Positions 1 to 64,000 of a stretch of DNA of 64,000 nt are shown here, in pieces (the stretch's first letter is position 1; every line of letters starts with the position of its first letter). Under the pieces are notes generated by a model, which had not been told where the DNA came from, searched no databases, and was given only the letters and a program-made list of their open reading frames with translations. This DNA is from Geitlerinema sp. PCC 7407 (GTDB lineage Bacteria; Cyanobacteriota; Cyanobacteriia; PCC-7407): contig NC_019703.1 of assembly GCF_000317045.1 (NCBI RefSeq), forward strand, positions 1,538,501 to 1,602,500. Direction: 5' to 3'. Position numbers and translations under genes: made by a program.

Positions 1-209
1 CGGGCGATCGCCGCTGCCACGTCAGGGTTTTGCTCCAGGTAGTACTGGGCGTTGAAAAGGGGGCCGGGGTCGCGCCCTTCGAAGCGACCAAAGGTCTCGA
101 AGTGGGCCTGGCCATTCGGGAAATCTCCCTGACCGATGCTGTAGTAGACGTCGGGGTTGGTGAAGCGGTAGAAATTATCGTCGAACAGCGAAAGGAAGGT
201 CAGCGACAT
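1..209 (-). CDS. NPDV-repeat protein, N-terminal fragment (runs off left edge)
   Basis: The minus strand is open from an ATG at 207-209 to the window edge, giving 69 codons with no stop. The translation begins MSLTFLSLFDDNFY and contains two copies of a degenerate motif: FTNPDVYYSIGQG followed by HFETFGRFEGRDP, then YYLEQNPDVAAAIA. This NPDV...YG..EGR pattern is repeated in many secreted or calcium-binding cyanobacterial proteins (for example hemolysin-type or peptidase-fused ones). The function depends on the missing C-terminal part and is unknown. No Shine-Dalgarno sequence is obvious before the ATG. The plus-strand open frame over the same bases looks like a shadow. Confidence 0.7.
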   Translation of the reverse strand, partial: MSLTFLSLFDDNFYRFTNPDVYYSIGQGDFPNGQAHFETFGRFEGRDPGPLFNAQYYLEQNPDVAAAIA

Positions 210-1100
210 AGCAGTTGCAAGGTGAGAGCACAGGTAGATTGGCAGCACAGTCTGTCCCCACCAAGTCTGGGGGGAAGTCAATCCCGGCGATCGCCAGGAT
301 CGAAAACCATCAGAGGGGCGATCGCGTCTCGGTGCTTGGCTGCCCTAGGCAGGCCCTTTTGCCGTCTAACGGGGGCAAAATAGGGCGAGTCGCAGGCAAA
401 GACCGTCAGGCGATCGCGCTCGGTTATAAAAGCCGAGATATGGGGGCAGAGAGTATTTCTGGGTTGCTCCGATCTGTGGGCGGTTCCTCAGCGAGGCTTC
501 AGCAGCCAGAATTGAGGGCGGACTTGGCAAAGAAGCACTGAGTCTTGGGGGCAAATCGCTGCGGCCTTTCAGGGGAGAGCAGCGGAACATCAGAAACGTC
601 TAAACAAGACCCAGGCTCATGTCGGAGCCCAGAGACTGCTGGGCTTCCAGCAGGGTGCACAGAGTGGGGGCATGGAAACGATGACAACCCTGACAAATAC
701 GTACTGGCAACAAGCAAAAAGCGAGTTTTCAAAGGGGGATGACCAAAGACTTGCTGAGAGGGCTCAGTACATAATCGTACTCACAATCTTAGTTAGATCC
801 ACTGAACGTGAAATTACGGTGTTCTGAATTTTACCGTTTCTTTAATTCCTGTGGCGCTTCATTAGAGTTGTCATGAAGTCTTAAGAAATAATGTAGACAA
901 TATTTTCAAAAAACGTTCCTAGGACCAGCTTTATGCACTAAAAGCGCGCTAAATGCTCCAAAGAAAGTTTTTATAGGCGATTAAGCCAGTTTTTGGCCTT
1001 TAAGCTTCTAAAAATCATCGAGTCTAGTCAAAACAATTTTGAATTTGTCAGGCCGGAATTGATAGATTCTTCTGATAGGTTTGGCGCGACAGCCGCAATG
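210..1100. other. Long intergenic region without a recognisable gene
   Basis: About 890 bases with only short open frames of low-complexity, non-protein-like composition. The left part is GC-rich with scattered HIP1 octamers. The part from about 740 to 1080 is clearly AT-rich. It separates two leftward genes, so the left side should hold the promoter of the NPDV-repeat gene. I see no tRNA, transposase or clear repeat here. Confidence 0.5.
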
Positions 1101-1136
1101 CGCGATCGCCCCTGTCACCAGAAAGGGGCGATCGCG
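1101..1136 (-). terminator. HIP1-based hairpin after the M41-like gene
   Basis: A perfect 13-base inverted repeat (arms 1101-1113 and 1124-1136) surrounds a 10-base loop; each arm contains a GCGATCGC octamer. It lies about 40 bases past the stop of the leftward M41-like gene. There is no strong T-run on the minus strand, so termination is likely but not certain. Confidence 0.45.
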
Positions 1137-1173
1137 CTCTAGCCAAAGCTTGGACAAGGATTGGGCGGGTGGC

Positions 1174-1869
1174 CTAGGAGTGCGTAGGGCTCAGGAGATG
1201 CTGGTCGATGATCTGACAGCAATCTTCCACGGAGGCCCGCTGCTTCATCGCAGCGACCAGCGCTTCGTAGGCTTCCCAATGGGTTTCTAGGAGGGTGCGG
1301 GCGCGCAGGTCGGACCAGCGCACTTTCTGGCTGCCTTCCTCGGGCGATCGCCGCATTTGAGCCCAGAGCTGCTGAAACTTGGCCCGATCGTCTGCGCCCC
1401 CCTCGACATTGCCGTAGACCAGCTTTTCGGCGGCGGCGCCCGCCATCCACACCGTGCAGTAGCGATCGATGGAGACGCTGGAGATCAGGCCTTGCTGGAG
1501 TTCTCCTTCGAGGGGACCGAGGTCAAACTGCACGCCGCCCTGGGCTGGCTGGCCTTGGCGAAAGGCTTCCCAGGCGTTGAGGGCGTAGCTGGTGACGGGG
1601 ATGCCCAAAATGTAGGCCGCCAGGAAGTGTCCCGCTTCGTGGTGCAAGACGCGATCGCGATGCGCCTGGGAGAAACTGGAGAGCCAGTCGATCAGCAGGG
1701 TGCCGCTCTGCCCCTGCCAAGCCCAAGCGTCGAGGGTGGCGATGCCCAGAATGCCGACCACGGCGATCGCAGGAATCGCGGGAGACAGGTTCAGCGCTGG
1801 CCCTACCAAGGCCGAAAGCGTCATCCCAAAAACGGCGATCGCCGTGACATTCAGCGCAGTTTGATTCAT
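1174..1869 (-). CDS. M41-like (FtsH-type) zinc peptidase lacking an AAA domain
   Basis: A 231-residue protein. Two hydrophobic segments near residues 8-25 and 30-52 suggest an N-terminal membrane anchor. A zinc-binding HEAGH sits at about 77-81, followed by the helix AAYILGIPV. A second motif, MAGAAAEKLVYGN...GADD, matches the GG.AAE...GA..D segment of FtsH that carries the third metal ligand. FtsH itself is over 600 residues; here the ATPase module is absent. Cyanobacterial homologues are usually annotated as ATP-dependent Zn protease, but nothing here can hydrolyse ATP. The longest frame starts with a TTG at 1896; I prefer the ATG at 1869. Membrane protein turnover is the likely role, by inference. 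Confidence 0.75.
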   Translation of the reverse strand: MNQTALNVTAIAVFGMTLSALVGPALNLSPAIPAIAVVGILGIATLDAWAWQGQSGTLLIDWLSSFSQAHRDRVLHHEAGHFLAAYILGIPVTSYALNAWEAFRQGQPAQGGVQFDLGPLEGELQQGLISSVSIDRYCTVWMAGAAAEKLVYGNVEGGADDRAKFQQLWAQMRRSPEEGSQKVRWSDLRARTLLETHWEAYEALVAAMKQRASVEDCCQIIDQHLLSPTHS

Positions 1870-2003
1870 CCGTGAGTGCTCGCTCTTGAAAGACAACAGG
1901 CAAAAAGTCCGAAGACGTTCGAAAAAACTTGAAAAGTCCTAAAAAGTCCTGATAAATCCGCAAAAAACTGCAAAAAACTGCTTTTTGGGATATTTTCGTG
2001 TCC

Positions 2004-2825
2004 CTAGGGCGCTGCCTCGGGAGCTGTTTCAGCAGTCCGCTCCCGCGCTTTGTAGAACGTCTCTAGACTGGCGCGATCGCCCACGTAGCGCCAGTGCCAA
2101 GGTTCATAGCTGACGCCCTGGGGATTGCCCTGGGGAAAGGACAGCTCAAAGCTGTAAAAAGCGGCATTTTGCTGGAGCCACTGAAAGGCCCGCGTCTCCT
2201 CGAAGCTTTGGCTCAAGTTGGTCGCTGGCGTATTGCCGTCCCCGATGTCCACAGCGTAGCCGGTGTGGTGCTCGCTGTAGCCGGGAGGCGCGCTGACCTC
2301 AGCCCGCTTGGTCGCAACCTGGCCGCGCTCCGCCTTGACTTCAAAGAATAGATACTCCTGATCAGCCAGCGATCGAAAGCCAGAAATGGGGACCAGAGAC
2401 ACTCCCTCGGCGGCCGCCGCACTCACCATGGCGCTGAACTGGTCCGCAGCGGCCTGACGAAGCTGAATGCTGCCGTCGGGCGTGATGGAGCGCAGAGTTT
2501 CTCGGGGCGCTTCTTCGTAGCTGAAGTGGCCCAGCAGCGTGCCATCTTCTGGGTTGGGGGTGTCGGTGCCGGGGCTGGGCGCAGTAGCGGAATTGCTGGG
2601 GGATGCGCTGGGGTTTGCCGCAACGGGGTTGGGCGCGGGGCGGGTGCGTAAAACGACGCTGAAGACGATCCCCAGGAGCAGGGCGATCGCGGCGGCACCC
2701 CCTCCAATCCACAGCAACCGCTGGGATGAAGAAGCATGGGGGGCAATCGGTGTATCTCTCACCGCAGCGGGAATATCGTCCGGTGAATTTAAGCCTTTGT
2801 TGGAGTTGCCCGAGACCTTATCCAC
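2004..2825 (-). CDS. VanY-type D-alanyl-D-alanine carboxypeptidase (M15B)
   Basis: A 273-residue protein with one transmembrane segment (about 37-59), a Pro/Ser/Ala-rich linker and a C-terminal M15 peptidase domain. The family signature is complete: SGFRS (about 148-152), SEHHTGYAVDIG (about 184-195, with the zinc His and Asp) and EPWHWRYVG (about 241-249, with the catalytic Glu and last His). It should trim the terminal D-Ala from peptidoglycan stem peptides outside the membrane. The GTG at 2825 is chosen because AGGAG lies 7 bases upstream; the longer frame starts at a TTG at 2852. A single-gene unit divergent from the AEC transporter. Confidence 0.85.
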   Translation of the reverse strand: MDKVSGNSNKGLNSPDDIPAAVRDTPIAPHASSSQRLLWIGGGAAAIALLLGIVFSVVLRTRPAPNPVAANPSASPSNSATAPSPGTDTPNPEDGTLLGHFSYEEAPRETLRSITPDGSIQLRQAAADQFSAMVSAAAAEGVSLVPISGFRSLADQEYLFFEVKAERGQVATKRAEVSAPPGYSEHHTGYAVDIGDGNTPATNLSQSFEETRAFQWLQQNAAFYSFELSFPQGNPQGVSYEPWHWRYVGDRASLETFYKARERTAETAPEAAP

Positions 2826-2970
2826 CGCTCTGCTCCTGCCCTGCGAACGCAACTTCTCAAGTGTACTGTGTCAATCTGGTTACCCAGGGTAGCCTAGAAC
2901 TTCGCTCTCTGGCACCTGCTTGACGCGCTACCCTAGAGGTTTTTCTGGCGATCGCCCCTTTTCTTCCTCC

Positions 2971-3942
2971 ATGACAAACTTTGGCCCAAAACTGCTTGGC
3001 CTCTACCTCCAGCTAGGAGGCGGCATCGCGATCGGCTGGCTCTTGGGGCGCTGGCTGCCGCCATCGGTGGCGCTTCGCTTGGGCCAAAGCCTGTTTTGGG
3101 TGGGAGTGCCGCTGAGTATCTTTAGCTTCTTGCGCCAGACCGATCTGTCGGGCGGTGTCTGGATCGCGCCGATCGCGGCCTGGGCGGCCATGCTGCTGGG
3201 AATTGCCTTGGCGGCGCTGTGGATGCGTCGCTCCAGTCAGCGCTTGGGACCAGGGACGGACGGCCCCCTCTCCCCCTGGGCAAAGCCATCCCAGGGCAGC
3301 TTCTTGCTCTCCTCGATGGTGGGCAACACCGGATATCTGGGCTATCCGATCGCCCTGGCCATTGCCGGCCCGCAATACTTTGGCTGGGCGCTCTTTTATG
3401 ACCTGATCGGCTCGACCATCGGAGCCTATGGCTTGGGGGTCTTGATCGCGGCGCGCTATGGCATGAGTGCCCCGAGCAATCTGCAGATGCTGCAAGCCCT
3501 GCTGAAAAATCCTGCCTTGGCCAGTCTGCTGCTGGGCCTGCTGTGGAAGGATCAGCCCATGCCCGCGCTGCTGGAGCGAACCCTCAGTCATTTGGCCTGG
3601 GGCGTGATCGGCGTGGCCCTGGTCCTCTTGGGGATGCGCCTCAGTCAGCTTGCGACCTGGAATCAGTGGCCCCACGCGATCGCCAGCCTCACGATCAAAA
3701 TGCTGATTGTGCCCCTGGTCTTGGGCGCGGCGCTGCCCTGGCTGGGGCTCAGTAGCCCAGCTCAGCAGGTTTTGATTTTGCAGATGGCCATGCCGCCTGC
3801 CTTCGCGACCTTGGTGATTACAGAGGCCTACGATCTCGATCGCAGCCTGACTGTCACCTCACTGGCCGTCGGTACCTTCAGCTTGTTGATAGTTCTGCCG
3901 TTTTGGCTGTGGCTTTTTGGCTTCACCGCTAGTTCAGCCTAG
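2971..3942 (+). CDS. AEC-family (auxin efflux carrier-like) transporter
   Basis: A 323-residue polytopic membrane protein with about ten hydrophobic segments in the two-half arrangement of the AEC/PIN-like family. Family features visible are the N-terminal GGGIAIGWLLGR helix, SSMVGNTGYLGYPI in the middle and the MAMPPAFATLVITEAY segment near the C-terminus. Bacterial AEC members export malonate, malate or other organic anions; the substrate cannot be read from sequence. The ATG at 2971 is preferred over an upstream TTG at 2920 because the hydrophobic core starts directly after it. A strong hairpin follows the stop immediately. Confidence 0.85.
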   Translation: MTNFGPKLLGLYLQLGGGIAIGWLLGRWLPPSVALRLGQSLFWVGVPLSIFSFLRQTDLSGGVWIAPIAAWAAMLLGIALAALWMRRSSQRLGPGTDGPLSPWAKPSQGSFLLSSMVGNTGYLGYPIALAIAGPQYFGWALFYDLIGSTIGAYGLGVLIAARYGMSAPSNLQMLQALLKNPALASLLLGLLWKDQPMPALLERTLSHLAWGVIGVALVLLGMRLSQLATWNQWPHAIASLTIKMLIVPLVLGAALPWLGLSSPAQQVLILQMAMPPAFATLVITEAYDLDRSLTVTSLAVGTFSLLIVLPFWLWLFGFTASSA

Positions 3943-3982
3943 GCGTTAGGGCGTGAGGGCGATCGCCCTCACACCCTAACGC
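3943..3982 (+). terminator. HIP1-centred hairpin after the AEC transporter
   Basis: An 18-base inverted repeat with one mismatch (3943-3960 against 3965-3982), centred on a GATC that is part of a HIP1 octamer, starting at the base after the TAG stop. No T-run follows, but stem stability is high. It may also serve the convergent MshEN-like gene. Confidence 0.55.
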
Positions 3983-4052
3983 TGAAACTGCTGCTGCACA
4001 CCGAGTGGACTGCCTACCGGCCAAGCTAATCGTTAACGAGAACGCGGCAGTC

Positions 4053-4418
4053 CTAGCCAGCCCAGGAGACATCGTCTCTGGGCGCGCTCGATGGAACGCT
4101 AGTGGACCTTGGCGCAGATGTGGGCTGCGATCGCTGCCGAGTCTTGTCCGGATAGGCGATTCCCGCTTGCTTGGCGGATTCTCGCTCCGGCACGATCACC
4201 TTTTGCATCAGATACTCAATGGTCTGTTGCTTGACCCAGCCCCGGGTCGCCAAAATCTCGCCAAACCGCATGCCCGTGACTTGCTGGTCATTGAGCACGA
4301 CATCCACCTGCGCCGGCGTAATCAATCCAGCCTCGATCAGGTATGCACCCAGCCGTTTGTTGCCGCCCAGCGCAGAAGAAACCGTTTCTACGTGGTAGCG
4401 GCTGCTCGAGTCTCGCAT
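4053..4418 (-). CDS. Stand-alone MshEN-type (GspE N-terminal-like) protein
   Basis: A 121-residue soluble protein. Two consecutive half-motifs of the MshEN fold are visible: RLGAYLIEAGLITPAQ...LNDQ (22-45) and RFGEILATRGWVKQQ...YLMQ (51-72). They follow the pattern R.G..L...G........L..Q known for cyclic-di-GMP-binding MshE N-domains and for the N-termini of type II secretion and type IV pilus ATPases. No ATPase domain is attached. The last 45 residues are Ser/Pro/Arg-rich and probably disordered. AGAGGTGA precedes the ATG at 4418 at good spacing. A role as a small c-di-GMP receptor or pilus adaptor is inference. Confidence 0.7.
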   Translation of the reverse strand: MRDSSSRYHVETVSSALGGNKRLGAYLIEAGLITPAQVDVVLNDQQVTGMRFGEILATRGWVKQQTIEYLMQKVIVPERESAKQAGIAYPDKTRQRSQPTSAPRSTSVPSSAPRDDVSWAG

Positions 4419-4720
4419 GGGTCACCTCTGTCGGTGTCAACTTCAAAAACTGCCTGCGATCGCCCGCATCATAGGCCCTAGAATCAACCCCTCAAAGCAC
4501 CGCCGAAGTCAGGCAGAGCAGGACGCCTTGGGCCTTTCACTCTAAAAGACAAAGGGCTGTTGGCACCACTGCTTGGTCTTTTGAGGGGATTGGGTCCAGT
4601 ATAGCAACGGCGCTAGGAAGCGTTTGGGCCGCCCCCTGGCACCCCAAAACCGGCTCTATAGTTAGCAGCTTGAGTTGGGAGAGCGACATTTCTGAGCGTC
4701 CTAGAGCGTCCGAGACTGTC
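4419..4720. other. Intergenic region upstream of the MshEN-like gene
   Basis: About 300 bases between two leftward genes, with no coding frame that looks real. It should contain the promoter of the MshEN-like gene. The heptamer GTCCTAG occurs twice near 4698-4725, which I cannot interpret. Confidence 0.4.
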
Positions 4721-5260
4721 CTAGCTGACGGGGCTAGCTGCCGGGGCCGTTTTTGCGGCCAGTTCGGCGGGTGTCATCTGCTCGTAGCGCTCAAAGGGCT
4801 GATGAATCCAGGGGTTGTGGGGCAGGTGGTCGACGTAGTAGTCCGGCGCAATGACCGAACAGGCCTTGTACCACAAGACCGCAGTGCGCACCTCGTCGAT
4901 GTAGAACCCATAGCGCCGATCCAGCCAGGTCAAGGTGCGCTGGAGGGTGATGCCTGAGTCCACCAAGTCATCCACAAGCAAAATATGGCTGCCCAGGTTG
5001 GCGGTAGTTTTCGTGAGGTCCTGGGAGAACGTCAGCGACCCTCGCAGGCGGTTGTTGGGGCCGCCGTAGGAGGAGGTGGCCAAGATGGCGAGCGGAACGT
5101 CGTAGAGCCGAGACAAAATGTCTCCAACCCGCACGCCGCCCTTGGCGAGACAAACAATCTGATTGAACTCCCAGCCTGACTGGTAAATCAGCGTGGAAAG
5201 CTGCTCAATTTTTTGGTGGTAGTCCGCCCAGGTGACGTATAAATCTGAGGTCTCCGACAT
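4721..5260 (-). CDS. Phosphoribosyltransferase (hypoxanthine/xanthine type)
   Basis: A 179-residue type I phosphoribosyltransferase. The PRPP-binding loop is HILLVDDLVDSGIT (about 92-105), with the two acidic residues followed by the small-residue loop; VCLAKGGVRVGD (about 36-47) matches the pyrophosphate loop region. LATSSYGG is the flexible flap area. Such enzymes transfer phosphoribose from PRPP to a purine base in salvage; the exact base is not determinable. The C-terminal YVDHLPHNPWIHQPFE is typical of the archaeal/cyanobacterial xanthine-hypoxanthine branch. The ATG at 5260 is preferred to a TTG six codons upstream. Confidence 0.8.
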   Translation of the reverse strand: MSETSDLYVTWADYHQKIEQLSTLIYQSGWEFNQIVCLAKGGVRVGDILSRLYDVPLAILATSSYGGPNNRLRGSLTFSQDLTKTTANLGSHILLVDDLVDSGITLQRTLTWLDRRYGFYIDEVRTAVLWYKACSVIAPDYYVDHLPHNPWIHQPFERYEQMTPAELAAKTAPAASPVS

Positions 5261-5392
5261 GGCTGCTGGAAAATCCAAAAGACAGGTGAGTTCGGCCAGT
5301 GAGCATCATACAACTGCGACAGGAGTTGTGCTGGCTTGTGATAAACATCCTGGGTTGGCGGCAGGTCGGAGAAAGCGGGACTGACGCCTCCG

Positions 5393-5578
5393 CTACTGGC
5401 CGAATTCGAGGCGGGCTTGCTCGACGATGTCTGCGGTGACGGTCTCGGTGTCGGCGGCGCGGGCTAGGGCTTCGATGCGCTGACGGGCCTGGGCTCGTAC
5501 AAAGAAGGGAATATTTTTGAGCTTTTCCTCCGCTGCGGCAGTCCACCGGAGGGTGTCGGAATAGTTGCGCTCTCCCAT
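5393..5578 (-). CDS. Small PCP-reductase-like domain protein
   Basis: A 61-residue protein made of a single domain resembling the C-terminal PCP_red domain of the light-independent protochlorophyllide reductase subunit ChlB: W...[17 protein letters not shown] (about 12-32), RIEALARA, and [10 protein letters not shown] near the end. Cyanobacteria carry several such free-standing copies; their function is not established. It follows the usual length for these free copies. The ATG is at 5578. It is encoded leftward, upstream of the phosphoribosyltransferase with a 130-base gap, so cotranscription is possible. Confidence 0.75.
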
Positions 5579-6222
5579 GGCTTCTAGAACCTCCCGAAGT
5601 AGAAAATATCGCCGCTACTCCGAAGAAAGGGCGATCGCTCTGAGTGCTCCCCCATCTTACCGAGGCGGCGATGGGCAAGTCTCAACTGTTGCCAACTATT
5701 TACGTATTGAGCAGGGCTGATGGGGTGTCCCAGAGGCCTCTGGGCTTCTGGAGCTTGTTCGGGAACGGACAGCCGCGCGAGCGGGTCTTTAGAGAGACGC
5801 CACAAGCCCATTTTTGGGAGTTAGGGGGCGGTGACGGGGCTGAGGGGCGATCGCAGATGAGCTTTGAAGGCAGGCGATCGCCCCTGAGAGTTTCTTGGCT
5901 AATGGTGAATAATGCGGTCGCCTTTAGGCCTAGGTAGTTGATGGGCTGGCCTTTCTGAGCATTCGCCAGCCTGGAAAAATTACAAATTCTGACTATTCAG
6001 GAATATTACTGAATTAACTCGCTAAGCTCGAAAATTTGATACAAAATAAAGATGGATCACGTATCGAAAATTAACTTTTTCGAGAGTAGAAAAACTCCTG
6101 AAAAGCTAGCCTTTTGCCTCCTAGACAAACAAAAGTAGGATATTTTATCCAAAAAACTACGGAATAGCAGAGGGGTAGCGTGTGTTTTAAATTACACTAA
6201 TCGTCACTGCGATTCAGCACTT
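5579..6222. other. Intergenic region, divergent promoters
   Basis: About 640 bases between the leftward PCP-like gene and the rightward coiled-coil gene. The left part is GC-rich and contains an inverted repeat of HIP1-containing arms (5844-5854 and 5874-5884). From about 5950 to 6200 it is AT-rich, as expected for the promoter of the 6223 gene. No coding frame looks convincing. Confidence 0.45.
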
Positions 6223-6405
6223 ATGGAAATTGATGAGCTTGAGACCCGCTACCGAGATCAAATTGACCTGCTCTTGAACGAATTGCAGACGGTGAGCTTG
6301 CTAGCGGTGCAGCTCGAAGCCAGAATTAGTCAAATTAGCAGCTCAATTCAGGATCTCAGCCGGGTTGTGGAGGACTACATTGACGACCAGCGCAACCCAA
6401 AGTGA
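6223..6405 (+). CDS. Small coiled-coil protein of unknown function
   Basis: A 60-residue acidic protein beginning MEIDELETRYRDQIDLLL. Leucine, isoleucine and valine recur at heptad spacing through most of its length, so it should form a helical coiled coil. There is no signal peptide or membrane segment. It begins at an ATG after a long AT-rich upstream region and converges with the response regulator gene 36 bases downstream. I do not recognise the family. Codon use looks like that of the neighbours, which supports a real gene. Confidence 0.55.
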   Translation: MEIDELETRYRDQIDLLLNELQTVSLLAVQLEARISQISSSIQDLSRVVEDYIDDQRNPK

Positions 6406-6441
6406 AGGGATGTCAGGGTGCTTTGGCGTACTGCTTGTGCC

Positions 6442-6849
6442 TCACGACCGCTCGAGCTCTACCTCGATCGCTTCTCGCAGTAGCAGTGGATTGATGGGTT
6501 TCACGAAGTATCGTCGGGCACCGAGCGCCAAAGCACGCTTTTGGTCGGTGACAAAGGCGAAAGCTGAGACCACGATGACTGGTAATCGGCTCCACTGAGG
6601 GTGCTGACGAAGCTCGCTCAGGAGCTGAAAGCCATCAATGTAGGGAAGCTTAAGGTCTAGCAGGATAATGTCGGGATGGATTTCGGCGATCGCCCCAAAG
6701 AGGTTCGTTCCGTCGGGCAGGTCAGTGACTTCGTAGTGAAAATGAACCAAATATTCACTCAGAAGCCGACGGTTGATGTCATTGTCCTCGATTAACAAGA
6801 TCCGAGCGTGGCTGGCAGGCTCTGAAGCGATCGGTTCGGTGGGGCTCAC
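6442..6849 (-). CDS. Single-domain response regulator (CheY-like)
   Basis: A 135-residue receiver domain with no output domain. Conserved positions are all visible: acidic pair ED at 21-22, phospho-acceptor Asp65 in IILLDLKLP, Ser95 in VVSAFA and Lys117 in FVKPIN. Such stand-alone receivers relay phosphate in phosphorelays or act by protein contact. No histidine kinase is nearby, so the partner is unknown. Translation starts at a GTG (6849) with a short Ser/Pro-rich leader; no in-frame ATG precedes the conserved core. Confidence 0.85.
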   Translation of the reverse strand: MSPTEPIASEPASHARILLIEDNDINRRLLSEYLVHFHYEVTDLPDGTNLFGAIAEIHPDIILLDLKLPYIDGFQLLSELRQHPQWSRLPVIVVSAFAFVTDQKRALALGARRYFVKPINPLLLREAIEVELERS

Positions 6850-7020
6850 GGTGTGACGCTAGGGGCTTGTCTTGAGAATGAGTGCTGATCCCATCATCTT
6901 AAGATCTCCGAGAGACTCTTGCTAGCGTGAAGAGTATTTGGCGATAAAAACGACGGATCCCAGGCAACTCAGGGGAACAATAGCAGAAAGACTGACTTGC
7001 GATCGCCGGTCGCCGATATC

Positions 7021-7239
7021 ATGTTTACGAAATCCAACCTAACCCTGTTGTTTTTGGTTCTGCTTGTGTACATTGCCATTGGTGACAAGGTGTTGCCGGG
7101 GGCGATCGGAGCCCCAAGCCGCCAAATTCGAGAAACTGCCAACGGCGCCTTGCTCAGTCTGTTTCCAGATTGGCAGCCGAAAACCAATCCCTACGGGCGA
7201 ACCGAGCGGGCGATCGATCAGGAAAACCAAGGCCGCTAG
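7021..7239 (+). CDS. Small single-span membrane protein, unknown function
   Basis: A 72-residue protein from the ATG at 7021. One hydrophobic segment, NLTLLFLVLLVYIAIG (about 5-20), is followed by a polar tail ending in DQENQGR. The longer frame uses a weak start at 6997. I recognise the general type of conserved short cyanobacterial membrane protein but not a named family. It converges with ilvC; the terminator just downstream reads in the ilvC direction. Confidence 0.6.
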   Translation: MFTKSNLTLLFLVLLVYIAIGDKVLPGAIGAPSRQIRETANGALLSLFPDWQPKTNPYGRTERAIDQENQGR

Positions 7240-7242
7240 GGC

Positions 7243-7270
7243 AAAAAAAATCCCCTCGCGTGGAGGGGAT
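7243..7270 (-). terminator. Rho-independent terminator of ilvC
   Basis: On the minus strand an 8-base stem (7263-7270 with 7250-7257), a 5-base loop, and a T-tract of eight (7243-7250 on the plus strand reads as A). It lies about 75 bases past the ilvC stop. A second HIP1 hairpin (7298-7327) lies between. Confidence 0.85.
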
Positions 7271-7342
7271 AAAATGCTAATCCTCAAACTGGAGATGGGC
7301 GATCGCGCCTGATAAAGGGCGATCGCCAAACACCCTGAAACT

Positions 7343-8407
<1,065 letters not shown>

Positions 8408-8496
8408 CTAGGGAGCCTTGAGGACTTCGCAGCAGTTCTGCCGCAGTGGATGGGCCCGTGCGGCCACCCTTCAGCCCCAGCCCCGCCTCCATGCAA

Positions 8497-8522
8497 AGAG
8501 AGGGGGCGATCGCCCCCTCTCT
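8497..8522 (-). terminator. Palindromic hairpin after gatC
   Basis: A perfect 26-base palindrome (arms of 12, AT in the centre) built around a HIP1 octamer, 40 bases past the leftward gatC stop. There is no long T-run. Probably a 3' end for the ycf3-gatC transcript. Confidence 0.5.
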
Positions 8523-8560
8523 CAAATCCGGCTCATTTGCCCCAGCAACCGGAAATCTTG

Positions 8561-8851
8561 CTATTCGCCGCCCATAATCTGCGGGACGCGGAAGTAGTCG
8601 CCCTCTTGCTCGGGCGCACCCGCCAGCACCACATCACGATCGCCGTAGGGCTGTAGCGTATCGGGGCGGGTGATGTTGCTCACGTCGATGGCCCGGGTTG
8701 TCGGCGGCACCGCCTCCGTCTCCAGCTCGCTCAGCTGCTCCACGTATTCCAGGATGCTGCTGAGCTGGGTGGCGAACTGAGTTTCTTCCTCAGCCGTCAG
8801 CTCCAGACGGGCCAGGTTTGCCACTTTGTGAACTTGCTCGCGATCAATCAT
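8561..8851 (-). CDS. gatC: Aspartyl/glutamyl-tRNA amidotransferase subunit C
   Basis: A 96-residue GatC, the small wrapping subunit of GatCAB, which converts Glu-tRNA(Gln) and Asp-tRNA(Asn) to the amidated forms. Typical features are the N-terminal [17 protein letters not shown] helix, the [13 protein letters not shown] helix and the C-terminal extended belt with [12 protein letters not shown] and YFRVPQIM. Length is normal. gatA and gatB are not in the window, the common cyanobacterial situation of a dispersed complex. It sits 54 bases downstream of ycf3 in the same direction, so cotranscription is plausible. Confidence 0.95.
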
Positions 8852-8905
8852 GAATCTTCATCAACGTAGGACAGGGTTAGCAATCTAGGCCAGCGCGGCC
8901 TGTAC

Positions 8906-9427
8906 TTAGAAGAAAATATCCATCTTGGAGCGGCCCGTGGTTTTGAGCCAGTTCTGGGCTTCGATGTAGTTGTTGGGCGCGAGACGAATCGCCCGCTTCC
9001 AGTATTCTGCGGCCTTGTCAAACCACTCCTCGGCCGCTTCGAGGTCTCCCTGCTCCTTGGTCTCGTCTCCCTTGAAGTGGTAGATCACTGCCACATTGTT
9101 GAGGGCCTGGGGCAGACGGGGATTGAGTTCTAGGGCCTCGTGATAGGACTCTAGGGCCTTGTCGTGATCGCCGTTGCTGGTGTAGATCAGCCCCACATTG
9201 TAGAGAATGTAGCTGCGATCGTAGGGGTCTTGCTCCAGACGAAGCGCTTCTTCGTAGTTCTTCATGGCCTCGGCATATTCGCCGTCTGCCTGGGCTGACA
9301 TGCCGTCCCGATAGTAGGCAAAGGCTTCCTTCGCGGCTTGGTTGGTGGGCAGCAGCTTGAGGATCAGGTCTGCCATCACCGTGAAGGTTTTGTCGATGAA
9401 GTTGTCGTTGCGTTGTGTTCTTGGCAT
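8906..9427 (-). CDS. ycf3: Photosystem I assembly protein Ycf3
   Basis: A 173-residue Ycf3, a thylakoid-associated chaperone for assembling photosystem I subunits. It opens with [20 protein letters not shown] and contains three tetratricopeptide repeats (about 35-68, 72-105 and 120-153), including [18 protein letters not shown] and [18 protein letters not shown], then ends in the conserved GRSKMDIFF-type tail. Length equals the chloroplast and cyanobacterial orthologues. Start ATG at 9427. Confidence 0.97.
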
Positions 9428-9475
9428 AGCGGCTTCTTAAACCCCCTGGGACGGAAGAGCCGTCGGTGGGCTCGA

Positions 9476-9506
9476 TTGACAGTGGTTGAATCGATTGCTT
9501 TTTAGT
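9476..9506 (+). promoter_or_regulatory. Possible sigma-70-type promoter of an orphan transcript
   Basis: A perfect TTGACA (9476-9481) is followed after 19 bases by TTTAGT (9501-9506), four of six matches to the -10 consensus. It points right, away from ycf3, towards a terminator at 9687-9718, with no credible gene between. Spacing is slightly long. It could also be chance. Confidence 0.3.
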
Positions 9507-9512
9507 TTAGCG

Positions 9513-9718
9513 CCCTGCTGCCGCTGTCCACGCAGTGATTTGAGGCGATCGCCTGGGCTGCCCGCCGCGATCGCGGCCCCGGCAACTCGGGGAACCCCAG
9601 CCAGGGAAATTCAGGAAATTTGCAGAACTGTCCGGAGGGAAGCCCGTATCGACGAATACAAGAGTGGTAGATGCACCCTGATACTTATCCCCGTCCTCAT
9701 GCCGGGGATTTTTTTGTT
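9513..9718 (+). ncRNA. Candidate small RNA between ycf3 and the Rieske gene
   Basis: This is an inference from signals, not homology. The 400-base gap between two leftward genes contains a rightward promoter-like pair (9476-9506) and a textbook rightward terminator (9687-9718) with no convincing protein between them; the open frame across it runs through the terminator. The implied transcript is about 200 nucleotides. I looked for the Yfr1 motif ACTCCTCACAC and did not find it, and the GTCCGGAGGGAAG stretch only loosely resembles the SRP RNA tip. Both ends are approximate. The rest of the gap (9428-9828) shows nothing else. Confidence 0.25.
9687..9718 (+). terminator. Orphan rightward rho-independent terminator
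   Basis: A 7-base stem (9687-9693 with 9703-9709), 9-base loop and a T-rich run TTTTTTTGTTTT directly after. The U-tract lies on the plus strand only, so it cannot serve either leftward neighbour. Confidence 0.75.
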
Positions 9719-9745
9719 TTGGCGGGTCTGGACTCAAGAAAACGC

Positions 9746-9774
9746 CCTGCGATCGCCATGAAGAGAATCGCAGG
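9746..9774 (-). terminator. Weak hairpin after the FAD/Rieske gene
   Basis: An 8-base perfect stem (9746-9753 with 9767-9774) lies 55 bases past the leftward stop at 9829. On the minus strand it is followed by GGGCGTTTTC. The T-run is short. Confidence 0.35.
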
Positions 9775-9828
9775 ACGCGCTAGGGTGCGTCGGGTGTGAA
9801 CGCAACTTTAGATAAAACTCAGAAAACC

Positions 9829-11352
9829 CTAGGCCTTGACCTCGACGGACTTGGGCGCGAGGCCTTCGACCGCAGGGCCTTCTAGGATTTTGCCGTCACA
9901 GCTAAAGCGTGAGCCGTGGCAGGGGCAGTCCCAGCTCTGTTCGGCGTTGTTCCAGCTCACTAGACAGGCTAAGTGGGGACAGATGGGCGATACCGTGTGG
10001 AGGTTGCCCTGCTCGTCGCGGGAGGCAGCAATGCGATCGCCGTCGATAGTGACCAAACGCCCCTCTCCCGGTTGCAGGTCCTGAAGGGAGTGATCGGTCA
10101 AGCCCTTAAAGCGATCGCCGATCCAGTGGGCCGCCACATCGATGTTTTCCTGGATGGACTTCTTGGAGACGAAGGGGGTCGCTCGCAGAGAGTCGTAGAG
10201 GCTGGCCCAGGGATTGGGTCGGCCCAGAATCAGGTCCGACAAAATCATCGCCGATAGAGTCCCCTTGCTCATGCCCCACAGACTAAAGCCGGTGGCAACG
10301 TACACATGCTGGTGCAGGGGCGTCAGGCGGCCAATGTAGGGCAGCTTGTCAAAGGAAACAATGTCTTGGGTGGACCAGCGGTAGGTCGGCTCGACCCCAA
10401 ACTGCTGGCGCATGTAGTCTTCGAGCCGGCGATAGCAGGTTTCGGTGTCTTCTTTCTCGCCGGTCTTGTGGCCTTCGCCTCCCACGATCAGCAGGGTGCC
10501 GCCTTCGTGGGGCGTGGTGCGAATGGAGTGGTAGTCCTCGCCCGCTCCGATAAACATGCCTTGGGGGGCGATCGCCGGGTCGATCGGTGCACCCACCAGG
10601 TAGGACCGTCGGGGAAAGCTCTTGGCAAAGTACAGCCCCTCATCCCGAAACGGCAGATGGGTCGCCAAGATCACATCCTGGGCCCGCACTGTGCCCCGAT
10701 CGGTCACCACTGAGCAGGGGTTTTCGCCCTCTAGGGACACGGCCCGGGTCTGCTCAAATACGTGGCTGCCGTCGCCGGGAATCTGGGCAGCGAGGTGCAG
10801 CAGGTATTTGCGGACGTGGAACTGCGCCTGGTCTGCGAAGCGCACGGCCCCCAGCACCGGGAAGGGCAGCGAAGTTTCCGTCACAAAGTCCGCTGGCAGA
10901 CCCAGCTTCTGAGCCGCCTCGACCTCAGACCGGACCTGCTTCAAGTCTTTTTCCGTGGTGGCGAAGGTGTAGGCGCTCTGGCGAGAAAAATCGCAGTCGA
11001 TCTGCTCTTGGGCCACCAGATCAGCCACAAAGGCGATCGCCGCTTGATTGGATTCGCCGTAGAGGCGCGCCTTGTCCTCGCCGAGCTGCTGGACCAGGTC
11101 TGCGTACACCAAGCGGTGCAGAGACGTCAGTTTAGCGGTGGTATATCCCGTCGTCCCCTGCACTATCTGGTCTGCCTCGATCAGGGCCACTTTTTTGCCA
11201 GCCCGCTTCAGCAGCAGAGCCGCTGTAATCCCCACGATGCCGCCGCCCACAACGGCCACATCCACCTCGATATCACCCATCAAGCCGGGATAGTCGGTCT
11301 CAGGCGTCGAGTCGATCCAGTAGGAAACGGGCTTTCCAGACAAACCACTCAT
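9829..11352 (-). CDS. FAD-dependent oxidoreductase with C-terminal Rieske [2Fe-2S] domain
   Basis: A 507-residue fusion. The N-terminal DAO-type flavoprotein has the dinucleotide-binding VAVVGGGIVGITAALLL (about residues 33-49) and the acidic end of the second strand (VALIEAD). TTGYTTAKLTSLH is typical of this subfamily. The C-terminal 95 residues form a Rieske domain: cluster ligands Cys458 and His460 in CPH, and Cys476 and His479 in CPCH, with the GSRF loop. Such fusions are often called gamma-glutamylputrescine oxidase-like; the substrate is unknown. The ATG at 11352 is preferred; the longer frame adds 39 residues of unconserved sequence. No signal peptide, so probably cytosolic. Confidence 0.88.
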   Translation of the reverse strand: MSGLSGKPVSYWIDSTPETDYPGLMGDIEVDVAVVGGGIVGITAALLLKRAGKKVALIEADQIVQGTTGYTTAKLTSLHRLVYADLVQQLGEDKARLYGESNQAAIAFVADLVAQEQIDCDFSRQSAYTFATTEKDLKQVRSEVEAAQKLGLPADFVTETSLPFPVLGAVRFADQAQFHVRKYLLHLAAQIPGDGSHVFEQTRAVSLEGENPCSVVTDRGTVRAQDVILATHLPFRDEGLYFAKSFPRRSYLVGAPIDPAIAPQGMFIGAGEDYHSIRTTPHEGGTLLIVGGEGHKTGEKEDTETCYRRLEDYMRQQFGVEPTYRWSTQDIVSFDKLPYIGRLTPLHQHVYVATGFSLWGMSKGTLSAMILSDLILGRPNPWASLYDSLRATPFVSKKSIQENIDVAAHWIGDRFKGLTDHSLQDLQPGEGRLVTIDGDRIAASRDEQGNLHTVSPICPHLACLVSWNNAEQSWDCPCHGSRFSCDGKILEGPAVEGLAPKSVEVKA

Positions 11353-11469
11353 AGACCAGCGTCCTCTTCGTGCATATCTGCCTTGATTGCACTGCACCCG
11401 TCGACGCTTCTCCTCTATCCGCTGCCAGACTTCTTCTCGCCAAAGGGCAGAGCTGCCCCAATTCGCCAC

Positions 11470-11500
11470 AAAAAAGGGGGCAGCCCGGGCTGCCCCCTTT
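11470..11500 (-). terminator. Rho-independent terminator of rpe
   Basis: A perfect palindrome of 14-base arms (11473-11486 with 11487-11500; a small loop must open in the centre), followed on the minus strand by a T-run from the A-tract at 11470-11475. It lies 40 bases past the rpe stop. Confidence 0.85.
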
Positions 11501-11540
11501 CTTCACAAAATCGGTTTTATCGAGGAAAACCGGACCAGCC

Positions 11541-12242
11541 TTAGACCGTTGCCAGTTCCGGACGCTTGCTGTTGCGAATGTCGGTGATCGCCTTGGCGTA
11601 ATCCGGCGCGTTGAAGACGGCTGAACCCGCCACGATCGCGTTGGCGCCTGCCTCCAGCACCTGCCAGGTGTTGTTGGCCTTCAGGCCGCCGTCCACTTCG
11701 ATCCAGGGATCGAGGCCCCGCTCATCACAGATTTGGCGAAGCTTGCGGATCTTGGGCAGCACCGACGGGATGAAGCTTTGACCGCCAAAGCCAGGGTTGA
11801 CGCTCATGATCAAGATCAAGTCGCACACTTCGAGTACATACTCGATCAGCTCGAGGGGGGTAGAGGGGTTCAGCACCACGCCCGCTTGCTTGCCGAGTTC
11901 GCGGATCTGGCACAGCGTGCGGTGCAGGTGGGGAGAAGCGTTGTGCTCAGCGTGGACCGAGATGATGTCAGCACCCGCTTTGGCGAAGTCGGCGACGTAC
12001 TTCTCAGGCTCGACGATCATCAGGTGAACGTCGAGGGGCTTGGTCGTCACAGGCCGAATCGCCTCAACGATCAGGGGACCAATGGTGATGTTGGGAACGA
12101 AGCGACCGTCCATCACGTCCACGTGAACCCAGTCGGCCCCCGCCTCGTCAATGGCTCGAATCTCGTCGCCTAGGCGGCTGAAATCTGCTGATAGGATGGA
12201 TGGAGCGACAACAATAGGCTTTTGGGATTTCGTGTCGGTCAT
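11541..12242 (-). CDS. rpe: Ribulose-phosphate 3-epimerase
   Basis: A 233-residue TIM-barrel enzyme interconverting ribulose 5-phosphate and xylulose 5-phosphate in the Calvin cycle and pentose phosphate pathway. Family motifs: [16 protein letters not shown] near the N-terminus, [16 protein letters not shown] with the metal-binding His and Asp, [24 protein letters not shown] and the IEVDGGL strand with the second catalytic Asp. Length is standard. Start ATG at 12242, with AGGAGAG upstream at a somewhat long distance. Transcribed alone by its terminator. Confidence 0.97.
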
Positions 12243-12364
12243 GGTCGCTGGTGCTCTCCTAGGTCCTCGGTTTGTCGTATCCAGTTTAACAAAATGTTCA
12301 GAAATCCTCTAATCCTCTGTGCCCAGACACAGGCTAGGATCTCGAATGCTTCGGAGTGGTGCTT

Positions 12365-13987
12365 GTGGTGCAACATAGGATAGAGCTTCGATGGCTGGGG
12401 TGGGGAGTCGGCGTAGGTCTAGGGGCGATCGCCCTGCCCGTGTTCGCAGCGTCCAACTCCATGGGGGCCGGGGGCATCGACGCTCAGCGGCTGCATCAAG
12501 ATCCTTACAATCTCACGGGCCAGAAAATTGCCCTTGGGCAAGTCGAGATTGGGCGACCTGGCCTGTTTGGCCTCGACAAAGCCGTCTCCAATCGCCAGCC
12601 CATCACAGATCTGCGAGTCTTTTTTCAAAACCTGCCGGCCAAGACCAACGCCAACGTCGATCCCCATGCCCAAAGCGTGGCCAGCATCATGGTGAGCAGC
12701 ACCAAGGGATTCGAGGGGGTCGCGCCCCAGGCGACGCTCTACTCGTCGGCGGTGGGCCTGCTCAAGCGCAACGGCCAGCCCGAGGAGTGTCTGTCAGCGC
12801 AGCACGTTGCTCTCCAAAATGGCGGCGATGTGCGGGCGATCAATTTCAGCTTTGGGGAGTCCCTGAGCCAAGACCCCCGAGAAAAGCCGGTACTCGACGG
12901 CAACGCGCTGCTGACCCAGTGCGTGGACTGGTCTTCCCGGGTTCACAACACTCTCTATGTGATTGCGGGTAACCAGGGGCGCGGCGGTATTCCCATTCCC
13001 ACGGACAACTTTAATGGGGTGACGGTGGCCTTTAGCACCCAGCGGGATGGCGTTTTCTCGAAGGTGGATTTTGCCAACCTGGGGGAAGCGACCTACGGCT
13101 TTGGGAAGCCGCTGGTGGGGCTTGAGCAGAATGTCGGGCCGCGGCGATCGGTGTCGGTGGTGGCGCCGGGCAGCCGGATTTCGCTGATGAGCCTGGATGG
13201 CTCGGTGGGCCGATCGAGCGGGACTAGCTTTGCGGCTCCCCACGTGACGGGGACGGTGGCGCTGCTCCAGGAGTACGGCGATCGCCAGCTGCGGCAGCAG
13301 CAGCCCCAGTGGAGCCTGGATGCGCGGCGAGCGGAGGTGATGAAGGCCGTCTTGATGAACTCCGCTGAGAAAGTTCTCGATGACGGCAGCGGCAAGCGTT
13401 TGGGCATGACGCGGACCCTGCTAACCCAGAGCAACCGGAGCTGGCTGGAGTCCGACGCCTACCAAAACCGCGAGATTCCCCTCGATTTGCAAATGGGGGC
13501 TGGCCACCTCAGCGCCTACCGGGCCTACGAGCAATTTAGTCCGGGCCAGTGGAGCCCCCAGGCTCCTGTGCCGGCGATCGGCTGGGACTATCGGGCGGTG
13601 GAGGCCGCTGGCGGAGAAGCGGCGCTCCCCTATCGGGACTATGTCCTGGCGGAGCCGCTGGCGGCGGGGAGCTATGTGTCGGCGACCCTGGCGTGGCATC
13701 GGCAGGTCGATCTGGTCGATCGCAATGGCAACGGCGCCTACGATCTGGGCGAGGAGTTTCGCGATCGCGGTCTCAACAATCTCGATCTCTATTTAATGCG
13801 GGCCGAAGACGACGACATTTCTCAGAGTGTCTGGTCCTCGGTGAGCGCGGTCGACAGCGTTGAGCATTTGTTCTTCCCGGTGCCTCAGGCAGGGCGCTAC
13901 AAGCTGCGGGTGGTCTACCGCCAGCAGGTCAACGAGGCAATCCAGCCCTATGCCCTCGCCTGGTGGACAGCACCCCAGCAGCCCTAG
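12365..13987 (+). CDS. Secreted S8 (subtilisin-like) peptidase family protein
   Basis: A 540-residue protein with an N-terminal signal peptide (positive start, hydrophobic GWGVGVGLGAIALPVF, then AAS). The catalytic Ser288 lies in GTSFAAPHVTGT, the oxyanion Asn203 in VIAGNQG and the probable His101 in DPHAQSVASI. Where subtilases carry the catalytic Asp, the sequence reads ALGQVEIGRPG, so Glu61 seems to replace it. The C-terminal 160 residues contain a DRNGNGAYDLGEEF segment, a calcium-loop-like motif, and a beta-rich domain. GGAG lies 8 bases before the GTG at 12365; a GTG three codons earlier is also possible. Converges with the ABC exporter, only 11 bases apart. Confidence 0.82.
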   Translation: MVQHRIELRWLGWGVGVGLGAIALPVFAASNSMGAGGIDAQRLHQDPYNLTGQKIALGQVEIGRPGLFGLDKAVSNRQPITDLRVFFQNLPAKTNANVDPHAQSVASIMVSSTKGFEGVAPQATLYSSAVGLLKRNGQPEECLSAQHVALQNGGDVRAINFSFGESLSQDPREKPVLDGNALLTQCVDWSSRVHNTLYVIAGNQGRGGIPIPTDNFNGVTVAFSTQRDGVFSKVDFANLGEATYGFGKPLVGLEQNVGPRRSVSVVAPGSRISLMSLDGSVGRSSGTSFAAPHVTGTVALLQEYGDRQLRQQQPQWSLDARRAEVMKAVLMNSAEKVLDDGSGKRLGMTRTLLTQSNRSWLESDAYQNREIPLDLQMGAGHLSAYRAYEQFSPGQWSPQAPVPAIGWDYRAVEAAGGEAALPYRDYVLAEPLAAGSYVSATLAWHRQVDLVDRNGNGAYDLGEEFRDRGLNNLDLYLMRAEDDDISQSVWSSVSAVDSVEHLFFPVPQAGRYKLRVVYRQQVNEAIQPYALAWWTAPQQP

Positions 13988-13998
13988 AAGAAGCGTCC

Positions 13999-15810
13999 CT
14001 AAAAGAGCGATCGCATACCCATTTGCACCCGCCACAGTCCGGCATAGATGCCGCCCTGGGCCAGTAGATCCTCGTGGCTGCCCTGCTCGACCAGCTTGCC
14101 GGAGTCCATCACGTAGATGCGATCGGCGCTGCGGATGGTCGAGAGGCGGTGGGCGATCGCGATGGTGGTGCGGTTTTGGGTGATGCGATCGAGGGATCGC
14201 TGGATCGCTGCCTCGGTCTCGTTGTCCACCGCCGAGGTCGCCTCATCCAAGATCAAAATCGGCGGATCTTTGAGGATGGCGCGGGCGATCGCCAGTCGCT
14301 GGCGCTGGCCGCCCGAGAGCTTTTGGCCCCGCTCGCCGACGATGGTTTCGTAGCCCTGGGGCAGCTGCAAAATGAACTCGTGGGCCTCAGCTGCTTTGGC
14401 CGCCGCCACGATTTCTTCTAGCGTTGCGTCTGGCGTGCCGTAGGTGATGTTTTCGGCCACGGTGCCGTGGAAGAGAAACACATCCTGGCTCACCAAGCCG
14501 ATCGCCCGCCGCAGATCGCCCAGCCAAATGCTCTGGATGTTCGTCCCGTCCAGGGTGATCCGGCCCTGCTCGATTTCGTAGAGGCGCAGCAGCAGCTTGA
14601 CCAGCGTGCTCTTGCCAGAGCCCGTCGAGCCGACGATGGCGATGGTTTTGCCCGCAGGAACCTTCAGAGACAGCTGCTCCACCACGGCCTGGCGACCGGG
14701 ATAGGCAAAGGTGACTTCTTCGAAGGCGAGGTGCCCCTGGACCGACTCTGGCGGGATCCGCAGCGTCCCAGAGTGAATGGCGATGGGCGTATCCAGCAGG
14801 TTCATCACCCGGTTGGTCGAGGCCATGGCGCGCTGGTACTGGTCGAGGGTTTCGCCCAGGCGAGTCAGGGGCCACAGCAGCCGCTGGGTCAAAAACACCA
14901 GCACGCTGTAGGTGCCGACGGCCATAGTGCCCGCCGCCGCTTCTAGGCCGCCATAAAAGAGCGTGGCCGTGAAGCCCACCAAGATAATGATGCGAATCAG
15001 GGGGACGAAGGCCGCGCTGAGCACGATTGCCCGGTGGTTGCTCTGGCGGTAGGCTTCGCTGTCGCTTTCAATGCGCGATCGCTCGAACTGCTCCGTGGCG
15101 AAGCTCTTGATCGTCATGATGCCGCTGAGGTTGTTGGCCAGGCGGCCGTTGAGCAGGCTCACCTTCTCGCGGACCTCGGCATAGCGCGGCGCCAGGAACC
15201 GCTGGAAGGTGATCGACCCCCACAGAATAAAGGGCATGGGCAGCATGGCCATCCAGGCCACGGTGGGCGCCAAGAAAAAGAACGCACCGCCGATCACCAC
15301 CACCGTGGCGCTGACCTGCAACACCTCGTTGGCCCCCACGTCCAGGAAGCGCTCTAGCTGGTTGATGTCGTCGCTCAAAATGGACATCAGCCCGCCGGTA
15401 CTGCGCTCTTCAAAGAAGGACATTTCCAGATCTTGAAGATGGCTGTAGGCGTCTAGGCGCAGGTCATGCTGGATGTTCTGGGCCAGGTTGCGCCAGAGGC
15501 GGGCGTAGGCGTATTCAAAGACGGACTCTAGGCCCCACACCACCAGGGTCAGCAGCGACAGCACCAGCAGCTGACTCTGGACGCTCTGCAATCCCCAGCT
15601 GGCCAGCCAGGAGTCTTCTTTCTGGACAACGACGTCCACGGCGATGCCGATCAGGGCGGGGGGCGCGAGGTCAAAGATCTTGTTGAGGATGGAGCAGGCG
15701 ATCGCCCACCGGATCTGGCGGCGGTAGCGGCGGCCATAGCGGGTCAGGCGGCGGAGGGGATGGGGATGATGATTCACAGTTACACAATCAATCGGGAAAG
15801 AGACGGTCAC
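13999..15810 (-). CDS. ABC exporter, fused permease and ATPase
   Basis: A 603-residue half-transporter of the MsbA/multidrug type. Six transmembrane segments cover about residues 30-320, followed by a nucleotide-binding domain: Walker [10 protein letters not shown] (394-402), Q-loop in LVSQDVFLF, signature LSGGQRQR (498-505), Walker [13 protein letters not shown] (518-529) and the switch His in IAIAHRLST. It should work as a homodimer exporting a lipid, peptide or drug; the substrate is unknown. The start is a GTG at 15810; a second GTG at 15777 (MNHHPHP) is equally credible. No ATG lies before the first helix. Divergent from pcrA. Confidence 0.9.
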
Positions 15811-15979
15811 ATGGCAGGTACAGGGGCCGTGGTTCCATCTTAGGCAAGGAATCGATCCCCCTGGAGGAAACTGGATACGATACCCTTAGAAGGGCGCGGG
15901 GCGATCGCCCTTTCCCAGACGCTTCAGCGCTTTTGGCGATCGCCCCCCGTTAGCCGTTCACCTGTTTTCTCTGCGCTCC

Positions 15980-18361
15980 ATGACCCAGTTCACCGACTTT
16001 CTGAGCCACCTCAACCCCTCCCAGCGTCAGGCCGTCGAACACTTTTGCGGCCCCCTCTTGGTGGTAGCAGGAGCCGGTTCCGGCAAGACGCGGGCGCTGA
16101 CCTACCGGATCGCCAACTTGGTCCTGACCCATCGCGTCGACCCCGAGAGCATTTTGGCGGTGACCTTCACCAACAAGGCCGCCCGCGAAATGAAGGAGCG
16201 GATCGAAAAGCTGTTTGCCGAGCGCAAGGCCCAGGCCGATCACGGCAAACCCCTCAACCTGCTGACGCCCTACGAGCAGACCAAGCTGCGATCGCAGGTG
16301 TACAAAGAAATCACCAAACCCCTGTGGATCGGCACCTTTCACGCTCTGTGCGCCCGGATTTTGCGCTTTGACATCGACAAGTACCAGAGCCGCGAAGGCC
16401 ACACGTGGACCAAAACCTTCTCGATCTTTGATGACTCCGACTCCCAGGACCTGGTCAAGGACATCGTCGTCAATGAGCTGAACCTCGACGACAAGAAGTT
16501 CAATCCGCGCAACGTTCGCTACGACATCAGCAACGCCAAAAACCAGGGCTGGTCGCCCCAGGACGTGGAGCGAGAAATCTCCAGCTACAAGGGGCGCGTG
16601 ATTGCCGATGTCTACTCGCGCTATCAGGCTCGCCTCGCCGCCAACAACGCCCTCGACTTCGACGACCTGATCTTGATTCCGGTGCAGCTCTTTCGCCAAA
16701 ACGAGCAGGTCCTGGCCTACTGGCACCAGCGGTTTCGCCACATTTTGGTGGACGAGTATCAGGACACCAACCGCACCCAGTACGACCTGATCCGGCTGCT
16801 GGTCACCAACGGCGAAGACACTCGCACCTTTGAGCAGTGGCAGCACCGCTCGGTGTTTGTGGTGGGGGACGCGGACCAGTCGATCTATTCGTTCCGGGCG
16901 GCGGATTTCAAGATTTTGATGGGGTTCCAGGCGGACTTTGGGGACGGACTGCCGGACGACGACACCCGCACCATGGTCAAGCTGGAGGAAAACTACCGCT
17001 CGACCCAAAATATCTTGCAGGTGGCCAACCACCTGATCGAAAACAACACCGAGCGCATCGACAAAGTCCTCAAGCCGACGCGGGGCGCGGGGGAGCCCAT
17101 TGGGTGCTTCTGCTTTGATGACGAGCGGGAAGAAGCGGAGGCAGTGGTCAGCCAGATCCGCACCCTGAACCAGATTCACCCCGATCTCAACTGGGGCGAT
17201 TTTGCGATCCTCTACCGCACCAATGCTCAGTCGCGCTCCTTTGAGGAGGTGCTGGTGCGGACCAATGTGCCCTACACGGTGGTGGGGGGGCTGCGCTTCT
17301 ATGACCGGAAAGAAGTAAAGGATATTGTGGGCTATCTGCGGGCGATCGCCAACCCATCAGACAGCGTGAGCCTGCTGCGGGTGATCAACACGCCCCGCCG
17401 AGGCATCGGCAAAACCACGATCGATCGTCTCCAGACAGCGGCTCAGGAGCTAGGGGTGCCGCTGTGGGAAATCCTCTCTGATGAAACCTCGGTCGCGACG
17501 CTGGCGGGGCGATCGGCCAAGTCAGTGACGCGCTTTGCTGAGATCCTGGAAACCTGGCGATCGCGCCTCGACGAAGTCTCTGCCTCTCAGATCGTCCAGG
17601 GCATCATCGAGGACACGGGCTACATCAGCGACCTCAAGGCCCAGGGCACCGACGAAGCCCTTGACCGGATCCAGAACGTGGAGGAGCTATACAACGCGGT
17701 GCTCCAGTACGAGGAGGAAAACGAGGACACGACGCTGACGGGCTTTTTGTCCAATGCTTCTCTGGCCTCGGACCGCGACAGCAACAATGAAGAGGAGGAG
17801 CGCGTTTCTCTGATGACGCTGCACTCCTCGAAGGGGCTGGAGTTCCCGGTGGTGTTTTTGGTGGGGCTGGAGCAGGGCCTGTTCCCCAATTTCCGCTCGA
17901 TGCAGGACCCGGCGTCCCTAGAAGAGGAGCGGCGGCTGTGCTATGTGGGCATCACGCGCGCCCAGGAGCGCCTGTTCATCAGCCACGCGCGATCGCGCCG
18001 TCTGTGGGGGTCTCGCGAGTCGGCGACGCCGTCGCTTTTCTTGGCAGAGCTGCCACGGGAGTTCTTGATCGCCAATACGGCAACGGCGGTGCCCAACTAC
18101 CGCATCCAGTCGACCATCCCGGAGCGCCAGCAGCAGCGCCGCGCCGCCACCCAGAAATCATCGAAGGAAGAGACCCCCGCCAAGCCCGCCGAAAAATGGT
18201 CCGTGGGCGATCGCCTCATCCATAAGAGCTTTGGGGTGGGTCAGGTGACGCACGTCTTCGACAACGGCAGCAACAAGGTCCACATCGCGGTCAAGTTTCC
18301 CGGCATCGGCCAAAAAATCCTGGATCCCCGCCTCGCGCCCCTAGAACGCGTGATGCAGTAA
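15980..18361 (+). CDS. pcrA: UvrD/PcrA-type DNA helicase
   Basis: A 793-residue superfamily 1A 3'-5' DNA helicase used in repair and replication restart. Motifs in order: Q-motif LNPSQRQAVE (11-20), Walker A AGAGSGKT (30-37), motif Ia AVTFTNKAAREM, motif II DEYQDTN, motif III GDADQSIYSFRAAD, motif IV near EENYRST, motif V TLHSSKGLEFPVVF and motif VI YVGITRAQERL. The C-terminal part from about 735 (WSVGDRLIHKSFGVGQV) is the Tudor-like domain that contacts RNA polymerase in PcrA. Length is normal for cyanobacteria. A 12-base HIP1 inverted repeat (15898-15909 with 15935-15946) lies in the leader. Confidence 0.95.
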   Translation: MTQFTDFLSHLNPSQRQAVEHFCGPLLVVAGAGSGKTRALTYRIANLVLTHRVDPESILAVTFTNKAAREMKERIEKLFAERKAQADHGKPLNLLTPYEQTKLRSQVYKEITKPLWIGTFHALCARILRFDIDKYQSREGHTWTKTFSIFDDSDSQDLVKDIVVNELNLDDKKFNPRNVRYDISNAKNQGWSPQDVEREISSYKGRVIADVYSRYQARLAANNALDFDDLILIPVQLFRQNEQVLAYWHQRFRHILVDEYQDTNRTQYDLIRLLVTNGEDTRTFEQWQHRSVFVVGDADQSIYSFRAADFKILMGFQADFGDGLPDDDTRTMVKLEENYRSTQNILQVANHLIENNTERIDKVLKPTRGAGEPIGCFCFDDEREEAEAVVSQIRTLNQIHPDLNWGDFAILYRTNAQSRSFEEVLVRTNVPYTVVGGLRFYDRKEVKDIVGYLRAIANPSDSVSLLRVINTPRRGIGKTTIDRLQTAAQELGVPLWEILSDETSVATLAGRSAKSVTRFAEILETWRSRLDEVSASQIVQGIIEDTGYISDLKAQGTDEALDRIQNVEELYNAVLQYEEENEDTTLTGFLSNASLASDRDSNNEEEERVSLMTLHSSKGLEFPVVFLVGLEQGLFPNFRSMQDPASLEEERRLCYVGITRAQERLFISHARSRRLWGSRESATPSLFLAELPREFLIANTATAVPNYRIQSTIPERQQQRRAATQKSSKEETPAKPAEKWSVGDRLIHKSFGVGQVTHVFDNGSNKVHIAVKFPGIGQKILDPRLAPLERVMQ

Positions 18362-18514
18362 CGACAATTTCAGAATTAAAAACTAATGCGACTGGGAGCG
18401 GCTTTTCTAGCAGGGCTAGCACTTAATATCTAGCTTTGTTGCTCCATGTCATCCGTAGTGACAATGGCAAAAAAGTTAGTTGTTAAGTCCTGAATGTTGA
18501 ACTGACTAGAGGGA

Positions 18515-19492
18515 TTGGGAATCATAGGAAAAGTCAGCAACGAGTTGATAAAACCTGTGTTGCAGGAATTCACCACACTGCCGAACATAAAGCTGTCAGA
18601 ACGTCAAAGATTACCTGACTGTTCCGCAATTTACTTTGCGATTGTGAGCGATCAAGTTCTCTATGTTGGATTAGCAACCAATTTAAGAAATCGCTGGCAA
18701 AATCATCATCGTTTTCCTCAATTGGACGCAGTAAGCAAAAAACGTGAAGTGCGATTGTTTTGGCTTGCTTGTAATCAAAGTGATCTAAATGATCTGGAAC
18801 GCCAGTATATTGAGCATTACTGTCCAGTATTAAACCAAACAAAGGTTCCTGGGCGGAAGATTGTTCCTGGTTTTCAGATGCTCACACTATCGCTCAAGAA
18901 GTTGAACGAAAGAGTGATTTGTTTTGGAGTATGTTCAGCCAATAACCGGCAGCTGAAAACACTTGTTTTAGGCTATCTAGCTGCTTATAGCGAAACACGG
19001 CTTGCAACTACTACTCTTCGTAAAACCCTACAAGCAATCACAAGAAAGCCAAATAGTTTATTTAGATGGACAGAAGTTATTCGACGACGTGATGGTGCCC
19101 ATTGGCAGACAAGGTGTAACGGGATTGAGATTCATCTGCTTCCTTGGTTCGAAGAACGTATTATGCACAATCCCAGCATGTATAAAGTCATGGAAGAGAG
19201 ACGCTTTGGGTCATGGACTTCACTTTCCCTAGCCGAATATGATTCTATGCGACAAGAAGTAAGAGCTATGTCCTTTGCCGAAAGGCTGGAAATGGCTCGT
19301 GATTCGAAAATTGGTCGAAAGTTGTTTCCTTTAGAATGTGATGCAAAACCCTGTAGCGTCAGTGGAGTAGAAATCCTTTGTTTGACTGACGATCAGCTAC
19401 AGAATCTACTCTCAAGCCATCAACACTTAAAAGAAAGGTATTCTACAATATGTGCGATCAATAACGATCCAGTACCAAAGCTAGAATTTTAA
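18515..19492 (+). CDS. GIY-YIG domain protein with uncharacterised C-terminal region
   Basis: Up to 325 residues. An N-terminal GIY-YIG nuclease fold is visible: SAIYFAIV (38-44), VLYVGLATNLRNRWQNHH (48-65, with YVG, Arg60 and the basic tail) and Glu95 in NDLERQYIEH, the expected metal-binding Glu. The remaining 215 residues match nothing I recognise; WTEVIRRRDGAHW and LLPWFEERI stand out. No ATG starts the frame: TTG codons at 18515 or 18545 are candidates, the latter with AGGA upstream. Base composition is distinctly more AT-rich than flanking genes, which suggests horizontal acquisition. It may be a DNA endonuclease; target and role unknown. Confidence 0.65.
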   Translation: MGIIGKVSNELIKPVLQEFTTLPNIKLSERQRLPDCSAIYFAIVSDQVLYVGLATNLRNRWQNHHRFPQLDAVSKKREVRLFWLACNQSDLNDLERQYIEHYCPVLNQTKVPGRKIVPGFQMLTLSLKKLNERVICFGVCSANNRQLKTLVLGYLAAYSETRLATTTLRKTLQAITRKPNSLFRWTEVIRRRDGAHWQTRCNGIEIHLLPWFEERIMHNPSMYKVMEERRFGSWTSLSLAEYDSMRQEVRAMSFAERLEMARDSKIGRKLFPLECDAKPCSVSGVEILCLTDDQLQNLLSSHQHLKERYSTICAINNDPVPKLEF

Positions 19493-19531
19493 CTTGATAG
19501 AATTAAGGCATTGATTGGGCTAAGTTGACCT

Positions 19532-20158
19532 ATGGCTATTGCAGTCGATTCAGCAATCCAACAAAAACCACTTAGCTTTGACGAGTTTCTCGCTCATTAT
19601 GGCGGTGATAATCGCTACGAACTGATCGATGGAGAGGTATTCGACTTGGAACCAACAGGCTTGCATGAAGAAGTTGCAGCCTTTATAACGACGAAGATCT
19701 GTGTCCAGATCGACGGAGCAGGCCTACCTTGGTTTGTCCTTCAGCGAGGCCTATTTCGCCCTTCCGGCACTGGCATGATGGCATTTCGTCCTGATGTCGC
19801 AGTTGTCGACCAAGATGAGCTACCTAAAGAGCCCCTTTGGTATGACCAGTCAATCTTAACGCTGGGCACTTCGATTAAATTTGTGGCGGAAGTGGTGAGC
19901 AGCAACTGGCAAAACGATTATGCCCGCAAGCTCGAAGACTACGCTGCATTAGGCATCCCTGAGTATTGGATTGCAGACTACGCAGGATTGGGGGGTACTC
20001 GACACATTGGGAAACCCAAACAACCGACTCTCTCTATTTGTACATTAGTAGATGGAGAGTATGAAATTCAGCAGTTTCGAGGCGATCGAGCGATTATCTC
20101 TCCAACTTTCTCAGGTCTGAAACTGACAGCTGAACAAGTATTAAGAGCGGGTAGATAG
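19532..20158 (+). CDS. Uma2-family putative endonuclease (first copy)
   Basis: A 208-residue protein of the Uma2/DUF820 family, a restriction-endonuclease fold greatly expanded in cyanobacteria. Visible family features: LSFDEFLAHYGGDNRYELIDGEV at the N-terminus, FRPDVAVVD with the catalytic Asp, FVAEVVS with the Glu and YARKLEDYAALGIPEYW with the basic residue and tail. This arrangement fits the PD-(D/E)XK core. Biological roles remain poorly known; some copies are linked to mobile elements. It follows the GIY-YIG gene by 39 bases, same strand, and shares its AT-richer composition. Confidence 0.85.
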   Translation: MAIAVDSAIQQKPLSFDEFLAHYGGDNRYELIDGEVFDLEPTGLHEEVAAFITTKICVQIDGAGLPWFVLQRGLFRPSGTGMMAFRPDVAVVDQDELPKEPLWYDQSILTLGTSIKFVAEVVSSNWQNDYARKLEDYAALGIPEYWIADYAGLGGTRHIGKPKQPTLSICTLVDGEYEIQQFRGDRAIISPTFSGLKLTAEQVLRAGR

Positions 20159-20288
20159 CAGACGACGTAACAGTATCAGTCATTGCCAACTGGAAGCGCT
20201 ACACTCATTTTCGAGGCAATATCTGCCATCCCTCACCCTGGATTGCCAGACTCGATTAAGCCCTATCTCCTGTTACGAGGCAGTTCTA

Positions 20289-20852
20289 ATGGTACAGTCT
20301 CCATCTAAACCCATTACCTTAGAGGAATTTCTGAATCTGCCAGAAACAAAGCCAGCTAGCGAGTACATCGGTGGGCAGATTATTCAGAAGCCAATGCCTC
20401 AGGGAAAGCACAGCACAATTCAAACTGAGTTTTCTACGACTATCAATGTAGCCCTCAAACCTCAGCGTATTGCGCGAGCATTTTCAGAACTGCGTTGTAC
20501 CTTTGGTGGGCGATCGCTCATTCCAGACGTCTCTGTGTTCACTTGGGAAAGAATTCCCCGTGACCAAAATGGCGAAATCGCCAACGCCTTTCCCATGGCT
20601 CCTGACTGGACCATTGAAATCTTGTCACCGGACCAGAGCCAAACCAAAGTAACTAAAAATATTCTGCATTGTCTGAATCATGGGACTCAGATGGGTTGGC
20701 TGATCGATCCGGATGAGCAGACAGTTTTTGTATACCTTCCCAAGCAGCAGCCAGAAGCTTTTGACCAGTCAGAACAGCAACTCCCAGTTCCTCACTTTGC
20801 CCAAGAGTTAAACGTGAGCGTAGGTTTAGTATTCGGCTGGTTGCTGGAGTAA
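20289..20852 (+). CDS. Uma2-family putative endonuclease (second copy)
   Basis: A 187-residue Uma2/DUF820 protein, from a different subgroup than its neighbour: ITLEEFLNLPETKPASEY then GGQIIQKPMPQGKHS, SLIPDVSVF (Asp), WTIEILSPDQSQTKVTKNI (Glu and Lys region) and GTQMGWLIDPDEQTVFVY. The two copies share the fold but only limited identity, so they are not a recent tandem duplication. The start ATG at 20289 has no strong Shine-Dalgarno. It lies 130 bases after the first copy. Confidence 0.85.
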   Translation: MVQSPSKPITLEEFLNLPETKPASEYIGGQIIQKPMPQGKHSTIQTEFSTTINVALKPQRIARAFSELRCTFGGRSLIPDVSVFTWERIPRDQNGEIANAFPMAPDWTIEILSPDQSQTKVTKNILHCLNHGTQMGWLIDPDEQTVFVYLPKQQPEAFDQSEQQLPVPHFAQELNVSVGLVFGWLLE

Positions 20853-20934
20853 ATCAACCCACGCAGACTCATCGATAGTCGAAGCAGGAATAATTAAATC
20901 TATACTGAGAATATTATTTCTCAGAGTCTGAAAG

Positions 20935-22236
20935 ATGTCTCATATCGGCGTTCTCTGCCCTGGTGCGATCGGTCACCTCAACCCCATGTGCAACTTGGGT
21001 GGCGAGCTGATACGTCGAGGACACAGAGTCACCCTCTTTGGTGTGCCAGAGGTCAGAGAGAAAATCGCTCGCTCCAGTCTAGAGTTTTGTGAAATTGGGG
21101 CCAGCGACTTTCCGCCAGGGAGCATCGACAAAATGTATGCTCAGCTCGGAAAGCTAACCGGAACAGAAGGACTGAAATTTGCGATTCAGTTCTTCCAAGA
21201 CGAAGCAAAAATGTTGTTTCGCGATGCGCCTAGCGCCATCCGAAATGTAGGTATAGACATTCTTTTGGTTGATCAAGTTACGGGGGCCGGAGGGACGATC
21301 GCTGATTATCTCCAGCTTCCCTTCATCACCATCTGCAACGCTTTGCCGATTCAGCAAGAGCCGAGCGTTCCCCCCTACTTTACGTCTTGGGAATATAGCG
21401 ATACCCGGTTAGCCAGACTCCGAAACCGGCTGGGCTACCGCCTCGTTAACTTCTTCACGCGCGAGCTTTGGGATACCTTCGTTCAGCAACGAAAGCAATG
21501 GAATCTACCGCCTCACGCCCAGCGCAGCGATTCCTATTCGGGCCTTGCCCAAATTGCGCAGCTGCCCCAGGAACTTGATTTTCCTCGCAAGCAGCTAGTG
21601 CCGTGGTTTCACTACGCTGGCCCCCTAAAGAACCCTTTAGAAATTGAGCCTGTTTCCCTCGATCAGCAGCATTTTTCTTTCGACTCTCTGAGCAACAAGC
21701 CTCTCATCTATGCCAACCTCGGCACGCTCCAAAGCCACAACTGGAAAATTTTTCATGCCATTGCTGAGGCTTGCCTGGGAATTGATGCGCAGCTGGTTAT
21801 TTCTTTGGGTAATCCCAAGGCCGATCCATCCCAAACTAATTTTCCTGGTAACCCGCTGGTAGTCCCTTTTCCACCCCATCAGCAGCTCATTAACCGTGCC
21901 GAGTTGGTCATTACCCACGCAGGCAGCACAGCCGTGAGCTGTTTGAGCAGTGGTGTCCCGATGGTTGCGATTCCCATCACGACCGATCAGCCCGGTATGG
22001 CTGCTAGGGTCAAGCGAGTCGGTGCTGGTGAGGTTGTTCCCCTCAAGAAGCTAAGCGTTTCCCATCTGAGAACTGCGATTCAGCAGGTATTGGGCGATCG
22101 CGCCTATCGGGAAAATGCGGCCAGGTTGCAGACAGCCATCCAGGCAGCGGGCGGCGTCAACTATGCAGCTGACGTGATCGAGCAGGTAATCCGCACCCAA
22201 GCCCCTGCACTTAATCCACGCCTGCAACCCTCCTGA
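20935..22236 (+). CDS. Family 1 (UGT/MGT-like) glycosyltransferase
   Basis: A 433-residue GT-B-fold enzyme. The N-terminal acceptor domain starts SHIGVLCPGAIGHLNPM, the typical strand-loop with a catalytic His. The donor-binding C-terminal domain has YANLGTLQ, LVITHAGSTAVSCLSSGVP and MVAIPITTDQPGMAARV, matching the UDP-sugar motif of this class. Close types are CrtX zeaxanthin glucosyltransferase and macrolide transferases, so a lipophilic acceptor such as a carotenoid or sterol is plausible but inferred. No signal peptide or membrane span. The ATG at 20935 is preceded by an AT-rich stretch. It ends ten bases before the convergent gene. Confidence 0.85.
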   Translation: MSHIGVLCPGAIGHLNPMCNLGGELIRRGHRVTLFGVPEVREKIARSSLEFCEIGASDFPPGSIDKMYAQLGKLTGTEGLKFAIQFFQDEAKMLFRDAPSAIRNVGIDILLVDQVTGAGGTIADYLQLPFITICNALPIQQEPSVPPYFTSWEYSDTRLARLRNRLGYRLVNFFTRELWDTFVQQRKQWNLPPHAQRSDSYSGLAQIAQLPQELDFPRKQLVPWFHYAGPLKNPLEIEPVSLDQQHFSFDSLSNKPLIYANLGTLQSHNWKIFHAIAEACLGIDAQLVISLGNPKADPSQTNFPGNPLVVPFPPHQQLINRAELVITHAGSTAVSCLSSGVPMVAIPITTDQPGMAARVKRVGAGEVVPLKKLSVSHLRTAIQQVLGDRAYRENAARLQTAIQAAGGVNYAADVIEQVIRTQAPALNPRLQPS

Positions 22237-22245
22237 CTTGAGCCA

Positions 22246-23130
22246 TTAATCCCCACCACCGCAGCTACTTCCGCAACTGCTTCCGCAGCTACTATCACAG
22301 CCACCGCTACTATCGCCATAGGAAAAGCTATCAGTCCCCCAAGAGCTGTCGGAGTCACCATCGCCAAAGGCACCAAAGCCATCGCCACTGTCGCAGGAAG
22401 TGCAGGGCTCGTATTGGCTCCTGGGCATCGGCGTTGGTTTCCGGCGTCTCCGGGCAAAGGCCTGAAGAACCAGGGCAACAAAGCCAATGAAGGGAAGCGC
22501 AAACAGCAACCAAGACAGTAAGGCTGTCAGGCTAACTGATGAGGTGACGTAGCATCCTCCTAGCAGCAGTGGCAGGGTCAGCGTCAGGCTAGCTGCCAAG
22601 CTGCGCTGTAGAGGCCGCTTTGGCACGATCCAGTGCTGTTGGGCATTCACCCTCACGAATTTTTCTTTGTTTCTGGCCCGATCGGCGGGTTGGGGCCAGA
22701 TGTCCTTGGGGGGTCGCTGGCCAAACAGGCGCTCGTAGCTAGCGAGGGTCTGAGCGTACCAGTCTTGGAACTTGTGGTTTTCGGTGCGGCCACCCTCGGT
22801 CGGTTCGTGGTGCAGGGGGTGACGCAGCACCTGGGGACAAAACTGTTCCCAGTAGGAGCGTGTGTAGGTCAGGTGCAGGTGCCACACCTGATCGACCGGA
22901 TCAGAGGGGCTGACGGAGTGCCCAGAGACGACGGCGAGAAACGCGAATTTTTTGTACTCTTCGATGACTCGGTGAGCGTAGTCCAGCGACCAGGAATTTT
23001 CTTGGGCGAGTCGCTGGCTGAAGGGCAATTTCGAAGCAGGTTGGTCGAGGGAAAAGCGCTGTAGGCGATCGTACAATTCTGCGTGCTGAGCGTTCATGAG
23101 TTGGAAACTCTGCAATTTTTTAGCGCTCAT
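22246..23130 (-). CDS. His-motif protein with Cys/Gly/Ser-rich tail, unknown function
   Basis: A 294-residue protein from the ATG at 23130. The N-terminal part (to about 150) has a conserved-looking block DPVDQVWHLHLTYTRSYWEQ, LHHEPTEGG and WYAQTLASYERLFGQRPP, resembling the segment found in glycine-rich domain-containing (DUF1399/GRDP-like) proteins. A hydrophobic helix pair follows (about 180-225). The last 50 residues are Gly/Ser/Asp/Cys-rich and end in repeated SSCG units. The longer frame uses a TTG at 23160. The His cluster and the Cys tail suggest metal binding, by inference only. Encoded leftward, convergent with the glycosyltransferase. Confidence 0.7.
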   Translation of the reverse strand: MSAKKLQSFQLMNAQHAELYDRLQRFSLDQPASKLPFSQRLAQENSWSLDYAHRVIEEYKKFAFLAVVSGHSVSPSDPVDQVWHLHLTYTRSYWEQFCPQVLRHPLHHEPTEGGRTENHKFQDWYAQTLASYERLFGQRPPKDIWPQPADRARNKEKFVRVNAQQHWIVPKRPLQRSLAASLTLTLPLLLGGCYVTSSVSLTALLSWLLFALPFIGFVALVLQAFARRRRKPTPMPRSQYEPCTSCDSGDGFGAFGDGDSDSSWGTDSFSYGDSSGGCDSSCGSSCGSSCGGGD

Positions 23131-23457
23131 AAGCTTTTTACTTCGCCAAAACTTTTGCAAATCGATAGTAGCATTCCTGCTAGGCTGTCGTCGATTTTTT
23201 CGTATTTTCCGAAATTGGCATTAAAGCTTTTGTATTTAAAATTTTTGCACTCGTTTTAGAAGCTGAATTTCTTTAAACTCTAAAAGAATCACTATTGGTG
23301 ATATTGAAATCAGTTGGTAAATCTAGATAGTTCTAGATAAAATTTATTTGAGAATTAAATTAGAGAAAAAAGGCGATCGCTCTCTTGAAAAAAGAGCGAT
23401 CGCCCACGGGTTTCCAGCCTAGTCTCAGCTTGATTGAACTCAGTTGAACTCAAAAAA
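23131..23457. other. AT-rich intergenic region
   Basis: About 330 bases between two leftward genes. The left two thirds are AT-rich and probably hold the promoter of the His-motif gene. The right part contains the terminator described separately. No coding frame. Confidence 0.45.
23366..23404 (-). terminator. Terminator of the glycine-zipper repeat gene
   Basis: A HIP1-containing 12-base stem (23372-23383 with 23393-23404), 9-base loop, and on the minus strand a run of six T (plus-strand A at 23366-23371). It lies about 55 bases past the stop at 23458. Confidence 0.75.
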
Positions 23458-24255
23458 TTAACGGTTAAAAACGCGTTCTACGTGGAACCAAGCGTCCCGA
23501 ACGGCGTGTTTTGCTTTTTCCCAGCCCAGGCCAGAGCGGCTGTAGTGCCTTTCGTAGTCGCGCTGGAGCTCGGGTTCCACTTCATCGTAGGTTCGGCCCG
23601 AGTTGCGGTAGCGCACGTAGTTCTCATAGCCCATGCGATAGGCCGGTTGGTACTGCTCGTAGGGCACGTTGGGATCAAAGTAGGCGGACGAGGGATAGTT
23701 CCCGCGCCAGTATTCGTCTTCCTCACGCGCGATCGAGTAGGAGCCGACCCGGTTCCAGGCATCTTGGGCAGCGTAGCGAGCATCGCCCCAGCCTACTCCT
23801 GAGGAGCCGTAGTCTGCTTCGTAGCGGCGCTGGAGGTCGGGCTCGGCCTGCTCGTAGGTTTGGCCCTCGGTACCGTAGCGGTGGTAGCCTTCGTAGCCAA
23901 CGCGATAGCCCGGTTGGTAGTCCTCATAGGGGCGATCGCCCTTCACGTAGGGCCGCGTCCGGTAGTTTTCCCGCCAGTATTCATCCTCGACGGTCGGGTC
24001 GAAGGCCTCAGCGGTGGCCTTGCCTGCCAGTCCCCCGGCAACGCTGCCGACCACCGCCCCGATCACGGCTCCCACCGGCCCGGCTGCCGCACCAATGGCT
24101 GTCCCTAGGGTGCCAGCGGCAGCGGCCCCGATCCCGGTGCCGACAGGATGAGCCCCCGGCTGACCGCTAATCGGGTCGCGGTTCGCATCTTCGTCTCGCT
24201 GTTTTTCAAGATCAGAACGATGCTCACGGGTGTTTAGGTTTTTATCGTCATCCAT
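23458..24255 (-). CDS. Glycine-zipper protein with two tandem YWR repeats
   Basis: A 265-residue protein in three parts. Residues 1-35 are highly charged. Residues about 38-82 form a Gly/Ala-rich membrane-type glycine zipper (GIGAAAAGTLGTAIGAAAG). Residues about 88-170 and 178-258 are two clear copies of an 80-residue repeat: each starts EDEYWR.NY, continues with PYE.YQP.YR.GYE.Y.RY and ends W..A...A.DAW..V. The repeats are rich in Tyr, Glu and Arg. I do not know the function; related cyanobacterial proteins are called hypothetical or stress-related. ATG at 24255, with its own terminator. Confidence 0.75.
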   Translation of the reverse strand: MDDDKNLNTREHRSDLEKQRDEDANRDPISGQPGAHPVGTGIGAAAAGTLGTAIGAAAGPVGAVIGAVVGSVAGGLAGKATAEAFDPTVEDEYWRENYRTRPYVKGDRPYEDYQPGYRVGYEGYHRYGTEGQTYEQAEPDLQRRYEADYGSSGVGWGDARYAAQDAWNRVGSYSIAREEDEYWRGNYPSSAYFDPNVPYEQYQPAYRMGYENYVRYRNSGRTYDEVEPELQRDYERHYSRSGLGWEKAKHAVRDAWFHVERVFNR

Positions 24256-24560
24256 GACTAAATCTCGCTTTCTTTGTCAGAAAAACTTGCTATGAACCAA
24301 TGCTATTACTGACAAGAAATACGATCTTCACCCCAAAGACAGGGAAGCGTTTATTCAAGGTTTAGTGTTGATTTTTAAGATTTTTTCTGAGGTTATATCC
24401 CAAGGATGAGGCTGGCAAAACAAACTATTTCCAAAAAATTTGCGTACCTCTTTTGGATTAGGAATTTTCTTTATTAAGCATGCATCCATGCGTTGAGCAA
24501 AAATATAATCAACGACAAGTTTGAAGGGCGATCGCCTCGATTCCAGAATCGCCCAATGGG
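24256..24560. other. AT-rich intergenic region
   Basis: About 305 bases between two leftward genes. The AT-rich sequence around 24350-24520 probably contains the promoter for the glycine-zipper gene. Near 24526-24553 an imperfect inverted repeat may end the gene on the right. Confidence 0.4.
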
Positions 24561-25160
24561 TTAGGGCCGAGGCTGAGAACTAGGCCCAGGAAACTGCTGC
24601 CAGCGGCGCCCTGTGCGCAGGTCATAAAAAACGAAATTGTCGCGCACAGGAATCACCACAATGCCATTGATCACGCGCAGATCGACCCGCTCTAGATACT
24701 TGGAGCTGGTAGCAACGGAGACAGTCAAGGGGAGCCAGCCCAGGCGCGCCCGCACGTCCACGTAGCCATCGGGAATGCAGCCGTAGCGGACTAGATAAAG
24801 GGTGGCGTGGTGCTCCGGGAACGGCACGGTGGAGACCTCGTTGCGGATGCACAAAAAACCATCGGTGGGCCACAAAAAGATGACGCCCAGCCCTGACACC
24901 CACAGCAGCACGAGGGGAGCGCTGATGGTCGCGGCGATCGCCCGCATCCAGGCTTTGCGGCGACGCAGCAGCTTGGTCACGCGATAGATCAAATAAAAAC
25001 CCACTCCCAAGCTCAGCCCTGCCAGCGCTTTGAGCACGGACTCATACAGGCTGTAGACCGCTGGAATCACCTCCAGATCCGTCACGATGAAGAGATACAA
25101 AAAGATCTGAACCGCCAAGAAGGCGATCGCCAGCAGGAGCAGAGGCCAAGACGCACGCAT
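24561..25160 (-). CDS. Membrane protein of unknown function
   Basis: A 199-residue protein from the ATG at 25160 (MRASWPLLLL). Hydrophobic segments at about 5-28, 38-58 and 72-95 suggest three membrane spans, followed by a soluble domain of about 100 residues with two Cys (FLCIRNE, YGCIPDG) and beta-strand-like pattern. The longest open frame adds 59 residues from a GTG at 25337; that extension is not membrane-like and I consider it unlikely to be translated with this gene. No family recognised. Confidence 0.6.
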   Translation of the reverse strand: MRASWPLLLLAIAFLAVQIFLYLFIVTDLEVIPAVYSLYESVLKALAGLSLGVGFYLIYRVTKLLRRRKAWMRAIAATISAPLVLLWVSGLGVIFLWPTDGFLCIRNEVSTVPFPEHHATLYLVRYGCIPDGYVDVRARLGWLPLTVSVATSSKYLERVDLRVINGIVVIPVRDNFVFYDLRTGRRWQQFPGPSSQPRP

Positions 25161-25767
25161 GAATGCAAAACTGACAAATACTGGAGGCTTCAAGGTTATA
25201 GACGGAGATTTCGAGGGAGAGAGCCAAAAGACAATACAGTGACATACTTCTACACCGTAGGTGAATCCGTCGGCGTAGGCTTTTGATTTCTTTGTCCCTT
25301 TGCCCTCAGCTAGTTCAGCCAGCGGCTTTACCGCCACAATCTTTGCTTTGGCGTGACGTGAAGGCGTGTTGTTGCTCCGAAGATTAGGAGATGTCAGTCA
25401 GGCTTTGTCTGCTGTCTCTGCTTGAGTCCCGAATCTCCGCGTCTTGAGATGGGGAAGTGGATCAACATTCCCGCAAGCGAAGCCAGACTGCGCCCAGAGC
25501 AAGCGCGCCAATCTGCCAAAAATTGCCTGAAGAAAGCCGATTTAGCTATGGGCGGGAGTCTTCAAGATCAAGGCCGTCAGCTACAAAGTCGACGGCTGGT
25601 ATGGGACTCTGAGTCCGAAGGGTTCGCCTATTCTGGCCCGCGCGCCCGACCCCCCCGATACGCCGGTCTCGCGGTAGGAAGATGTCCCTAGGCTGCAACT
25701 GGGCAAATTATAGTAATCTGTTTTTGAGAATAAGTCGCAATACACTGGCCTGCCTGTGAACTCCTCT
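25161..25767. other. Intergenic region with possible transposase debris
   Basis: About 600 bases with no intact gene. Around 25440-25675 translated pieces in two frames, such as LKKAD and VFKIKAVSYKVDGWYGTLS, resemble a fragment of a TnpB-type transposase; this is a weak impression. The right end holds the feoA promoter region. Confidence 0.35.
25709..25740 (+). promoter_or_regulatory. Possible feoAB promoter with Fur-like element
   Basis: A TATAGT -10-like hexamer (25709-25714) is followed by an imperfect inverted repeat TTGAGA-5-TCGCAA (25724-25740), 28 bases before the feoA ATG. Iron control by Fur is expected for feo genes; the match to a Fur box is weak. Confidence 0.3.
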
Positions 25768-26034
25768 ATGCCTAGCCATCCTCGCCTTGTTGATATCCAA
25801 CCCGGTCAGTCTGCCACCATTGTTGCCCTCTATATTGACCCTGGGCTGCAACACCGTTTTGGGGCGCTGGGGCTGCGTTGTGGCCAAGAAATCTCGGTGC
25901 TGCGGCGCGGGGTGATGAACGGCCCGCTGCATGTGCGCGTGGGCATGACCGAGGTCATGGTGCGCCGCTGCGATGCCCGCCAGATCGCGATCGCTCCCAG
26001 CCAGTCCGTCTCGCCTGCGGGTGCAGCCGCATGA
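25768..26034 (+). CDS. feoA: Ferrous iron transport protein A
   Basis: An 88-residue SH3-like FeoA protein. The pattern QPGQSATIVALYID, HRFGALGLRCGQEISVLRRG and VRVGMTEVMVRRCDARQIAI is typical for the family. FeoA is a small cytosolic partner needed by the FeoB iron permease. The ATG at 25768 is preferred over a GTG four codons upstream. Its TGA overlaps the ATG of feoB (ATGA), so the two are translationally coupled. Confidence 0.93.
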   Translation: MPSHPRLVDIQPGQSATIVALYIDPGLQHRFGALGLRCGQEISVLRRGVMNGPLHVRVGMTEVMVRRCDARQIAIAPSQSVSPAGAAA

Positions 26035-27824
26035 GGCAGATCGCGGTGTTGGGCATGCCCAACACGGGCAAATCGACCTTTTTTAACCGCCTGACGGGCT
26101 CCCATGCCCACATTGGTAACTGGCCCGGGATTACCATTGACCTGATGATGGCGGAGGTCAACTTGGATGGCGAACCGGTGGCAGTGGTTGATTTACCCGG
26201 CATCTATGACCTGCGGGGTTTTTCTGAAGATGAGGCAGTGGTCCGGCGTTTTTTAGAAAAGGCTCCGCTGGATTTAATATTAATTATTCTCAATACGACT
26301 CAAATTGATCGGCAGCTCATTTTGCCCCTACAGGTGAGGCAACTGGGGCTGCCTGCTGTGGTGCTGCTCAACATGGCTGACGAGGCCCGTCGGTTTGGGG
26401 TGACGGTAGACCCGGAGGCTCTGTCCCAGCGCTTGGGAATGCCGGTGCAGCCGATCAGCGCCAAGTACGGCACTGGCTACCAGAGGGCGATCGCCGCTGT
26501 GACTGCCGCCCTTCAGGAGCTGCAGCCCCCGGTGAAGATCGAGCAGCTAGAGGCCCAGCTCCTGGGCGATCCGCAGCTTGCCGATGAGCTAAAGACCACC
26601 CTGGATGGGGCTGTTCAGATTCCCCTCCGCCTCTCGGATCGGTGGAGCGAGCGGCTCGATCGCATTTTGCTGCACCCGGTGCTGGGCCTGCCGCTGTTTT
26701 TTGGGGCCATGTACCTGGTGTTTCAGGCAATCTATGCCCTGGGTACCCCTCTCCAGGGCTGGCTGGGGAATGCTCTGGACTGGTTCAGGGGGGTTGCCCT
26801 AGAGCCGATTCTGGCCCCCTTGCCCGCTTTCTTCAAAGGATTTTTGCTCGATGGGCTGTATCAGGGCATCGGCACCGTAGCGGCATTTTTGCCGGTGATT
26901 TTTCTGTTTTTTCTCTTCATGGCGATCGTCGAAGACAGTGGCTATCTGTCGCGATCGGCGTTTTTGATGGATGCCCTGATGGAGCGATTGGGCCTAGATG
27001 GTCGCTCCTTTGTGATGGCGCTGATGGGCTTTGGCTGCAATGTCCCCGCGATTTTGGGGACGCGGGTGATGCGATCGCCCGGTCTGCGCATGCTGTCGAT
27101 GCTGATCATTCCCTTTTCGCTCTGCTCAGCTCGGCTCAACGTATTTATGTTTATGGCGACGGCCTTGTTCGCCCCCGAGCAGTCGCCTAGGGTGATTTTT
27201 AGCCTCTATCTGGTGAGTTTTGCCGCAGCCCTGCTGACGGCGGCCCTGTTTAAGGGCAAATTTCCCAGCCGAGAGCCCCTGGTGCTAGAGCTGCCGCCCT
27301 ACCGGTTTCCGACGGTGCGACAAATGTTGATCCGCGCCTGGTGTGAGGTCAAGCACTTTTGGTTTTGGTCGCGGCGGTTCATTATTTTTGGCGTGATTGC
27401 CATCTGGCTGCTAAATAACCTGCCGACGAATGTGCCCACCGCCAGCAGCGAAACCCTAGCAGGACTGATCGGCCAGGCGCTTCAGCCCCTGTTTGCCCCT
27501 CTGGGCATCGATTCCCATCTCACGGTGGCGCTGTTCTTTGGCTTCATCGCCAAAGAAATTGTCCTGGGGGGGCTGGCGGTGATCTACAGTACTGCCGAAG
27601 GGGGCGACTTGGCCAGCGCCTTGGTGCAGCAGCTAGATTGGGTCCAGGCCTACAGTTTTATGCTGTTTACGCTGCTCTATGTGCCCTGCCTATCGACGAT
27701 TGCGGTGCTCAAGAGCGAATCCAAGAGCTTGAAATTTGCCATGCTTTCGGTCGGCTGGTCTCTGGGCTTGGCTTGGCTGGCCAGCTTTGGGTTTTATCAG
27801 GGAGCGCGATTACTGGGGTTTTAG
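26031..27824 (+). CDS. feoB: Ferrous iron transport protein B
   Basis: A 597-residue GTP-dependent Fe(II) permease. The N-terminal G domain has G1 GMPNTGKS (8-15), G3 DLPG and G4 LNMADE. The helical GDI spacer follows, then a membrane part with about eight spans and two Gate motifs; the Cys-containing GFGCNVPAILGTRVM and the later YVPCLSTIAVLKSESKS are visible. It moves ferrous iron across the cytoplasmic membrane. It is shorter than enterobacterial FeoB (about 770) and lacks a C-terminal FeoC-type extension, usual for cyanobacteria. The upstream open frame before 26031 is a shadow within feoA. Confidence 0.95.
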   Translation: MRQIAVLGMPNTGKSTFFNRLTGSHAHIGNWPGITIDLMMAEVNLDGEPVAVVDLPGIYDLRGFSEDEAVVRRFLEKAPLDLILIILNTTQIDRQLILPLQVRQLGLPAVVLLNMADEARRFGVTVDPEALSQRLGMPVQPISAKYGTGYQRAIAAVTAALQELQPPVKIEQLEAQLLGDPQLADELKTTLDGAVQIPLRLSDRWSERLDRILLHPVLGLPLFFGAMYLVFQAIYALGTPLQGWLGNALDWFRGVALEPILAPLPAFFKGFLLDGLYQGIGTVAAFLPVIFLFFLFMAIVEDSGYLSRSAFLMDALMERLGLDGRSFVMALMGFGCNVPAILGTRVMRSPGLRMLSMLIIPFSLCSARLNVFMFMATALFAPEQSPRVIFSLYLVSFAAALLTAALFKGKFPSREPLVLELPPYRFPTVRQMLIRAWCEVKHFWFWSRRFIIFGVIAIWLLNNLPTNVPTASSETLAGLIGQALQPLFAPLGIDSHLTVALFFGFIAKEIVLGGLAVIYSTAEGGDLASALVQQLDWVQAYSFMLFTLLYVPCLSTIAVLKSESKSLKFAMLSVGWSLGLAWLASFGFYQGARLLGF

Positions 27825-28022
27825 CGACGAGACGGGGGGGACCGATGCACCCTCCAAGGTGGCCGAAGCGATCGAGGTCTCCCACAAGACCCAGCAGAAC
27901 ATCACCTTTGCGATGGTGACCAAAGCTGATTTTATTGTGCTGGCCACCTGCTCTCCCCCCCCATGCACTGCTCCCATGGAAATGAGCTGAGTTCAAAATG
28001 CCGTTGCGCCAAAAACTTTGTA

Positions 28023-28037
28023 CACTAACGATTAGTG
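28023..28037 (+). promoter_or_regulatory. Probable MarR autoregulatory operator
   Basis: A perfect inverted repeat CACTAA-CGA-TTAGTG ending 15 bases before the ATG of the marR-type gene. Position and symmetry fit a dimeric winged-helix repressor blocking its own promoter. Confidence 0.6.
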
Positions 28038-28052
28038 CTTGAAGTAGTTTCT

Positions 28053-28544
28053 ATGGCGACCTCTCTACAAACGGGTCAAACGTCTCCGGCAGTCTCTGCT
28101 TTGCCTCACTGGCAAGAGGTGCGCGCCCCCCGTGGGCTGGGCTACCGCATCCGCCTGATGGCCCAGCTAATGACACGGTGCTTTCAAGAAAAGCTCGACC
28201 CCTACGGCCTCACCCCCTTTCACTGGGTGGTGCTCTGCTGCCTCTGGGAGCAGGACGGCCAAGCGACCTCCCAGATTGGCGAAAAGCTCAGCCAGGTGGG
28301 CGGCACTATGACTGGCGTGATCGATCGCATGGAAGAGCGCGGCCTGGTGCGGCGGGAGCGCGATACCCACGATCGCCGCATCTGGCGCATTTGGCTGACC
28401 GATATGGGCCGCGAGATGGAAGCAATTTTGCCCCCCTTTGCCCTACAAGTACGAGAAGTCGCCTTTGCTGGCATCACCGAAGCGGAGCAAAAGCTGGTGT
28501 CGGATGTGGTCGATCGCGCGATCGCCAACTTGATCCGTCCCTAG
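28053..28544 (+). CDS. MarR-family transcriptional regulator
   Basis: A 163-residue winged-helix regulator. After a 25-residue leader come the dimerisation helix YRIRLMAQLMTRCFQEKL, the recognition helix region SQIGEKLSQVGGTMTGVIDRM and the wing GLVRRERDTHDRRIWRIWLT, with the conserved D-x-R-x pattern. It precedes an EmrA/EmrB-type efflux pair, the typical target of EmrR-like MarR proteins, and carries matching inverted-repeat sequence upstream of itself and of the pump genes. Effector unknown; probably a phenolic or hydrophobic compound. ATG at 28053 preferred to a GTG six codons earlier. Confidence 0.9.
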   Translation: MATSLQTGQTSPAVSALPHWQEVRAPRGLGYRIRLMAQLMTRCFQEKLDPYGLTPFHWVVLCCLWEQDGQATSQIGEKLSQVGGTMTGVIDRMEERGLVRRERDTHDRRIWRIWLTDMGREMEAILPPFALQVREVAFAGITEAEQKLVSDVVDRAIANLIRP

Positions 28545-28677
28545 CAAGGGCAGGAATCCCCAGGGCGCGATCGCGCGGCCAATGCACCCCTATCTAGGGT
28601 TCCATCCTGGGCAAAACTCCCTCAGCTCAACGCTTTCCAGCCCATCGTTCTTTTTTTATTGCCCAATTACTACGCAT

Positions 28678-28700
28678 ACTAACCATCTTTACCCTTAGTG
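28678..28700 (+). promoter_or_regulatory. Second candidate MarR site upstream of the efflux genes
   Basis: The half-sites ACTAA (28678-28682) and TTAGTG (28695-28700) repeat those of the operator at 28023-28037, but 12 bases apart instead of 3. It lies 17 bases before the ATG of the HlyD-type gene. Confidence 0.35.
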
Positions 28701-28716
28701 AATCGAAACCGCAGTT

Positions 28717-30099
28717 ATGGCCAACCCAGCATTCACCCCTGATCACCGCCAAAACGGCCAGCGAGCTGACAGCTTGGCGACCTCGACTCAGTCACCCGCG
28801 GTCGAATCGGCTCCGCCGGATACCTCTCAGGATGTCGCTCTGGCAGACGCCTCAGAACCATCGACCAAGCCGCCCAAGCGCCGCCCGTCGGCGCTCCTCT
28901 TGGTGGTCGCGGGTGTAGGGCTGATCGCCGGGAGCGTTTTTGGCAGCCGCTGGTGGGCCTACGCCTCCACCCACGAGGAGACCGACAATGCCCAACTCCA
29001 GGGCCACGTTTACCAAATCAGCAGCCGCGTCCCTGGCAAGGTGGCGCAGGTAGCCGTAGAAGACAATCAGCCGGTGGCTGCTGGAGATCTGCTGGTGCAG
29101 CTGGATGCCAGCGACTACGATCTCGCGGTGAAGCAGGCCCAGGCCGCTCTCGCGGCGGCCCAGAAGCAGGCCGAGGCGGCCAAAGCATCTATTTCCCAGG
29201 CGGATACCAGTTCCCAGGCTCAGGTGACCAGTGCCCAGGGCGGGATCACTGGCGCATCGGCGGCGATCGCCGATGCCCAGGCTGCCCTAGAGGTTGCCCG
29301 CGCCGGGGTGCCCGTCGCCCAGGCCCAGCTTGCCCAAGCCGAGGCCACCCTACAAAAAGCCACCACTGACTACCAGCGCTACCAGGGCCTCTACGCCCAG
29401 GGGGCCATCTCGGCCCAAGACCGCGACGCTGCCAAACAGGCCTACGACATCGCCCAGGCCCAGCGCCAATCGGCCCAGCAGCAGGTGACCCAGGCCCAGG
29501 CAAAAGTCACCCAAGCCCAGGAAGGGGTGGCCCAGGCCCAGGCCCAGCTACAAACCAGTCGGGGGAGCCTGCAACAGGCCCAGGCCAGCGGCGTACAAAC
29601 AACCGTCAACCGCAGCCAGTTTGAAGCGGCCCAGGCCAAGATCGCTGAGGCCGAGGCCAGCCTGAAACAGGCCCAGCTTCAGCTCAGCTATACCGCCATT
29701 CAGGCTCCTGCCGCTGGCGTTGTGGGCCACAAGACCGTGGAAGTGGGCCAGCAGGTACAGCCCGGTCAGCCCCTAATGGCCGTGGTCGGCACCGATCTCT
29801 GGATCGAGGCCAACTTCAAAGAAACCCAGATTGCCCACATGCGCCCCGGTGAACCGGTCGAGATTACCGTCGATGCCCTGCCCGGTCATACTTTCAAGGG
29901 TCAGGTCGAAAGTCTGTCTCCGGCGTCGGGCGCGCAATTTGCTCTGTTGCCCCCCGACAATGCCACCGGCAACTTCACCAAGGTCGTGCAGCGCATTCCG
30001 GTCAAAATTAGCCTCGATTTGGCGAGCGTGAATGGGTTTGAGGACTGGCTGGCGCCGGGACTGTCGGCGACGGTGAGCGTGGATACGGCGCAGGAGTAG
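28717..30099 (+). CDS. HlyD/EmrA-type membrane fusion protein
   Basis: A 460-residue periplasmic adaptor. A polar N-terminal tail (1-55) precedes one membrane span (about 62-80, LLVVAGVGLIAGSVFG). Then comes the lipoyl-like half VYQISSRVPGKVAQVAVEDNQPV, a long Ala/Gln-rich coiled coil (about 130-310) and the second lipoyl half with LSYTAIQAPAAGVVG and a beta-barrel with LWIEANFKETQI. It links the inner-membrane MFS pump encoded next to an outer-membrane channel. The Gln/Ala coiled coil is unusually long compared with E. coli EmrA. ATG at 28717. Confidence 0.92.
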   Translation: MANPAFTPDHRQNGQRADSLATSTQSPAVESAPPDTSQDVALADASEPSTKPPKRRPSALLLVVAGVGLIAGSVFGSRWWAYASTHEETDNAQLQGHVYQISSRVPGKVAQVAVEDNQPVAAGDLLVQLDASDYDLAVKQAQAALAAAQKQAEAAKASISQADTSSQAQVTSAQGGITGASAAIADAQAALEVARAGVPVAQAQLAQAEATLQKATTDYQRYQGLYAQGAISAQDRDAAKQAYDIAQAQRQSAQQQVTQAQAKVTQAQEGVAQAQAQLQTSRGSLQQAQASGVQTTVNRSQFEAAQAKIAEAEASLKQAQLQLSYTAIQAPAAGVVGHKTVEVGQQVQPGQPLMAVVGTDLWIEANFKETQIAHMRPGEPVEITVDALPGHTFKGQVESLSPASGAQFALLPPDNATGNFTKVVQRIPVKISLDLASVNGFEDWLAPGLSATVSVDTAQE

Positions 30100-30102
30100 G
30101 GG

Positions 30103-30144
30103 TTGAGTTTTAGTGCTGAGTTTTGAGTGCTGAGTTTTGAGGGG
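30103..30144. repeat. Three 14-base direct repeats between the efflux genes
   Basis: Units at 30103-30116, 30117-30130 and 30131-30144 are near-identical, of the form TGAGTTTTGAGTGC. They lie directly after the stop of the adaptor gene. A further run of TTCAAG motifs follows to about 30200. Function unknown. Confidence 0.7.
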
Positions 30145-30231
30145 CTGATAGAGCCGCTGAATTCAAGATTCACATCAAAGTTCAAGCCAAGATTCAAGCC
30201 GATTTTCACCACCCTATCCATCTTTCATTTC

Positions 30232-31824
30232 ATGGCATCAGCAACGACTAAATCTTCTTTGTCCCAAAAACGCCCTGTGCCCGCTAGCTGGCTGAAATGG
30301 GCGATCGCCCTCACGGCTTCCCTGGGGGCGATGCTGGAGGTGATCGACACCAGCATCGTCAACGTGGCGCTGACGGACATGCAAGCCAGCGTGGGAGCGA
30401 CCATCAGCGAGATTGGCTGGGTAGTGACGGGCTACGCGATCGCCAATGTGATCATCATTCCCCTCACCGCCTGGCTGGGGGAGGCCTTTGGCAAAAAGCG
30501 GTACTTCGTGTTTTCGCTGGTGGGCTTTGTGGTGGCCTCGGTGCTGTGCGGGCTGGCGGCCAATCTGTCGGCGCTGGTCGCTTCGCGAGTCTTGCAGGGC
30601 CTGCTGGGGGGCGGCCTGCTGGCCAAGGCCCAGTCGATTTTGTTTGAAACCTTTCCCCCTGAGGAGCAGGGGGTGGCCCAGGCGGTGTTTGGGGTGGGGG
30701 TGATCGCGGGGCCGGCCATTGGCCCGACCCTCGGCGGCTACCTCACCGATGCTCTGGGCTGGCGCTGGATTTTCTTTATTAATGTGCCGGTGGGGATTGT
30801 GGCGGTGCTGATGGCGGTGATCTTTTTGCCCGCCGACGATCTGCGGCCCGATCGCCCCATTCCCAGGGTGGACTGGTGGGGAATTGCGCTGCTGACGATC
30901 GCCCTCGGCAGCCTACAAACTTTTCTAGAAGAAGGGGAGCAGGACGGCTGGTTTGAGTCCCACACCATTACTCTGCTGGCCGTTTCCGCCATCGTTGGGT
31001 TGCTACTGTTTATCTGGCGAGAGCTGTCTACGGACCAGCCAGCGGTGGATCTGCGGGTGCTGCGGCACCGTTCCCTGGCGGCGGGCAGCGTGTATTCGGC
31101 GGTGGTGGGTATGGGCCTGTACGGCACCCTGTTTGTGATTCCTATCTATGCCCAGACAGTGCTCAACTACACGGCCCAGCAGACCGGCCTGCTGATCATG
31201 CCGGGGGCGCTGGCCTCCGCCGTCACCATGGTGGTGATGGGCAAGGTGTCGGGCAAGGTCGATGGCCGGGTGCTGATTGCCGGGGGCAGCATTTTCATTG
31301 CTGTGATCATGTTCAATCTGGCCGATCTCAACCCCAACACCGGCAGCGATGCGCTCTTTTGGCCGCTGCTCTGGCGCGGGGTCAGCGTGGTGATGATGTT
31401 TTTGCCCCTTAGTCTGGTGACCCTGGGACCGCTGCCCAAGCAGGACATCCCGGCGGGGTCGGGCTTTTATAACCTCACCCGGCAGCTGGGGGGCAGCATT
31501 GGCATTGCTCTGCTGGCGACGGTGCTCGATCGCCGCCACGCGTTCCACCGCGCGGTGCTGGTGGAGCATGTCTCTCCCTACGATTTGCAAACCCAGGAGC
31601 GGATCAATGCTCTGATGGGTGCTATGCAAAGCCAGGGGGCTGATGCCGCCACGGCCCACCAGCAGGCGCTGGCGCTGCTCGACCAAACCCTGGAGGGGCA
31701 GGCTATGCTGCTGGCCTTTGAGGATTTGTTTTGGGTGGTGGGGCTCATTTTCTTGGTGACGCTGCCGCTGCTGTTTTTGCTGGGCAAGGGGGGCGATCGC
31801 TCGGTGTCTGTGGGGGGCCACTAG
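30232..31824 (+). CDS. DHA2-family MFS drug exporter (EmrB type)
   Basis: A 530-residue 14-span proton-driven exporter. The family motif in helix 1, LEVIDTSIVNVAL, and motif A-like GWVVTGYAIANVIIIPLTAWLGEAFGKKR are present, as is motif C GVGVIAGPAIGPTLGGYL in helix 5. It should pair with the upstream adaptor to pump hydrophobic compounds out through both membranes. The ATG at 30232 is preferred; the longer frame would add 35 residues read from the repeat-containing spacer. The 132-base spacer is long for an operon but no terminator is visible in it. Confidence 0.92.
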   Translation: MASATTKSSLSQKRPVPASWLKWAIALTASLGAMLEVIDTSIVNVALTDMQASVGATISEIGWVVTGYAIANVIIIPLTAWLGEAFGKKRYFVFSLVGFVVASVLCGLAANLSALVASRVLQGLLGGGLLAKAQSILFETFPPEEQGVAQAVFGVGVIAGPAIGPTLGGYLTDALGWRWIFFINVPVGIVAVLMAVIFLPADDLRPDRPIPRVDWWGIALLTIALGSLQTFLEEGEQDGWFESHTITLLAVSAIVGLLLFIWRELSTDQPAVDLRVLRHRSLAAGSVYSAVVGMGLYGTLFVIPIYAQTVLNYTAQQTGLLIMPGALASAVTMVVMGKVSGKVDGRVLIAGGSIFIAVIMFNLADLNPNTGSDALFWPLLWRGVSVVMMFLPLSLVTLGPLPKQDIPAGSGFYNLTRQLGGSIGIALLATVLDRRHAFHRAVLVEHVSPYDLQTQERINALMGAMQSQGADAATAHQQALALLDQTLEGQAMLLAFEDLFWVVGLIFLVTLPLLFLLGKGGDRSVSVGGH

Positions 31825-31967
31825 AACAGGACTGATTGCGCCCAGCTCCCAGTCAGTCACCTTCATAGTCTGCGGTGGAGATCTCGCAGATTAAAAACAA
31901 GGCTCAGGTCACGCCCGATGGGATACTAGGGGTCACGAAGAAGCCGTCACCGTTCGAAGCAACGCCC

Positions 31968-33185
31968 GTGCTACCGACAGATCTGCTGATTCATCGCTAT
32001 AGCGGCGAAGAAATCCTGCCCAAACGCCTCAAGCTTGACAAAGCGAGTCTCAGCTTGGCTGAAGAGGTGATTGAGATTTTTGTGGCCTGTCGCGGCCAAT
32101 CCCAGGGACACCTCGATCGCCAGCTCCAAGATCTCGAGGGAGACAGCCCGGACTATCGGGTCAAGCGGGGTCTGGCGCATCTACTGCGCAGCAGCTTCTG
32201 CGAATTCGAAATCATTAGCCCGCTGGAGCCCCAGGCTTTGCGGCACCGGGTGTTTTCGGCGGCGGCCCGCGGGGTGCTGAGCCCCCAAGCAACAGAGCTG
32301 ACGCTGGAGATGCTGGCGATCGCCCTCAGCCAGGAGCTCGATCGCGAAGTTTTGCCCAGCCACATTCAGGCTGGCCTCTACGCCGACCTGCCCGAAAACC
32401 GCATTCTCACTCAGTTTGACGCCCCCACCCCCGAGGCGCTGCTCCACCGCTACAACCTCTCCCAGGTCCAGGGCATCTTTTACAAGGCCACGGACTTGGT
32501 GATCAACGCCCACCGCAACGATCCGGGCGAGTACAAGCTCCTGTTTCGCTACCTGAAGCTATTTCAGCTCATGGCCTACATCGAGGGCGAGGCCGACCAG
32601 GGCTTCACCATCACCATCGACGGCCCCACCAGCCTGTTCAAGCCCAGCACGCGCTACGGACTGGCGATCGCCAAACTCGTGCCCGCCCTGCTCCACGTCA
32701 CCCGCTGGAGCCTCACCGCCAACCTGCGTATCCGCGACTCCTACAGCGACACCGTCAAGGCCAAGCGCTTTGCCCTCGACTCCGACTGCGGCCTGGTCAC
32801 CCACTACCCCCCCGGCAAGACCTACGACAGCATGATCGAGGAATCCTTTGTCAATCGCTGGGACAGCCTAAAGACCGAGTGGCGGCTGGAGCGAGAAGTT
32901 GACCTGATTCCGATTCCTGGCAGCGTGATGATTCCGGACTTTCGGCTGGTGCACCCCGACGGGCGATCGCTCCTATTGGAGATCGTCGGCTACTGGCGGC
33001 CCGACTACCTGCGCAAAAAATTTTCCCAGGTGCGCCAGTCTGGCCGCGATGACCTGATCCTCGCCATCTCCGAGCGCCTCAACCTGGAAAAAGCGGGTGT
33101 CAACGTCGATCAGGTCCCCGCCCGCATTGTGTGGTTCAAAGACAAGCTCTCGCCCAAAGCCGTCCTTCAGGCGATCGATCCCTAG
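31968..33185 (+). CDS. DUF790 (Bax1-like) nuclease family protein
   Basis: A 405-residue protein from the GTG at 31968, giving the family-typical MLPTDLLIHRYSGEEILPK start; an upstream GTG at 31875 would add 31 unconserved residues. The C-terminal domain has MIPDFRLVHPDG then LLLEIVGYWRPDYLRKK, which fits a PD-(D/E)xK-like nuclease core. In archaea DUF790 is Bax1, a nuclease partner of the XPB repair helicase. No XPB-type helicase gene is in this window. The middle contains YNLSQVQGIFYKA and LFRYLKLFQLM, also typical. DNA repair role is inferred from the family. Confidence 0.82.
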   Translation: MLPTDLLIHRYSGEEILPKRLKLDKASLSLAEEVIEIFVACRGQSQGHLDRQLQDLEGDSPDYRVKRGLAHLLRSSFCEFEIISPLEPQALRHRVFSAAARGVLSPQATELTLEMLAIALSQELDREVLPSHIQAGLYADLPENRILTQFDAPTPEALLHRYNLSQVQGIFYKATDLVINAHRNDPGEYKLLFRYLKLFQLMAYIEGEADQGFTITIDGPTSLFKPSTRYGLAIAKLVPALLHVTRWSLTANLRIRDSYSDTVKAKRFALDSDCGLVTHYPPGKTYDSMIEESFVNRWDSLKTEWRLEREVDLIPIPGSVMIPDFRLVHPDGRSLLLEIVGYWRPDYLRKKFSQVRQSGRDDLILAISERLNLEKAGVNVDQVPARIVWFKDKLSPKAVLQAIDP

Positions 33186-33352
33186 CCTCGGCGATCGCCC
33201 GAGCGAACTCTCTCCTGCGACGCAGGTAGCCAATCCAGGCCCGATCTAGGCTTAAACCATTGCGGCTGGGCTCCCCCATCGCATCATCTGCGGGGACGCC
33301 CAGCACCTGACTGGCTGACAGGCTGGATTGACCACCACACAGGAAAAGCCCC

Positions 33353-34045
33353 ATGTTTTTTCATAAAAAAGAAGCTATTCACACCGTCAACGTGAATGAA
33401 GCTGACCCCCGCTTCGGGCAGCTTCTGCTAGAGCAGTTTGGCGGCGCGACCGGAGAGCTCTCCGCTGCCCTCCAGTATTGGGTGCAGTCCTTTCATACCG
33501 AGAACCCCGGTATTCGGGACATGCTCCAAGACATCGCCGTCGAAGAATTTGGCCACCTAGAGATGGTCGGCAAAATGATCGAGGCTCACACCAAGAACGT
33601 TGATCAGACCGACGCCTTCAAGAGCAGCCTGTTTGCGGTGCGCGGCATGGGCCCCCACTTCCTCGACAGCCAGGGCAACGCCTGGACCGCCAACTACCTC
33701 AACGAAGGCGGCGACGTGGTGCGAGACCTGCGGGCAGACATCGCCGCTGAGGCGGGCGCTCGCCAAACCTACGAGCAGCTGATCAAGCTCGCGCCGGACG
33801 AGGGCAGCAAGCAGACCCTGGTGCACCTGCTCACCCGCGAGATCTCTCACACCAAGATGTTCATGGAAGCACTGAATTCTCTGGGCAAACTGGACGATCC
33901 GTTCTTCGGCAATGTCCAGCCCGACGAGACCGTGGACATCTACTACAATCTGTCCTCCAACGGCGCCACGGACGAGCGCGGCCCCTGGAACTCAGAGCCC
34001 AACTTCCGCTACATCGCCGACCCGGTGGCAGAGCACGCCAATTGA
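33353..34045 (+). CDS. Manganese catalase
   Basis: A 230-residue non-haem catalase of the ferritin-like four-helix type, splitting hydrogen peroxide in the cytosol. Dimanganese ligands line up with the family: Glu35 (GELSAALQYW), Glu65 and His68 (EEFGHLEM), Glu133 (AAEAGAR) and His166 (REISHTKMF). The spacing from Glu133 to His166 is the same 33 residues as in characterised enzymes. AGGA lies upstream of the ATG at 33353. It is shorter than the 266-residue Lactobacillus type, common in cyanobacteria. Followed by its own terminator, so transcribed alone. Confidence 0.93.
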   Translation: MFFHKKEAIHTVNVNEADPRFGQLLLEQFGGATGELSAALQYWVQSFHTENPGIRDMLQDIAVEEFGHLEMVGKMIEAHTKNVDQTDAFKSSLFAVRGMGPHFLDSQGNAWTANYLNEGGDVVRDLRADIAAEAGARQTYEQLIKLAPDEGSKQTLVHLLTREISHTKMFMEALNSLGKLDDPFFGNVQPDETVDIYYNLSSNGATDERGPWNSEPNFRYIADPVAEHAN

Positions 34046-34081
34046 CGTCCGGCTCCCAGTTTCTCAAGTTCGAAGGGCACT

Positions 34082-34126
34082 CTCCCCGCCAATCGCGTTC
34101 CGGGTACGCAGGCGGGGAGTTTTTTG
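34082..34126 (+). terminator. Terminator of the manganese catalase gene
   Basis: A 9-base perfect GC-rich stem (34082-34090 with 34111-34119) and a run of seven T straight after. 37 bases beyond the stop. Confidence 0.85.
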
Positions 34127-34348
34127 TCTGCTGGCCTTGTCAAATAGAGTTTTGGGCAACTACGCAGGCCCATTCGGCAAGGTACGCTGGATCCAGATCT
34201 TTCGCCCCCAGAGCGGGGCCTAGAATCTGCATAGTATTGATCTTCAGGCGCTCTGACGGACTGCGCTGGCCTTGGGGTGACCCTGAGGCAGTTGCTCCGA
34301 TTGGCAGCAGAGCGCCTCCACCGTCGCTATATCCGGGTTGCTGGTTCT

Positions 34349-36964
34349 ATGTCGCAGCTTTTGTTTGATGACAATAACGGTTACAAGTCCTTTGAGCTAC
34401 CGGGCGCTCGGCCCCACTACAATCCCGATCGCCCCGGTCAGGTGGAGCACATTTTTTTGGATCTAGTCCTCGATCTGCCCAATCGCAGCTACCAAGGCAC
34501 CTGCTCGATTCGCCTCAACCCCGTTCGCAGCAACCTGGAGTCTTTGACCCTGGACGCCGTTAATCTGGCGATCGACGCTGTGAAGATCGGCAAAACCAAG
34601 CAGGATTTTGACTACGACGGTGAGCAGCTGCACATCCGGCTCAGCAAGCCCACCCAGGCCGGCAAACCCATCACCCTGGCGATCGCCTATCGCGTGGAGC
34701 AGCCCCAGCGCGGCCTCTACTTCGTTGGCCCCGACAAGCACTATCCCCACAAGCCCACCCAGGTCTGGACCCAGGGCGAAGACGAAGACTCCCGCTTCTG
34801 GTTTCCCTGCTTCGACTATCCCGGCCAGCTCGCCACCTCCGAAATCCGGGTGCGCGTCCCCAAACCCTACCAGGCCATCTCCAACGGCACCTTACTGAGC
34901 GTCCAAGAAGACGGCGACGACAAGATTTTTCACTGGTCGCAGCAGGAGGTCCACCCCACCTATCTGATGACCCTGGCGGTGGGAGACTTCGCCGAAATCA
35001 GAGACGAATGGAACGGCAAGCCCGTCACCTACTACGTCGAGAAGGGCCGGGAAGAGGACGCGCGCCGGACCATGGGCAAAACGCCCCGCATGATCGAGTT
35101 TTTTAGCGAAAAGTACGGCTACCCCTATCCCTATCCCAAGTACGCCCAAGTCTGCGTCGATGACTTCATCTTCGGCGGCATGGAGAACACCTCCACTACC
35201 CTGCTGACCGATCGCTGCCTGATTGACGAGCGCGCCGCCCTCGACAACCGCGGCTCCGAAAGCCTGGTTGCCCACGAGCTCGCCCACCAGTGGTTTGGGG
35301 ATCTGGTGGTGATCAAGCACTGGTCCCACGCCTGGATCAAAGAGGGCATGGCCTCCTACAGCGAGGTGATGTGGACCGATGCTGAGTACGGCCCCGAGGA
35401 TGCGGCCTATTACCGGCTCAATGAAGCTCGCAGCTATCTGGCCGAGGACAGCTCCCGTTATCGTCGCCCCATCGTCACCCACGTGTATCGGGAGGCCATC
35501 GAGCTCTACGATCGCCACCTCTACGAAAAGGGCTCCTGCGTCTATCACATGATCCGCGCTGAGCTGGGAGATGAGCTGTTCTGGCGGGCCATTCACACCT
35601 TTGTCCAAGACAACGCTCACCGCACGGTGGAGACGGTGGACCTGCTGCGGGCGATCGACAAGGCCACTGGACGCAACCTGCTGTTCCTGTTTGATCAGTA
35701 CGTGTTCCGGGGCGGCCATCCAGACTACAAGGTAGCCTATAGCTGGGACGGCGACAGCAAGCTGGCCAAGATCACGGTGACCCAAACCCAGGCCAAGGAC
35801 GACGACACCAGCCCCCAGAGCGGCCTGTTTGATCTCAAGCTGCCGATCGCCTTTGGCTTTGTGAAGTCTTCGAGCCGTCGCAAAACCCCGGCCCAGCCGA
35901 CCTTCCAGACCTTTACGGTGCGGGTGCACGAGCGCGAGCAGGCTTTCTACTTCCCCCTGGCGGAAAAACCCAGCTTTGTCAGCTTTGATCAGGGAAACCA
36001 TTTCCTGAAGACGGTGCAGCTGGAGTATGGCCTGCCGGAGCTCAAGGCCCAGCTCCAGTATGACCCCGACCCGATTTCCCGCATTTATGCGGCGGAGGCG
36101 ATCGCCAAGAAGGGCGGCCTGGAGGCGGTGAAGGCCCTGAGCGAGGCGCTGAAGTCCGATCCATTCTGGGGCGTGCGGGCGGAGGTGGCCCACCAGCTCG
36201 GCGAAGTGAAGCTGGATCAGGCCTTTGAGGGGCTGCGCGCAGGGCTCAAGGATAGCGAGGCGCGCGTGCGTCGGGCCGTCGTGGAGGCCCTGGGCAAGAT
36301 CAAGACGGCGGAGAGCTACAAGGCACTCAAGCCTCTGGTCGAGAAGGGCGACCCCAGCTACTACGTGGAGTCGGCGGCGGCCCAGGCGATCGGGGCGATC
36401 GCCGCCGTCAACAGCGACGACGACAAGCCCAAGGCCGAAAAGGTCATCAAGCTGCTGAAGTCAGTGCTCAAGGAGCGGGCTGGCTGGAATGAAACTGTGC
36501 GATCGGGGGCGATCGCGGGCTTGAGCAAGCTCAAGACCTCCGAGGATGCCCTGACGGTGATCCTGGAGTACACGGCCCCTGGCGTACCCCAATCGCTGCG
36601 TCTTGCCTCCATTCGCGCCCTCGGCACCATCTCCAGCGGCCAAACCAAGCCGAACCTGGAGCGAATCTTGCAGCGCCTCGACGAGCTCGCTCGGGAGACC
36701 TTCTTCTTGACCCAGGTGGCCGTCGCCGTCGCCCTGGGCCAGATGGAAACCCCCAAGGCCATCGGCGTTCTGCGATCGCTGGCTGACCAGACCCCAGACG
36801 GCCGCGTGCGCCGCCTCGCCGAGGAGTCGATTCAGCGCGTGCAAAAGACCATCGGGTCCGACGCAGCGGTGAAGAAAATGCAAGAAGAGCTCGATCAGCT
36901 CAAGAAATCCAACCAAGAGCTGCGCAGCCGCCTAGAATCCCTCGAGGCCAAAGCCAACGCCTAA
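34349..36964 (+). CDS. M1-family aminopeptidase with HEAT-type C-terminal repeats
   Basis: An 871-residue zinc aminopeptidase removing N-terminal residues from peptides. Motifs: exopeptidase loop FGGMENTS, zinc site HELAHQWFGD with His309 and His313, and Glu332 in WIKEGMASYSE. The N-terminal saddle domain is present. From about 570 to 840 come HEAT/PBS-lyase-like repeats (for example YAAEAIAKKGGLEAVKALSE, VRRAVVEALGKI), then a coiled-coil tail. The usual PepN C-domain is thus replaced by recognisable HEAT repeats. No signal peptide. ATG at 34349 chosen; the upstream extension is Arg/Leu-rich and unconserved. Confidence 0.9.
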   Translation: MSQLLFDDNNGYKSFELPGARPHYNPDRPGQVEHIFLDLVLDLPNRSYQGTCSIRLNPVRSNLESLTLDAVNLAIDAVKIGKTKQDFDYDGEQLHIRLSKPTQAGKPITLAIAYRVEQPQRGLYFVGPDKHYPHKPTQVWTQGEDEDSRFWFPCFDYPGQLATSEIRVRVPKPYQAISNGTLLSVQEDGDDKIFHWSQQEVHPTYLMTLAVGDFAEIRDEWNGKPVTYYVEKGREEDARRTMGKTPRMIEFFSEKYGYPYPYPKYAQVCVDDFIFGGMENTSTTLLTDRCLIDERAALDNRGSESLVAHELAHQWFGDLVVIKHWSHAWIKEGMASYSEVMWTDAEYGPEDAAYYRLNEARSYLAEDSSRYRRPIVTHVYREAIELYDRHLYEKGSCVYHMIRAELGDELFWRAIHTFVQDNAHRTVETVDLLRAIDKATGRNLLFLFDQYVFRGGHPDYKVAYSWDGDSKLAKITVTQTQAKDDDTSPQSGLFDLKLPIAFGFVKSSSRRKTPAQPTFQTFTVRVHEREQAFYFPLAEKPSFVSFDQGNHFLKTVQLEYGLPELKAQLQYDPDPISRIYAAEAIAKKGGLEAVKALSEALKSDPFWGVRAEVAHQLGEVKLDQAFEGLRAGLKDSEARVRRAVVEALGKIKTAESYKALKPLVEKGDPSYYVESAAAQAIGAIAAVNSDDDKPKAEKVIKLLKSVLKERAGWNETVRSGAIAGLSKLKTSEDALTVILEYTAPGVPQSLRLASIRALGTISSGQTKPNLERILQRLDELARETFFLTQVAVAVALGQMETPKAIGVLRSLADQTPDGRVRRLAEESIQRVQKTIGSDAAVKKMQEELDQLKKSNQELRSRLESLEAKANA

Positions 36965-37000
36965 CTAGCATTACCGGCCTCACAACTCTCACAATCCAGC

Positions 37001-37046
37001 GGGCGATCGCCTCCAGCAGAACTGGCTCTGGGCGATCGCCCTTTTT
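37001..37046 (+). terminator. HIP1-based terminator of the aminopeptidase gene
   Basis: An 11-base stem whose arms both contain GCGATCGC (37001-37011 with 37031-37041), followed by five T. 37 bases after the stop. Confidence 0.8.
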
Positions 37047-37146
37047 CGTCCTGGCTGTGTGGGATACCGACTTATTAATGCTTTCGGTACAAAATAGTTA
37101 AAAAGATCGTTAGATTTTGTCGTCTTTTCTCGGAACCTAGCGCTGA

Positions 37147-37863
37147 ATGGTCTTAGAGCAAACTCAAAACATGACTCAAGCCCCCATGCAAATTCTTCAA
37201 GAAACACTGCAGATTCTGCCCAAAGAGCAAGCCATCGAGGCCTACAACTTTGGCGCAGCGGACTATGAAGCAGTGATGAACTACTACTGGTACATCGATC
37301 GCCAGCCCCTGATCGACTCGCTTCAGCTCCAGCCCGGCCAAAAAATCATCGAAGCCGCCGTCGGCACCGGCCTCAATCTGCCTGCCTACCCAGCGGGGGT
37401 CCACGTCACGGGCGTTGATTTGTCCGAAGGCATGCTGGCCGAAGCCCGCAAAAAGCAAGTCGCCGCCGACCTCACGCTCAAAATTGCTGACCTAACCAAC
37501 CTGGACCTGCCCGACAACGCCTTCGATGCGGCAGGCTCAGGCTTCACGCTGTGCGTCGTCACCGACCCCGTCCGCGTGATGCAGGAGATCCTGCGCGTCA
37601 CCAAGCCCGGCTCCCTCATCGCGATTTTGGATTACTGCATGTCCCGCGACCCAGACATCCAGAAGTGGCAGGCACTAATCGCCGACGGCACCTCCAAATT
37701 TGGCTTTCCCACCGGCAAAATCAAGTGGAACGCCCTCATGGACTACGACGAGCTGATCTACAACAGCAACTTGACCCTTGAGGTGATCAGCGACCAGCGC
37801 ACCGACAGCCCCAACCCCTTCCTCTGTAGCTGTCAGATCCTGGTGAAAAACACCAAAGCCTAG
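37147..37863 (+). CDS. Class I SAM-dependent methyltransferase
   Basis: A 238-residue Rossmann-fold methyltransferase of the UbiE/Methyltransf_11 type. Motif I is IIEAAVGTGLNLPAY (about 65-79), the acidic second-strand end is VTGVDLS, motif II-like LTNLDLPDNAFDAAGSGFTLCVV and the RVTKPGSLIAILDY strand are all present. The substrate is unknown; nearest types act on quinones, phospholipids or small molecules. Codon 1 is the ATG at 37147; an ATG at 37171 is also possible. An AT-rich promoter region precedes it and a bidirectional terminator follows. Confidence 0.85.
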   Translation: MVLEQTQNMTQAPMQILQETLQILPKEQAIEAYNFGAADYEAVMNYYWYIDRQPLIDSLQLQPGQKIIEAAVGTGLNLPAYPAGVHVTGVDLSEGMLAEARKKQVAADLTLKIADLTNLDLPDNAFDAAGSGFTLCVVTDPVRVMQEILRVTKPGSLIAILDYCMSRDPDIQKWQALIADGTSKFGFPTGKIKWNALMDYDELIYNSNLTLEVISDQRTDSPNPFLCSCQILVKNTKA

Positions 37864-37911
37864 CGCCGCACATCTTGCCTCCCCCGATTGAGATTGAGAC
37901 CCATAGAAAAT

Positions 37912-37948
37912 AAACGCGATCGCCTTTTCAGAGGGCGATCGCGTTTTT
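37912..37948. terminator. Bidirectional HIP1 terminator
   Basis: A 13-base perfect stem (37912-37924 with 37934-37946) including a HIP1 octamer, with A-rich left and T-rich right flanks. It sits between the convergent methyltransferase and UPF0182 genes and can serve both. Confidence 0.8.
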
Positions 37949-37968
37949 GTAGGAAAGCGGCCCCAGCC

Positions 37969-40900
37969 CTAGGGCGCTGCGGGAGAGAGGCCCGAGTCCG
38001 GGTCCTCGACCTCCCGCAAAATCGTCGGCAGGGGGCCATTCTCAGGCGCCGCGTCCGAGGCCGGAGTCGGGCCACCCTGGAAGATCGCGCGCAGGGCCTG
38101 ATCGAGGGTTTCAGCCATCGCAATGCGGTTTTCGTAGGCCACAATCACCCGGGCGAGGATCGGGAGGCTGTTCTCCTCGGCCTCCAGGTAGAGCGGCTCC
38201 ACGTACAGCAGCGACTGCTCGATGGGAATCACCAGCAGATTTCCCTGGATCGCCCGGGAGCCCTGGCGATTCCACAGCGAGATTTGCTGGGAAATCACCG
38301 GATCTTGGTTGATCCGAGCCTCGATCTGCTGCGGCCCGTAGACCAGGCGCTGCTTCGGGAACTGGTAGAGCAGCAGCCGCCCGTAGTTTTCGCCATCGGA
38401 GCGCCCCGCCAGCCACGCAATCAGGTTATTGCGGCCCGTCGGCGTGAAGGGATGGAGCACGATGAACTCTTCCTCGGAGGCCGTGGGCAGCTTGGTGATC
38501 AGGTAGTAGGCCTCCACTGAGCGCGCTTCCCCGCCGTAGATTTCGCTGGGCACCTCCCACTGGTCCTCCCGGTTATAGAAAACCTGGGGATCGGTCATGT
38601 GGTAAGCCAGCAGCCGCTCGGACTGCACCTCAAACAGGTCAATGGGATAGCGGATGTGGGTGCGCAGGGTCTCTGGCATCTCGCTCAGCGGGCGGAAGAA
38701 TTCTGGGAAGATGCGCTGCCAGGTCTGGATCAGGGGGTCATTGGGGTCGGCCACGTAGAAGACGATCGAGCCGTGGTAGGCGTCGATGACGGCCTTGACC
38801 GAGTTGCGAATGTAGTTGAAGTGATGGTCGCCGGGGTCTGAGTAAGGGTAGCGATCGCTCAGGGTATAGGCATCGACCATCCAGTACAGATAGTTTTGAT
38901 CCTCGGCCGAGGCGCGATCGCCCGGTGCATCGAGGCCCAGATCGGCATCGGCGACCACCAGGTAGGGATCTTGGTCGTAGCGCAGGAAAGGGGCGATCGC
39001 CCGAATGCGATCATCGATGTTGCGGCGAAACAGGACCCGCGTTTCCGGCTGGAAGTTGCGAGTCAAAACCATTTGCCAATTCTTCAGGTACTTGGCAAAC
39101 AGCAGCCGTCGCCAGCCGTCATTGAGGCGAATGCCGCCCCGTCCGTCATAGACGTTGTAGACATTTTCGTCACCGCTCGGGTAGTCCAGCTCTGGTGCCT
39201 TGGTGGGCGTCATCACCGTTGTATTGGTGAGCTGACCGTAGTAGATGCGGGGCTGACCGATGGGAATGCTGTCGCGAATATTCTCGCTGGAGGTCGCCAG
39301 GGTGCCCTCTCCCGAAGTAGGCGACTCCACGCCGATATCTTTGACAAAGTAGTCCGGCAAACCGCCGGGACCGGCGCGGTTTACGGGGCTGAGGGTGAAG
39401 CCGTAGCCGTGGGTGTAGACGAGGTGCTTGTTGATCCACGTCTGGGCCTGGTCGGGCACCGCGCTGTAGTCCAGCTCGCGCGCGGCGATGATCACCTGCT
39501 GGCGCTCCGGTTCGGTGCCGTTCTCCGGAATGATGTTGTAGCGATCGATGTCAGCGTCGGGAAAGCGGTAATAAAGCCGGATTTGCTGGAGCTGGCGATT
39601 GGTTTCTAGCAGGGGCCGGGTGTCCCACAGGCGGATATTGCGAATGGTGGAGGCATTGGCCTGAATGTCCTCATAGGAAAGGCTGCCCGACGGGTTGAAG
39701 GTTTCTGCGTCAATGCTGGCTAGGTCAAAGGCCTGCCGCGTAAAGGCGATGTTGTGCTCGATGTAGGGGCGCTCGCGCGCTAGCTCGTTGGGCTGGACCA
39801 CCAGCCGCTGAAGCATCGAGGGCAAGACCACGCTTCCGAGCACCATGACCGACGCGTACACGCCCAGAGACTGCCACAGCGATCGATGACTGGATGCCTC
39901 CTGATCAGACCAGTGGTAGGCGCGCCATAGCAGCCACAGCCCGATGCTCAGAGCGATCAGCGCCAAGAGGGTGCTGGCGGGCAGCTGGACGTTGGCGTTG
40001 GTGTAGCCCGCCCCGTAGGTGACGCCGAAACGCCCATAGAGCAGGCCATAGCGGCTCAGCCAGTGACTCCAGGCGATCGCCAGTAGCACTATGCCCCCCA
40101 GTCCGGTCAGATGTCGTCGCTGGGCGGGCACGAACCCCGGAAACCAGCCGGTGCTGAGGCTCTTGCCAGAGAGCAGGTAGACCAAGACCACGGAGAGAAA
40201 ACTGTAGAGGCTCAGGGCGACAGCCCAGTACTGGAGCAGCTCTCCTATGGGCAGCCCAAAGACGTAGAAGGCGATATCCCGGTGGAAGATGGGGTCGTCA
40301 ATGGCAAAGGGGGTGGCGTAGAGCCACTGCAGCAGCCGCGCCCACTGGCCCGACAGCACAAACCCCAGGGCGAAACTAAGGGCGATCGCCCCAGCGGTCA
40401 GGCTCAGGCGCGGCTTGATCAAGCAGAGCAGGGCGATCGCCCCGATGCTCAGCAGCGGCCACGAGGGCTCCAAACCCGATCGCCAAGTCGTCCAGAGCGT
40501 CTGAATTTGCAGTTGCTGGGGCAGCGGCATCATTTGTCCCGGCAGGCCCAGGGCGGGATGCCAGTAGGTCCGCGCCTCATAGCCGTAGTGCCACAGCAGT
40601 CCCCCCAGCGCGATGCCCAGGACCACCACAATCACCAGCAAGGGGCGCACGCCCAGCGCCCCGGGCCAGCGGGCCTTGGGCGTGCGCTCCATCGGTTTCC
40701 AGTTGGTGCCCTGGACCAGCGGCAGCTCTTCTGGGGCGCTGTGGTGCTGCCAGCGGTGGGCGATCGCCAAATTTCCCAGCAAAAACGTCAGCGACACCGC
40801 CAGCACAACCAGCCAAATGGCCCCGCGCACCCCCAGCTGGACCCAAAACGGCCCCAGAAATCCAACCTCTTGAAACCACAGGCTTTCGGCGACCAGATTC

Positions 40901-40980
40901 GCCACCACATCCAGCAGCACCCACAGCCCGAAGGCCCCCAGGGCGAACCAGCCTGTCTGCTTCCAAAACGGCGATCCCAT
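37969..40980 (-). CDS. UPF0182 family large membrane protein
   Basis: A 1003-residue protein of the UPF0182 family. The N-terminal 330 residues contain about seven membrane spans, beginning with FWKQTGWFALGAFGLWVLLD. The long C-terminal part is soluble and probably extracytoplasmic; family segments seen are RPYIEHNIAFTRQAFDL, NIRLWDTRPLLETNRQLQQI and YTHGYGFTLSPVN. Function is unknown across bacteria. The ATG at 40980 is used; an extended frame to 41160 would overlap the next gene's end and lacks conservation. The gene downstream (methyltransferase) is convergent. Confidence 0.92.
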   Translation of the reverse strand: MGSPFWKQTGWFALGAFGLWVLLDVVANLVAESLWFQEVGFLGPFWVQLGVRGAIWLVVLAVSLTFLLGNLAIAHRWQHHSAPEELPLVQGTNWKPMERTPKARWPGALGVRPLLVIVVVLGIALGGLLWHYGYEARTYWHPALGLPGQMMPLPQQLQIQTLWTTWRSGLEPSWPLLSIGAIALLCLIKPRLSLTAGAIALSFALGFVLSGQWARLLQWLYATPFAIDDPIFHRDIAFYVFGLPIGELLQYWAVALSLYSFLSVVLVYLLSGKSLSTGWFPGFVPAQRRHLTGLGGIVLLAIAWSHWLSRYGLLYGRFGVTYGAGYTNANVQLPASTLLALIALSIGLWLLWRAYHWSDQEASSHRSLWQSLGVYASVMVLGSVVLPSMLQRLVVQPNELARERPYIEHNIAFTRQAFDLASIDAETFNPSGSLSYEDIQANASTIRNIRLWDTRPLLETNRQLQQIRLYYRFPDADIDRYNIIPENGTEPERQQVIIAARELDYSAVPDQAQTWINKHLVYTHGYGFTLSPVNRAGPGGLPDYFVKDIGVESPTSGEGTLATSSENIRDSIPIGQPRIYYGQLTNTTVMTPTKAPELDYPSGDENVYNVYDGRGGIRLNDGWRRLLFAKYLKNWQMVLTRNFQPETRVLFRRNIDDRIRAIAPFLRYDQDPYLVVADADLGLDAPGDRASAEDQNYLYWMVDAYTLSDRYPYSDPGDHHFNYIRNSVKAVIDAYHGSIVFYVADPNDPLIQTWQRIFPEFFRPLSEMPETLRTHIRYPIDLFEVQSERLLAYHMTDPQVFYNREDQWEVPSEIYGGEARSVEAYYLITKLPTASEEEFIVLHPFTPTGRNNLIAWLAGRSDGENYGRLLLYQFPKQRLVYGPQQIEARINQDPVISQQISLWNRQGSRAIQGNLLVIPIEQSLLYVEPLYLEAEENSLPILARVIVAYENRIAMAETLDQALRAIFQGGPTPASDAAPENGPLPTILREVEDPDSGLSPAAP

Positions 40981-41056
40981 ACCCACGTCCGAATTTGTAC
41001 CCTTTGTACCCCCATTGTGCTGCCTAGAGCGCGTTCCTGGGCATTGTTTCCAGCTA

Positions 41057-42028
41057 TCAAGCCGGCGATTGGGCGTAGATGAGCAGCACCGAGCCCATGG
41101 GATTGAGATTCTCGACGTAGATGCGCCCGTTAAAGTAGAGCGCCGTCGAGAGGCCGCCATCTAGCAGCATGGCCTCCTGAATCGGTCCTAGGCTGAGCCG
41201 CTCCGAAATGCCCGCCAGCACCTCGTCAAACTGGTGAGGATAGAGCACCTGCTCCGGCGTCGTAGAACTGTTGACCAGCAAAATCACCTGGCCATTGGCC
41301 GCGATCGCCGCCATGGAGCGGTTGGTCTCTCGCCAGCAGGCCATCTCGCCGAGATCCTGGCAAATGTCGCGAAACTCCCCCTGGCGATAAAAGCGGCCAT
41401 TGCCCCCCACCGCATTGAATTGCAGCGCTGGATCGTCGCGGCGGCCCACCGCGATCGTCCCTTGCCGGGTCTCCGGCGGCCCCCCCGAAATCGCGAAGGA
41501 CGATCGCCGCTCCGCAAACGGCCCCGCATACTCGACGCCCCGCGACACGTTCAGGCCCTGGGGCGTATCGTCCACATCGATGTAGTCCCCGTTGATCGCG
41601 GCGATCGGCCACTGGCCCTCGAGCTGAGCATTTTCATCCTGCACCAGCTCCCGAAAGCGCTTGGGCACATACTCCCGCCGCAGGCTGCCATCGGGATTTT
41701 GGGCGTAGAGGGGGTGGGCGATTCCTAGGTTGACCTTGAAGTCCAGCTCTGGCGACCTGGGGTCAAACACGATCACGTGGTTCGCCCCGTCTTCTGCGAG
41801 CTGGCCAGCATTGTCCGTCCGGAAAAACTGAATGCCCGCAGGCAGGTCGCTCTCGGGGCGCTCTGGCCGCACCATCACAGGGAGCGGGGCCGAACTTGGG
41901 GAAGCAGCGACTTCTGGGGGCGGGTTGCCTGGAGTGGGAACAAACCGCTGCGTACAGCCCAGTCCCAGGGCGATCGCCAGCCCCACCAGCCCCGCCAGAA
42001 CCATTGCCCACCTGCGTCCACGTTGCAT
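41057..42028 (-). CDS. NAGPA-domain (phosphodiester glycosidase family) exported protein
   Basis: A 323-residue protein with an N-terminal signal sequence (AMVLAGLVGLAIALGLGC; the Cys at 25 may be a lipid site, though the lipobox is poor) and a low-complexity Pro/Ala/Ser linker. The rest is a NAGPA-type domain: AAINGDYIDVDD, the strand GQVILLVNSSTTP and the characteristic AMLLDGGLSTALYFNG near the C-terminus. Family members cleave phosphodiester-linked sugars or are linked to exopolysaccharide. Exact substrate unknown. ATG at 42028. Same direction as the UPF0182 gene, 76 bases apart. Confidence 0.82.
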   Translation of the reverse strand: MQRGRRWAMVLAGLVGLAIALGLGCTQRFVPTPGNPPPEVAASPSSAPLPVMVRPERPESDLPAGIQFFRTDNAGQLAEDGANHVIVFDPRSPELDFKVNLGIAHPLYAQNPDGSLRREYVPKRFRELVQDENAQLEGQWPIAAINGDYIDVDDTPQGLNVSRGVEYAGPFAERRSSFAISGGPPETRQGTIAVGRRDDPALQFNAVGGNGRFYRQGEFRDICQDLGEMACWRETNRSMAAIAANGQVILLVNSSTTPEQVLYPHQFDEVLAGISERLSLGPIQEAMLLDGGLSTALYFNGRIYVENLNPMGSVLLIYAQSPA

Positions 42029-42129
42029 AGCAATATCCCCCCTGACTTCGTGACCTGCCCAGCAGATGTTTTCTGCCCTAGCATGCCATCGATGTCAGAG
42101 GGGATTCTAGAGGCGCGATCGCCCCCCAG

Positions 42130-43416
42130 CTACGAGCTATACTGCTCGCTGCTATCGAGGTTGAACAGCAATTGCAGCGATTGCATGGCCTTGCGGCGGG
42201 CCTCGATGTCCTGCTGCGCCCGCAGCTGCACCATCGGATCGTGGAGAATCTTGTTCACGATGCCGCGCGTCAGGGCCTCGATCACCTCCTGGTGCTTGTC
42301 CGCAAACTCTGAGCCGAGGCGAGAGAGGGCTTTTTCGAGCTCCTGGGCGCGAATGGTCTCGATTTTGTCGCGCAGGCTGCTGATCACGGGCACGGTATCC
42401 AGCGATCGCCACCACACGTCAAACGCGTCCACCTCTTCATCAAGGAGCAGCTCAGCCTCCATGGCCATCTGGCGACGGCTCTCCTGGTTTTGGGCCACCA
42501 CGGCCTTGAGGTCGTCCACGTTATAGGCGTGAATCAGGGCCAGATCATTGACATTGGCGTGGACATTGCGCGGCACCGAAATATCGATCAAGGTGATGGT
42601 GCGCCCGGTCAGCACCGGCTCCAGGTTTTCTCGATGCAGAATGGGCTCTGTTGCCGACGTACTGGTAAACACCAGATCCGACTCACCCACCGCCGTCATC
42701 ATCTCGTCGAGGGGCCGCACCTCGATGTTGATCTCCTGGAACTGGCGAGCGAGCTCCTCAGCCCGTCCCAGAGAGCGGTTTAGCACGCAGATTTTGCAGG
42801 CTCCCTTCGAGATCAGGTGCTGCACCAGCAGGCGAGACATCTTGCCCGCTCCCACAATGGTCACCCGACACGAGTCCAGCATCTCCAGCTTCATCTGGGC
42901 CAGCTCGACCGCCGCCGAGCTGATGGACACAGCGCCTGTGCCAATGCTGGTCTCGGTCCGCACTCGCTTGCCCGCCGTGATGGCTTGCTTGAAGAGGCGA
43001 TTGAGCAGACGCCCGACCCCGTTGAACTGCTGACCCAGCTTGTGGGCTTGCTTGACCTGGGCCAGGATCTGGCCTTCGCCCAGGACGAGGCTGTCGAGGC
43101 CCGCAGACACCCGCATCAGGTGCATGACGGCGTCCTGGTGCAGCAGGATAAACAGGTGGGGCCGCAGCTGGTGCATGGGCAGCTTGCTGTGGTCGGCGAG
43201 AAACTGAATGACTTCGCGGACGCCTTGCTCGGTGTCGGAGGTCACGAAATAGAGCTCGAGGCGGTTGCAGGTGCTGAGGATCGCCACTTCTTCGATGTGG
43301 GGATAGCCGCACAGTTGGGCGATCGCAGATTCCACTTGAGGCTCAGGAATGCTCAGCTTTTCACGAACTTCGACGGGGGCCGTTTTGTGGCTCAGGCCCA
43401 CTACAACGATATTCAT
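42130..43416 (-). CDS. hemA: Glutamyl-tRNA reductase
   Basis: A 428-residue enzyme that reduces Glu-tRNA(Glu) to glutamate-1-semialdehyde with NADPH, the committed step of tetrapyrrole synthesis for chlorophyll, haem and bilins. It starts [20 protein letters not shown]; the catalytic Cys50 is in [10 protein letters not shown]. The tRNA/substrate helix SVILGEGQIL-type segment ([15 protein letters not shown]), NADPH loop [17 protein letters not shown] and the C-terminal dimerisation helix are present. Standard cyanobacterial length. ATG at 43416. The transcription unit appears separate from glpX, which has its own hairpin. Confidence 0.97.
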
Positions 43417-43756
43417 GTCTCCTCCCTAACGTGTTCTTCCCAACTACCCCCAATGCGGGACGGCTGGTTTTGCCAGTGCCAACTCAGCCGCGATCGCGGG
43501 CAGTCTCAGGTTTTATGCAAGTTATATGAATGGTTAACGGTGACCCAAGCCACCGAGACGATGCCTAAGAGATCGAATCCCTCTCCCGAGAACTCCCAAT
43601 AAACGAATTTACGGGCGTTTCAGACATCCTCTACTGCGAAGCCCTCTCCTGGCAAGCCGGGGGCGTCGCTCTAAACTCTGTAAAACTTAGGATCTCAAGC
43701 AGGTGCGGGAAAGCGGGCTGGCCGCCCCAAAACTGAGTTGGCCAGCCCCCCAAGGT
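43417..43756. other. hemA upstream region
   Basis: A 340-base gap between two leftward genes. It should contain the hemA promoter on the left side and holds the glpX terminator hairpin on the right. No coding frame is credible. I examined a TCGAATCCC stretch near 43570 as a possible tRNA arm and rejected it. Confidence 0.45.
43715..43748 (-). terminator. Hairpin after glpX
   Basis: A 9-base stem (43715-43723 with 43740-43748) and 16-base loop, starting 9 bases past the glpX stop. No T-run. Confidence 0.45.
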
Positions 43757-44794
43757 CTATCGCAGTTGGAGAGACTGGGGCTCATCAAACATGTGGATGG
43801 TATCGACGAAGCGCGCAGTTTTGGACTGGCTGGAGATGACCAGAGACTGGGTCCGAGCGCCGCCGTGGAAGAAGCGCACGCCGTCCATCAGGGTGCCGGG
43901 GGTGATACCGCAAGCGGCAAACAGGACCGTTTCACCCGAAGCGAGCTCATCAGCGTTGTAAACGCGATCGGCATCTTCGATGCCCATTTCCTTCAGACGA
44001 GCCAGGTTGCCTTCCTTGCTCTCGCCGATCAGGCCGGTCTTGACGACTTCGGGATCGTAAATCAGCTGGCCCTGGAAGTGACCGCCCAAGCAGCGCATTG
44101 CGGCGGCGGAGATGACGCCCTCGGGAGCAGCACCGATACCCATCAGCGCGTGGACGTTGGTGCCGGAGAAGGCGCAGGAGATAGCAGCGGACACGTCACC
44201 GTCGGAGATCAGGCGCACTCGAGCACCCGCTTCGCGGATTTCCTTGATCAGGTCGATGTGGCGATCGCGCTTCATGACCACAACCACCAGCTCTTCGATA
44301 GAGCGGTTGAGGCACTGAGACAGAATCTTCAGGTTTTCGGTGGCCGACTTGTTGATGTCAACATGGCCCCGGGCTGCTGCAGGCGCTGCCAGCTTCTTCA
44401 TGTAGAAGTCGGGAGCTGCGAACAGACCGCCCCGCTCGGAAATCGCCAGCACCGCCATAGAACCGTTTTGGCCATAGGCCACCAGGTTGGTCCCTTCGCA
44501 AGGGTCAACAGCGATGTCGATCTCGAGCAGCTCGTCGGGGTTGCAGTAGTTACGAGCATCCGGCTGGGTGCAGATGCCCACTTCCTCGCCGATGTAGAGC
44601 ATGGGAGCGTCGTCCCGCTCGCCTTCGCCGATTACGATGCGGCCCCGCATGTGGATGCGGTTCATGCGCTCACGCATGGCTTCCACAGCAACCTGGTCTG
44701 CCGTGTTCTTTTCGCCTTTCCCCATCCAGCGAGAAGACGCGATCGCGGCTTGCTCAACCACTTCAATGATTTCTAAACCGAGCGTACTTTCCAC
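43757..44794 (-). CDS. glpX: Class II fructose-1,6-/sedoheptulose-1,7-bisphosphatase
   Basis: A 345-residue GlpX-type bisphosphatase. In cyanobacteria this form hydrolyses both fructose-1,6- and sedoheptulose-1,7-bisphosphate and is the main Calvin cycle phosphatase. Motifs include [33 protein letters not shown] with metal-binding acidic residues, and [17 protein letters not shown]. Length and N-terminus agree with known cyanobacterial orthologues. Translation starts with GTG at 44794. A redox-active role is suggested by the family's Cys residues; I did not verify which are regulatory. Confidence 0.96.
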
Positions 44795-45150
44795 GAAGTA
44801 TGTCCTCCAAACTGCTGATATTGCGTCGTTTTATTCGGCGATTCCAGTTCTTAAGTCTACCAAAGGCCAGATACCCCCACGGCAGAATCATTTGCTCAGC
44901 CCGTGTAAAGTTTTGCTGCCAGAGCTGGCCCTAGATCCCGAGGGCACTGGCTTTGGGGCGATGGAAAGCGGCCCAAACAGGCGCTGATCTTTCAACCTGC
45001 GCGGGCTGCGCAAAAGAGGCTCGGGAGGCCAAGGCGTTTTTGCCGTCGGGGTTTGGGCGATCGCTGCTTCCTCGCCCACTTCAGCCCCGAGATTTTAAGA
45101 TCGATGAAAGCCAACACCATGAAACCTAACGCTATCGACAGGTTCAAACC
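44795..45150. other. Divergent promoter region of glpX and grxC
   Basis: About 356 bases separating glpX (left) and the grxC-tadA-plsC group (right). No gene is seen. Both promoters should lie here, but I could not assign convincing -35/-10 pairs. Confidence 0.45.
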
Positions 45151-45465
45151 ATGATTCAGCTGTTCAATTTTTTGCTGGGCCGGCCTTCAGAGCAGGTCCA
45201 GGCCAACGTCGAGATTTACACGTGGCAAACTTGCCCCTACTGCATCCGCGCCAAGATGCTTCTGCGCTGGAAGGGCGTCCCTTTTACCGAATACAAGATT
45301 GATGGGGACGGAGCAGCCCGCGCCAAAATGGCCGATCGCGCTGAGGGTCGCCGCACGGTGCCCCAGATCTTTATCAATCAGCAGCCCATCGGCGGCTGCG
45401 ATGAGCTGTACGCCCTCGATCGCCAGGGTCAGCTCGATCCGCTGCTAGCCGCCGCCCCGAATTAG
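45151..45465 (+). CDS. grxC: Glutaredoxin 3 (dithiol)
   Basis: A 104-residue thioredoxin-fold glutaredoxin. The active site is CPYC (28-31) in WQTCPYCIRAK; the cis-Pro motif TVPQIFI and the glutathione-binding GGCDELYALD follow. It reduces disulfides and glutathionylated proteins with glutathione. The N-terminus has an extra 15-residue leader (MIQLFNFLLGRPSEQ) compared with E. coli GrxC. It starts a tight group with tadA two bases downstream and plsC after that. Confidence 0.93.
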   Translation: MIQLFNFLLGRPSEQVQANVEIYTWQTCPYCIRAKMLLRWKGVPFTEYKIDGDGAARAKMADRAEGRRTVPQIFINQQPIGGCDELYALDRQGQLDPLLAAAPN

Positions 45466-45467
45466 TT

Positions 45468-46031
45468 GTGCACAGCGGCATTCAAGATTCGGGCTATCGG
45501 CAGCACTGTCACTGGATGGAGCAGGCGATCGCCCTAGCAGCGGCAGCTGGAGCAGCCGGTGAGGTGCCGGTGGGAGCCGTGATCGTCAATGGGCGCAATG
45601 AGCTGATCGCCACGGGCGAAAATCGTCGGGAGCGCGATCGCGACCCCACGGCCCACGCGGAAATTTTGGCGCTGCGGGCAGCGGGCGATCGCCTCGGCAC
45701 CTGGCACCTGGAGGCGTGCACGCTTTACGTCACCCTGGAGCCCTGTCCTATGTGCGCTGGCTCTCTGCTCCAGGCCCGTCTGGGGCGTCTCGTCTACGGC
45801 GCCGATGACCCCAAAACCGGCGCGATTCGAACCGTTCTCAATCTGCCCGACAGCCTCGCCTCCTACCATCGCCTGCCCGTCTTAGGCGGTATTCTGGAGT
45901 CTGTCTGTCGGCAGCAACTCCAAGATTGGTTTCGCCAGCGCCGACGGCCTCAGCTTGAAACGCCAGCCCTCTCCCAGGACAATGCGAGAAGTGTCCCCCA
46001 GAGAGACGCTCCCCCCAGCGAATCCCATTAG
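45468..46031 (+). CDS. tadA: tRNA-specific adenosine deaminase
   Basis: A 187-residue zinc deaminase that makes inosine at the wobble position of tRNA(Arg). The zinc and proton-shuttle residues are His63 and Glu65 (HAE) and Cys93 and Cys96 (PCPMC). NRRERDRDPTAHAEI and GAIRTVLNLPDS are typical. The N-terminal ten residues before WMEQAIALA and the C-terminal 30 residues are variable. Start GTG at 45468, two bases after the grxC stop, so translation is probably coupled. Confidence 0.93.
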   Translation: MHSGIQDSGYRQHCHWMEQAIALAAAAGAAGEVPVGAVIVNGRNELIATGENRRERDRDPTAHAEILALRAAGDRLGTWHLEACTLYVTLEPCPMCAGSLLQARLGRLVYGADDPKTGAIRTVLNLPDSLASYHRLPVLGGILESVCRQQLQDWFRQRRRPQLETPALSQDNARSVPQRDAPPSESH

Positions 46032-46080
46032 GGTGGAGGCATGTTCTCAGTGAGACGCCACGACTGTTGTTGAGAATCCC

Positions 46081-46923
46081 ATGACCCTTCTTTCCCACCA
46101 ATCTGACCGTGACGACGCTGCCTTAGTTCCTGGCACCGCCCCCTCCCGGATCTCGCCGTGGCTGATGCCAGTGGTCTATCCCCTAGGCCGATTCCTGGTT
46201 TTGCCGTCCTATTTTGGCAACATTCGAGTTTATGGTCGCGAGCACCTGCCGACAGACGGTCCGGTGATTTTGGCCCCGACTCACCGCGCTCGCTGGGACG
46301 CCCTGATGATTCCCTTTGCCGCAGGCCGCCACGTGACCGGCCGCGATCCGCGCTTTATGGTGTCTGCGGATGAAGTGGTGGGGGTGCAGGGCTGGTTTAT
46401 TCGGCGGCTGGGCGGCTTCCCGGTGGACACTCGCCGGCCCAGCATTGCCAGCTTGCGCCACGGTGTGGAGCTGCTGCGTCAGGGAGAAATGCTGGTGATC
46501 TTTCCCGAGGGCGGCATCTATCGCGATGGCGAGGTGCATCCCCTCAAGCCAGGTCTTGGCCGCCTTGCCATCCAGGCCCACACCAGCAACCCGCTGGGCA
46601 ATCTGCGGGTTGTGCCCATGAGCTTGCACTACGACCCGAGCTGCCCGAAGTGGGGCTGCGACGTGGAGATTCGGATTGGCCAGCCCCTGGCGGTCCAGGA
46701 CTACTGCGATCGCCCCACCAAGGAAGCCGCAAAGGACCTGATTCGAGACTTGGGCGATCGCCTGCAAGAACTCGATCGCGAACGGATCCAGTCGACTCAC
46801 CGCTCTCTCGCCGGGTCCAGCCGCAGCCAGAGCAAGCAGTGGCCCAGCGTGGACAGTTTGAAAACTGTCACCCTACACGCTCAGCACCAGTTCCCACGAC
46901 TCGAGCGTTCCGACATTCAGTAA
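46081..46923 (+). CDS. 1-acyl-glycerol-3-phosphate acyltransferase (PlsC-like)
   Basis: A 280-residue acyltransferase making phosphatidic acid from lysophosphatidic acid at the membrane. The catalytic H-x4-D is His68 to Asp73 (THRARWDAL), the phosphate-binding motif is FPEGG (141-145). A short hydrophobic region near 27-45 may be membrane-associated. The C-terminal 45 residues are Ser/Gln-rich and diverged. The last 51 bases overlap the 3' end of the oppositely oriented subtilase gene. Probably cotranscribed with grxC and tadA, 49 bases after tadA. Confidence 0.88.
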   Translation: MTLLSHQSDRDDAALVPGTAPSRISPWLMPVVYPLGRFLVLPSYFGNIRVYGREHLPTDGPVILAPTHRARWDALMIPFAAGRHVTGRDPRFMVSADEVVGVQGWFIRRLGGFPVDTRRPSIASLRHGVELLRQGEMLVIFPEGGIYRDGEVHPLKPGLGRLAIQAHTSNPLGNLRVVPMSLHYDPSCPKWGCDVEIRIGQPLAVQDYCDRPTKEAAKDLIRDLGDRLQELDRERIQSTHRSLAGSSRSQSKQWPSVDSLKTVTLHAQHQFPRLERSDIQ

Positions 46924-48972
46924 GGCGTGATCAATCACCTGAAGCTGCCACTGCCCTTGGGCGGGCTGCTGAAGCAGCGATCGCAGTCCCGGCGTCGTCT
47001 GCAACGTATAGGTCTGGCGCAGCTGGGTTTGGCGACCCAGGGTCCGCCCCTGGATCAGCACCGACTGGCCAGAGGGTGAAATCAGCGTTAGGGACAGATC
47101 CCCCAGGTATTCGTGGGCGACCGCTACCGTCACCTTTAGATCGCGCACCCGCTGATCGGCCATCACCTCCAGCGTGCTCGTCACGCCCCAGGGATCGCGA
47201 TCGGGAATGCTGTAGCCAGGGGCGTCGCTGAGCCGAATCTGCGCGGTTTCCGCAGGCGGGGTCACTAGCGTTTTGCGAGCGGCCTGCACTGCTCGGTACG
47301 CATTCACCTTGCCATAGCCAAACCATTGAGAATGACCGTTGGCGTCATAAGTTCCCAGCTGAGTGCCCAGCTGCGGATCGGGGTCAGGATCCACGATCTT
47401 GTCAGCGGTCTGCTGCAAAATTCGCCGCACCTCCACCGCGCTCAGATTCGGATTGACCGACAGCACCAGCGCTGCTACCCCGGCCACCACCGGGCAAGCG
47501 CTGGATGTCCCGCCAAAATAGGCCGTGAAGCTGCCCTGATCGTAGCCCGCCGGTCCCACCTGATCGGTCGTAAATACGCCTTGGCCTCGCGCATCCACCT
47601 GGACCACTGGGGGCGTCGCGATGTAGCCGGTTCGCTGGAGCCAGATCCCCGGTGGGGCGTTGTTGCTGGGGGCACACACCGAAATATTGCGGCCCCAGTT
47701 GCTGTAGAAGGCTTTGCGGCTGAGGCTGGTGCTGGCCGATACGGCGATCACGTCGGGGTGCACGCCAAACCCCGACAGCCAGTCTGTCGGACCCTTGAGG
47801 GTTTCTGGCGGCCAGCCCTGCTCCATGATGCGGCCATTGAGGGGGCGGTTGGTGTTGCCAGCCGCGAAGACGATCACGCAGCCCTTGCCCTGGCGTCCCT
47901 CCGTCGCGGCGCGGGTCAGCATGGCCTTTTGGCGCAGGGACAGGGGAAAGTTCACGGCGCCCGCGCCCCAGCTACAGGAAATCACGGCGGCCCCGTGATC
48001 CATGGCCCACTGAAAGATCTGGTCGATGGCGTCATCGTCGACATAGCCGGTGGTGCGGATCGGCATCAGCGAGCAGCTAGGGGCGACACCGACGATCCCG
48101 GCGCCGTTTTCTTCGGCAACAGCAATGCCGGCGCAGGCGGTGCCGTGGCTGGTTTCGGTGGTGGCGGGCAGCGGCAAAAAGTCGTCTTCGAGCAGATCGC
48201 GCGGCGCTACGATTTTGCCGAAGCCCTGAAAATCAGGGTGGTTGAGGTCGAGGGAGTCGTCGGCCACGGCCACGACAATGGCGCGATCGCCCCGGGTCAG
48301 GTCCCAGGCCCGCTCCACGTCGATGTGGGAACCAGCGGCCAGTTCGGGACCGCCACTGTGATGGAGGTACCACTGCTTGGCATAAAAGGAGTCCCGGGGG
48401 CGATAGTGGGGCTGGGCGCGCACGATCACGTTGGGCTCGGCTGCCAAAATCTGGGGTTCACGGGTGAGCTGGTTGGCCAGCTTGACGGGATTGTCGAGGG
48501 CCTCGGGCGTCACCACAAAGGTAAAGGTGCTGGGCAAGCCAAGTACAGGCTGCGATCGCTGCAAGTGAAGCCGCTGGGCGATCGCGTCCATATCAGCCTC
48601 GGGCGTCCCCGGCACGAACTGCACCGTCAGCTGGTCCGTGAGATAAATCAGCGTGCCCGGATCCGCCGCCAGACGGTACACGTGGCTGGCAAAGGCCACC
48701 TCCGGCAGCGATCGCGCCTCGGCCATCGCCGCATCGAGGCGATCGGGCGCCACCGAAAATTCTTCTAGCTGGGTCGCGGGCACCGTGCGGCGGTGGGTCG
48801 CAGACAGCTTCGACTGCCACTGAGAGAGCGATCCCCCAGATCGGGGCCGCACCGTGAAGCGATCGCCCACCTTTTCCAGGGCTAGCTCCGCCCCGCCCCG
48901 CTGCAAAATTACCCCTTCACTCCGACGCGGAATTCCGGTTCCCGCCCTCAGCGGATCGAACACATTATCCAT
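46873..48972 (-). CDS. S8 serine peptidase with C-terminal proprotein-convertase P-domain
   Basis: A 699-residue subtilase. An N-terminal region of about 190 residues looks like a propeptide (EEFSVAPDRLDAAMAEA, PNVIVRAQPHY). The complete triad is present: Asp238 (VVAVADDS), His276 (TSHGTACAGI) and Ser490 (GGTSSACPVVAGVAAL), with oxyanion Asn373 (AAGNTN). The last 130 residues form a furin-type P-domain (YLGDLSLTLISPSGQ, WQLQVIDHA, GTLESWELVLSV). There is no obvious signal peptide at the N-terminus, so its route of export, if any, is unclear. ATG at 48972. Confidence 0.9.
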   Translation of the reverse strand: MDNVFDPLRAGTGIPRRSEGVILQRGGAELALEKVGDRFTVRPRSGGSLSQWQSKLSATHRRTVPATQLEEFSVAPDRLDAAMAEARSLPEVAFASHVYRLAADPGTLIYLTDQLTVQFVPGTPEADMDAIAQRLHLQRSQPVLGLPSTFTFVVTPEALDNPVKLANQLTREPQILAAEPNVIVRAQPHYRPRDSFYAKQWYLHHSGGPELAAGSHIDVERAWDLTRGDRAIVVAVADDSLDLNHPDFQGFGKIVAPRDLLEDDFLPLPATTETSHGTACAGIAVAEENGAGIVGVAPSCSLMPIRTTGYVDDDAIDQIFQWAMDHGAAVISCSWGAGAVNFPLSLRQKAMLTRAATEGRQGKGCVIVFAAGNTNRPLNGRIMEQGWPPETLKGPTDWLSGFGVHPDVIAVSASTSLSRKAFYSNWGRNISVCAPSNNAPPGIWLQRTGYIATPPVVQVDARGQGVFTTDQVGPAGYDQGSFTAYFGGTSSACPVVAGVAALVLSVNPNLSAVEVRRILQQTADKIVDPDPDPQLGTQLGTYDANGHSQWFGYGKVNAYRAVQAARKTLVTPPAETAQIRLSDAPGYSIPDRDPWGVTSTLEVMADQRVRDLKVTVAVAHEYLGDLSLTLISPSGQSVLIQGRTLGRQTQLRQTYTLQTTPGLRSLLQQPAQGQWQLQVIDHALLNVGTLESWELVLSV

Positions 48973-49227
48973 GCAACTGGCTTCCTCTAGGCTGCTGGCT
49001 CCACGACCCGCCCAGCCCCACAGCTCCAGCGGTCGCTCGCAAAGCCGCTTTGCAGACCTCGGGGAACCAATTGATTTTGCTCAAAGTCGGTTCTAGCCAG
49101 GCTTCAGGTCTTAGCCTTTTTGCGGTTTGCTGCCCCTCAGGACCACGGACAGCGAACCCGAACGGGCAATGATAAGATACCCGAAGTTTGCCAAGACCCG
49201 TTTCCCGATACACACAAAGTTACTCGC

Positions 49228-49824
49228 ATGGTATCTGTTCGCCTCCTCTCCCAACTCTGCGTAACACCGCTGCTGGTTGCGGCATCCCTGGGCCTTGTGC
49301 GCCCAGCGGCGACCTTCGCCCAGAGCGCTCTGCCCGATGCCGAGCTCGACCAGCCGGCCGGAGCAACAGATCTCGATGAAGCGCGCCCCGTCATCCTCGA
49401 CAGCAGCATTCTGAGCATGCCCGGCGGACAGCGCCTGATGCAGGAGGCCAGCGCCGCTGTCTCCAGCGAAAACTACACCCTCGCCGCCGCCAAGCTTCAG
49501 GAAGCTCGCCAAGTTTTTAATCAGCTCTCCAACTTCTATCAGGAAATCGCTTCCAGCTTTTCGGGCATCGATAACCGGATTGCGGATAGCCAGCGCCGCA
49601 AAGCCCTCGACACGGCTCAGATGCGCGATGAGGCGACCTATCAGCTCGCTCTGGTCCACCGCGCCCAAAACAAGCCTGAGCTAGCAGTGCCGCTGCTGGT
49701 GCAGCTGGTGCGCAGTCAGCAGCCGACCCGCGACTTGGGCCAAAAGGCCTATCAGCAGCTGTTTGAGCTGGGCTTTGTTGATGCGCCCTATCCCCGCTCG
49801 GGCGGAGACACGAGCGCTCGATAG
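49228..49824 (+). CDS. Secreted protein of unknown function
   Basis: A 198-residue protein from the ATG at 49228. A good signal peptide is present (MVSVRLLSQLCVTPLLVAASLG, cleavage probably after TFAQ or AQS). The mature part is mostly helical: MPGGQRLMQEASAAVSSENYTLAAAKLQEARQVFNQLSNFYQEI is split over two helices and resembles a TPR-like hairpin. I do not recognise a named family. The longer frame from 49120 adds non-signal sequence and is rejected. It ends in a strong terminator. Confidence 0.7.
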   Translation: MVSVRLLSQLCVTPLLVAASLGLVRPAATFAQSALPDAELDQPAGATDLDEARPVILDSSILSMPGGQRLMQEASAAVSSENYTLAAAKLQEARQVFNQLSNFYQEIASSFSGIDNRIADSQRRKALDTAQMRDEATYQLALVHRAQNKPELAVPLLVQLVRSQQPTRDLGQKAYQQLFELGFVDAPYPRSGGDTSAR

Positions 49825-49871
49825 CCTGGAGTCTCTATTTCAAAAGTTGACATGTGGATGTCTGCGATCGC

Positions 49872-49903
49872 GCCGTCTCAGCCTGGAAGGGACGGCTTTT
49901 TTT
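49872..49903 (+). terminator. Rho-independent terminator after the secreted protein
   Basis: A stem of six perfect pairs extending to eight with one G-U (49872-49879 with 49889-49896), followed by seven T (49897-49903). About 50 bases past the stop. Confidence 0.85.
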
Positions 49904-50092
49904 GCGGCGATCGCCAGCGGTGGACACTCCCAGAGCCAAAGCGATCGGCACACCAAAGCGGAGTGAGTTTGGCCTAGGCGATTTGACTTAGACTATTAAG
50001 CATACGGGCAAACAGTCTTGCGCTGGCGCGACGGCGATCGCGCCTTTACCCCACAGGTCCACCCACTAGTTAAGGAGCAACTGGAAAGAAGA

Positions 50093-50353
50093 ATGATCAG
50101 TCCCAGTCAAGTTGAATCCATGATCCGACAAGGGCTACCAGACGCCCAGGTACAAATCCAAGACTTGACGGGCGGTGGCGATCACTACCAGGCCATCGTT
50201 GTCTCTTCTCACTTTGCTGGCAAGAACCTGGTGCAGCAGCACCAGCTTGTCTACGGCACTCTGCGCGAGGCCATGGCCACCGAAGCTATCCACGCCCTTG
50301 CTCTCAAGACCTATACCCCCGAAGCTTGGGCTGCGGCTCAGCCTTCAGCCTAG
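50093..50353 (+). CDS. BolA-family protein
   Basis: An 86-residue BolA/IbaG-type protein. Features: [48 protein letters not shown] with the conserved His near the cluster-coordination loop, and [13 protein letters not shown]. BolA proteins bind a [2Fe-2S] cluster jointly with CGFS monothiol glutaredoxins and affect iron regulation. The partner gene lies 88 bases downstream. ATG at 50093 is preceded by GGAAAGAAGA; the longer frame from 50018 is discarded. Confidence 0.93.
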
Positions 50354-50441
50354 TCAGCTCCCCAAACTGGACGCCGTTTAGACCGGATTTTCCCTGCGCG
50401 CGTCTATCACTCACACTTCTATCAATCAATTGGGTAAAACC

Positions 50442-50765
50442 ATGACGCCAGAGCTTCAAGAACGCATCAATACCTTGATCAAAGAAAACAAGATTCTTGT
50501 TTTCATGAAGGGCAATAAGCTCATGCCCCAGTGCGGTTTCTCCAACAACGTGGTGCAGATTCTCAATACCCTGGGCGTTCCCTACGCAACGGTGGACGTG
50601 CTCGAAGACTACGATATTCGTCAGGGGATCAAAGAGTATTCGAGCTGGCCGACCATTCCCCAGGTGTACGTCAATGGAGAATTCGTTGGCGGATCTGACA
50701 TTTTGATCGAGCTTTACCAAAAGGGTGAGCTCCAGGAAATGGTCGAGGTTGCCCTCGCTTCCTAA
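50442..50765 (+). CDS. grxD: Monothiol (CGFS) glutaredoxin
   Basis: A 107-residue glutaredoxin 4-type protein. The single-Cys active site is CGFS in [12 protein letters not shown] (about 28-31 region); [20 protein letters not shown] carries the cis-Pro and glutathione contacts. It carries and hands over [2Fe-2S] clusters rather than reducing disulfides. Cyanobacterial Grx3/Grx4 orthologues form heterodimers with BolA, whose gene is adjacent. ATG at 50442; a TTG four codons upstream is less likely. Bidirectional terminator follows. Confidence 0.95.
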
Positions 50766-50837
50766 GGGCGATCGCTCTAGGCCTTTGACCGCGAGTGATT
50801 GACTCAAATTCAAAGGCTGCTCGTACAGCCTCAAGTG

Positions 50838-50880
50838 CAAAAGTCCAAGCCATCCTCCTAGAGGGCAGCTTGGACTTTTG
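50838..50880. terminator. Bidirectional terminator between grxD and DUF6761
   Basis: A perfect 13-base stem (50838-50850 with 50868-50880) and 17-base loop. The stem base is CAAAA/TTTTG, which gives U-runs on both strands. Confidence 0.75.
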
Positions 50881-50920
50881 AGTTTGGGGGTCTGTGACTG
50901 GCTTGGAGTCGAAGCGCAAG

Positions 50921-51163
50921 TCAGTAGTAGTCAGGCTCTGGCTGGGTTTCCAGGAAGTTGGACGGATCGCGCAGAAAACGCATTGTTTCCTCTTCGAGGC
51001 GGTGAATCAGATAGGGCTCCAGCACATCTGCATGGCGCAGGGCTGCGAGATATCCATCCACGTAGAGCCGCAAATCGTCGAAGCGGTACCCACGCCGCCA
51101 CAGATCTACCATGGAGTCTGTCACTCGCTGGTAATAACGAACGGATTTCGGATCCTGGAGCAT
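50921..51163 (-). CDS. DUF6761 family small protein
   Basis: An 80-residue protein from the ATG at 51163: MLQDPKSVRYYQRVTDSMVD, then WRRGYRFDDLRLYVDGYLA and HRLEEETMRFLRDPSNF. I recognise this as the highly conserved cyanobacterial family DUF6761; its function is not known. No membrane span; mainly helical and charged. An upstream frame extension to 51271 is not conserved in character. Convergent with grxD. Confidence 0.85.
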   Translation of the reverse strand: MLQDPKSVRYYQRVTDSMVDLWRRGYRFDDLRLYVDGYLAALRHADVLEPYLIHRLEEETMRFLRDPSNFLETQPEPDYY

Positions 51164-51442
51164 AGTCGAGTATTCTACAGGGACAATGGACGTTGGGGGC
51201 ACGGGCTCGGGGGCACTGAGGTTGACGAGCCTCGGAGTATCAAAAAGGCGATCGCTGCTTGATAACCTCATTTTAACCGGAACTCCCGGCGGCGCTGCTC
51301 TATCAGGAGTTTGGCGTTCTCGGATCAGAAGAGTGAAAAGCAGCAGTGATCACGCTAGATTGGGGAGGGTAGCAGCAGTTACAAATCCCTGACAAATGCT
51401 TTGATACCTTGAACTCACCCGAGGAAAAGGACAGACGCTGCC

Positions 51443-52237
51443 GTGGCATCAGTTTGCATTCAGATCATCGAGGGAAACCCGCACCTGCGATCGCTTCTGG
51501 GCTGGCACTTGCAGCAGGTGGGTTACTGGGTTCACTTATCCGCCGAAATTCAGCAGGCCCGCGAAGTTTTTTTGGCCCGTCAGCCGAGTTTGGTCATTTT
51601 GGACTCGGAGTTGACGGGGGGTGACGGTTTGGAGTTTTGCCGCTGGCTCCAGCACCAGCAGCGATCGCTGATTTTGATGCTCTCGGCGCGCAACAGCGAA
51701 GCCGACATCGTGGCTGGCCTCAAGGCTGGCGCTGATGACTATCTCACCAAGCCCTTCGGCATGCAGGAGTTTTTGGCGCGAGTGGAGGCGCTGACGCGCC
51801 GGAGCCGCAGCACCGTACCGCCTTCGTCGCTGGACTACGGAGATCTGCAAATCGACTTGGTGCAGCGGCGGGTTCGCTACAAGGGAGAATTTGTCGACCT
51901 GACGCCCCAGGAGTTTAGCCTGCTGTTTGTGCTGGCCCAGGCAGACGGCATGCCCCTGACGCGCTCTGAGCTGCTGCGTCGGGCCTGGCCGGACGCCATC
52001 GACAATCCCCGCACCGTGGACACCCACGTCCTGTCCCTGCGCAAGAAAATCGAGATTGATCCGCGCCAGCCGAGCCTGATTCAGACGGTGCGCAATGTGG
52101 GCTACCGCTTCAATCCGCGAGTTCTCGATCCCAATGGCGGCCCCGCTGACGCGCCGGAGCGCCAGAACCCGATGTCCCCAGCACCCCCGCCCAGTACGGG
52201 CCGCAGCCCGTCTCTGTACACGTCGCGATCGCTATAG
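51443..52237 (+). CDS. OmpR/PhoB-family response regulator with altered receiver
   Basis: A 264-residue two-domain regulator. Receiver: phospho-acceptor Asp54 (LVILDSEL), Ser81 and Lys103 (LTKPFG) are present. The N-terminal acidic pair that binds magnesium is reduced to Glu10-Gly11 (IQIIEGNPHL). DNA-binding domain (about 130-225): winged-helix with LTPQEFSLLFVLAQ, GMPLTRSELLRRAW and RTVDTHVLSLRKKIE, VRNVGYRF. A Pro/Ser-rich tail of 35 residues follows. No kinase is nearby. Start is GTG at 51443. Its targets are unknown. Confidence 0.88.
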   Translation: MASVCIQIIEGNPHLRSLLGWHLQQVGYWVHLSAEIQQAREVFLARQPSLVILDSELTGGDGLEFCRWLQHQQRSLILMLSARNSEADIVAGLKAGADDYLTKPFGMQEFLARVEALTRRSRSTVPPSSLDYGDLQIDLVQRRVRYKGEFVDLTPQEFSLLFVLAQADGMPLTRSELLRRAWPDAIDNPRTVDTHVLSLRKKIEIDPRQPSLIQTVRNVGYRFNPRVLDPNGGPADAPERQNPMSPAPPPSTGRSPSLYTSRSL

Positions 52238-52283
52238 TTCCCGGGGGATCATTCTTGCGGGCGCGGCACTTTCCTGGGGCACG

Positions 52284-53045
52284 CTAGAGATCGTCATCCC
52301 ATTCGGCAGCGGCTTGGGCCTCTTGAGAAATTAGGGTTTGCTCGACACCCTGCCAATCCACTTCGGAGGCGATCGCCGCTTGGACGATCGCACCGGCCTG
52401 AAGATAAATCATGCGGGTTGCCACCTGCTGGGCAAATTGCAGCTGGTGCGTGACTGCCAGCAGCGTTAGGTTCGTGGTTTCTGAAAGGTCCCGGAGCAGG
52501 GTCGCCAAAGTGCTCGCCCGACCCACGTCCAGGGCTGAGGTAGGCTCATCGAGCAAGAGCACGGCGGGTTCCATGGCCAGTGCGCGGGCGATCGCCACCC
52601 ACTGGCGCTGTCCGAGGGAGAGTTCTGTTTCGGTGCGATCGAGCCATTCCGACGGGATCTGCATCCGGTCGATCCAGGTGGTCACGCGGGCTTTGAGGGC
52701 GGAGGCCGATAGGCCCTGGAGCTTGAGCGGATAGGCGATCGCCTCTGCCACCGTCAGGCCCAGCAGCTTGGACTCCTGGGGCACCAGCACCACCTGCCGT
52801 CGCAGCGCCACCGGAGCCTGAGCGGCGATCGCCCCCTCCCGAAAGGTCAGTGTGCCAGCCGTGGGGTCTTGCAGGCGATTGAACAGGCGCAGCAGCGTCG
52901 TCTTGCCGGAGCCCGATGGACCGATGATCGCCAGGCGATCGCCCACCGACACCCGCAAAGACACTTCCTTGAGCAGCAGAGCCGCGCCCACCGAGGCTCG
53001 GACGCTCACCCCATCCAGGCAAAAAATTAGCGGAGACTGGGTCAT
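52284..53045 (-). CDS. ABC transporter ATP-binding protein
   Basis: A 253-residue ATPase: Walker A GPSGSGKTT (42-50), Q-loop VLVPQESKLLGLTV, a signature written ELSLGQRQWVAIARAL (second Ser-Gly replaced by Leu-Gly), Walker B VLLLDEPTSALD and switch His in AVTHQLQF. The fold and length fit the FetA/YbbL or phosphate-type importer/exporter ATPases. No classical permease is adjacent: the upstream gene, 3 bases away, encodes a two-to-four-span protein. The substrate is unknown. Convergent with the response regulator gene. Confidence 0.85.
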   Translation of the reverse strand: MTQSPLIFCLDGVSVRASVGAALLLKEVSLRVSVGDRLAIIGPSGSGKTTLLRLFNRLQDPTAGTLTFREGAIAAQAPVALRRQVVLVPQESKLLGLTVAEAIAYPLKLQGLSASALKARVTTWIDRMQIPSEWLDRTETELSLGQRQWVAIARALAMEPAVLLLDEPTSALDVGRASTLATLLRDLSETTNLTLLAVTHQLQFAQQVATRMIYLQAGAIVQAAIASEVDWQGVEQTLISQEAQAAAEWDDDL

Positions 53046-53048
53046 ACC

Positions 53049-53660
53049 TTAGCCCAGAAAGCCCTGCTGCAAAGCGGTCGAAATGGTCCAGGCGTCCACT
53101 AGCAGCAGCAGCACCGTCAACACCAGCAGCGCCAGGTACATCCACGGTTGCGACAAAGGCCGCACGTCCCGCGTATCGATCCCCGTCTTGGCCTCTACGG
53201 CCTGCACCAGCCGCGAAAAGCCCGCCACCCGCATCGGCAACAAGTAGCCCTGGCCCGCGCGATCGAGGAAGTAATAGACCAGCCCGCCTTGGCCCGTCGT
53301 GCGCGGCTTCAGGGCCTGCACGTCGTTCCAGGCCAAAAACCACCCTTTCCGAAAGAGTTTGGGCACCCAGGCCGGATAGCTCACCCGAATGCCCTCTTCA
53401 TCCAGCGTCACTCGCTCCGTCAGAGCTGCGTAGAGGGCCAGCCAGCCCACCGCCAGGGCGATCGCCAGCAGCCTCGGCGGGATCACCTCCCCTGTCACCT
53501 GGGGCAAAAACGGCAGCGGCACCGTCAGCGCCCCATAGAGCGCCAACAGCGTCACGCGGATCAAGGGAGAGAGACGAAACACCAAGGGAAAGCTCAGGGC
53601 AGACGTCTCTAGTGAATAAGTCCCCTCAGAGGAAGAACTGGGCACAGGATTTGCAGACAT
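53049..53660 (-). CDS. Membrane protein, probably co-operating with the ABC ATPase
   Basis: A 203-residue protein with hydrophobic segments at about 33-52, 62-82 and 174-196. Between them is a soluble stretch with VTLDEEGIRVSYPAWVPK, WNDVQALKPR and YYFLDRAGQGYLLPM, resembling a small PH-like (bPH) domain. I do not recognise a named family. The stop lies just before the ABC ATPase start on the same strand, so both are in one transcript. It is too short for a standard ABC permease. Confidence 0.7.
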   Translation of the reverse strand: MSANPVPSSSSEGTYSLETSALSFPLVFRLSPLIRVTLLALYGALTVPLPFLPQVTGEVIPPRLLAIALAVGWLALYAALTERVTLDEEGIRVSYPAWVPKLFRKGWFLAWNDVQALKPRTTGQGGLVYYFLDRAGQGYLLPMRVAGFSRLVQAVEAKTGIDTRDVRPLSQPWMYLALLVLTVLLLLVDAWTISTALQQGFLG

Positions 53661-53717
53661 AGGGATTTACTTCAGGCGTTGAGCGATCGCGCCTTTTAAA
53701 CAGTAGCAAGCCCCACC

Positions 53718-55142
53718 CTACAAAAAGCCCGCCGACTCATACAAGCGCCGCAGCAGCGCCAAAATCTTGGTGCCATACTGCAAGTCCGCCGCCCAGCGGC
53801 CGCTGAGCTGATCCACCAGCGGCGCGATCCCCCGCGTCACAAAGTTAAAGCGCGGGTCCACCAGCTCCTGCACCAGCGGCTCGGTGCTGGCGTAGGCTTT
53901 CAAGTGCTGAATTTGGGCACGCACCCCGAGGCGCGCACTGGGGAAGCTCGCCCCCTCCGCGCCGCCGCCCACAGCGCCGAGCCCCGAAAAGTTATTCTGG
54001 CTGGGCTTCACGTCCCCACCAAAGCGCAGGAAATTCGTTTCCAGGCACATCTGGCAGAAGGCGATATCGTAGTTCACCCCTTCGATGGCTGCCTCTTCGC
54101 GGTAGAGCTTGGGAATGTCGGGAAACTGGGTCAAAGCCGTTTCGTTGTTGGACTTGAGGAACATGATTAGCTGCACCTCGGAGGTGTTGCCGTGGTTCAT
54201 GATCCGATCCAGGAAGCCGGGGCAAATTTTGAGGATCGATCGCAAAGAAACGGTGCGCGTGGCGGCATCCCAGGCGATCGACACAGCGTAGTCTCGCAGG
54301 TCCACGGCCTTGATGTAGACAACGCCCCGGTAGCTGATCCGAATGATATTCGGCGCCTGGGCCAAATCCACGCCCAGGCGATCGACCAGATCGATGGGAA
54401 TGTAGGAGTTGCCATTAACGATAATGCCGCGCTCACCATAGAGCTGGTTGTTGACATTGATGTTGATGGGCGGGTAGGTGCCGGTTACTGCCGTCACCGT
54501 CGGCACCGGAGTCGGCGTGGGGGTCGGCGTGGGCGTTGGTGTAGGAGTGGGCGTGGGGGTTGGCGCGGGCGACACACCCGACACAGCCCGGCTCCAGGCC
54601 GCCAAACCGTCAGCAATGCCCAGGGCCATGTCTCGGCGGCGATTTTGGAGCAAGAAGCGATCGTCTGGGTTGGTCAAAAAGCCCACTTCCAGCAGCAAAG
54701 AGGGCGCAGCCACATTTCGGCAAAAGGCCAGACTGCCCACCGCTGTCTCGGTGTCAGGCTTGGCGCCCCGGTTGGGCAGCTGGGGCACCCGCCGCAGCAG
54801 GGCCAGCAAAATCAGTTCTGCATGGTTGCGGCGCTCGGCATTGTAGGCGATGTAAAAGGCGCTGGCCCCTCGCACGGACGGATTGGAGAAAGCGTCTGCA
54901 TGGATCTCTAGGGCGACATCTGTGCTGCGGGCTCGGCTGTTCATCCACGCGATGGTCTGAGTCAAGCTGAGATCATCGGGCACCGATAGCACTTCAAAAT
55001 TGCGCGATCGCAACTCCGTCACGACGGCGTCGCGCAGCAGCATCATTTCCCGCGCTTCTGTGGTGCTAGCAACAATGGCACCCGGATCAATGCGGCCATC
55101 TTCATAGCCACCGTGTCCAGCCGAAATAATAATTCGTCCCAT
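53718..55142 (-). CDS. Peptidoglycan amidase with glucosaminidase-like domain
   Basis: A 474-residue multi-domain cell-wall enzyme. Residues 1-185 are an Amidase_3 (N-acetylmuramoyl-L-alanine amidase): zinc His10 (ISAGHGG), Glu29, His82 (LEIHADAF) and catalytic Glu in LLLEVGFLTNP. A Pro-Thr linker (about 195-216) leads to a copper-amine-oxidase-N-like strand domain (YGERGIIVNGNSYIPIDLV) and a C-terminal FlgJ/glucosaminidase-like domain with EAAIEGVNYDIAFCQMCLETNFL and NFSGLGAVGGG. There is no signal peptide on the start chosen, and no upstream extension is open. ATG at 55142. Confidence 0.85.
   Translation of the reverse strand: MGRIIISAGHGGYEDGRIDPGAIVASTTEAREMMLLRDAVVTELRSRNFEVLSVPDDLSLTQTIAWMNSRARSTDVALEIHADAFSNPSVRGASAFYIAYNAERRNHAELILLALLRRVPQLPNRGAKPDTETAVGSLAFCRNVAAPSLLLEVGFLTNPDDRFLLQNRRRDMALGIADGLAAWSRAVSGVSPAPTPTPTPTPTPTPTPTPTPVPTVTAVTGTYPPININVNNQLYGERGIIVNGNSYIPIDLVDRLGVDLAQAPNIIRISYRGVVYIKAVDLRDYAVSIAWDAATRTVSLRSILKICPGFLDRIMNHGNTSEVQLIMFLKSNNETALTQFPDIPKLYREEAAIEGVNYDIAFCQMCLETNFLRFGGDVKPSQNNFSGLGAVGGGAEGASFPSARLGVRAQIQHLKAYASTEPLVQELVDPRFNFVTRGIAPLVDQLSGRWAADLQYGTKILALLRRLYESAGFL
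54507..54563 (-). repeat. Pro-Thr coding repeat in the amidase linker
   Basis: About 19 codons alternate CCN and ACN on the minus strand, giving a Pro-Thr repeat. At DNA level it is an imperfect hexamer repeat (GGCGTG-like on the plus strand), prone to length variation. Confidence 0.8.
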
Positions 55143-55685
55143 GGGCGATCGCTCCCTAGTCGTTTGAGTGAGACCGTTTTAGCAGCGTAAAGGTCAGCCT
55201 TGGTCGCATCTCGACGCTTCACCCGCTGCTCCTATCAGGCCCAGGATTCTCGGTTCGCAGCCACAGCATACACTGCGGTATTCCCCATCTTTCAGGCCGT
55301 CTTTTGCCCAAGGCCCCCAGACGACACCTTGAGAGGGGCCAAGAACCTGAGAACAAGTCTGGGTGAGGCAGGCCGAGGCTCGTGTCAGTGCCTGATTGCT
55401 GCTGCTAGCGCAAGTTGCTATCTCAGCAGCCCCAAGATCGGGACACTGACTTTCCCAGTTTCTGGAACGCTGCGGCCTCAAGATGCACACAGATAGCGCT
55501 TTTGAACCAGAATCGCTGAAATCTTACCCCAAATCCCCCGCTGACAAGCGGAAAATAATCTTTCTCTATATCGCTTGGCTGCATCGCGCGGCCGTGGCCT
55601 GGGAAAGTTTCAGGTTCCCCAGTCCCCCAGGCCACCCCAAAGGACGGTACCATGGAGGCTATGAGTTTCAAGGGTTGAGCCGGTC
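55143..55685. other. Divergent intergenic region before lipA
   Basis: About 540 bases between the amidase and lipA, both reading outward. Open frames here lack protein character. I looked for tRNA arms and for a terminator/promoter pair and saw none that convince. Confidence 0.45.
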
Positions 55686-56582
55686 GTGGTTGTGAAGCCT
55701 GAATGGTTGCGGGTCAAAGCGCCGCAGTGGGAGCGAGTGGGCAACGTGAAGGGGGTCCTGCGAGATCTGGAGCTCAACACGGTTTGTGAAGAAGCATCCT
55801 GCCCCAACATTGGCGAATGCTTTAACAACGGCACGGCAACGTTTTTGATCATGGGGCCAGCCTGCACCCGCGCCTGCCCCTACTGCGATATTGATTTCGA
55901 GAAGAAGCCTAAGGCCCTCGATCCGACGGAGCCGACGCGCCTAGCAGAGGCCGTGCGCCGCATGGGCCTGAAGCACGTCGTGATCACGTCGGTCAACCGG
56001 GACGACCTAGATGACGGCGGGGCGTCTCAGTTTGTGGGCTGCATTGAGGCGGTGCGGGCCGTGTCGCCGACGACCACGATCGAGGTGCTGATTCCCGATC
56101 TGTGCGGCAACTGGGCGGCGCTGGAGACGATTTTGGCGGCGGCCCCTGAGGTGATGAACCACAACACGGAAACGGTTCCTCGGCTCTATCGCCGGGTCCG
56201 CCCCCAGGGCAGCTATGAGCGATCGCTAGAATTGCTGCGACGCTCCCACGAGCTCGCGCCCTGGGTATACACCAAGTCCGGCATCATGGTGGGCCTCGGT
56301 GAGAGCGATGAGGAGGTGCGGGCGGTGATGGCCGATCTGCGGGCTGCCCACTGCGACATTCTCACCATCGGCCAGTATCTCCAGCCCACGGCCAAGCACC
56401 TGGGCGTGCAGGAGTTCGTCACGCCTGAGCAGTTCCAGGCTTGGCAAACCTACGGCGAATCTATTGGCTTTTTGCAGGTGGTTTCGTCGCCCCTGACCCG
56501 CAGCTCCTACCATGCGGAGCAGGTGCGGGCCTTGATGGAGCGCTATCCGCGCGAGCGGGGAGCGATCGCCTCCCAGGGATAA
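55686..56582 (+). CDS. lipA: Lipoyl synthase
   Basis: A 298-residue radical SAM enzyme inserting two sulfur atoms into the octanoyl chain on lipoyl domains. Both iron-sulfur clusters are seen: auxiliary cluster Cys34, Cys39 and Cys45 ([12 protein letters not shown]) and radical SAM Cys60, Cys64 and Cys67 (CTRACPYC). Further motifs are [27 protein letters not shown] and the C-terminal [11 protein letters not shown]. Start GTG at 55686; a GTG two codons later is possible. Followed 5 bases later by gpsA. Confidence 0.96.
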
Positions 56583-56587
56583 TCGGC

Positions 56588-57505
56588 ATGACGTCCAAAC
56601 ATCTGACGGTGATCGGGGCGGGGGCCTGGGGCAAGACCCTGGCTCAGCTTGCTGCCGATCAGGGCCATAGGGTGAAGCTGTGGTCCCGCAGCGACGGTGA
56701 ACCGCTGGCCGAGGCGATCGCCGGGGCTGACATTCTGGTGTCTGCGGTCTCGATGAAGGGCGTGCGGGCGATCGCCGACCAGGTGCGCGCCTGCGGACCC
56801 AGCCCCAGCACCATCCTGGTTAGCGCCACCAAAGGCCTAGAGCCCGAAACTGCCCTGACCCCCACCCAGATCTGGCAAGACCGACTCCCCAACAACCCCA
56901 TCGTCGTCTTGTCCGGCCCCAATCTCTCCAAGGAAATTCAGCAGAAGCTGCCCACCGCCAGCGTGGTCGCCAGTCGCGACCCCCAAGCTGCCGAAATCGT
57001 CCAAGAAGCCTTTTCCTCGGCCCTGTTTCGGGTGTACACCAGCGGCGACCCCCTGGGCGTGGAGCTCGGGGGCACCCTCAAAAACGTCATGGCGATCGCC
57101 GCTGGCGTTTGCGATGGCCTGAACCTCGGCACCAACGCCAAAGCCGCCCTCATGACCCGCAGCCTGGCCGAAATCATTCGCATCGGCACCCACTGGGGAG
57201 CCAGCGCAGCTACGTTTTACGGTCTCTCGGGCCTGGGCGACCTCCTGGCCACCAGCTCCAGCCCCCTCAGCCGCAACTACCAGATCGGCTATGGCCTGGC
57301 CCAGGGGAAATCTCTAGCCGAAATCTTGACCCACCTAGAGGGCACCGCCGAAGGCATCAACACCACCCAAGTCATGGTGCAAAGAGCCGATCGCTACCAG
57401 ATCTCAGTGCCTGTCACCCGCCAGATCGACTGCCTGCTGCGCGGCGAAACCACTCCCCAGCGCGCCCTCAGCGCCCTGATGCAGCGCGACACCAAATCCG
57501 AATAG
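56588..57505 (+). CDS. gpsA: Glycerol-3-phosphate dehydrogenase [NAD(P)+]
   Basis: A 305-residue enzyme making sn-glycerol 3-phosphate from dihydroxyacetone phosphate for phospholipid synthesis. NAD-binding loop VIGAGAWGKTLAQLAAD (7-23), VSATKGLEP, LSGPNLSKEI, and the catalytic Lys region GGTLKNVMAIAAGVCDGL are present, with TFYGLSGLGDLLATSSS. The ATG at 56588 is preferred; the longer frame from 56441 lies inside lipA in another frame. Cotranscribed with lipA. It uses a slightly shorter N-terminus than E. coli GpsA (339). Confidence 0.95.
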   Translation: MTSKHLTVIGAGAWGKTLAQLAADQGHRVKLWSRSDGEPLAEAIAGADILVSAVSMKGVRAIADQVRACGPSPSTILVSATKGLEPETALTPTQIWQDRLPNNPIVVLSGPNLSKEIQQKLPTASVVASRDPQAAEIVQEAFSSALFRVYTSGDPLGVELGGTLKNVMAIAAGVCDGLNLGTNAKAALMTRSLAEIIRIGTHWGASAATFYGLSGLGDLLATSSSPLSRNYQIGYGLAQGKSLAEILTHLEGTAEGINTTQVMVQRADRYQISVPVTRQIDCLLRGETTPQRALSALMQRDTKSE

Positions 57506-57520
57506 TTAATACAAGAAACA

Positions 57521-57553
57521 AGAAGGGGCGAGCATTGCTCGCCCCTTCTTTTC
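57521..57553. terminator. Bidirectional terminator between gpsA and the PRC-barrel gene
   Basis: A 14-base inverted repeat (57521-57534 with 57536-57549; the central pairs must open) followed by T-rich sequence on the right and, on the minus strand, by TTGTTTC. It lies 15 bases after the gpsA stop. Confidence 0.8.
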
Positions 57554-57604
57554 AGGCATCAATAGGGTCTATTGCCAGCTCAGTGGCTAGCCAAGTTTGG
57601 GTTC

Positions 57605-58609
57605 TTAGTAGCCCGGCTCTTCTTCGTATTCCGGAGCCTTGGTCTTCTTGGGAATATTCACCCGAGGCGGATTGTAAGGATCAGAAGACTTGGTATCTGC
57701 CCAAGCATCTTCCTCCATCATTTCCTCATACTCCTCGACGTAGTTCACCTCCTTGCGAGAAGGCGAAGCCTCATAGCTGCGATCGTAGTAGGTTTCTCGG
57801 CCGCTCGCTTCGTTCCAGTTGTCCTCTTCCACCTCTTCTTGGTAGTAGCGAGGCTCGGGCTGGGCGATCGCCCGGCGCTGCACCGGCTCAGGCTCGGGTT
57901 GACCCCAGTTGTCATCATCCCAGGTTGCCTCTTCGGCCACCGGAGTACGCGCGCGGTAGGGCTGGGCCGGAGCCTGGAGGGGCGTACCGCGTCCGAGCTG
58001 ATTCTCTGTCGGCACCGTTGGCACCGAGTAGTCCTCCTCGAACTCACGCTCCCAGGGCGGCGCGCTGATCCCAAGGCGCTCCAGCACCCCAACCGTGATC
58101 TGTACCAGGTGCTCCTCGGCTCCCTCAAAGACAATCAGGCGATCGGGGCCGCTGCTGACAATTTCTTCGATGGGCAGCTCGTAGGTGCTGACGATTTGGT
58201 CCGGAATCATCGGCATACCAATGCTGGCCAAGATCAGCGATTGCACCTTGCCGCTTTCGATGTCGAACTTGAATCCGCGTACTTTACCCAACAGCTCGCC
58301 CGTCTCGGTGATCACCTCGCTGGCGATCAGACGGCTGTAGGACTCAACAGCGACTTCTTGATCGAGAACGCGATCGTCGTCAACCAGGATCACGTCCCCG
58401 ACCTGACGAATCTGATTCAACAACATGTATTGCGGCACACCAGGGACAATCCGGGAGATGAGGCTTTCCCGGAGGCCCAGGGCCACCACTTCTCTACGGT
58501 CAATGTCAACGAGAACTTCGCTGACCACGCCGAGGCGTTTGCCCGTATCGCGGGTGATAACCTGGGTATTGAGGAGATCGGAACGTTGCCAAATATATTC
58601 AGATGTCAT
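57605..58609 (-). CDS. PRC-barrel domain protein
   Basis: A 334-residue protein with two PRC-barrel domains (about 7-78 and 88-160); VITRDTGKRLGVVSEVLVD and VITETGELLGKVRGFKFD are the parallel strand motifs. The rest is an acidic, Glu/Tyr/Pro-rich disordered region (about 190-334). PRC barrels act as adaptors in ribosome maturation, photosynthetic complexes or RNA work. In cyanobacteria it commonly lies beside smc, as here (45 bases after the smc start-side gene end). Function unknown. ATG at 58609. Confidence 0.85.
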   Translation of the reverse strand: MTSEYIWQRSDLLNTQVITRDTGKRLGVVSEVLVDIDRREVVALGLRESLISRIVPGVPQYMLLNQIRQVGDVILVDDDRVLDQEVAVESYSRLIASEVITETGELLGKVRGFKFDIESGKVQSLILASIGMPMIPDQIVSTYELPIEEIVSSGPDRLIVFEGAEEHLVQITVGVLERLGISAPPWEREFEEDYSVPTVPTENQLGRGTPLQAPAQPYRARTPVAEEATWDDDNWGQPEPEPVQRRAIAQPEPRYYQEEVEEDNWNEASGRETYYDRSYEASPSRKEVNYVEEYEEMMEEDAWADTKSSDPYNPPRVNIPKKTKAPEYEEEPGY

Positions 58610-58654
58610 TTCTGAGTCCTGGTCTCAAATCCCTGGGGTTGGTAACAATCTTAA

Positions 58655-61600
58655 TCATACAGAAGTGCCTTGGCTGTGCAGTTGGATGCCAAGGACTTGG
58701 GTGAACGCACCGCGCGCCTGGGTAACGCCAATGGTGCGATCGGCTGACTCGATCATCGGACGTCGCAAACTCACAACGATGAACTGCGCCAGGTCGGCTT
58801 GTTGTCTGATCATTCTAGCTAATCGCTCTACGTTTGCTCCGTCGAGGAACATGTCCACTTCGTCGAAGGCGTAGAAGGGCGAAGGGCGGTAGCGCTGGAG
58901 CGCAAAAATGAAGCTGAGGGCGGTGAGGGATTTTTCACCTCCCGACATAGAAGCTAGACGGCGCACGGGTTTGCCCTTGGGGTGGGCTACGAGGTTGAGG
59001 CCGCTGGCGAAGGGATCTTCGGGGTCGTCGAGCTGGAGGTAACCGTCTCCGTCGGAGAGCTCGGCGAAGATGGCCTGGAAGTTTTGGTTGACGGCGTCAA
59101 AGGCGTCTTTGAAGGCGCGCTGACGCAGGGTGGTGAAGTTTTCGATGCGCAGCAGCAGCTCGGTGCGTTCGGATTCGAGGGTGGTTAGTTTTTGGCTGAG
59201 CTCGTCGAGGCGGGCCTGGGTGCGATCGAATTCTTCGAGGGCCAGCATGTTGACGGGCTCCATGGCCTCGAGGCGCTTGGTGAGCGATCGCAGCTCTTGC
59301 TGCAATTGCTCCAGGCCAAGATCGGCGGGCACCTCGGGGAGGGGATCGGGCAGCTCCGCCCGCTGGGCCTCCAGCTGGGCCGTCAGCTCTTGGTGCTGGA
59401 GCTGCTGGGCCTCGTGGGTCTCCTGGATTTTTTGGATTTGCCACTCGAGCTGCTGGCGCTGGGTCTGCTGCTCGCGGTACTGGCGCTCGGCGCGATCGCG
59501 CTTTTCCTTTTCGGCTCCCAGGGTCTGCTCGAGGGCGGCTAGGGAAGTTTGGGTGGCCTGGATCTGGGTCGCCTGGGCGGTGATTTGGTCCTGGAGGGCG
59601 CTTTGCTGCTGGATCTGGCCGGTTTGCTGCGATCGCGCCTCTTGGAGCTTTTGTTGGGCCTGCTGAATTTTTTCCTGGAGGCGATCGCGCTGGTTATCTA
59701 GGTCCTGGAGGCGCTGCTCGGCCACCCGCAGGGCCGACGTTTTTTCGGCTAGGGCCGCTTCGCGATCGCGGATCTGGGCCTGGAGCTGCTGCCACTCGCT
59801 GTGGGTTTGCGACTCTTCTAGAGCTGCCAGGGCCTGCCGCCATTGCTGCAGCTGAGCCTCCTGCTCTTGGAGCTGGACCTCTAGGGTCTGGAGGCGAGTC
59901 TGAGACGTCGCGATTTCTTGGGTGTGGTTGCTGCGCTGGATTTGACGCTGGGCCTTTTGGGGCGTGAGGCGCTGGATGGCCCCCTGGAGCTGCTGCACCA
60001 AAAGCTGCTGTTCGCGCTGATTGGTGCGGGCTTCGGCCAGGGCCTGGGACTGCTGGCGCGCATTGATGGCTGCTTGGGCGATCGCCCCCTCGACTCGGCC
60101 CAGTAGGCGATCGATTTCGCTGAGGCGCGTCTTCAGGGCGATCGCCTCCGCCGACTCTCCTGCTTCGACGGTGCCAAAATGCAGCGTACTGGCCTGGGAG
60201 ACGCTGCCGCCGGTCATGGCGCCGCTGGTTTCCAGCAGCTCGCCCTCCAGCGTGACGATCCGAAACTGGCCCAGGACGCGCCGCGCCTCCGCCAGGCTCG
60301 AAAACACCGCCGTTGAGCCAAAAACGTAGGCGAAAATATCGCGGTAGCGATCGTCGCAGTCAATCAGCTCCACCGCATAGTCCACAAAGCCTTCCGGGCG
60401 CTGCCACGGCGACAGCTTTTGGAAGCGGGGCGCCTGGATTTTGTTGAGGGGCAAGAAGGTGGCCCGACCGGCGCGGCGCTGCTTGAGCAGCTCGATGCAG
60501 GCCGCCGCCACGCTGTCATCTTCGACCACCAGATGGCCCAAACGCGCTCCTGCGGCGGTTTCCAGAGCGAGCTGATAGCGCGAATCCACGCGTCCCAGCT
60601 GCGCGACCAAGCCACAGAGCCCCGGCATGCCCGTCTGCACAATCAGCTTGGTAGCGTAGGTGCCCTGGCTTTCCTGGAGCGCCTGGCTTTGGGCTTCGAG
60701 CTTGTCGAGCTGGCGCTGCTTGTCGCGCTGCTCCTTGAGCAGGCGAGTCTGGGTTTCCTGCTGGATTTGCAGGTCTTGCTCTGTTGCGGCCAGGGTTTGG
60801 GCCAGGTTGGCCACCAGGGTCTGGGTTTCCGTCAGCTTGGTTTCGGCGATCGCCAGTTCTGCCTGCTTTTCGGTTAGTTCAGCTCCTAGGGCCTCGATTT
60901 CCTGGGTTTCGGCTTTGATTTGCTCACCGAGCTGGCTTAGGCGCTCGCGCAGACGAGCTTCCTCGCTGCGGCCCGGATTCACGACCTTCTGCAAGTCCTC
61001 GATCTGGCGATGGAGCTGGGTCTGCTCCTGCACCCAGGCCTCGGACTGGGCTGCAATGTCGCTGGCGGCTTCTCGACTGGCCTCTAGGGCTCTTTGGGCC
61101 TCGGCTTGGGCCTGCCGCAGCGCCGCCAGATCTCGCGTGTCGATCTGGGTCCGCTGCTGGACCAGAGACGTCAGGGTCTGGCGGTGGGATTCGAGATCTT
61201 GCTGGGTCTGAGCAATCTGCTCGACCAGGGATTTTTGGGCCGCTTCTAGGGACTGAACTTGGCGCTGGAGCTGGCGCTGCTCGGCTTCCTGGGTGGCCAA
61301 CGTGGCCTGGAGGGCGAGCTGTTCTTCTTCGCCCAGGGCCTTGACGCGCTGGTTCAGGGTTTCGAGGTCGGCCCCCGCCGTTTCGATGGCCTGGGTCAGG
61401 CTGACCAGCTGAGCCTGCTTTTCGAGCCTTTGGCGATCGCCCTCTGCCATGGCAGCCTGGAGCTGTTGCAGGCGATTTTGGGACGCGCGCCACACCAGCA
61501 CCCCTTCCCACTGACTCTTTTCTTGGAGCTGCGATCGCAGCTTTTGATACTTCTCTGCTTTGATGCGGTCCTGGGCCAGGCGATCGCGCTGGGCCATCAG

Positions 61601-62278
61601 CTCCCGCTCCACGATCCGAAAGCGATCTTCGCGCTCTCGCACCGTGTCCAGCTTCTCTTTGGCCTGGTCAATCTTGCGATCGAAGGCCGCCACCCCCGCC
61701 AGCTCATCAATAATCTGGCGGCGCTCCCGAGGATTCATGGAAATAATCCCTGTCACGTCCCCCTGGAGCACCACGTTGTAGCCTTCGGGATAAATTCGCA
61801 GGCGGCCCAGCTGCTCGTGCAAATCCGTCAGCGTACAGGGCACCCCGTTGATCGAATAGGTCGAGGTGTAGGTCCCCTGGGGCGTCACGCGCAGCTTGCG
61901 GGTCACGCTCCACTCCCGCAAACTCAGCCAGTCCGGGCGATCGCCCTCTTCATCCTGAGCGCCGTTGCCATTGCCGTTGGCCATGTCCTGAGCCAGGTCA
62001 TCGACCACCCCCGACAGGTCAAAGGTCACAGTCACGCTGGCCTCGACCGTCGAGCGGCCCCGCCCGCTGTGGGTTTGGTTGACCAGGTCCGGCAAGCGCT
62101 CTGCCCGCATTCCTTTGGAGCTAGAGAGGCCCAGGGCAAACAGCAGTGCATCCAGAATATTGGACTTGCCTGAACCATTAGGTCCCGAAATGACCGTAAA
62201 GCCATCTAGCAGCGGCACCGCCGTCGTGCCGCCAAAGGATTTGAAATGAGACAGCTCAACCCGTTTAATATGGACCAT
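58655..62278 (-). CDS. smc: Chromosome segregation protein SMC
   Basis: A 1207-residue SMC ATPase that forms the ring of the condensin-like complex. N-terminal Walker A is SGPNGSGKSNILDAL (31-45). Two long coiled coils (about 170-510 and 680-1040) flank the hinge (about 530-650, with GLCGLVAQLGRVDSRY and LEGELLETSGAMTGGS). The C-terminal part has the signature MSGGEKSLTALSFIFAL and Walker B FYAFDEVDMFLD. scpA and scpB are not in this window. ATG at 62278. Probably cotranscribed with the PRC-barrel gene. Confidence 0.96.
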   Translation of the reverse strand: MVHIKRVELSHFKSFGGTTAVPLLDGFTVISGPNGSGKSNILDALLFALGLSSSKGMRAERLPDLVNQTHSGRGRSTVEASVTVTFDLSGVVDDLAQDMANGNGNGAQDEEGDRPDWLSLREWSVTRKLRVTPQGTYTSTYSINGVPCTLTDLHEQLGRLRIYPEGYNVVLQGDVTGIISMNPRERRQIIDELAGVAAFDRKIDQAKEKLDTVREREDRFRIVERELMAQRDRLAQDRIKAEKYQKLRSQLQEKSQWEGVLVWRASQNRLQQLQAAMAEGDRQRLEKQAQLVSLTQAIETAGADLETLNQRVKALGEEEQLALQATLATQEAEQRQLQRQVQSLEAAQKSLVEQIAQTQQDLESHRQTLTSLVQQRTQIDTRDLAALRQAQAEAQRALEASREAASDIAAQSEAWVQEQTQLHRQIEDLQKVVNPGRSEEARLRERLSQLGEQIKAETQEIEALGAELTEKQAELAIAETKLTETQTLVANLAQTLAATEQDLQIQQETQTRLLKEQRDKQRQLDKLEAQSQALQESQGTYATKLIVQTGMPGLCGLVAQLGRVDSRYQLALETAAGARLGHLVVEDDSVAAACIELLKQRRAGRATFLPLNKIQAPRFQKLSPWQRPEGFVDYAVELIDCDDRYRDIFAYVFGSTAVFSSLAEARRVLGQFRIVTLEGELLETSGAMTGGSVSQASTLHFGTVEAGESAEAIALKTRLSEIDRLLGRVEGAIAQAAINARQQSQALAEARTNQREQQLLVQQLQGAIQRLTPQKAQRQIQRSNHTQEIATSQTRLQTLEVQLQEQEAQLQQWRQALAALEESQTHSEWQQLQAQIRDREAALAEKTSALRVAEQRLQDLDNQRDRLQEKIQQAQQKLQEARSQQTGQIQQQSALQDQITAQATQIQATQTSLAALEQTLGAEKEKRDRAERQYREQQTQRQQLEWQIQKIQETHEAQQLQHQELTAQLEAQRAELPDPLPEVPADLGLEQLQQELRSLTKRLEAMEPVNMLALEEFDRTQARLDELSQKLTTLESERTELLLRIENFTTLRQRAFKDAFDAVNQNFQAIFAELSDGDGYLQLDDPEDPFASGLNLVAHPKGKPVRRLASMSGGEKSLTALSFIFALQRYRPSPFYAFDEVDMFLDGANVERLARMIRQQADLAQFIVVSLRRPMIESADRTIGVTQARGAFTQVLGIQLHSQGTSV

Positions 62279-62658
62279 TCAGGCCAGCCAACCAGACGCT
62301 AACAGATTCAATCACCCTTGCGATCGCGCCCCAAGACGCTGGAGCGCTCAGAGTTTTTATATTAGTACAAAAATACTTCTATTTGTCCCTGGCCAAGGAT
62401 GCCCCTCAGGTTAGCACGAGGCTCTGTCAGAAAACACGAGCTTTCTCCGCTAGACCAGACAATTTTGGGACAGCTTGCTGGGGTGCTCTCTGGAAACCCG
62501 CCAAACTCCGCCAACATAGAAGATGATAGGAAATGCTCAGCGGCGATCGCGCTGTAGCGCTGAGTTGAGACCGTGACGACAATGCGGCGATTAGGATTGC
62601 GATCAATACTCAAGAACTTGGCGGCAGGTCATTCCGTAGGATTTCTGGGAGATGTTTG
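62279..62658. other. Divergent intergenic region of smc and the EndoU-like gene
   Basis: About 380 bases. A minus-strand frame of 83 codons exists but starts with TTG and has no protein-like pattern. Promoters for both neighbours should lie here; AT-rich sequence at 62350-62385 is the best candidate on the smc side. Confidence 0.4.
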
Positions 62659-63471
62659 ATGAAGCCTTTTTCGGTTCTAGGGGTGTCCTGGGCGCTAATG
62701 GCGGTTCTGGGAGCCTGCACTCTGCCTGCGGATCTGGCGGCCCAGTCTTCTCAGCTGCTGCCGTTCTTTGACACAGTCCAGAATCCGGTTCAGGTGCGCT
62801 TCCCCCGCAGCCGGCCGGTAGACGTCACGCCGCCGCCCCCTCAGCTCAATGGGTTTGATCAGGCGGTTTTGGCGGCCTGCGGTCCCTTTGGGAGCGCTGT
62901 GCCCGGGAGCCGCTTTCGCAAACTGCTCCAAGACCATCCCCAGGTTTTGGCCCAAGTCCAGCAGGCGGTGGGCGGGGAGCTGCGGCCCGGTCGGCGATCG
63001 CGCGAGGCGTTCCTCGACGATCTCACCCGCGCCTGGAGTCAGCGCCGGGGCTTTACCCACATTTTCTGCGGTGAGCCCAAGGAGGACGGCCAGGTGGGCG
63101 GGCTGCACTATGTCGGGCGCTATTGGCAGCTACAGCAACAGGGCAAGGGCGGCCGCTTGCCCAACAACACCCAGCAGGAAGAAGTGGTTCCCGGCGCGGT
63201 GTACACCGTCGGCGTTGTGATCCGGGCGGGCGATCGCACCTACACCGACACCATCAAAGGCTATCCCTACCCAAGTAATGCCCAGGAGCTGCTGACGGAC
63301 GCGACGCGCCTGCTCAAAGCCCAGGGCAACCGGGAGGGTGCCTGTACCGCCAGCATTCAGGATCGCGATAGCCGCGCTGGGTTTTCGGCCGTCTTTGTGA
63401 GCAACGGCTCAGCTATCGTCACCTACTACCCAGACGCCACGCCCCGGGGCAATGCGTGCCGCAGCCGCTAG
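62659..63471 (+). CDS. EndoU-domain-like lipoprotein
   Basis: A 270-residue exported protein. The N-terminus is a lipoprotein signal: LMAVLGAC with lipid-site Cys20. After a Pro-rich linker comes a domain like the cyanobacterial EndoU nuclease: GFTHIFCGEP (His134), GGLHYVGRYWQLQ (His150), Lys163 and TYTDTIKGYPYPSNAQELL. EndoU enzymes cut RNA at uridines and some are toxins. GGGAG precedes the ATG at 62659 with good spacing; a TTG one codon before is the nominal longest start. Its stop overlaps the convergent amidase gene by 4 bases. Confidence 0.7.
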   Translation: MKPFSVLGVSWALMAVLGACTLPADLAAQSSQLLPFFDTVQNPVQVRFPRSRPVDVTPPPPQLNGFDQAVLAACGPFGSAVPGSRFRKLLQDHPQVLAQVQQAVGGELRPGRRSREAFLDDLTRAWSQRRGFTHIFCGEPKEDGQVGGLHYVGRYWQLQQQGKGGRLPNNTQQEEVVPGAVYTVGVVIRAGDRTYTDTIKGYPYPSNAQELLTDATRLLKAQGNREGACTASIQDRDSRAGFSAVFVSNGSAIVTYYPDATPRGNACRSR

Positions 63472-64000
63472 GACGCTTCGAGGGCTTGTAGGGCCGTTGG
63501 CCGCTGACGAGGAACGGTGGGCAAGGTGGCTTCGAGGTGCGCGGCCAGAGCGATGATGGTGGCTTCGTCGCCCGGTTTGCCGACCAGCTGCAGGGCGATC
63601 GGTAAGCCCTGCTCGTCTAGGCCGACGGGAAGGGCGATCGCTGGCTGACCCGAAGCATTGAACGGGGGGCTGAAGGCGATCCACTGGGTCATCTTCTCGA
63701 GCACGACCTCGGGCGCTAGATCAGCCCACGCGCCCACTCGAATGGGGGAGTGCAGATAAACCGGCGTGATCAGGACATCTAGGGATTCAAACAGCCCGAC
63801 AATTTGCCGCGCGATGACTTGCATCTGGGCGACGGCCTGGAGATAGCTGGCGCAGGAGCCGCTGCGCTCCAGAAGCCAGCGATTGACGGGGCTCAAGATT
63901 TCTGGGGGGAGTCCGGCGGCGGCGACGCCGGCCTGCCAGACAGTGGTGAAGGGTTCCACGAGACCGGCCAAGTCTAGCTGGGTGGGGATCAGCTGATGCC
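63468..64000 (-). CDS. Amidase-signature family enzyme, C-terminal part
   Basis: The C-terminal 178 codons of an amidase; the frame is open to the right edge (in-frame codons read HQLIPTQLDLAGLVEPF just before it), so the start and the catalytic Ser-Ser-Lys core are outside. The visible part has LDVLITPVYLHSP, FSPPFNASGQPAIALPVG and GLPIALQLVGKPGDEATI, the C-terminal signature of AmiC/GatA-like enzymes. GatA itself cannot be excluded from this fragment, but the sequence is closer to stand-alone amidases. It ends 4 bases inside the convergent EndoU-like gene. Confidence 0.88.
   Translation of the reverse strand, partial: HQLIPTQLDLAGLVEPFTTVWQAGVAAAGLPPEILSPVNRWLLERSGSCASYLQAVAQMQVIARQIVGLFESLDVLITPVYLHSPIRVGAWADLAPEVVLEKMTQWIAFSPPFNASGQPAIALPVGLDEQGLPIALQLVGKPGDEATIIALAAHLEATLPTVPRQRPTALQALEAS

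Follow-up and report, generated by a model that had tools for sequence, protein, structure and literature searches.

A probable NsiR1-type small RNA gene beside ycf3 in a HetR-carrying cyanobacterium

The small RNA gene and its probable promoter

The gap between ycf3 and an oxidoreductase gene in the window, i.e. the whole stretch of 64,000 nucleotides that we analysed, very probably hosts NsiR1, a small RNA that depends on HetR, as a solitary copy at positions 9665-9715 of the forward strand. This is the best explanation of the evidence as a whole. The gene, which would give an RNA of about 51-54 nt, matches the Rfam family NsiR1 (RF02399) with 49.1 bits, where the cut-off is 39, and with an E-value of 1.2e-6 for 64 kb and both strands. 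The family is expected to be an RNA of about 60 nt with a Rho-independent terminator; here the match spans model positions 1-60 of 60 in 51 nt and ends in a T-run. Its first 18 nt are the 5′ segment of the family consensus, UGGUAGAUGCACCCUGAU. A 14-nt core, TAGATGCACCCTGA (9668-9681, forward strand), presumably forms a single-stranded base-pairing segment, and is the same in 127 of 164 copies from 31 other genomes. The intrinsic terminator (9687-9715, forward strand) has a 7-bp stem, with arms at 9687-9693 and 9703-9709, and a T-run at 9709-9715. This is the rightward hairpin with a U-run that an earlier note on this DNA had described.

The terminator taken alone is at chance level (two in 2.5 kb vs. 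a mean of 2.6 in shuffled sequences), and its folding energy is uninformative (z-score of -0.37 for the RNA). What stands above chance in the gap is the NsiR1 match, together with a TCCGGA motif spaced as in other NsiR1 copies. Within 9400-9850, NsiR1 is the sole Rfam family to reach its cut-off. Sub-threshold Rfam matches to Hrs1, lincRNA-p21 and suhB over the element (E-values 0.27-0.36) are at chance level, and were rejected as its identity.

Both flanking genes run leftward, as the earlier note had stated. The first is ycf3 (8906-9427, reverse strand), which encodes a photosystem I assembly protein (NCBIfam NF002725, 316 bits, cut-off 143). By their coordinates ycf3 and the sRNA are divergent, with 238 bp between the two starts. 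On the other side, the sRNA faces the end of a gene for a FAD oxidoreductase with a Rieske domain (Pfam DAO and Rieske); the longest open frame covers 9829-11469 on the reverse strand, and the actual start could lie inside this frame. The gap holds no tRNA, again in agreement with the note, which had proposed a small RNA of unknown kind. A rightward sRNA gene does end at the terminator to which it pointed, but the kind is probably a known one.

Two perfect palindromes lie further out. One of 26 bases, AGAGAGGGGGCGATCGCCCCCTCTCT, is found at 8497-8522, in the gap that separates the ketol-acid reductoisomerase gene from gatC, and contains GCGATCGC, which we take to be HIP1. The other, of 28 bases (AAAGGGGGCAGCCCGGGCTGCCCCCTTT, 11473-11500), is placed like a terminator, downstream of a leftward gene at 11541-12242 that looks rpe-like by eye.

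The most likely promoter of the window RNA is a DIF1 motif, TCCGGA, at 9631-9636 of the forward strand, rather than a TTGACA/TTTAGT pair further upstream, and the RNA most likely starts near 9665 rather than near 9510. Counted from the start of the Rfam match, the motif is at -34. A presumed -10 region, GAATAC (9654-9659, forward strand), fits the consensus GaA-Aa at -11 to -6 of 85 DIF1 copies. In Anabaena, hetR, patS, patX and nsiR are described as having DIF1 motifs with their centre in the -35 region; the control there is reported to run via HetZ more directly than via HetR, and substitution of TCCGGA abolished the expression of a patS reporter (PMC7377430). Individual DIF1 promoters are also reported for the NsiR1 copies of Nostoc PCC 7120 (PMC9045159).

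Inside the promoter of the window copy, GTATCGACGAATAC at 9646-9659 fits the pattern GTA-N8-TAC. We take this pattern to be an NtcA-type motif. Such a box is found in none of the 164 other copies and its distance is wrong for activation, therefore we treat it as probably a chance occurrence. NsiR4, which we had considered as the identity of the RNA because of this box, was dropped.

Copies in the host genome and across the phylum

The host genome is a single contig of 4,681,111 bp. It encodes one HetR, which scores 592 bits with the NCBIfam model (cut-off 489). Just upstream of hetR, behind a TCCTGA, is a small ORF with RGSGR that is matched by no NCBIfam model; we assign it ourselves, as putatively patX-like. 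The best NifH match in the host reaches 218 bits, vs. a cut-off of 394. As HetR and the patX-like ORF are present and the NifH match is below its cut-off, the host apparently has a HetR circuit without nitrogenase, and therefore presumably no nitrogen-fixing heterocysts.

The exact core occurs five times in the host genome, as dispersed single copies. A search with up to two mismatches returned 14 places, vs. 17 for the reversed pattern, and only the five exact ones were used. Three of these, the window copy and two siblings, have TCCGGA at -34. The first sibling (L001, 62 bits) is divergent from hetF, which is the arrangement published for Anabaena (PMC8406250); as the gene is truncated by the edge of the locus, HetF scores 603 bits here and stays under the 1200 that its model requires. 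The second (L002, 50.6 bits) lies between lgt and cobM. The other two copies are below the Rfam cut-off. One of them (L004, 31.9 bits), at a locus without an assignment, has TCCAGA at -34, and the other (L244:1460-1517, reverse strand, C1 4297091-4297146, 24.9 bits) stands before argJ and in the same direction, with GGGGTATCACCCC at -39 and CATACT, and no DIF1 motif. The host has no tandem NsiR1 array, and only one of its five single copies is beside hetF.

We searched 386 sampled genomes of the phylum, scoring in each the best first-look candidates (13 for NsiR1, up to nine for HetR and six for NifH), therefore copy numbers are lower bounds and absence is to be read as 'not found'. NsiR1 is above its cut-off in 79 of the 386 genomes, and so is HetR. 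Both are found in 77 genomes, which span 15 family labels; two genomes have only NsiR1 (G227 and G306), two only HetR (G056 and G081) and 305 neither. The Fisher value for this co-occurrence is about 1e-80, which overstates the case because the genomes are related. G227 and G306, with 11 and one NsiR1 matches respectively, were searched again with the host HetR protein, and no HetR was found. G227 also carries four copies of the palindrome class described below, therefore it may have lost its hetR, or the assembly may lack the gene. As for the background of the Rfam search, there was one sub-threshold match in an E. coli control. A further 15 genomes have only matches below the cut-off (best E-values of 2.6e-5 to 5.2e-4), and the 13 of these without HetR were counted as negative.

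We take one family, f7, to be heterocyst-forming, because of its hetF-linked arrays (HetF in 16 of 30 f7 loci) and not because of names. Outside f7 there are 37 genomes with NsiR1, including the host, and in 22 of them, again including the host, NifH was not found; 21 of the 22 have at least four NsiR1 matches. The NifH test does not define heterocyst formers, since 13 of the 42 f7 genomes are also without a NifH match. Clusters of copies are likewise found outside f7 (in G036, G058, G097, G170, G227 and G358).

The promoters were compared in the upstream DNA of 164 copies from 31 genomes outside f7. These copies are part of 185 matches listed, the 21 left out being 15 from G358, four from G227 and one each from G209 and G261. 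Of the 36 NsiR1-positive genomes outside f7 other than the host, 29 were included (seven same-genus genomes were omitted), and G056 and G081 bring the number to 31. Among the 164 copies, 85 have exact TCCGGA between -37 and -32, vs. a mean of 0.11 and a maximum of two in 200 base shuffles. A one-letter variant stands there in another 48, and in 33 of them it is TCCTGA (shuffles: mean 3.3, maximum 12). GGGG-N5-CCCC without DIF1 occurs in 21 copies (shuffles: mean 0.05, maximum one), and no copy has both motifs. This leaves ten copies, six of which have a GGG-N5-CCC palindrome. The sequence GGGN5CCC is described as a potential HetR-binding site (PMC7377430), and the GGGGTGACACCCC-type sites of the palindrome class, which come with a TATA-like -10, appear to resemble such sites.

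The exact pattern of the palindrome class is found in 48 of the 386 genomes, and the reversed pattern in none of the 386. HetR is present in 47 of the 48, 34 are outside f7, and the two genomes with only HetR above are among them. When either class is counted, Rfam or palindrome, a copy is found in 79 of 79 HetR genomes and in two of the 307 others. Within f7, 30 loci (L005-L034) hold 157 exact-core copies. Of these, 114 carry TCCGGA between -37 and -32 and 43 do not, and GGGG-N5-CCCC is within 60 nt of none of the 157. The terminator stems vary, with 89 distinct outer stem strings in the 164 copies from outside f7. Nevertheless, every one of these copies folds with at least five pairs, and at least four T's are found in the eight bases after the stem in 134.

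Synteny was sought within about 1.5 kb of each copy. A copy is adjoined by lgt and/or cobM in 20 of the 31 genomes (by both in 14) and by hetF, divergent in each case, in seven; for G227 the evidence is a short alignment about 1 kb away. ycf3 adjoins a copy in one of the 31 genomes (G358), and the neighbours of L004 do so in one (G195). The palindrome class is adjoined by argJ in the host and at seven of 30 other such loci (L255-L284), namely those of G060 and G008 and five of the six f7 loci in this set.

The earlier note had advised a search of syntenic gaps beside ycf3 in relatives. We ran this with the 14-nt core, allowing up to two mismatches, on 80 named ycf3 loci; in 75 of them that side extends for 600 nt or more. 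NsiR1 copies, confirmed by Rfam, were found at two loci, those of Moorena bouillonii (three above the cut-off) and Moorena sp. SIO3I8 (six). Their side and their divergent orientation relative to ycf3 match those of the window copy. The ycf3 position is not widely conserved, as the other 78 loci are without the core. Both common descent and separate insertion would fit the ycf3 position in the window and Moorena. One further match (L118), with two mismatches, on the other side of ycf3 and without a DIF1 site, was not counted. Among the M. bouillonii copies is also a match to a group II intron domain (L104:902-981, forward strand, 54.7 bits, cut-off 40).

A possible mechanism and rival explanations

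In Anabaena, nitrogen step-down activates the HetR circuit. In the host, an active circuit would fire the DIF1 promoter at 9631 and so give an RNA of about 51-54 nt, consisting of the 18-nt conserved 5′ segment followed by the Rho-independent terminator. If Nostoc PCC 7120 is a guide, the 5′ segment may pair with the translation-initiation regions of target mRNAs, resulting in less translation. In that strain NsiR1.4 is reported to bind the start region of the alr3234 mRNA and to lower its translation, and NsiR1.1 to act antisense on the hetF mRNA (PMC9045159). There is a dissenting report, in which removing or altering the -10 of nsiR1.1 made little change to the fluorescence of a hetF reporter (PMC8406250).

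The variable stem and the near-constant core form a seed-plus-terminator pattern, therefore a trans-acting repressor is to be expected when HetR is active. We infer transcription, dependence on HetR or HetZ in the host, the -10 region and repression in trans. A 10-nt complement of the core is found at six sites in the host outside the NsiR1 genes, vs. two for the reversed pattern and about nine that we estimate for a random 10-mer, and none of the six is clearly at a start codon. Duplex energies of target sites were set aside, as these were computed without a control.

The RNA could also act primarily in cis, as an antisense on the 5′ UTR of ycf3 that tunes photosystem I assembly when HetR is active. 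We consider this unlikely. The position suits such a role, as the sRNA is divergent from ycf3 and close to its start, with the same arrangement in the two named Moorena loci and in G358; moreover, the hetF start site of Anabaena falls inside the NsiR1 array, at a distance of 256 bp upstream of the gene (PMC8406250). However, the same 5′ segment is found in copies at unrelated loci (lgt-cobM, hetF and argJ), which points to trans targets. Furthermore, copies beside ycf3 occur in few lineages (two of the 80 named loci and one of the 31 genomes), and the promoter scan of the region was negative. We know of no transcription start site for ycf3. If the ycf3 mRNA starts beyond 9715, in the way that the hetF mRNA of Anabaena starts beyond NsiR1.1, an extra effect in cis is conceivable, if speculative.

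The window copy might instead be a decayed relic of NsiR1 that was formerly HetR-dependent and is now neither transcribed nor functional in this strain, which is improbable in our opinion. The NifH match below the cut-off would agree with decay. So would the single copy kept by G306, a genome without detectable HetR, since its motif, TGCGGA, illustrates that solitary copies with an altered promoter exist. Yet the 5′ segment, terminator, TCCGGA and spacing of the window copy are all intact, as is the HetR of the host, and the 21 of 22 NifH-less NsiR1 genomes outside f7 with at least four matches also argue against decay. There is very little chance, finally, of an unrelated RNA of about 200 nt that runs from the TTGACA/TTTAGT pair (9476-9506, forward strand) to the same terminator, the transcript implied by the earlier note. 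The letters of both hexamers are present as claimed, TTGACA at 9476-9481 and TTTAGT at 9501-9506. But a spacer of 19 nt separates them, TTTAGT has no A at position 2 and a promoter scan of 8500-11000 returned no promoters, therefore this transcript is unsupported and the pair is probably not the promoter of the NsiR1-type RNA. The longer RNA also leaves aside that the Rfam match starts at 9665 with a DIF1 site at the right distance, and that NsiR1 alone reaches an Rfam cut-off here. A solitary NsiR1 copy is the reading we prefer.

Implications and relation to known systems

The way in which NsiR1 copies track HetR in our sample suggests that the RNA may predate heterocysts. On balance we favour the view that NsiR1 did not originate as a heterocyst RNA but as the RNA arm of a more ancient HetR circuit in filamentous cyanobacteria. 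Siblings with a near-invariant 14-nt segment would then occupy positions that are conserved in part, at lgt-cobM, hetF, argJ and ycf3, under two HetR-linked promoter types, DIF1 and GGGG-N5-CCCC palindromes. The heterocyst formers would have amplified one of these into the hetF array, and the palindrome class would be a directly HetR-bound type of sRNA. The wider pattern would thus be a family of sRNAs that is linked to HetR, uses two types of promoter and does not depend on heterocysts.

If nearly every genome with HetR also has NsiR1-type RNAs, these provide a short and measurable HetR output in filamentous strains in which heterocysts never form, and a way to ask what HetR does there. This would be a handle on what the HetR circuit controlled before heterocysts evolved, with the window gene as one instance.

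In the literature that we searched, as far as the text was available to us, we met no description of the lgt-cobM position, of the palindrome class or of the way in which NsiR1 co-occurs with HetR; part of this may be in the NsiR1 papers of 2010, 2011 and 2014, a co-expression paper of 2019 and the Rfam species list. NsiR1 outside the heterocyst formers is not wholly new, because RNA162 of Limnospira indica PCC 8005 is in print (PMC8400943). Like the window RNA, this is a short RNA (57 nt) that resembles NsiR1 in a filamentous, hetR-positive strain with neither nitrogen fixation nor heterocysts. The resemblance comes from a radiation transcriptome, and the available parts of that paper do not cover its promoter, its copies or co-occurrence with HetR (PMC8400943). 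A second parallel is the patX-hetR region of Leptolyngbya BL0902, a non-heterocystous, nif-less, filamentous strain with a HetR circuit and a predicted DIF1 promoter (PMC11298460). Unlike the window RNA, these are protein genes, and the word NsiR1 does not appear in the accessible text of that report (PMC11298460).

The window element adds a member to the known NsiR1 family. It is like NsiR1 of Anabaena/Nostoc PCC 7120 in its length, 5′ segment and terminator, in the DIF1 motif near -35, and in that one copy in the host is divergent from hetF. In contrast to the tandem array of 12 copies upstream of hetF in Nostoc PCC 7120, a trait of that locus which the Rfam model does not include, the host copies are single and scattered, and the window copy is beside ycf3. 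Finally, NsiR1 is heterocyst-specific in Nostoc PCC 7120, and a heterocyst-forming, nitrogen-fixing host is the setting of the described members though not an element of the model, whereas the host of the window copy is without a NifH match above the cut-off.
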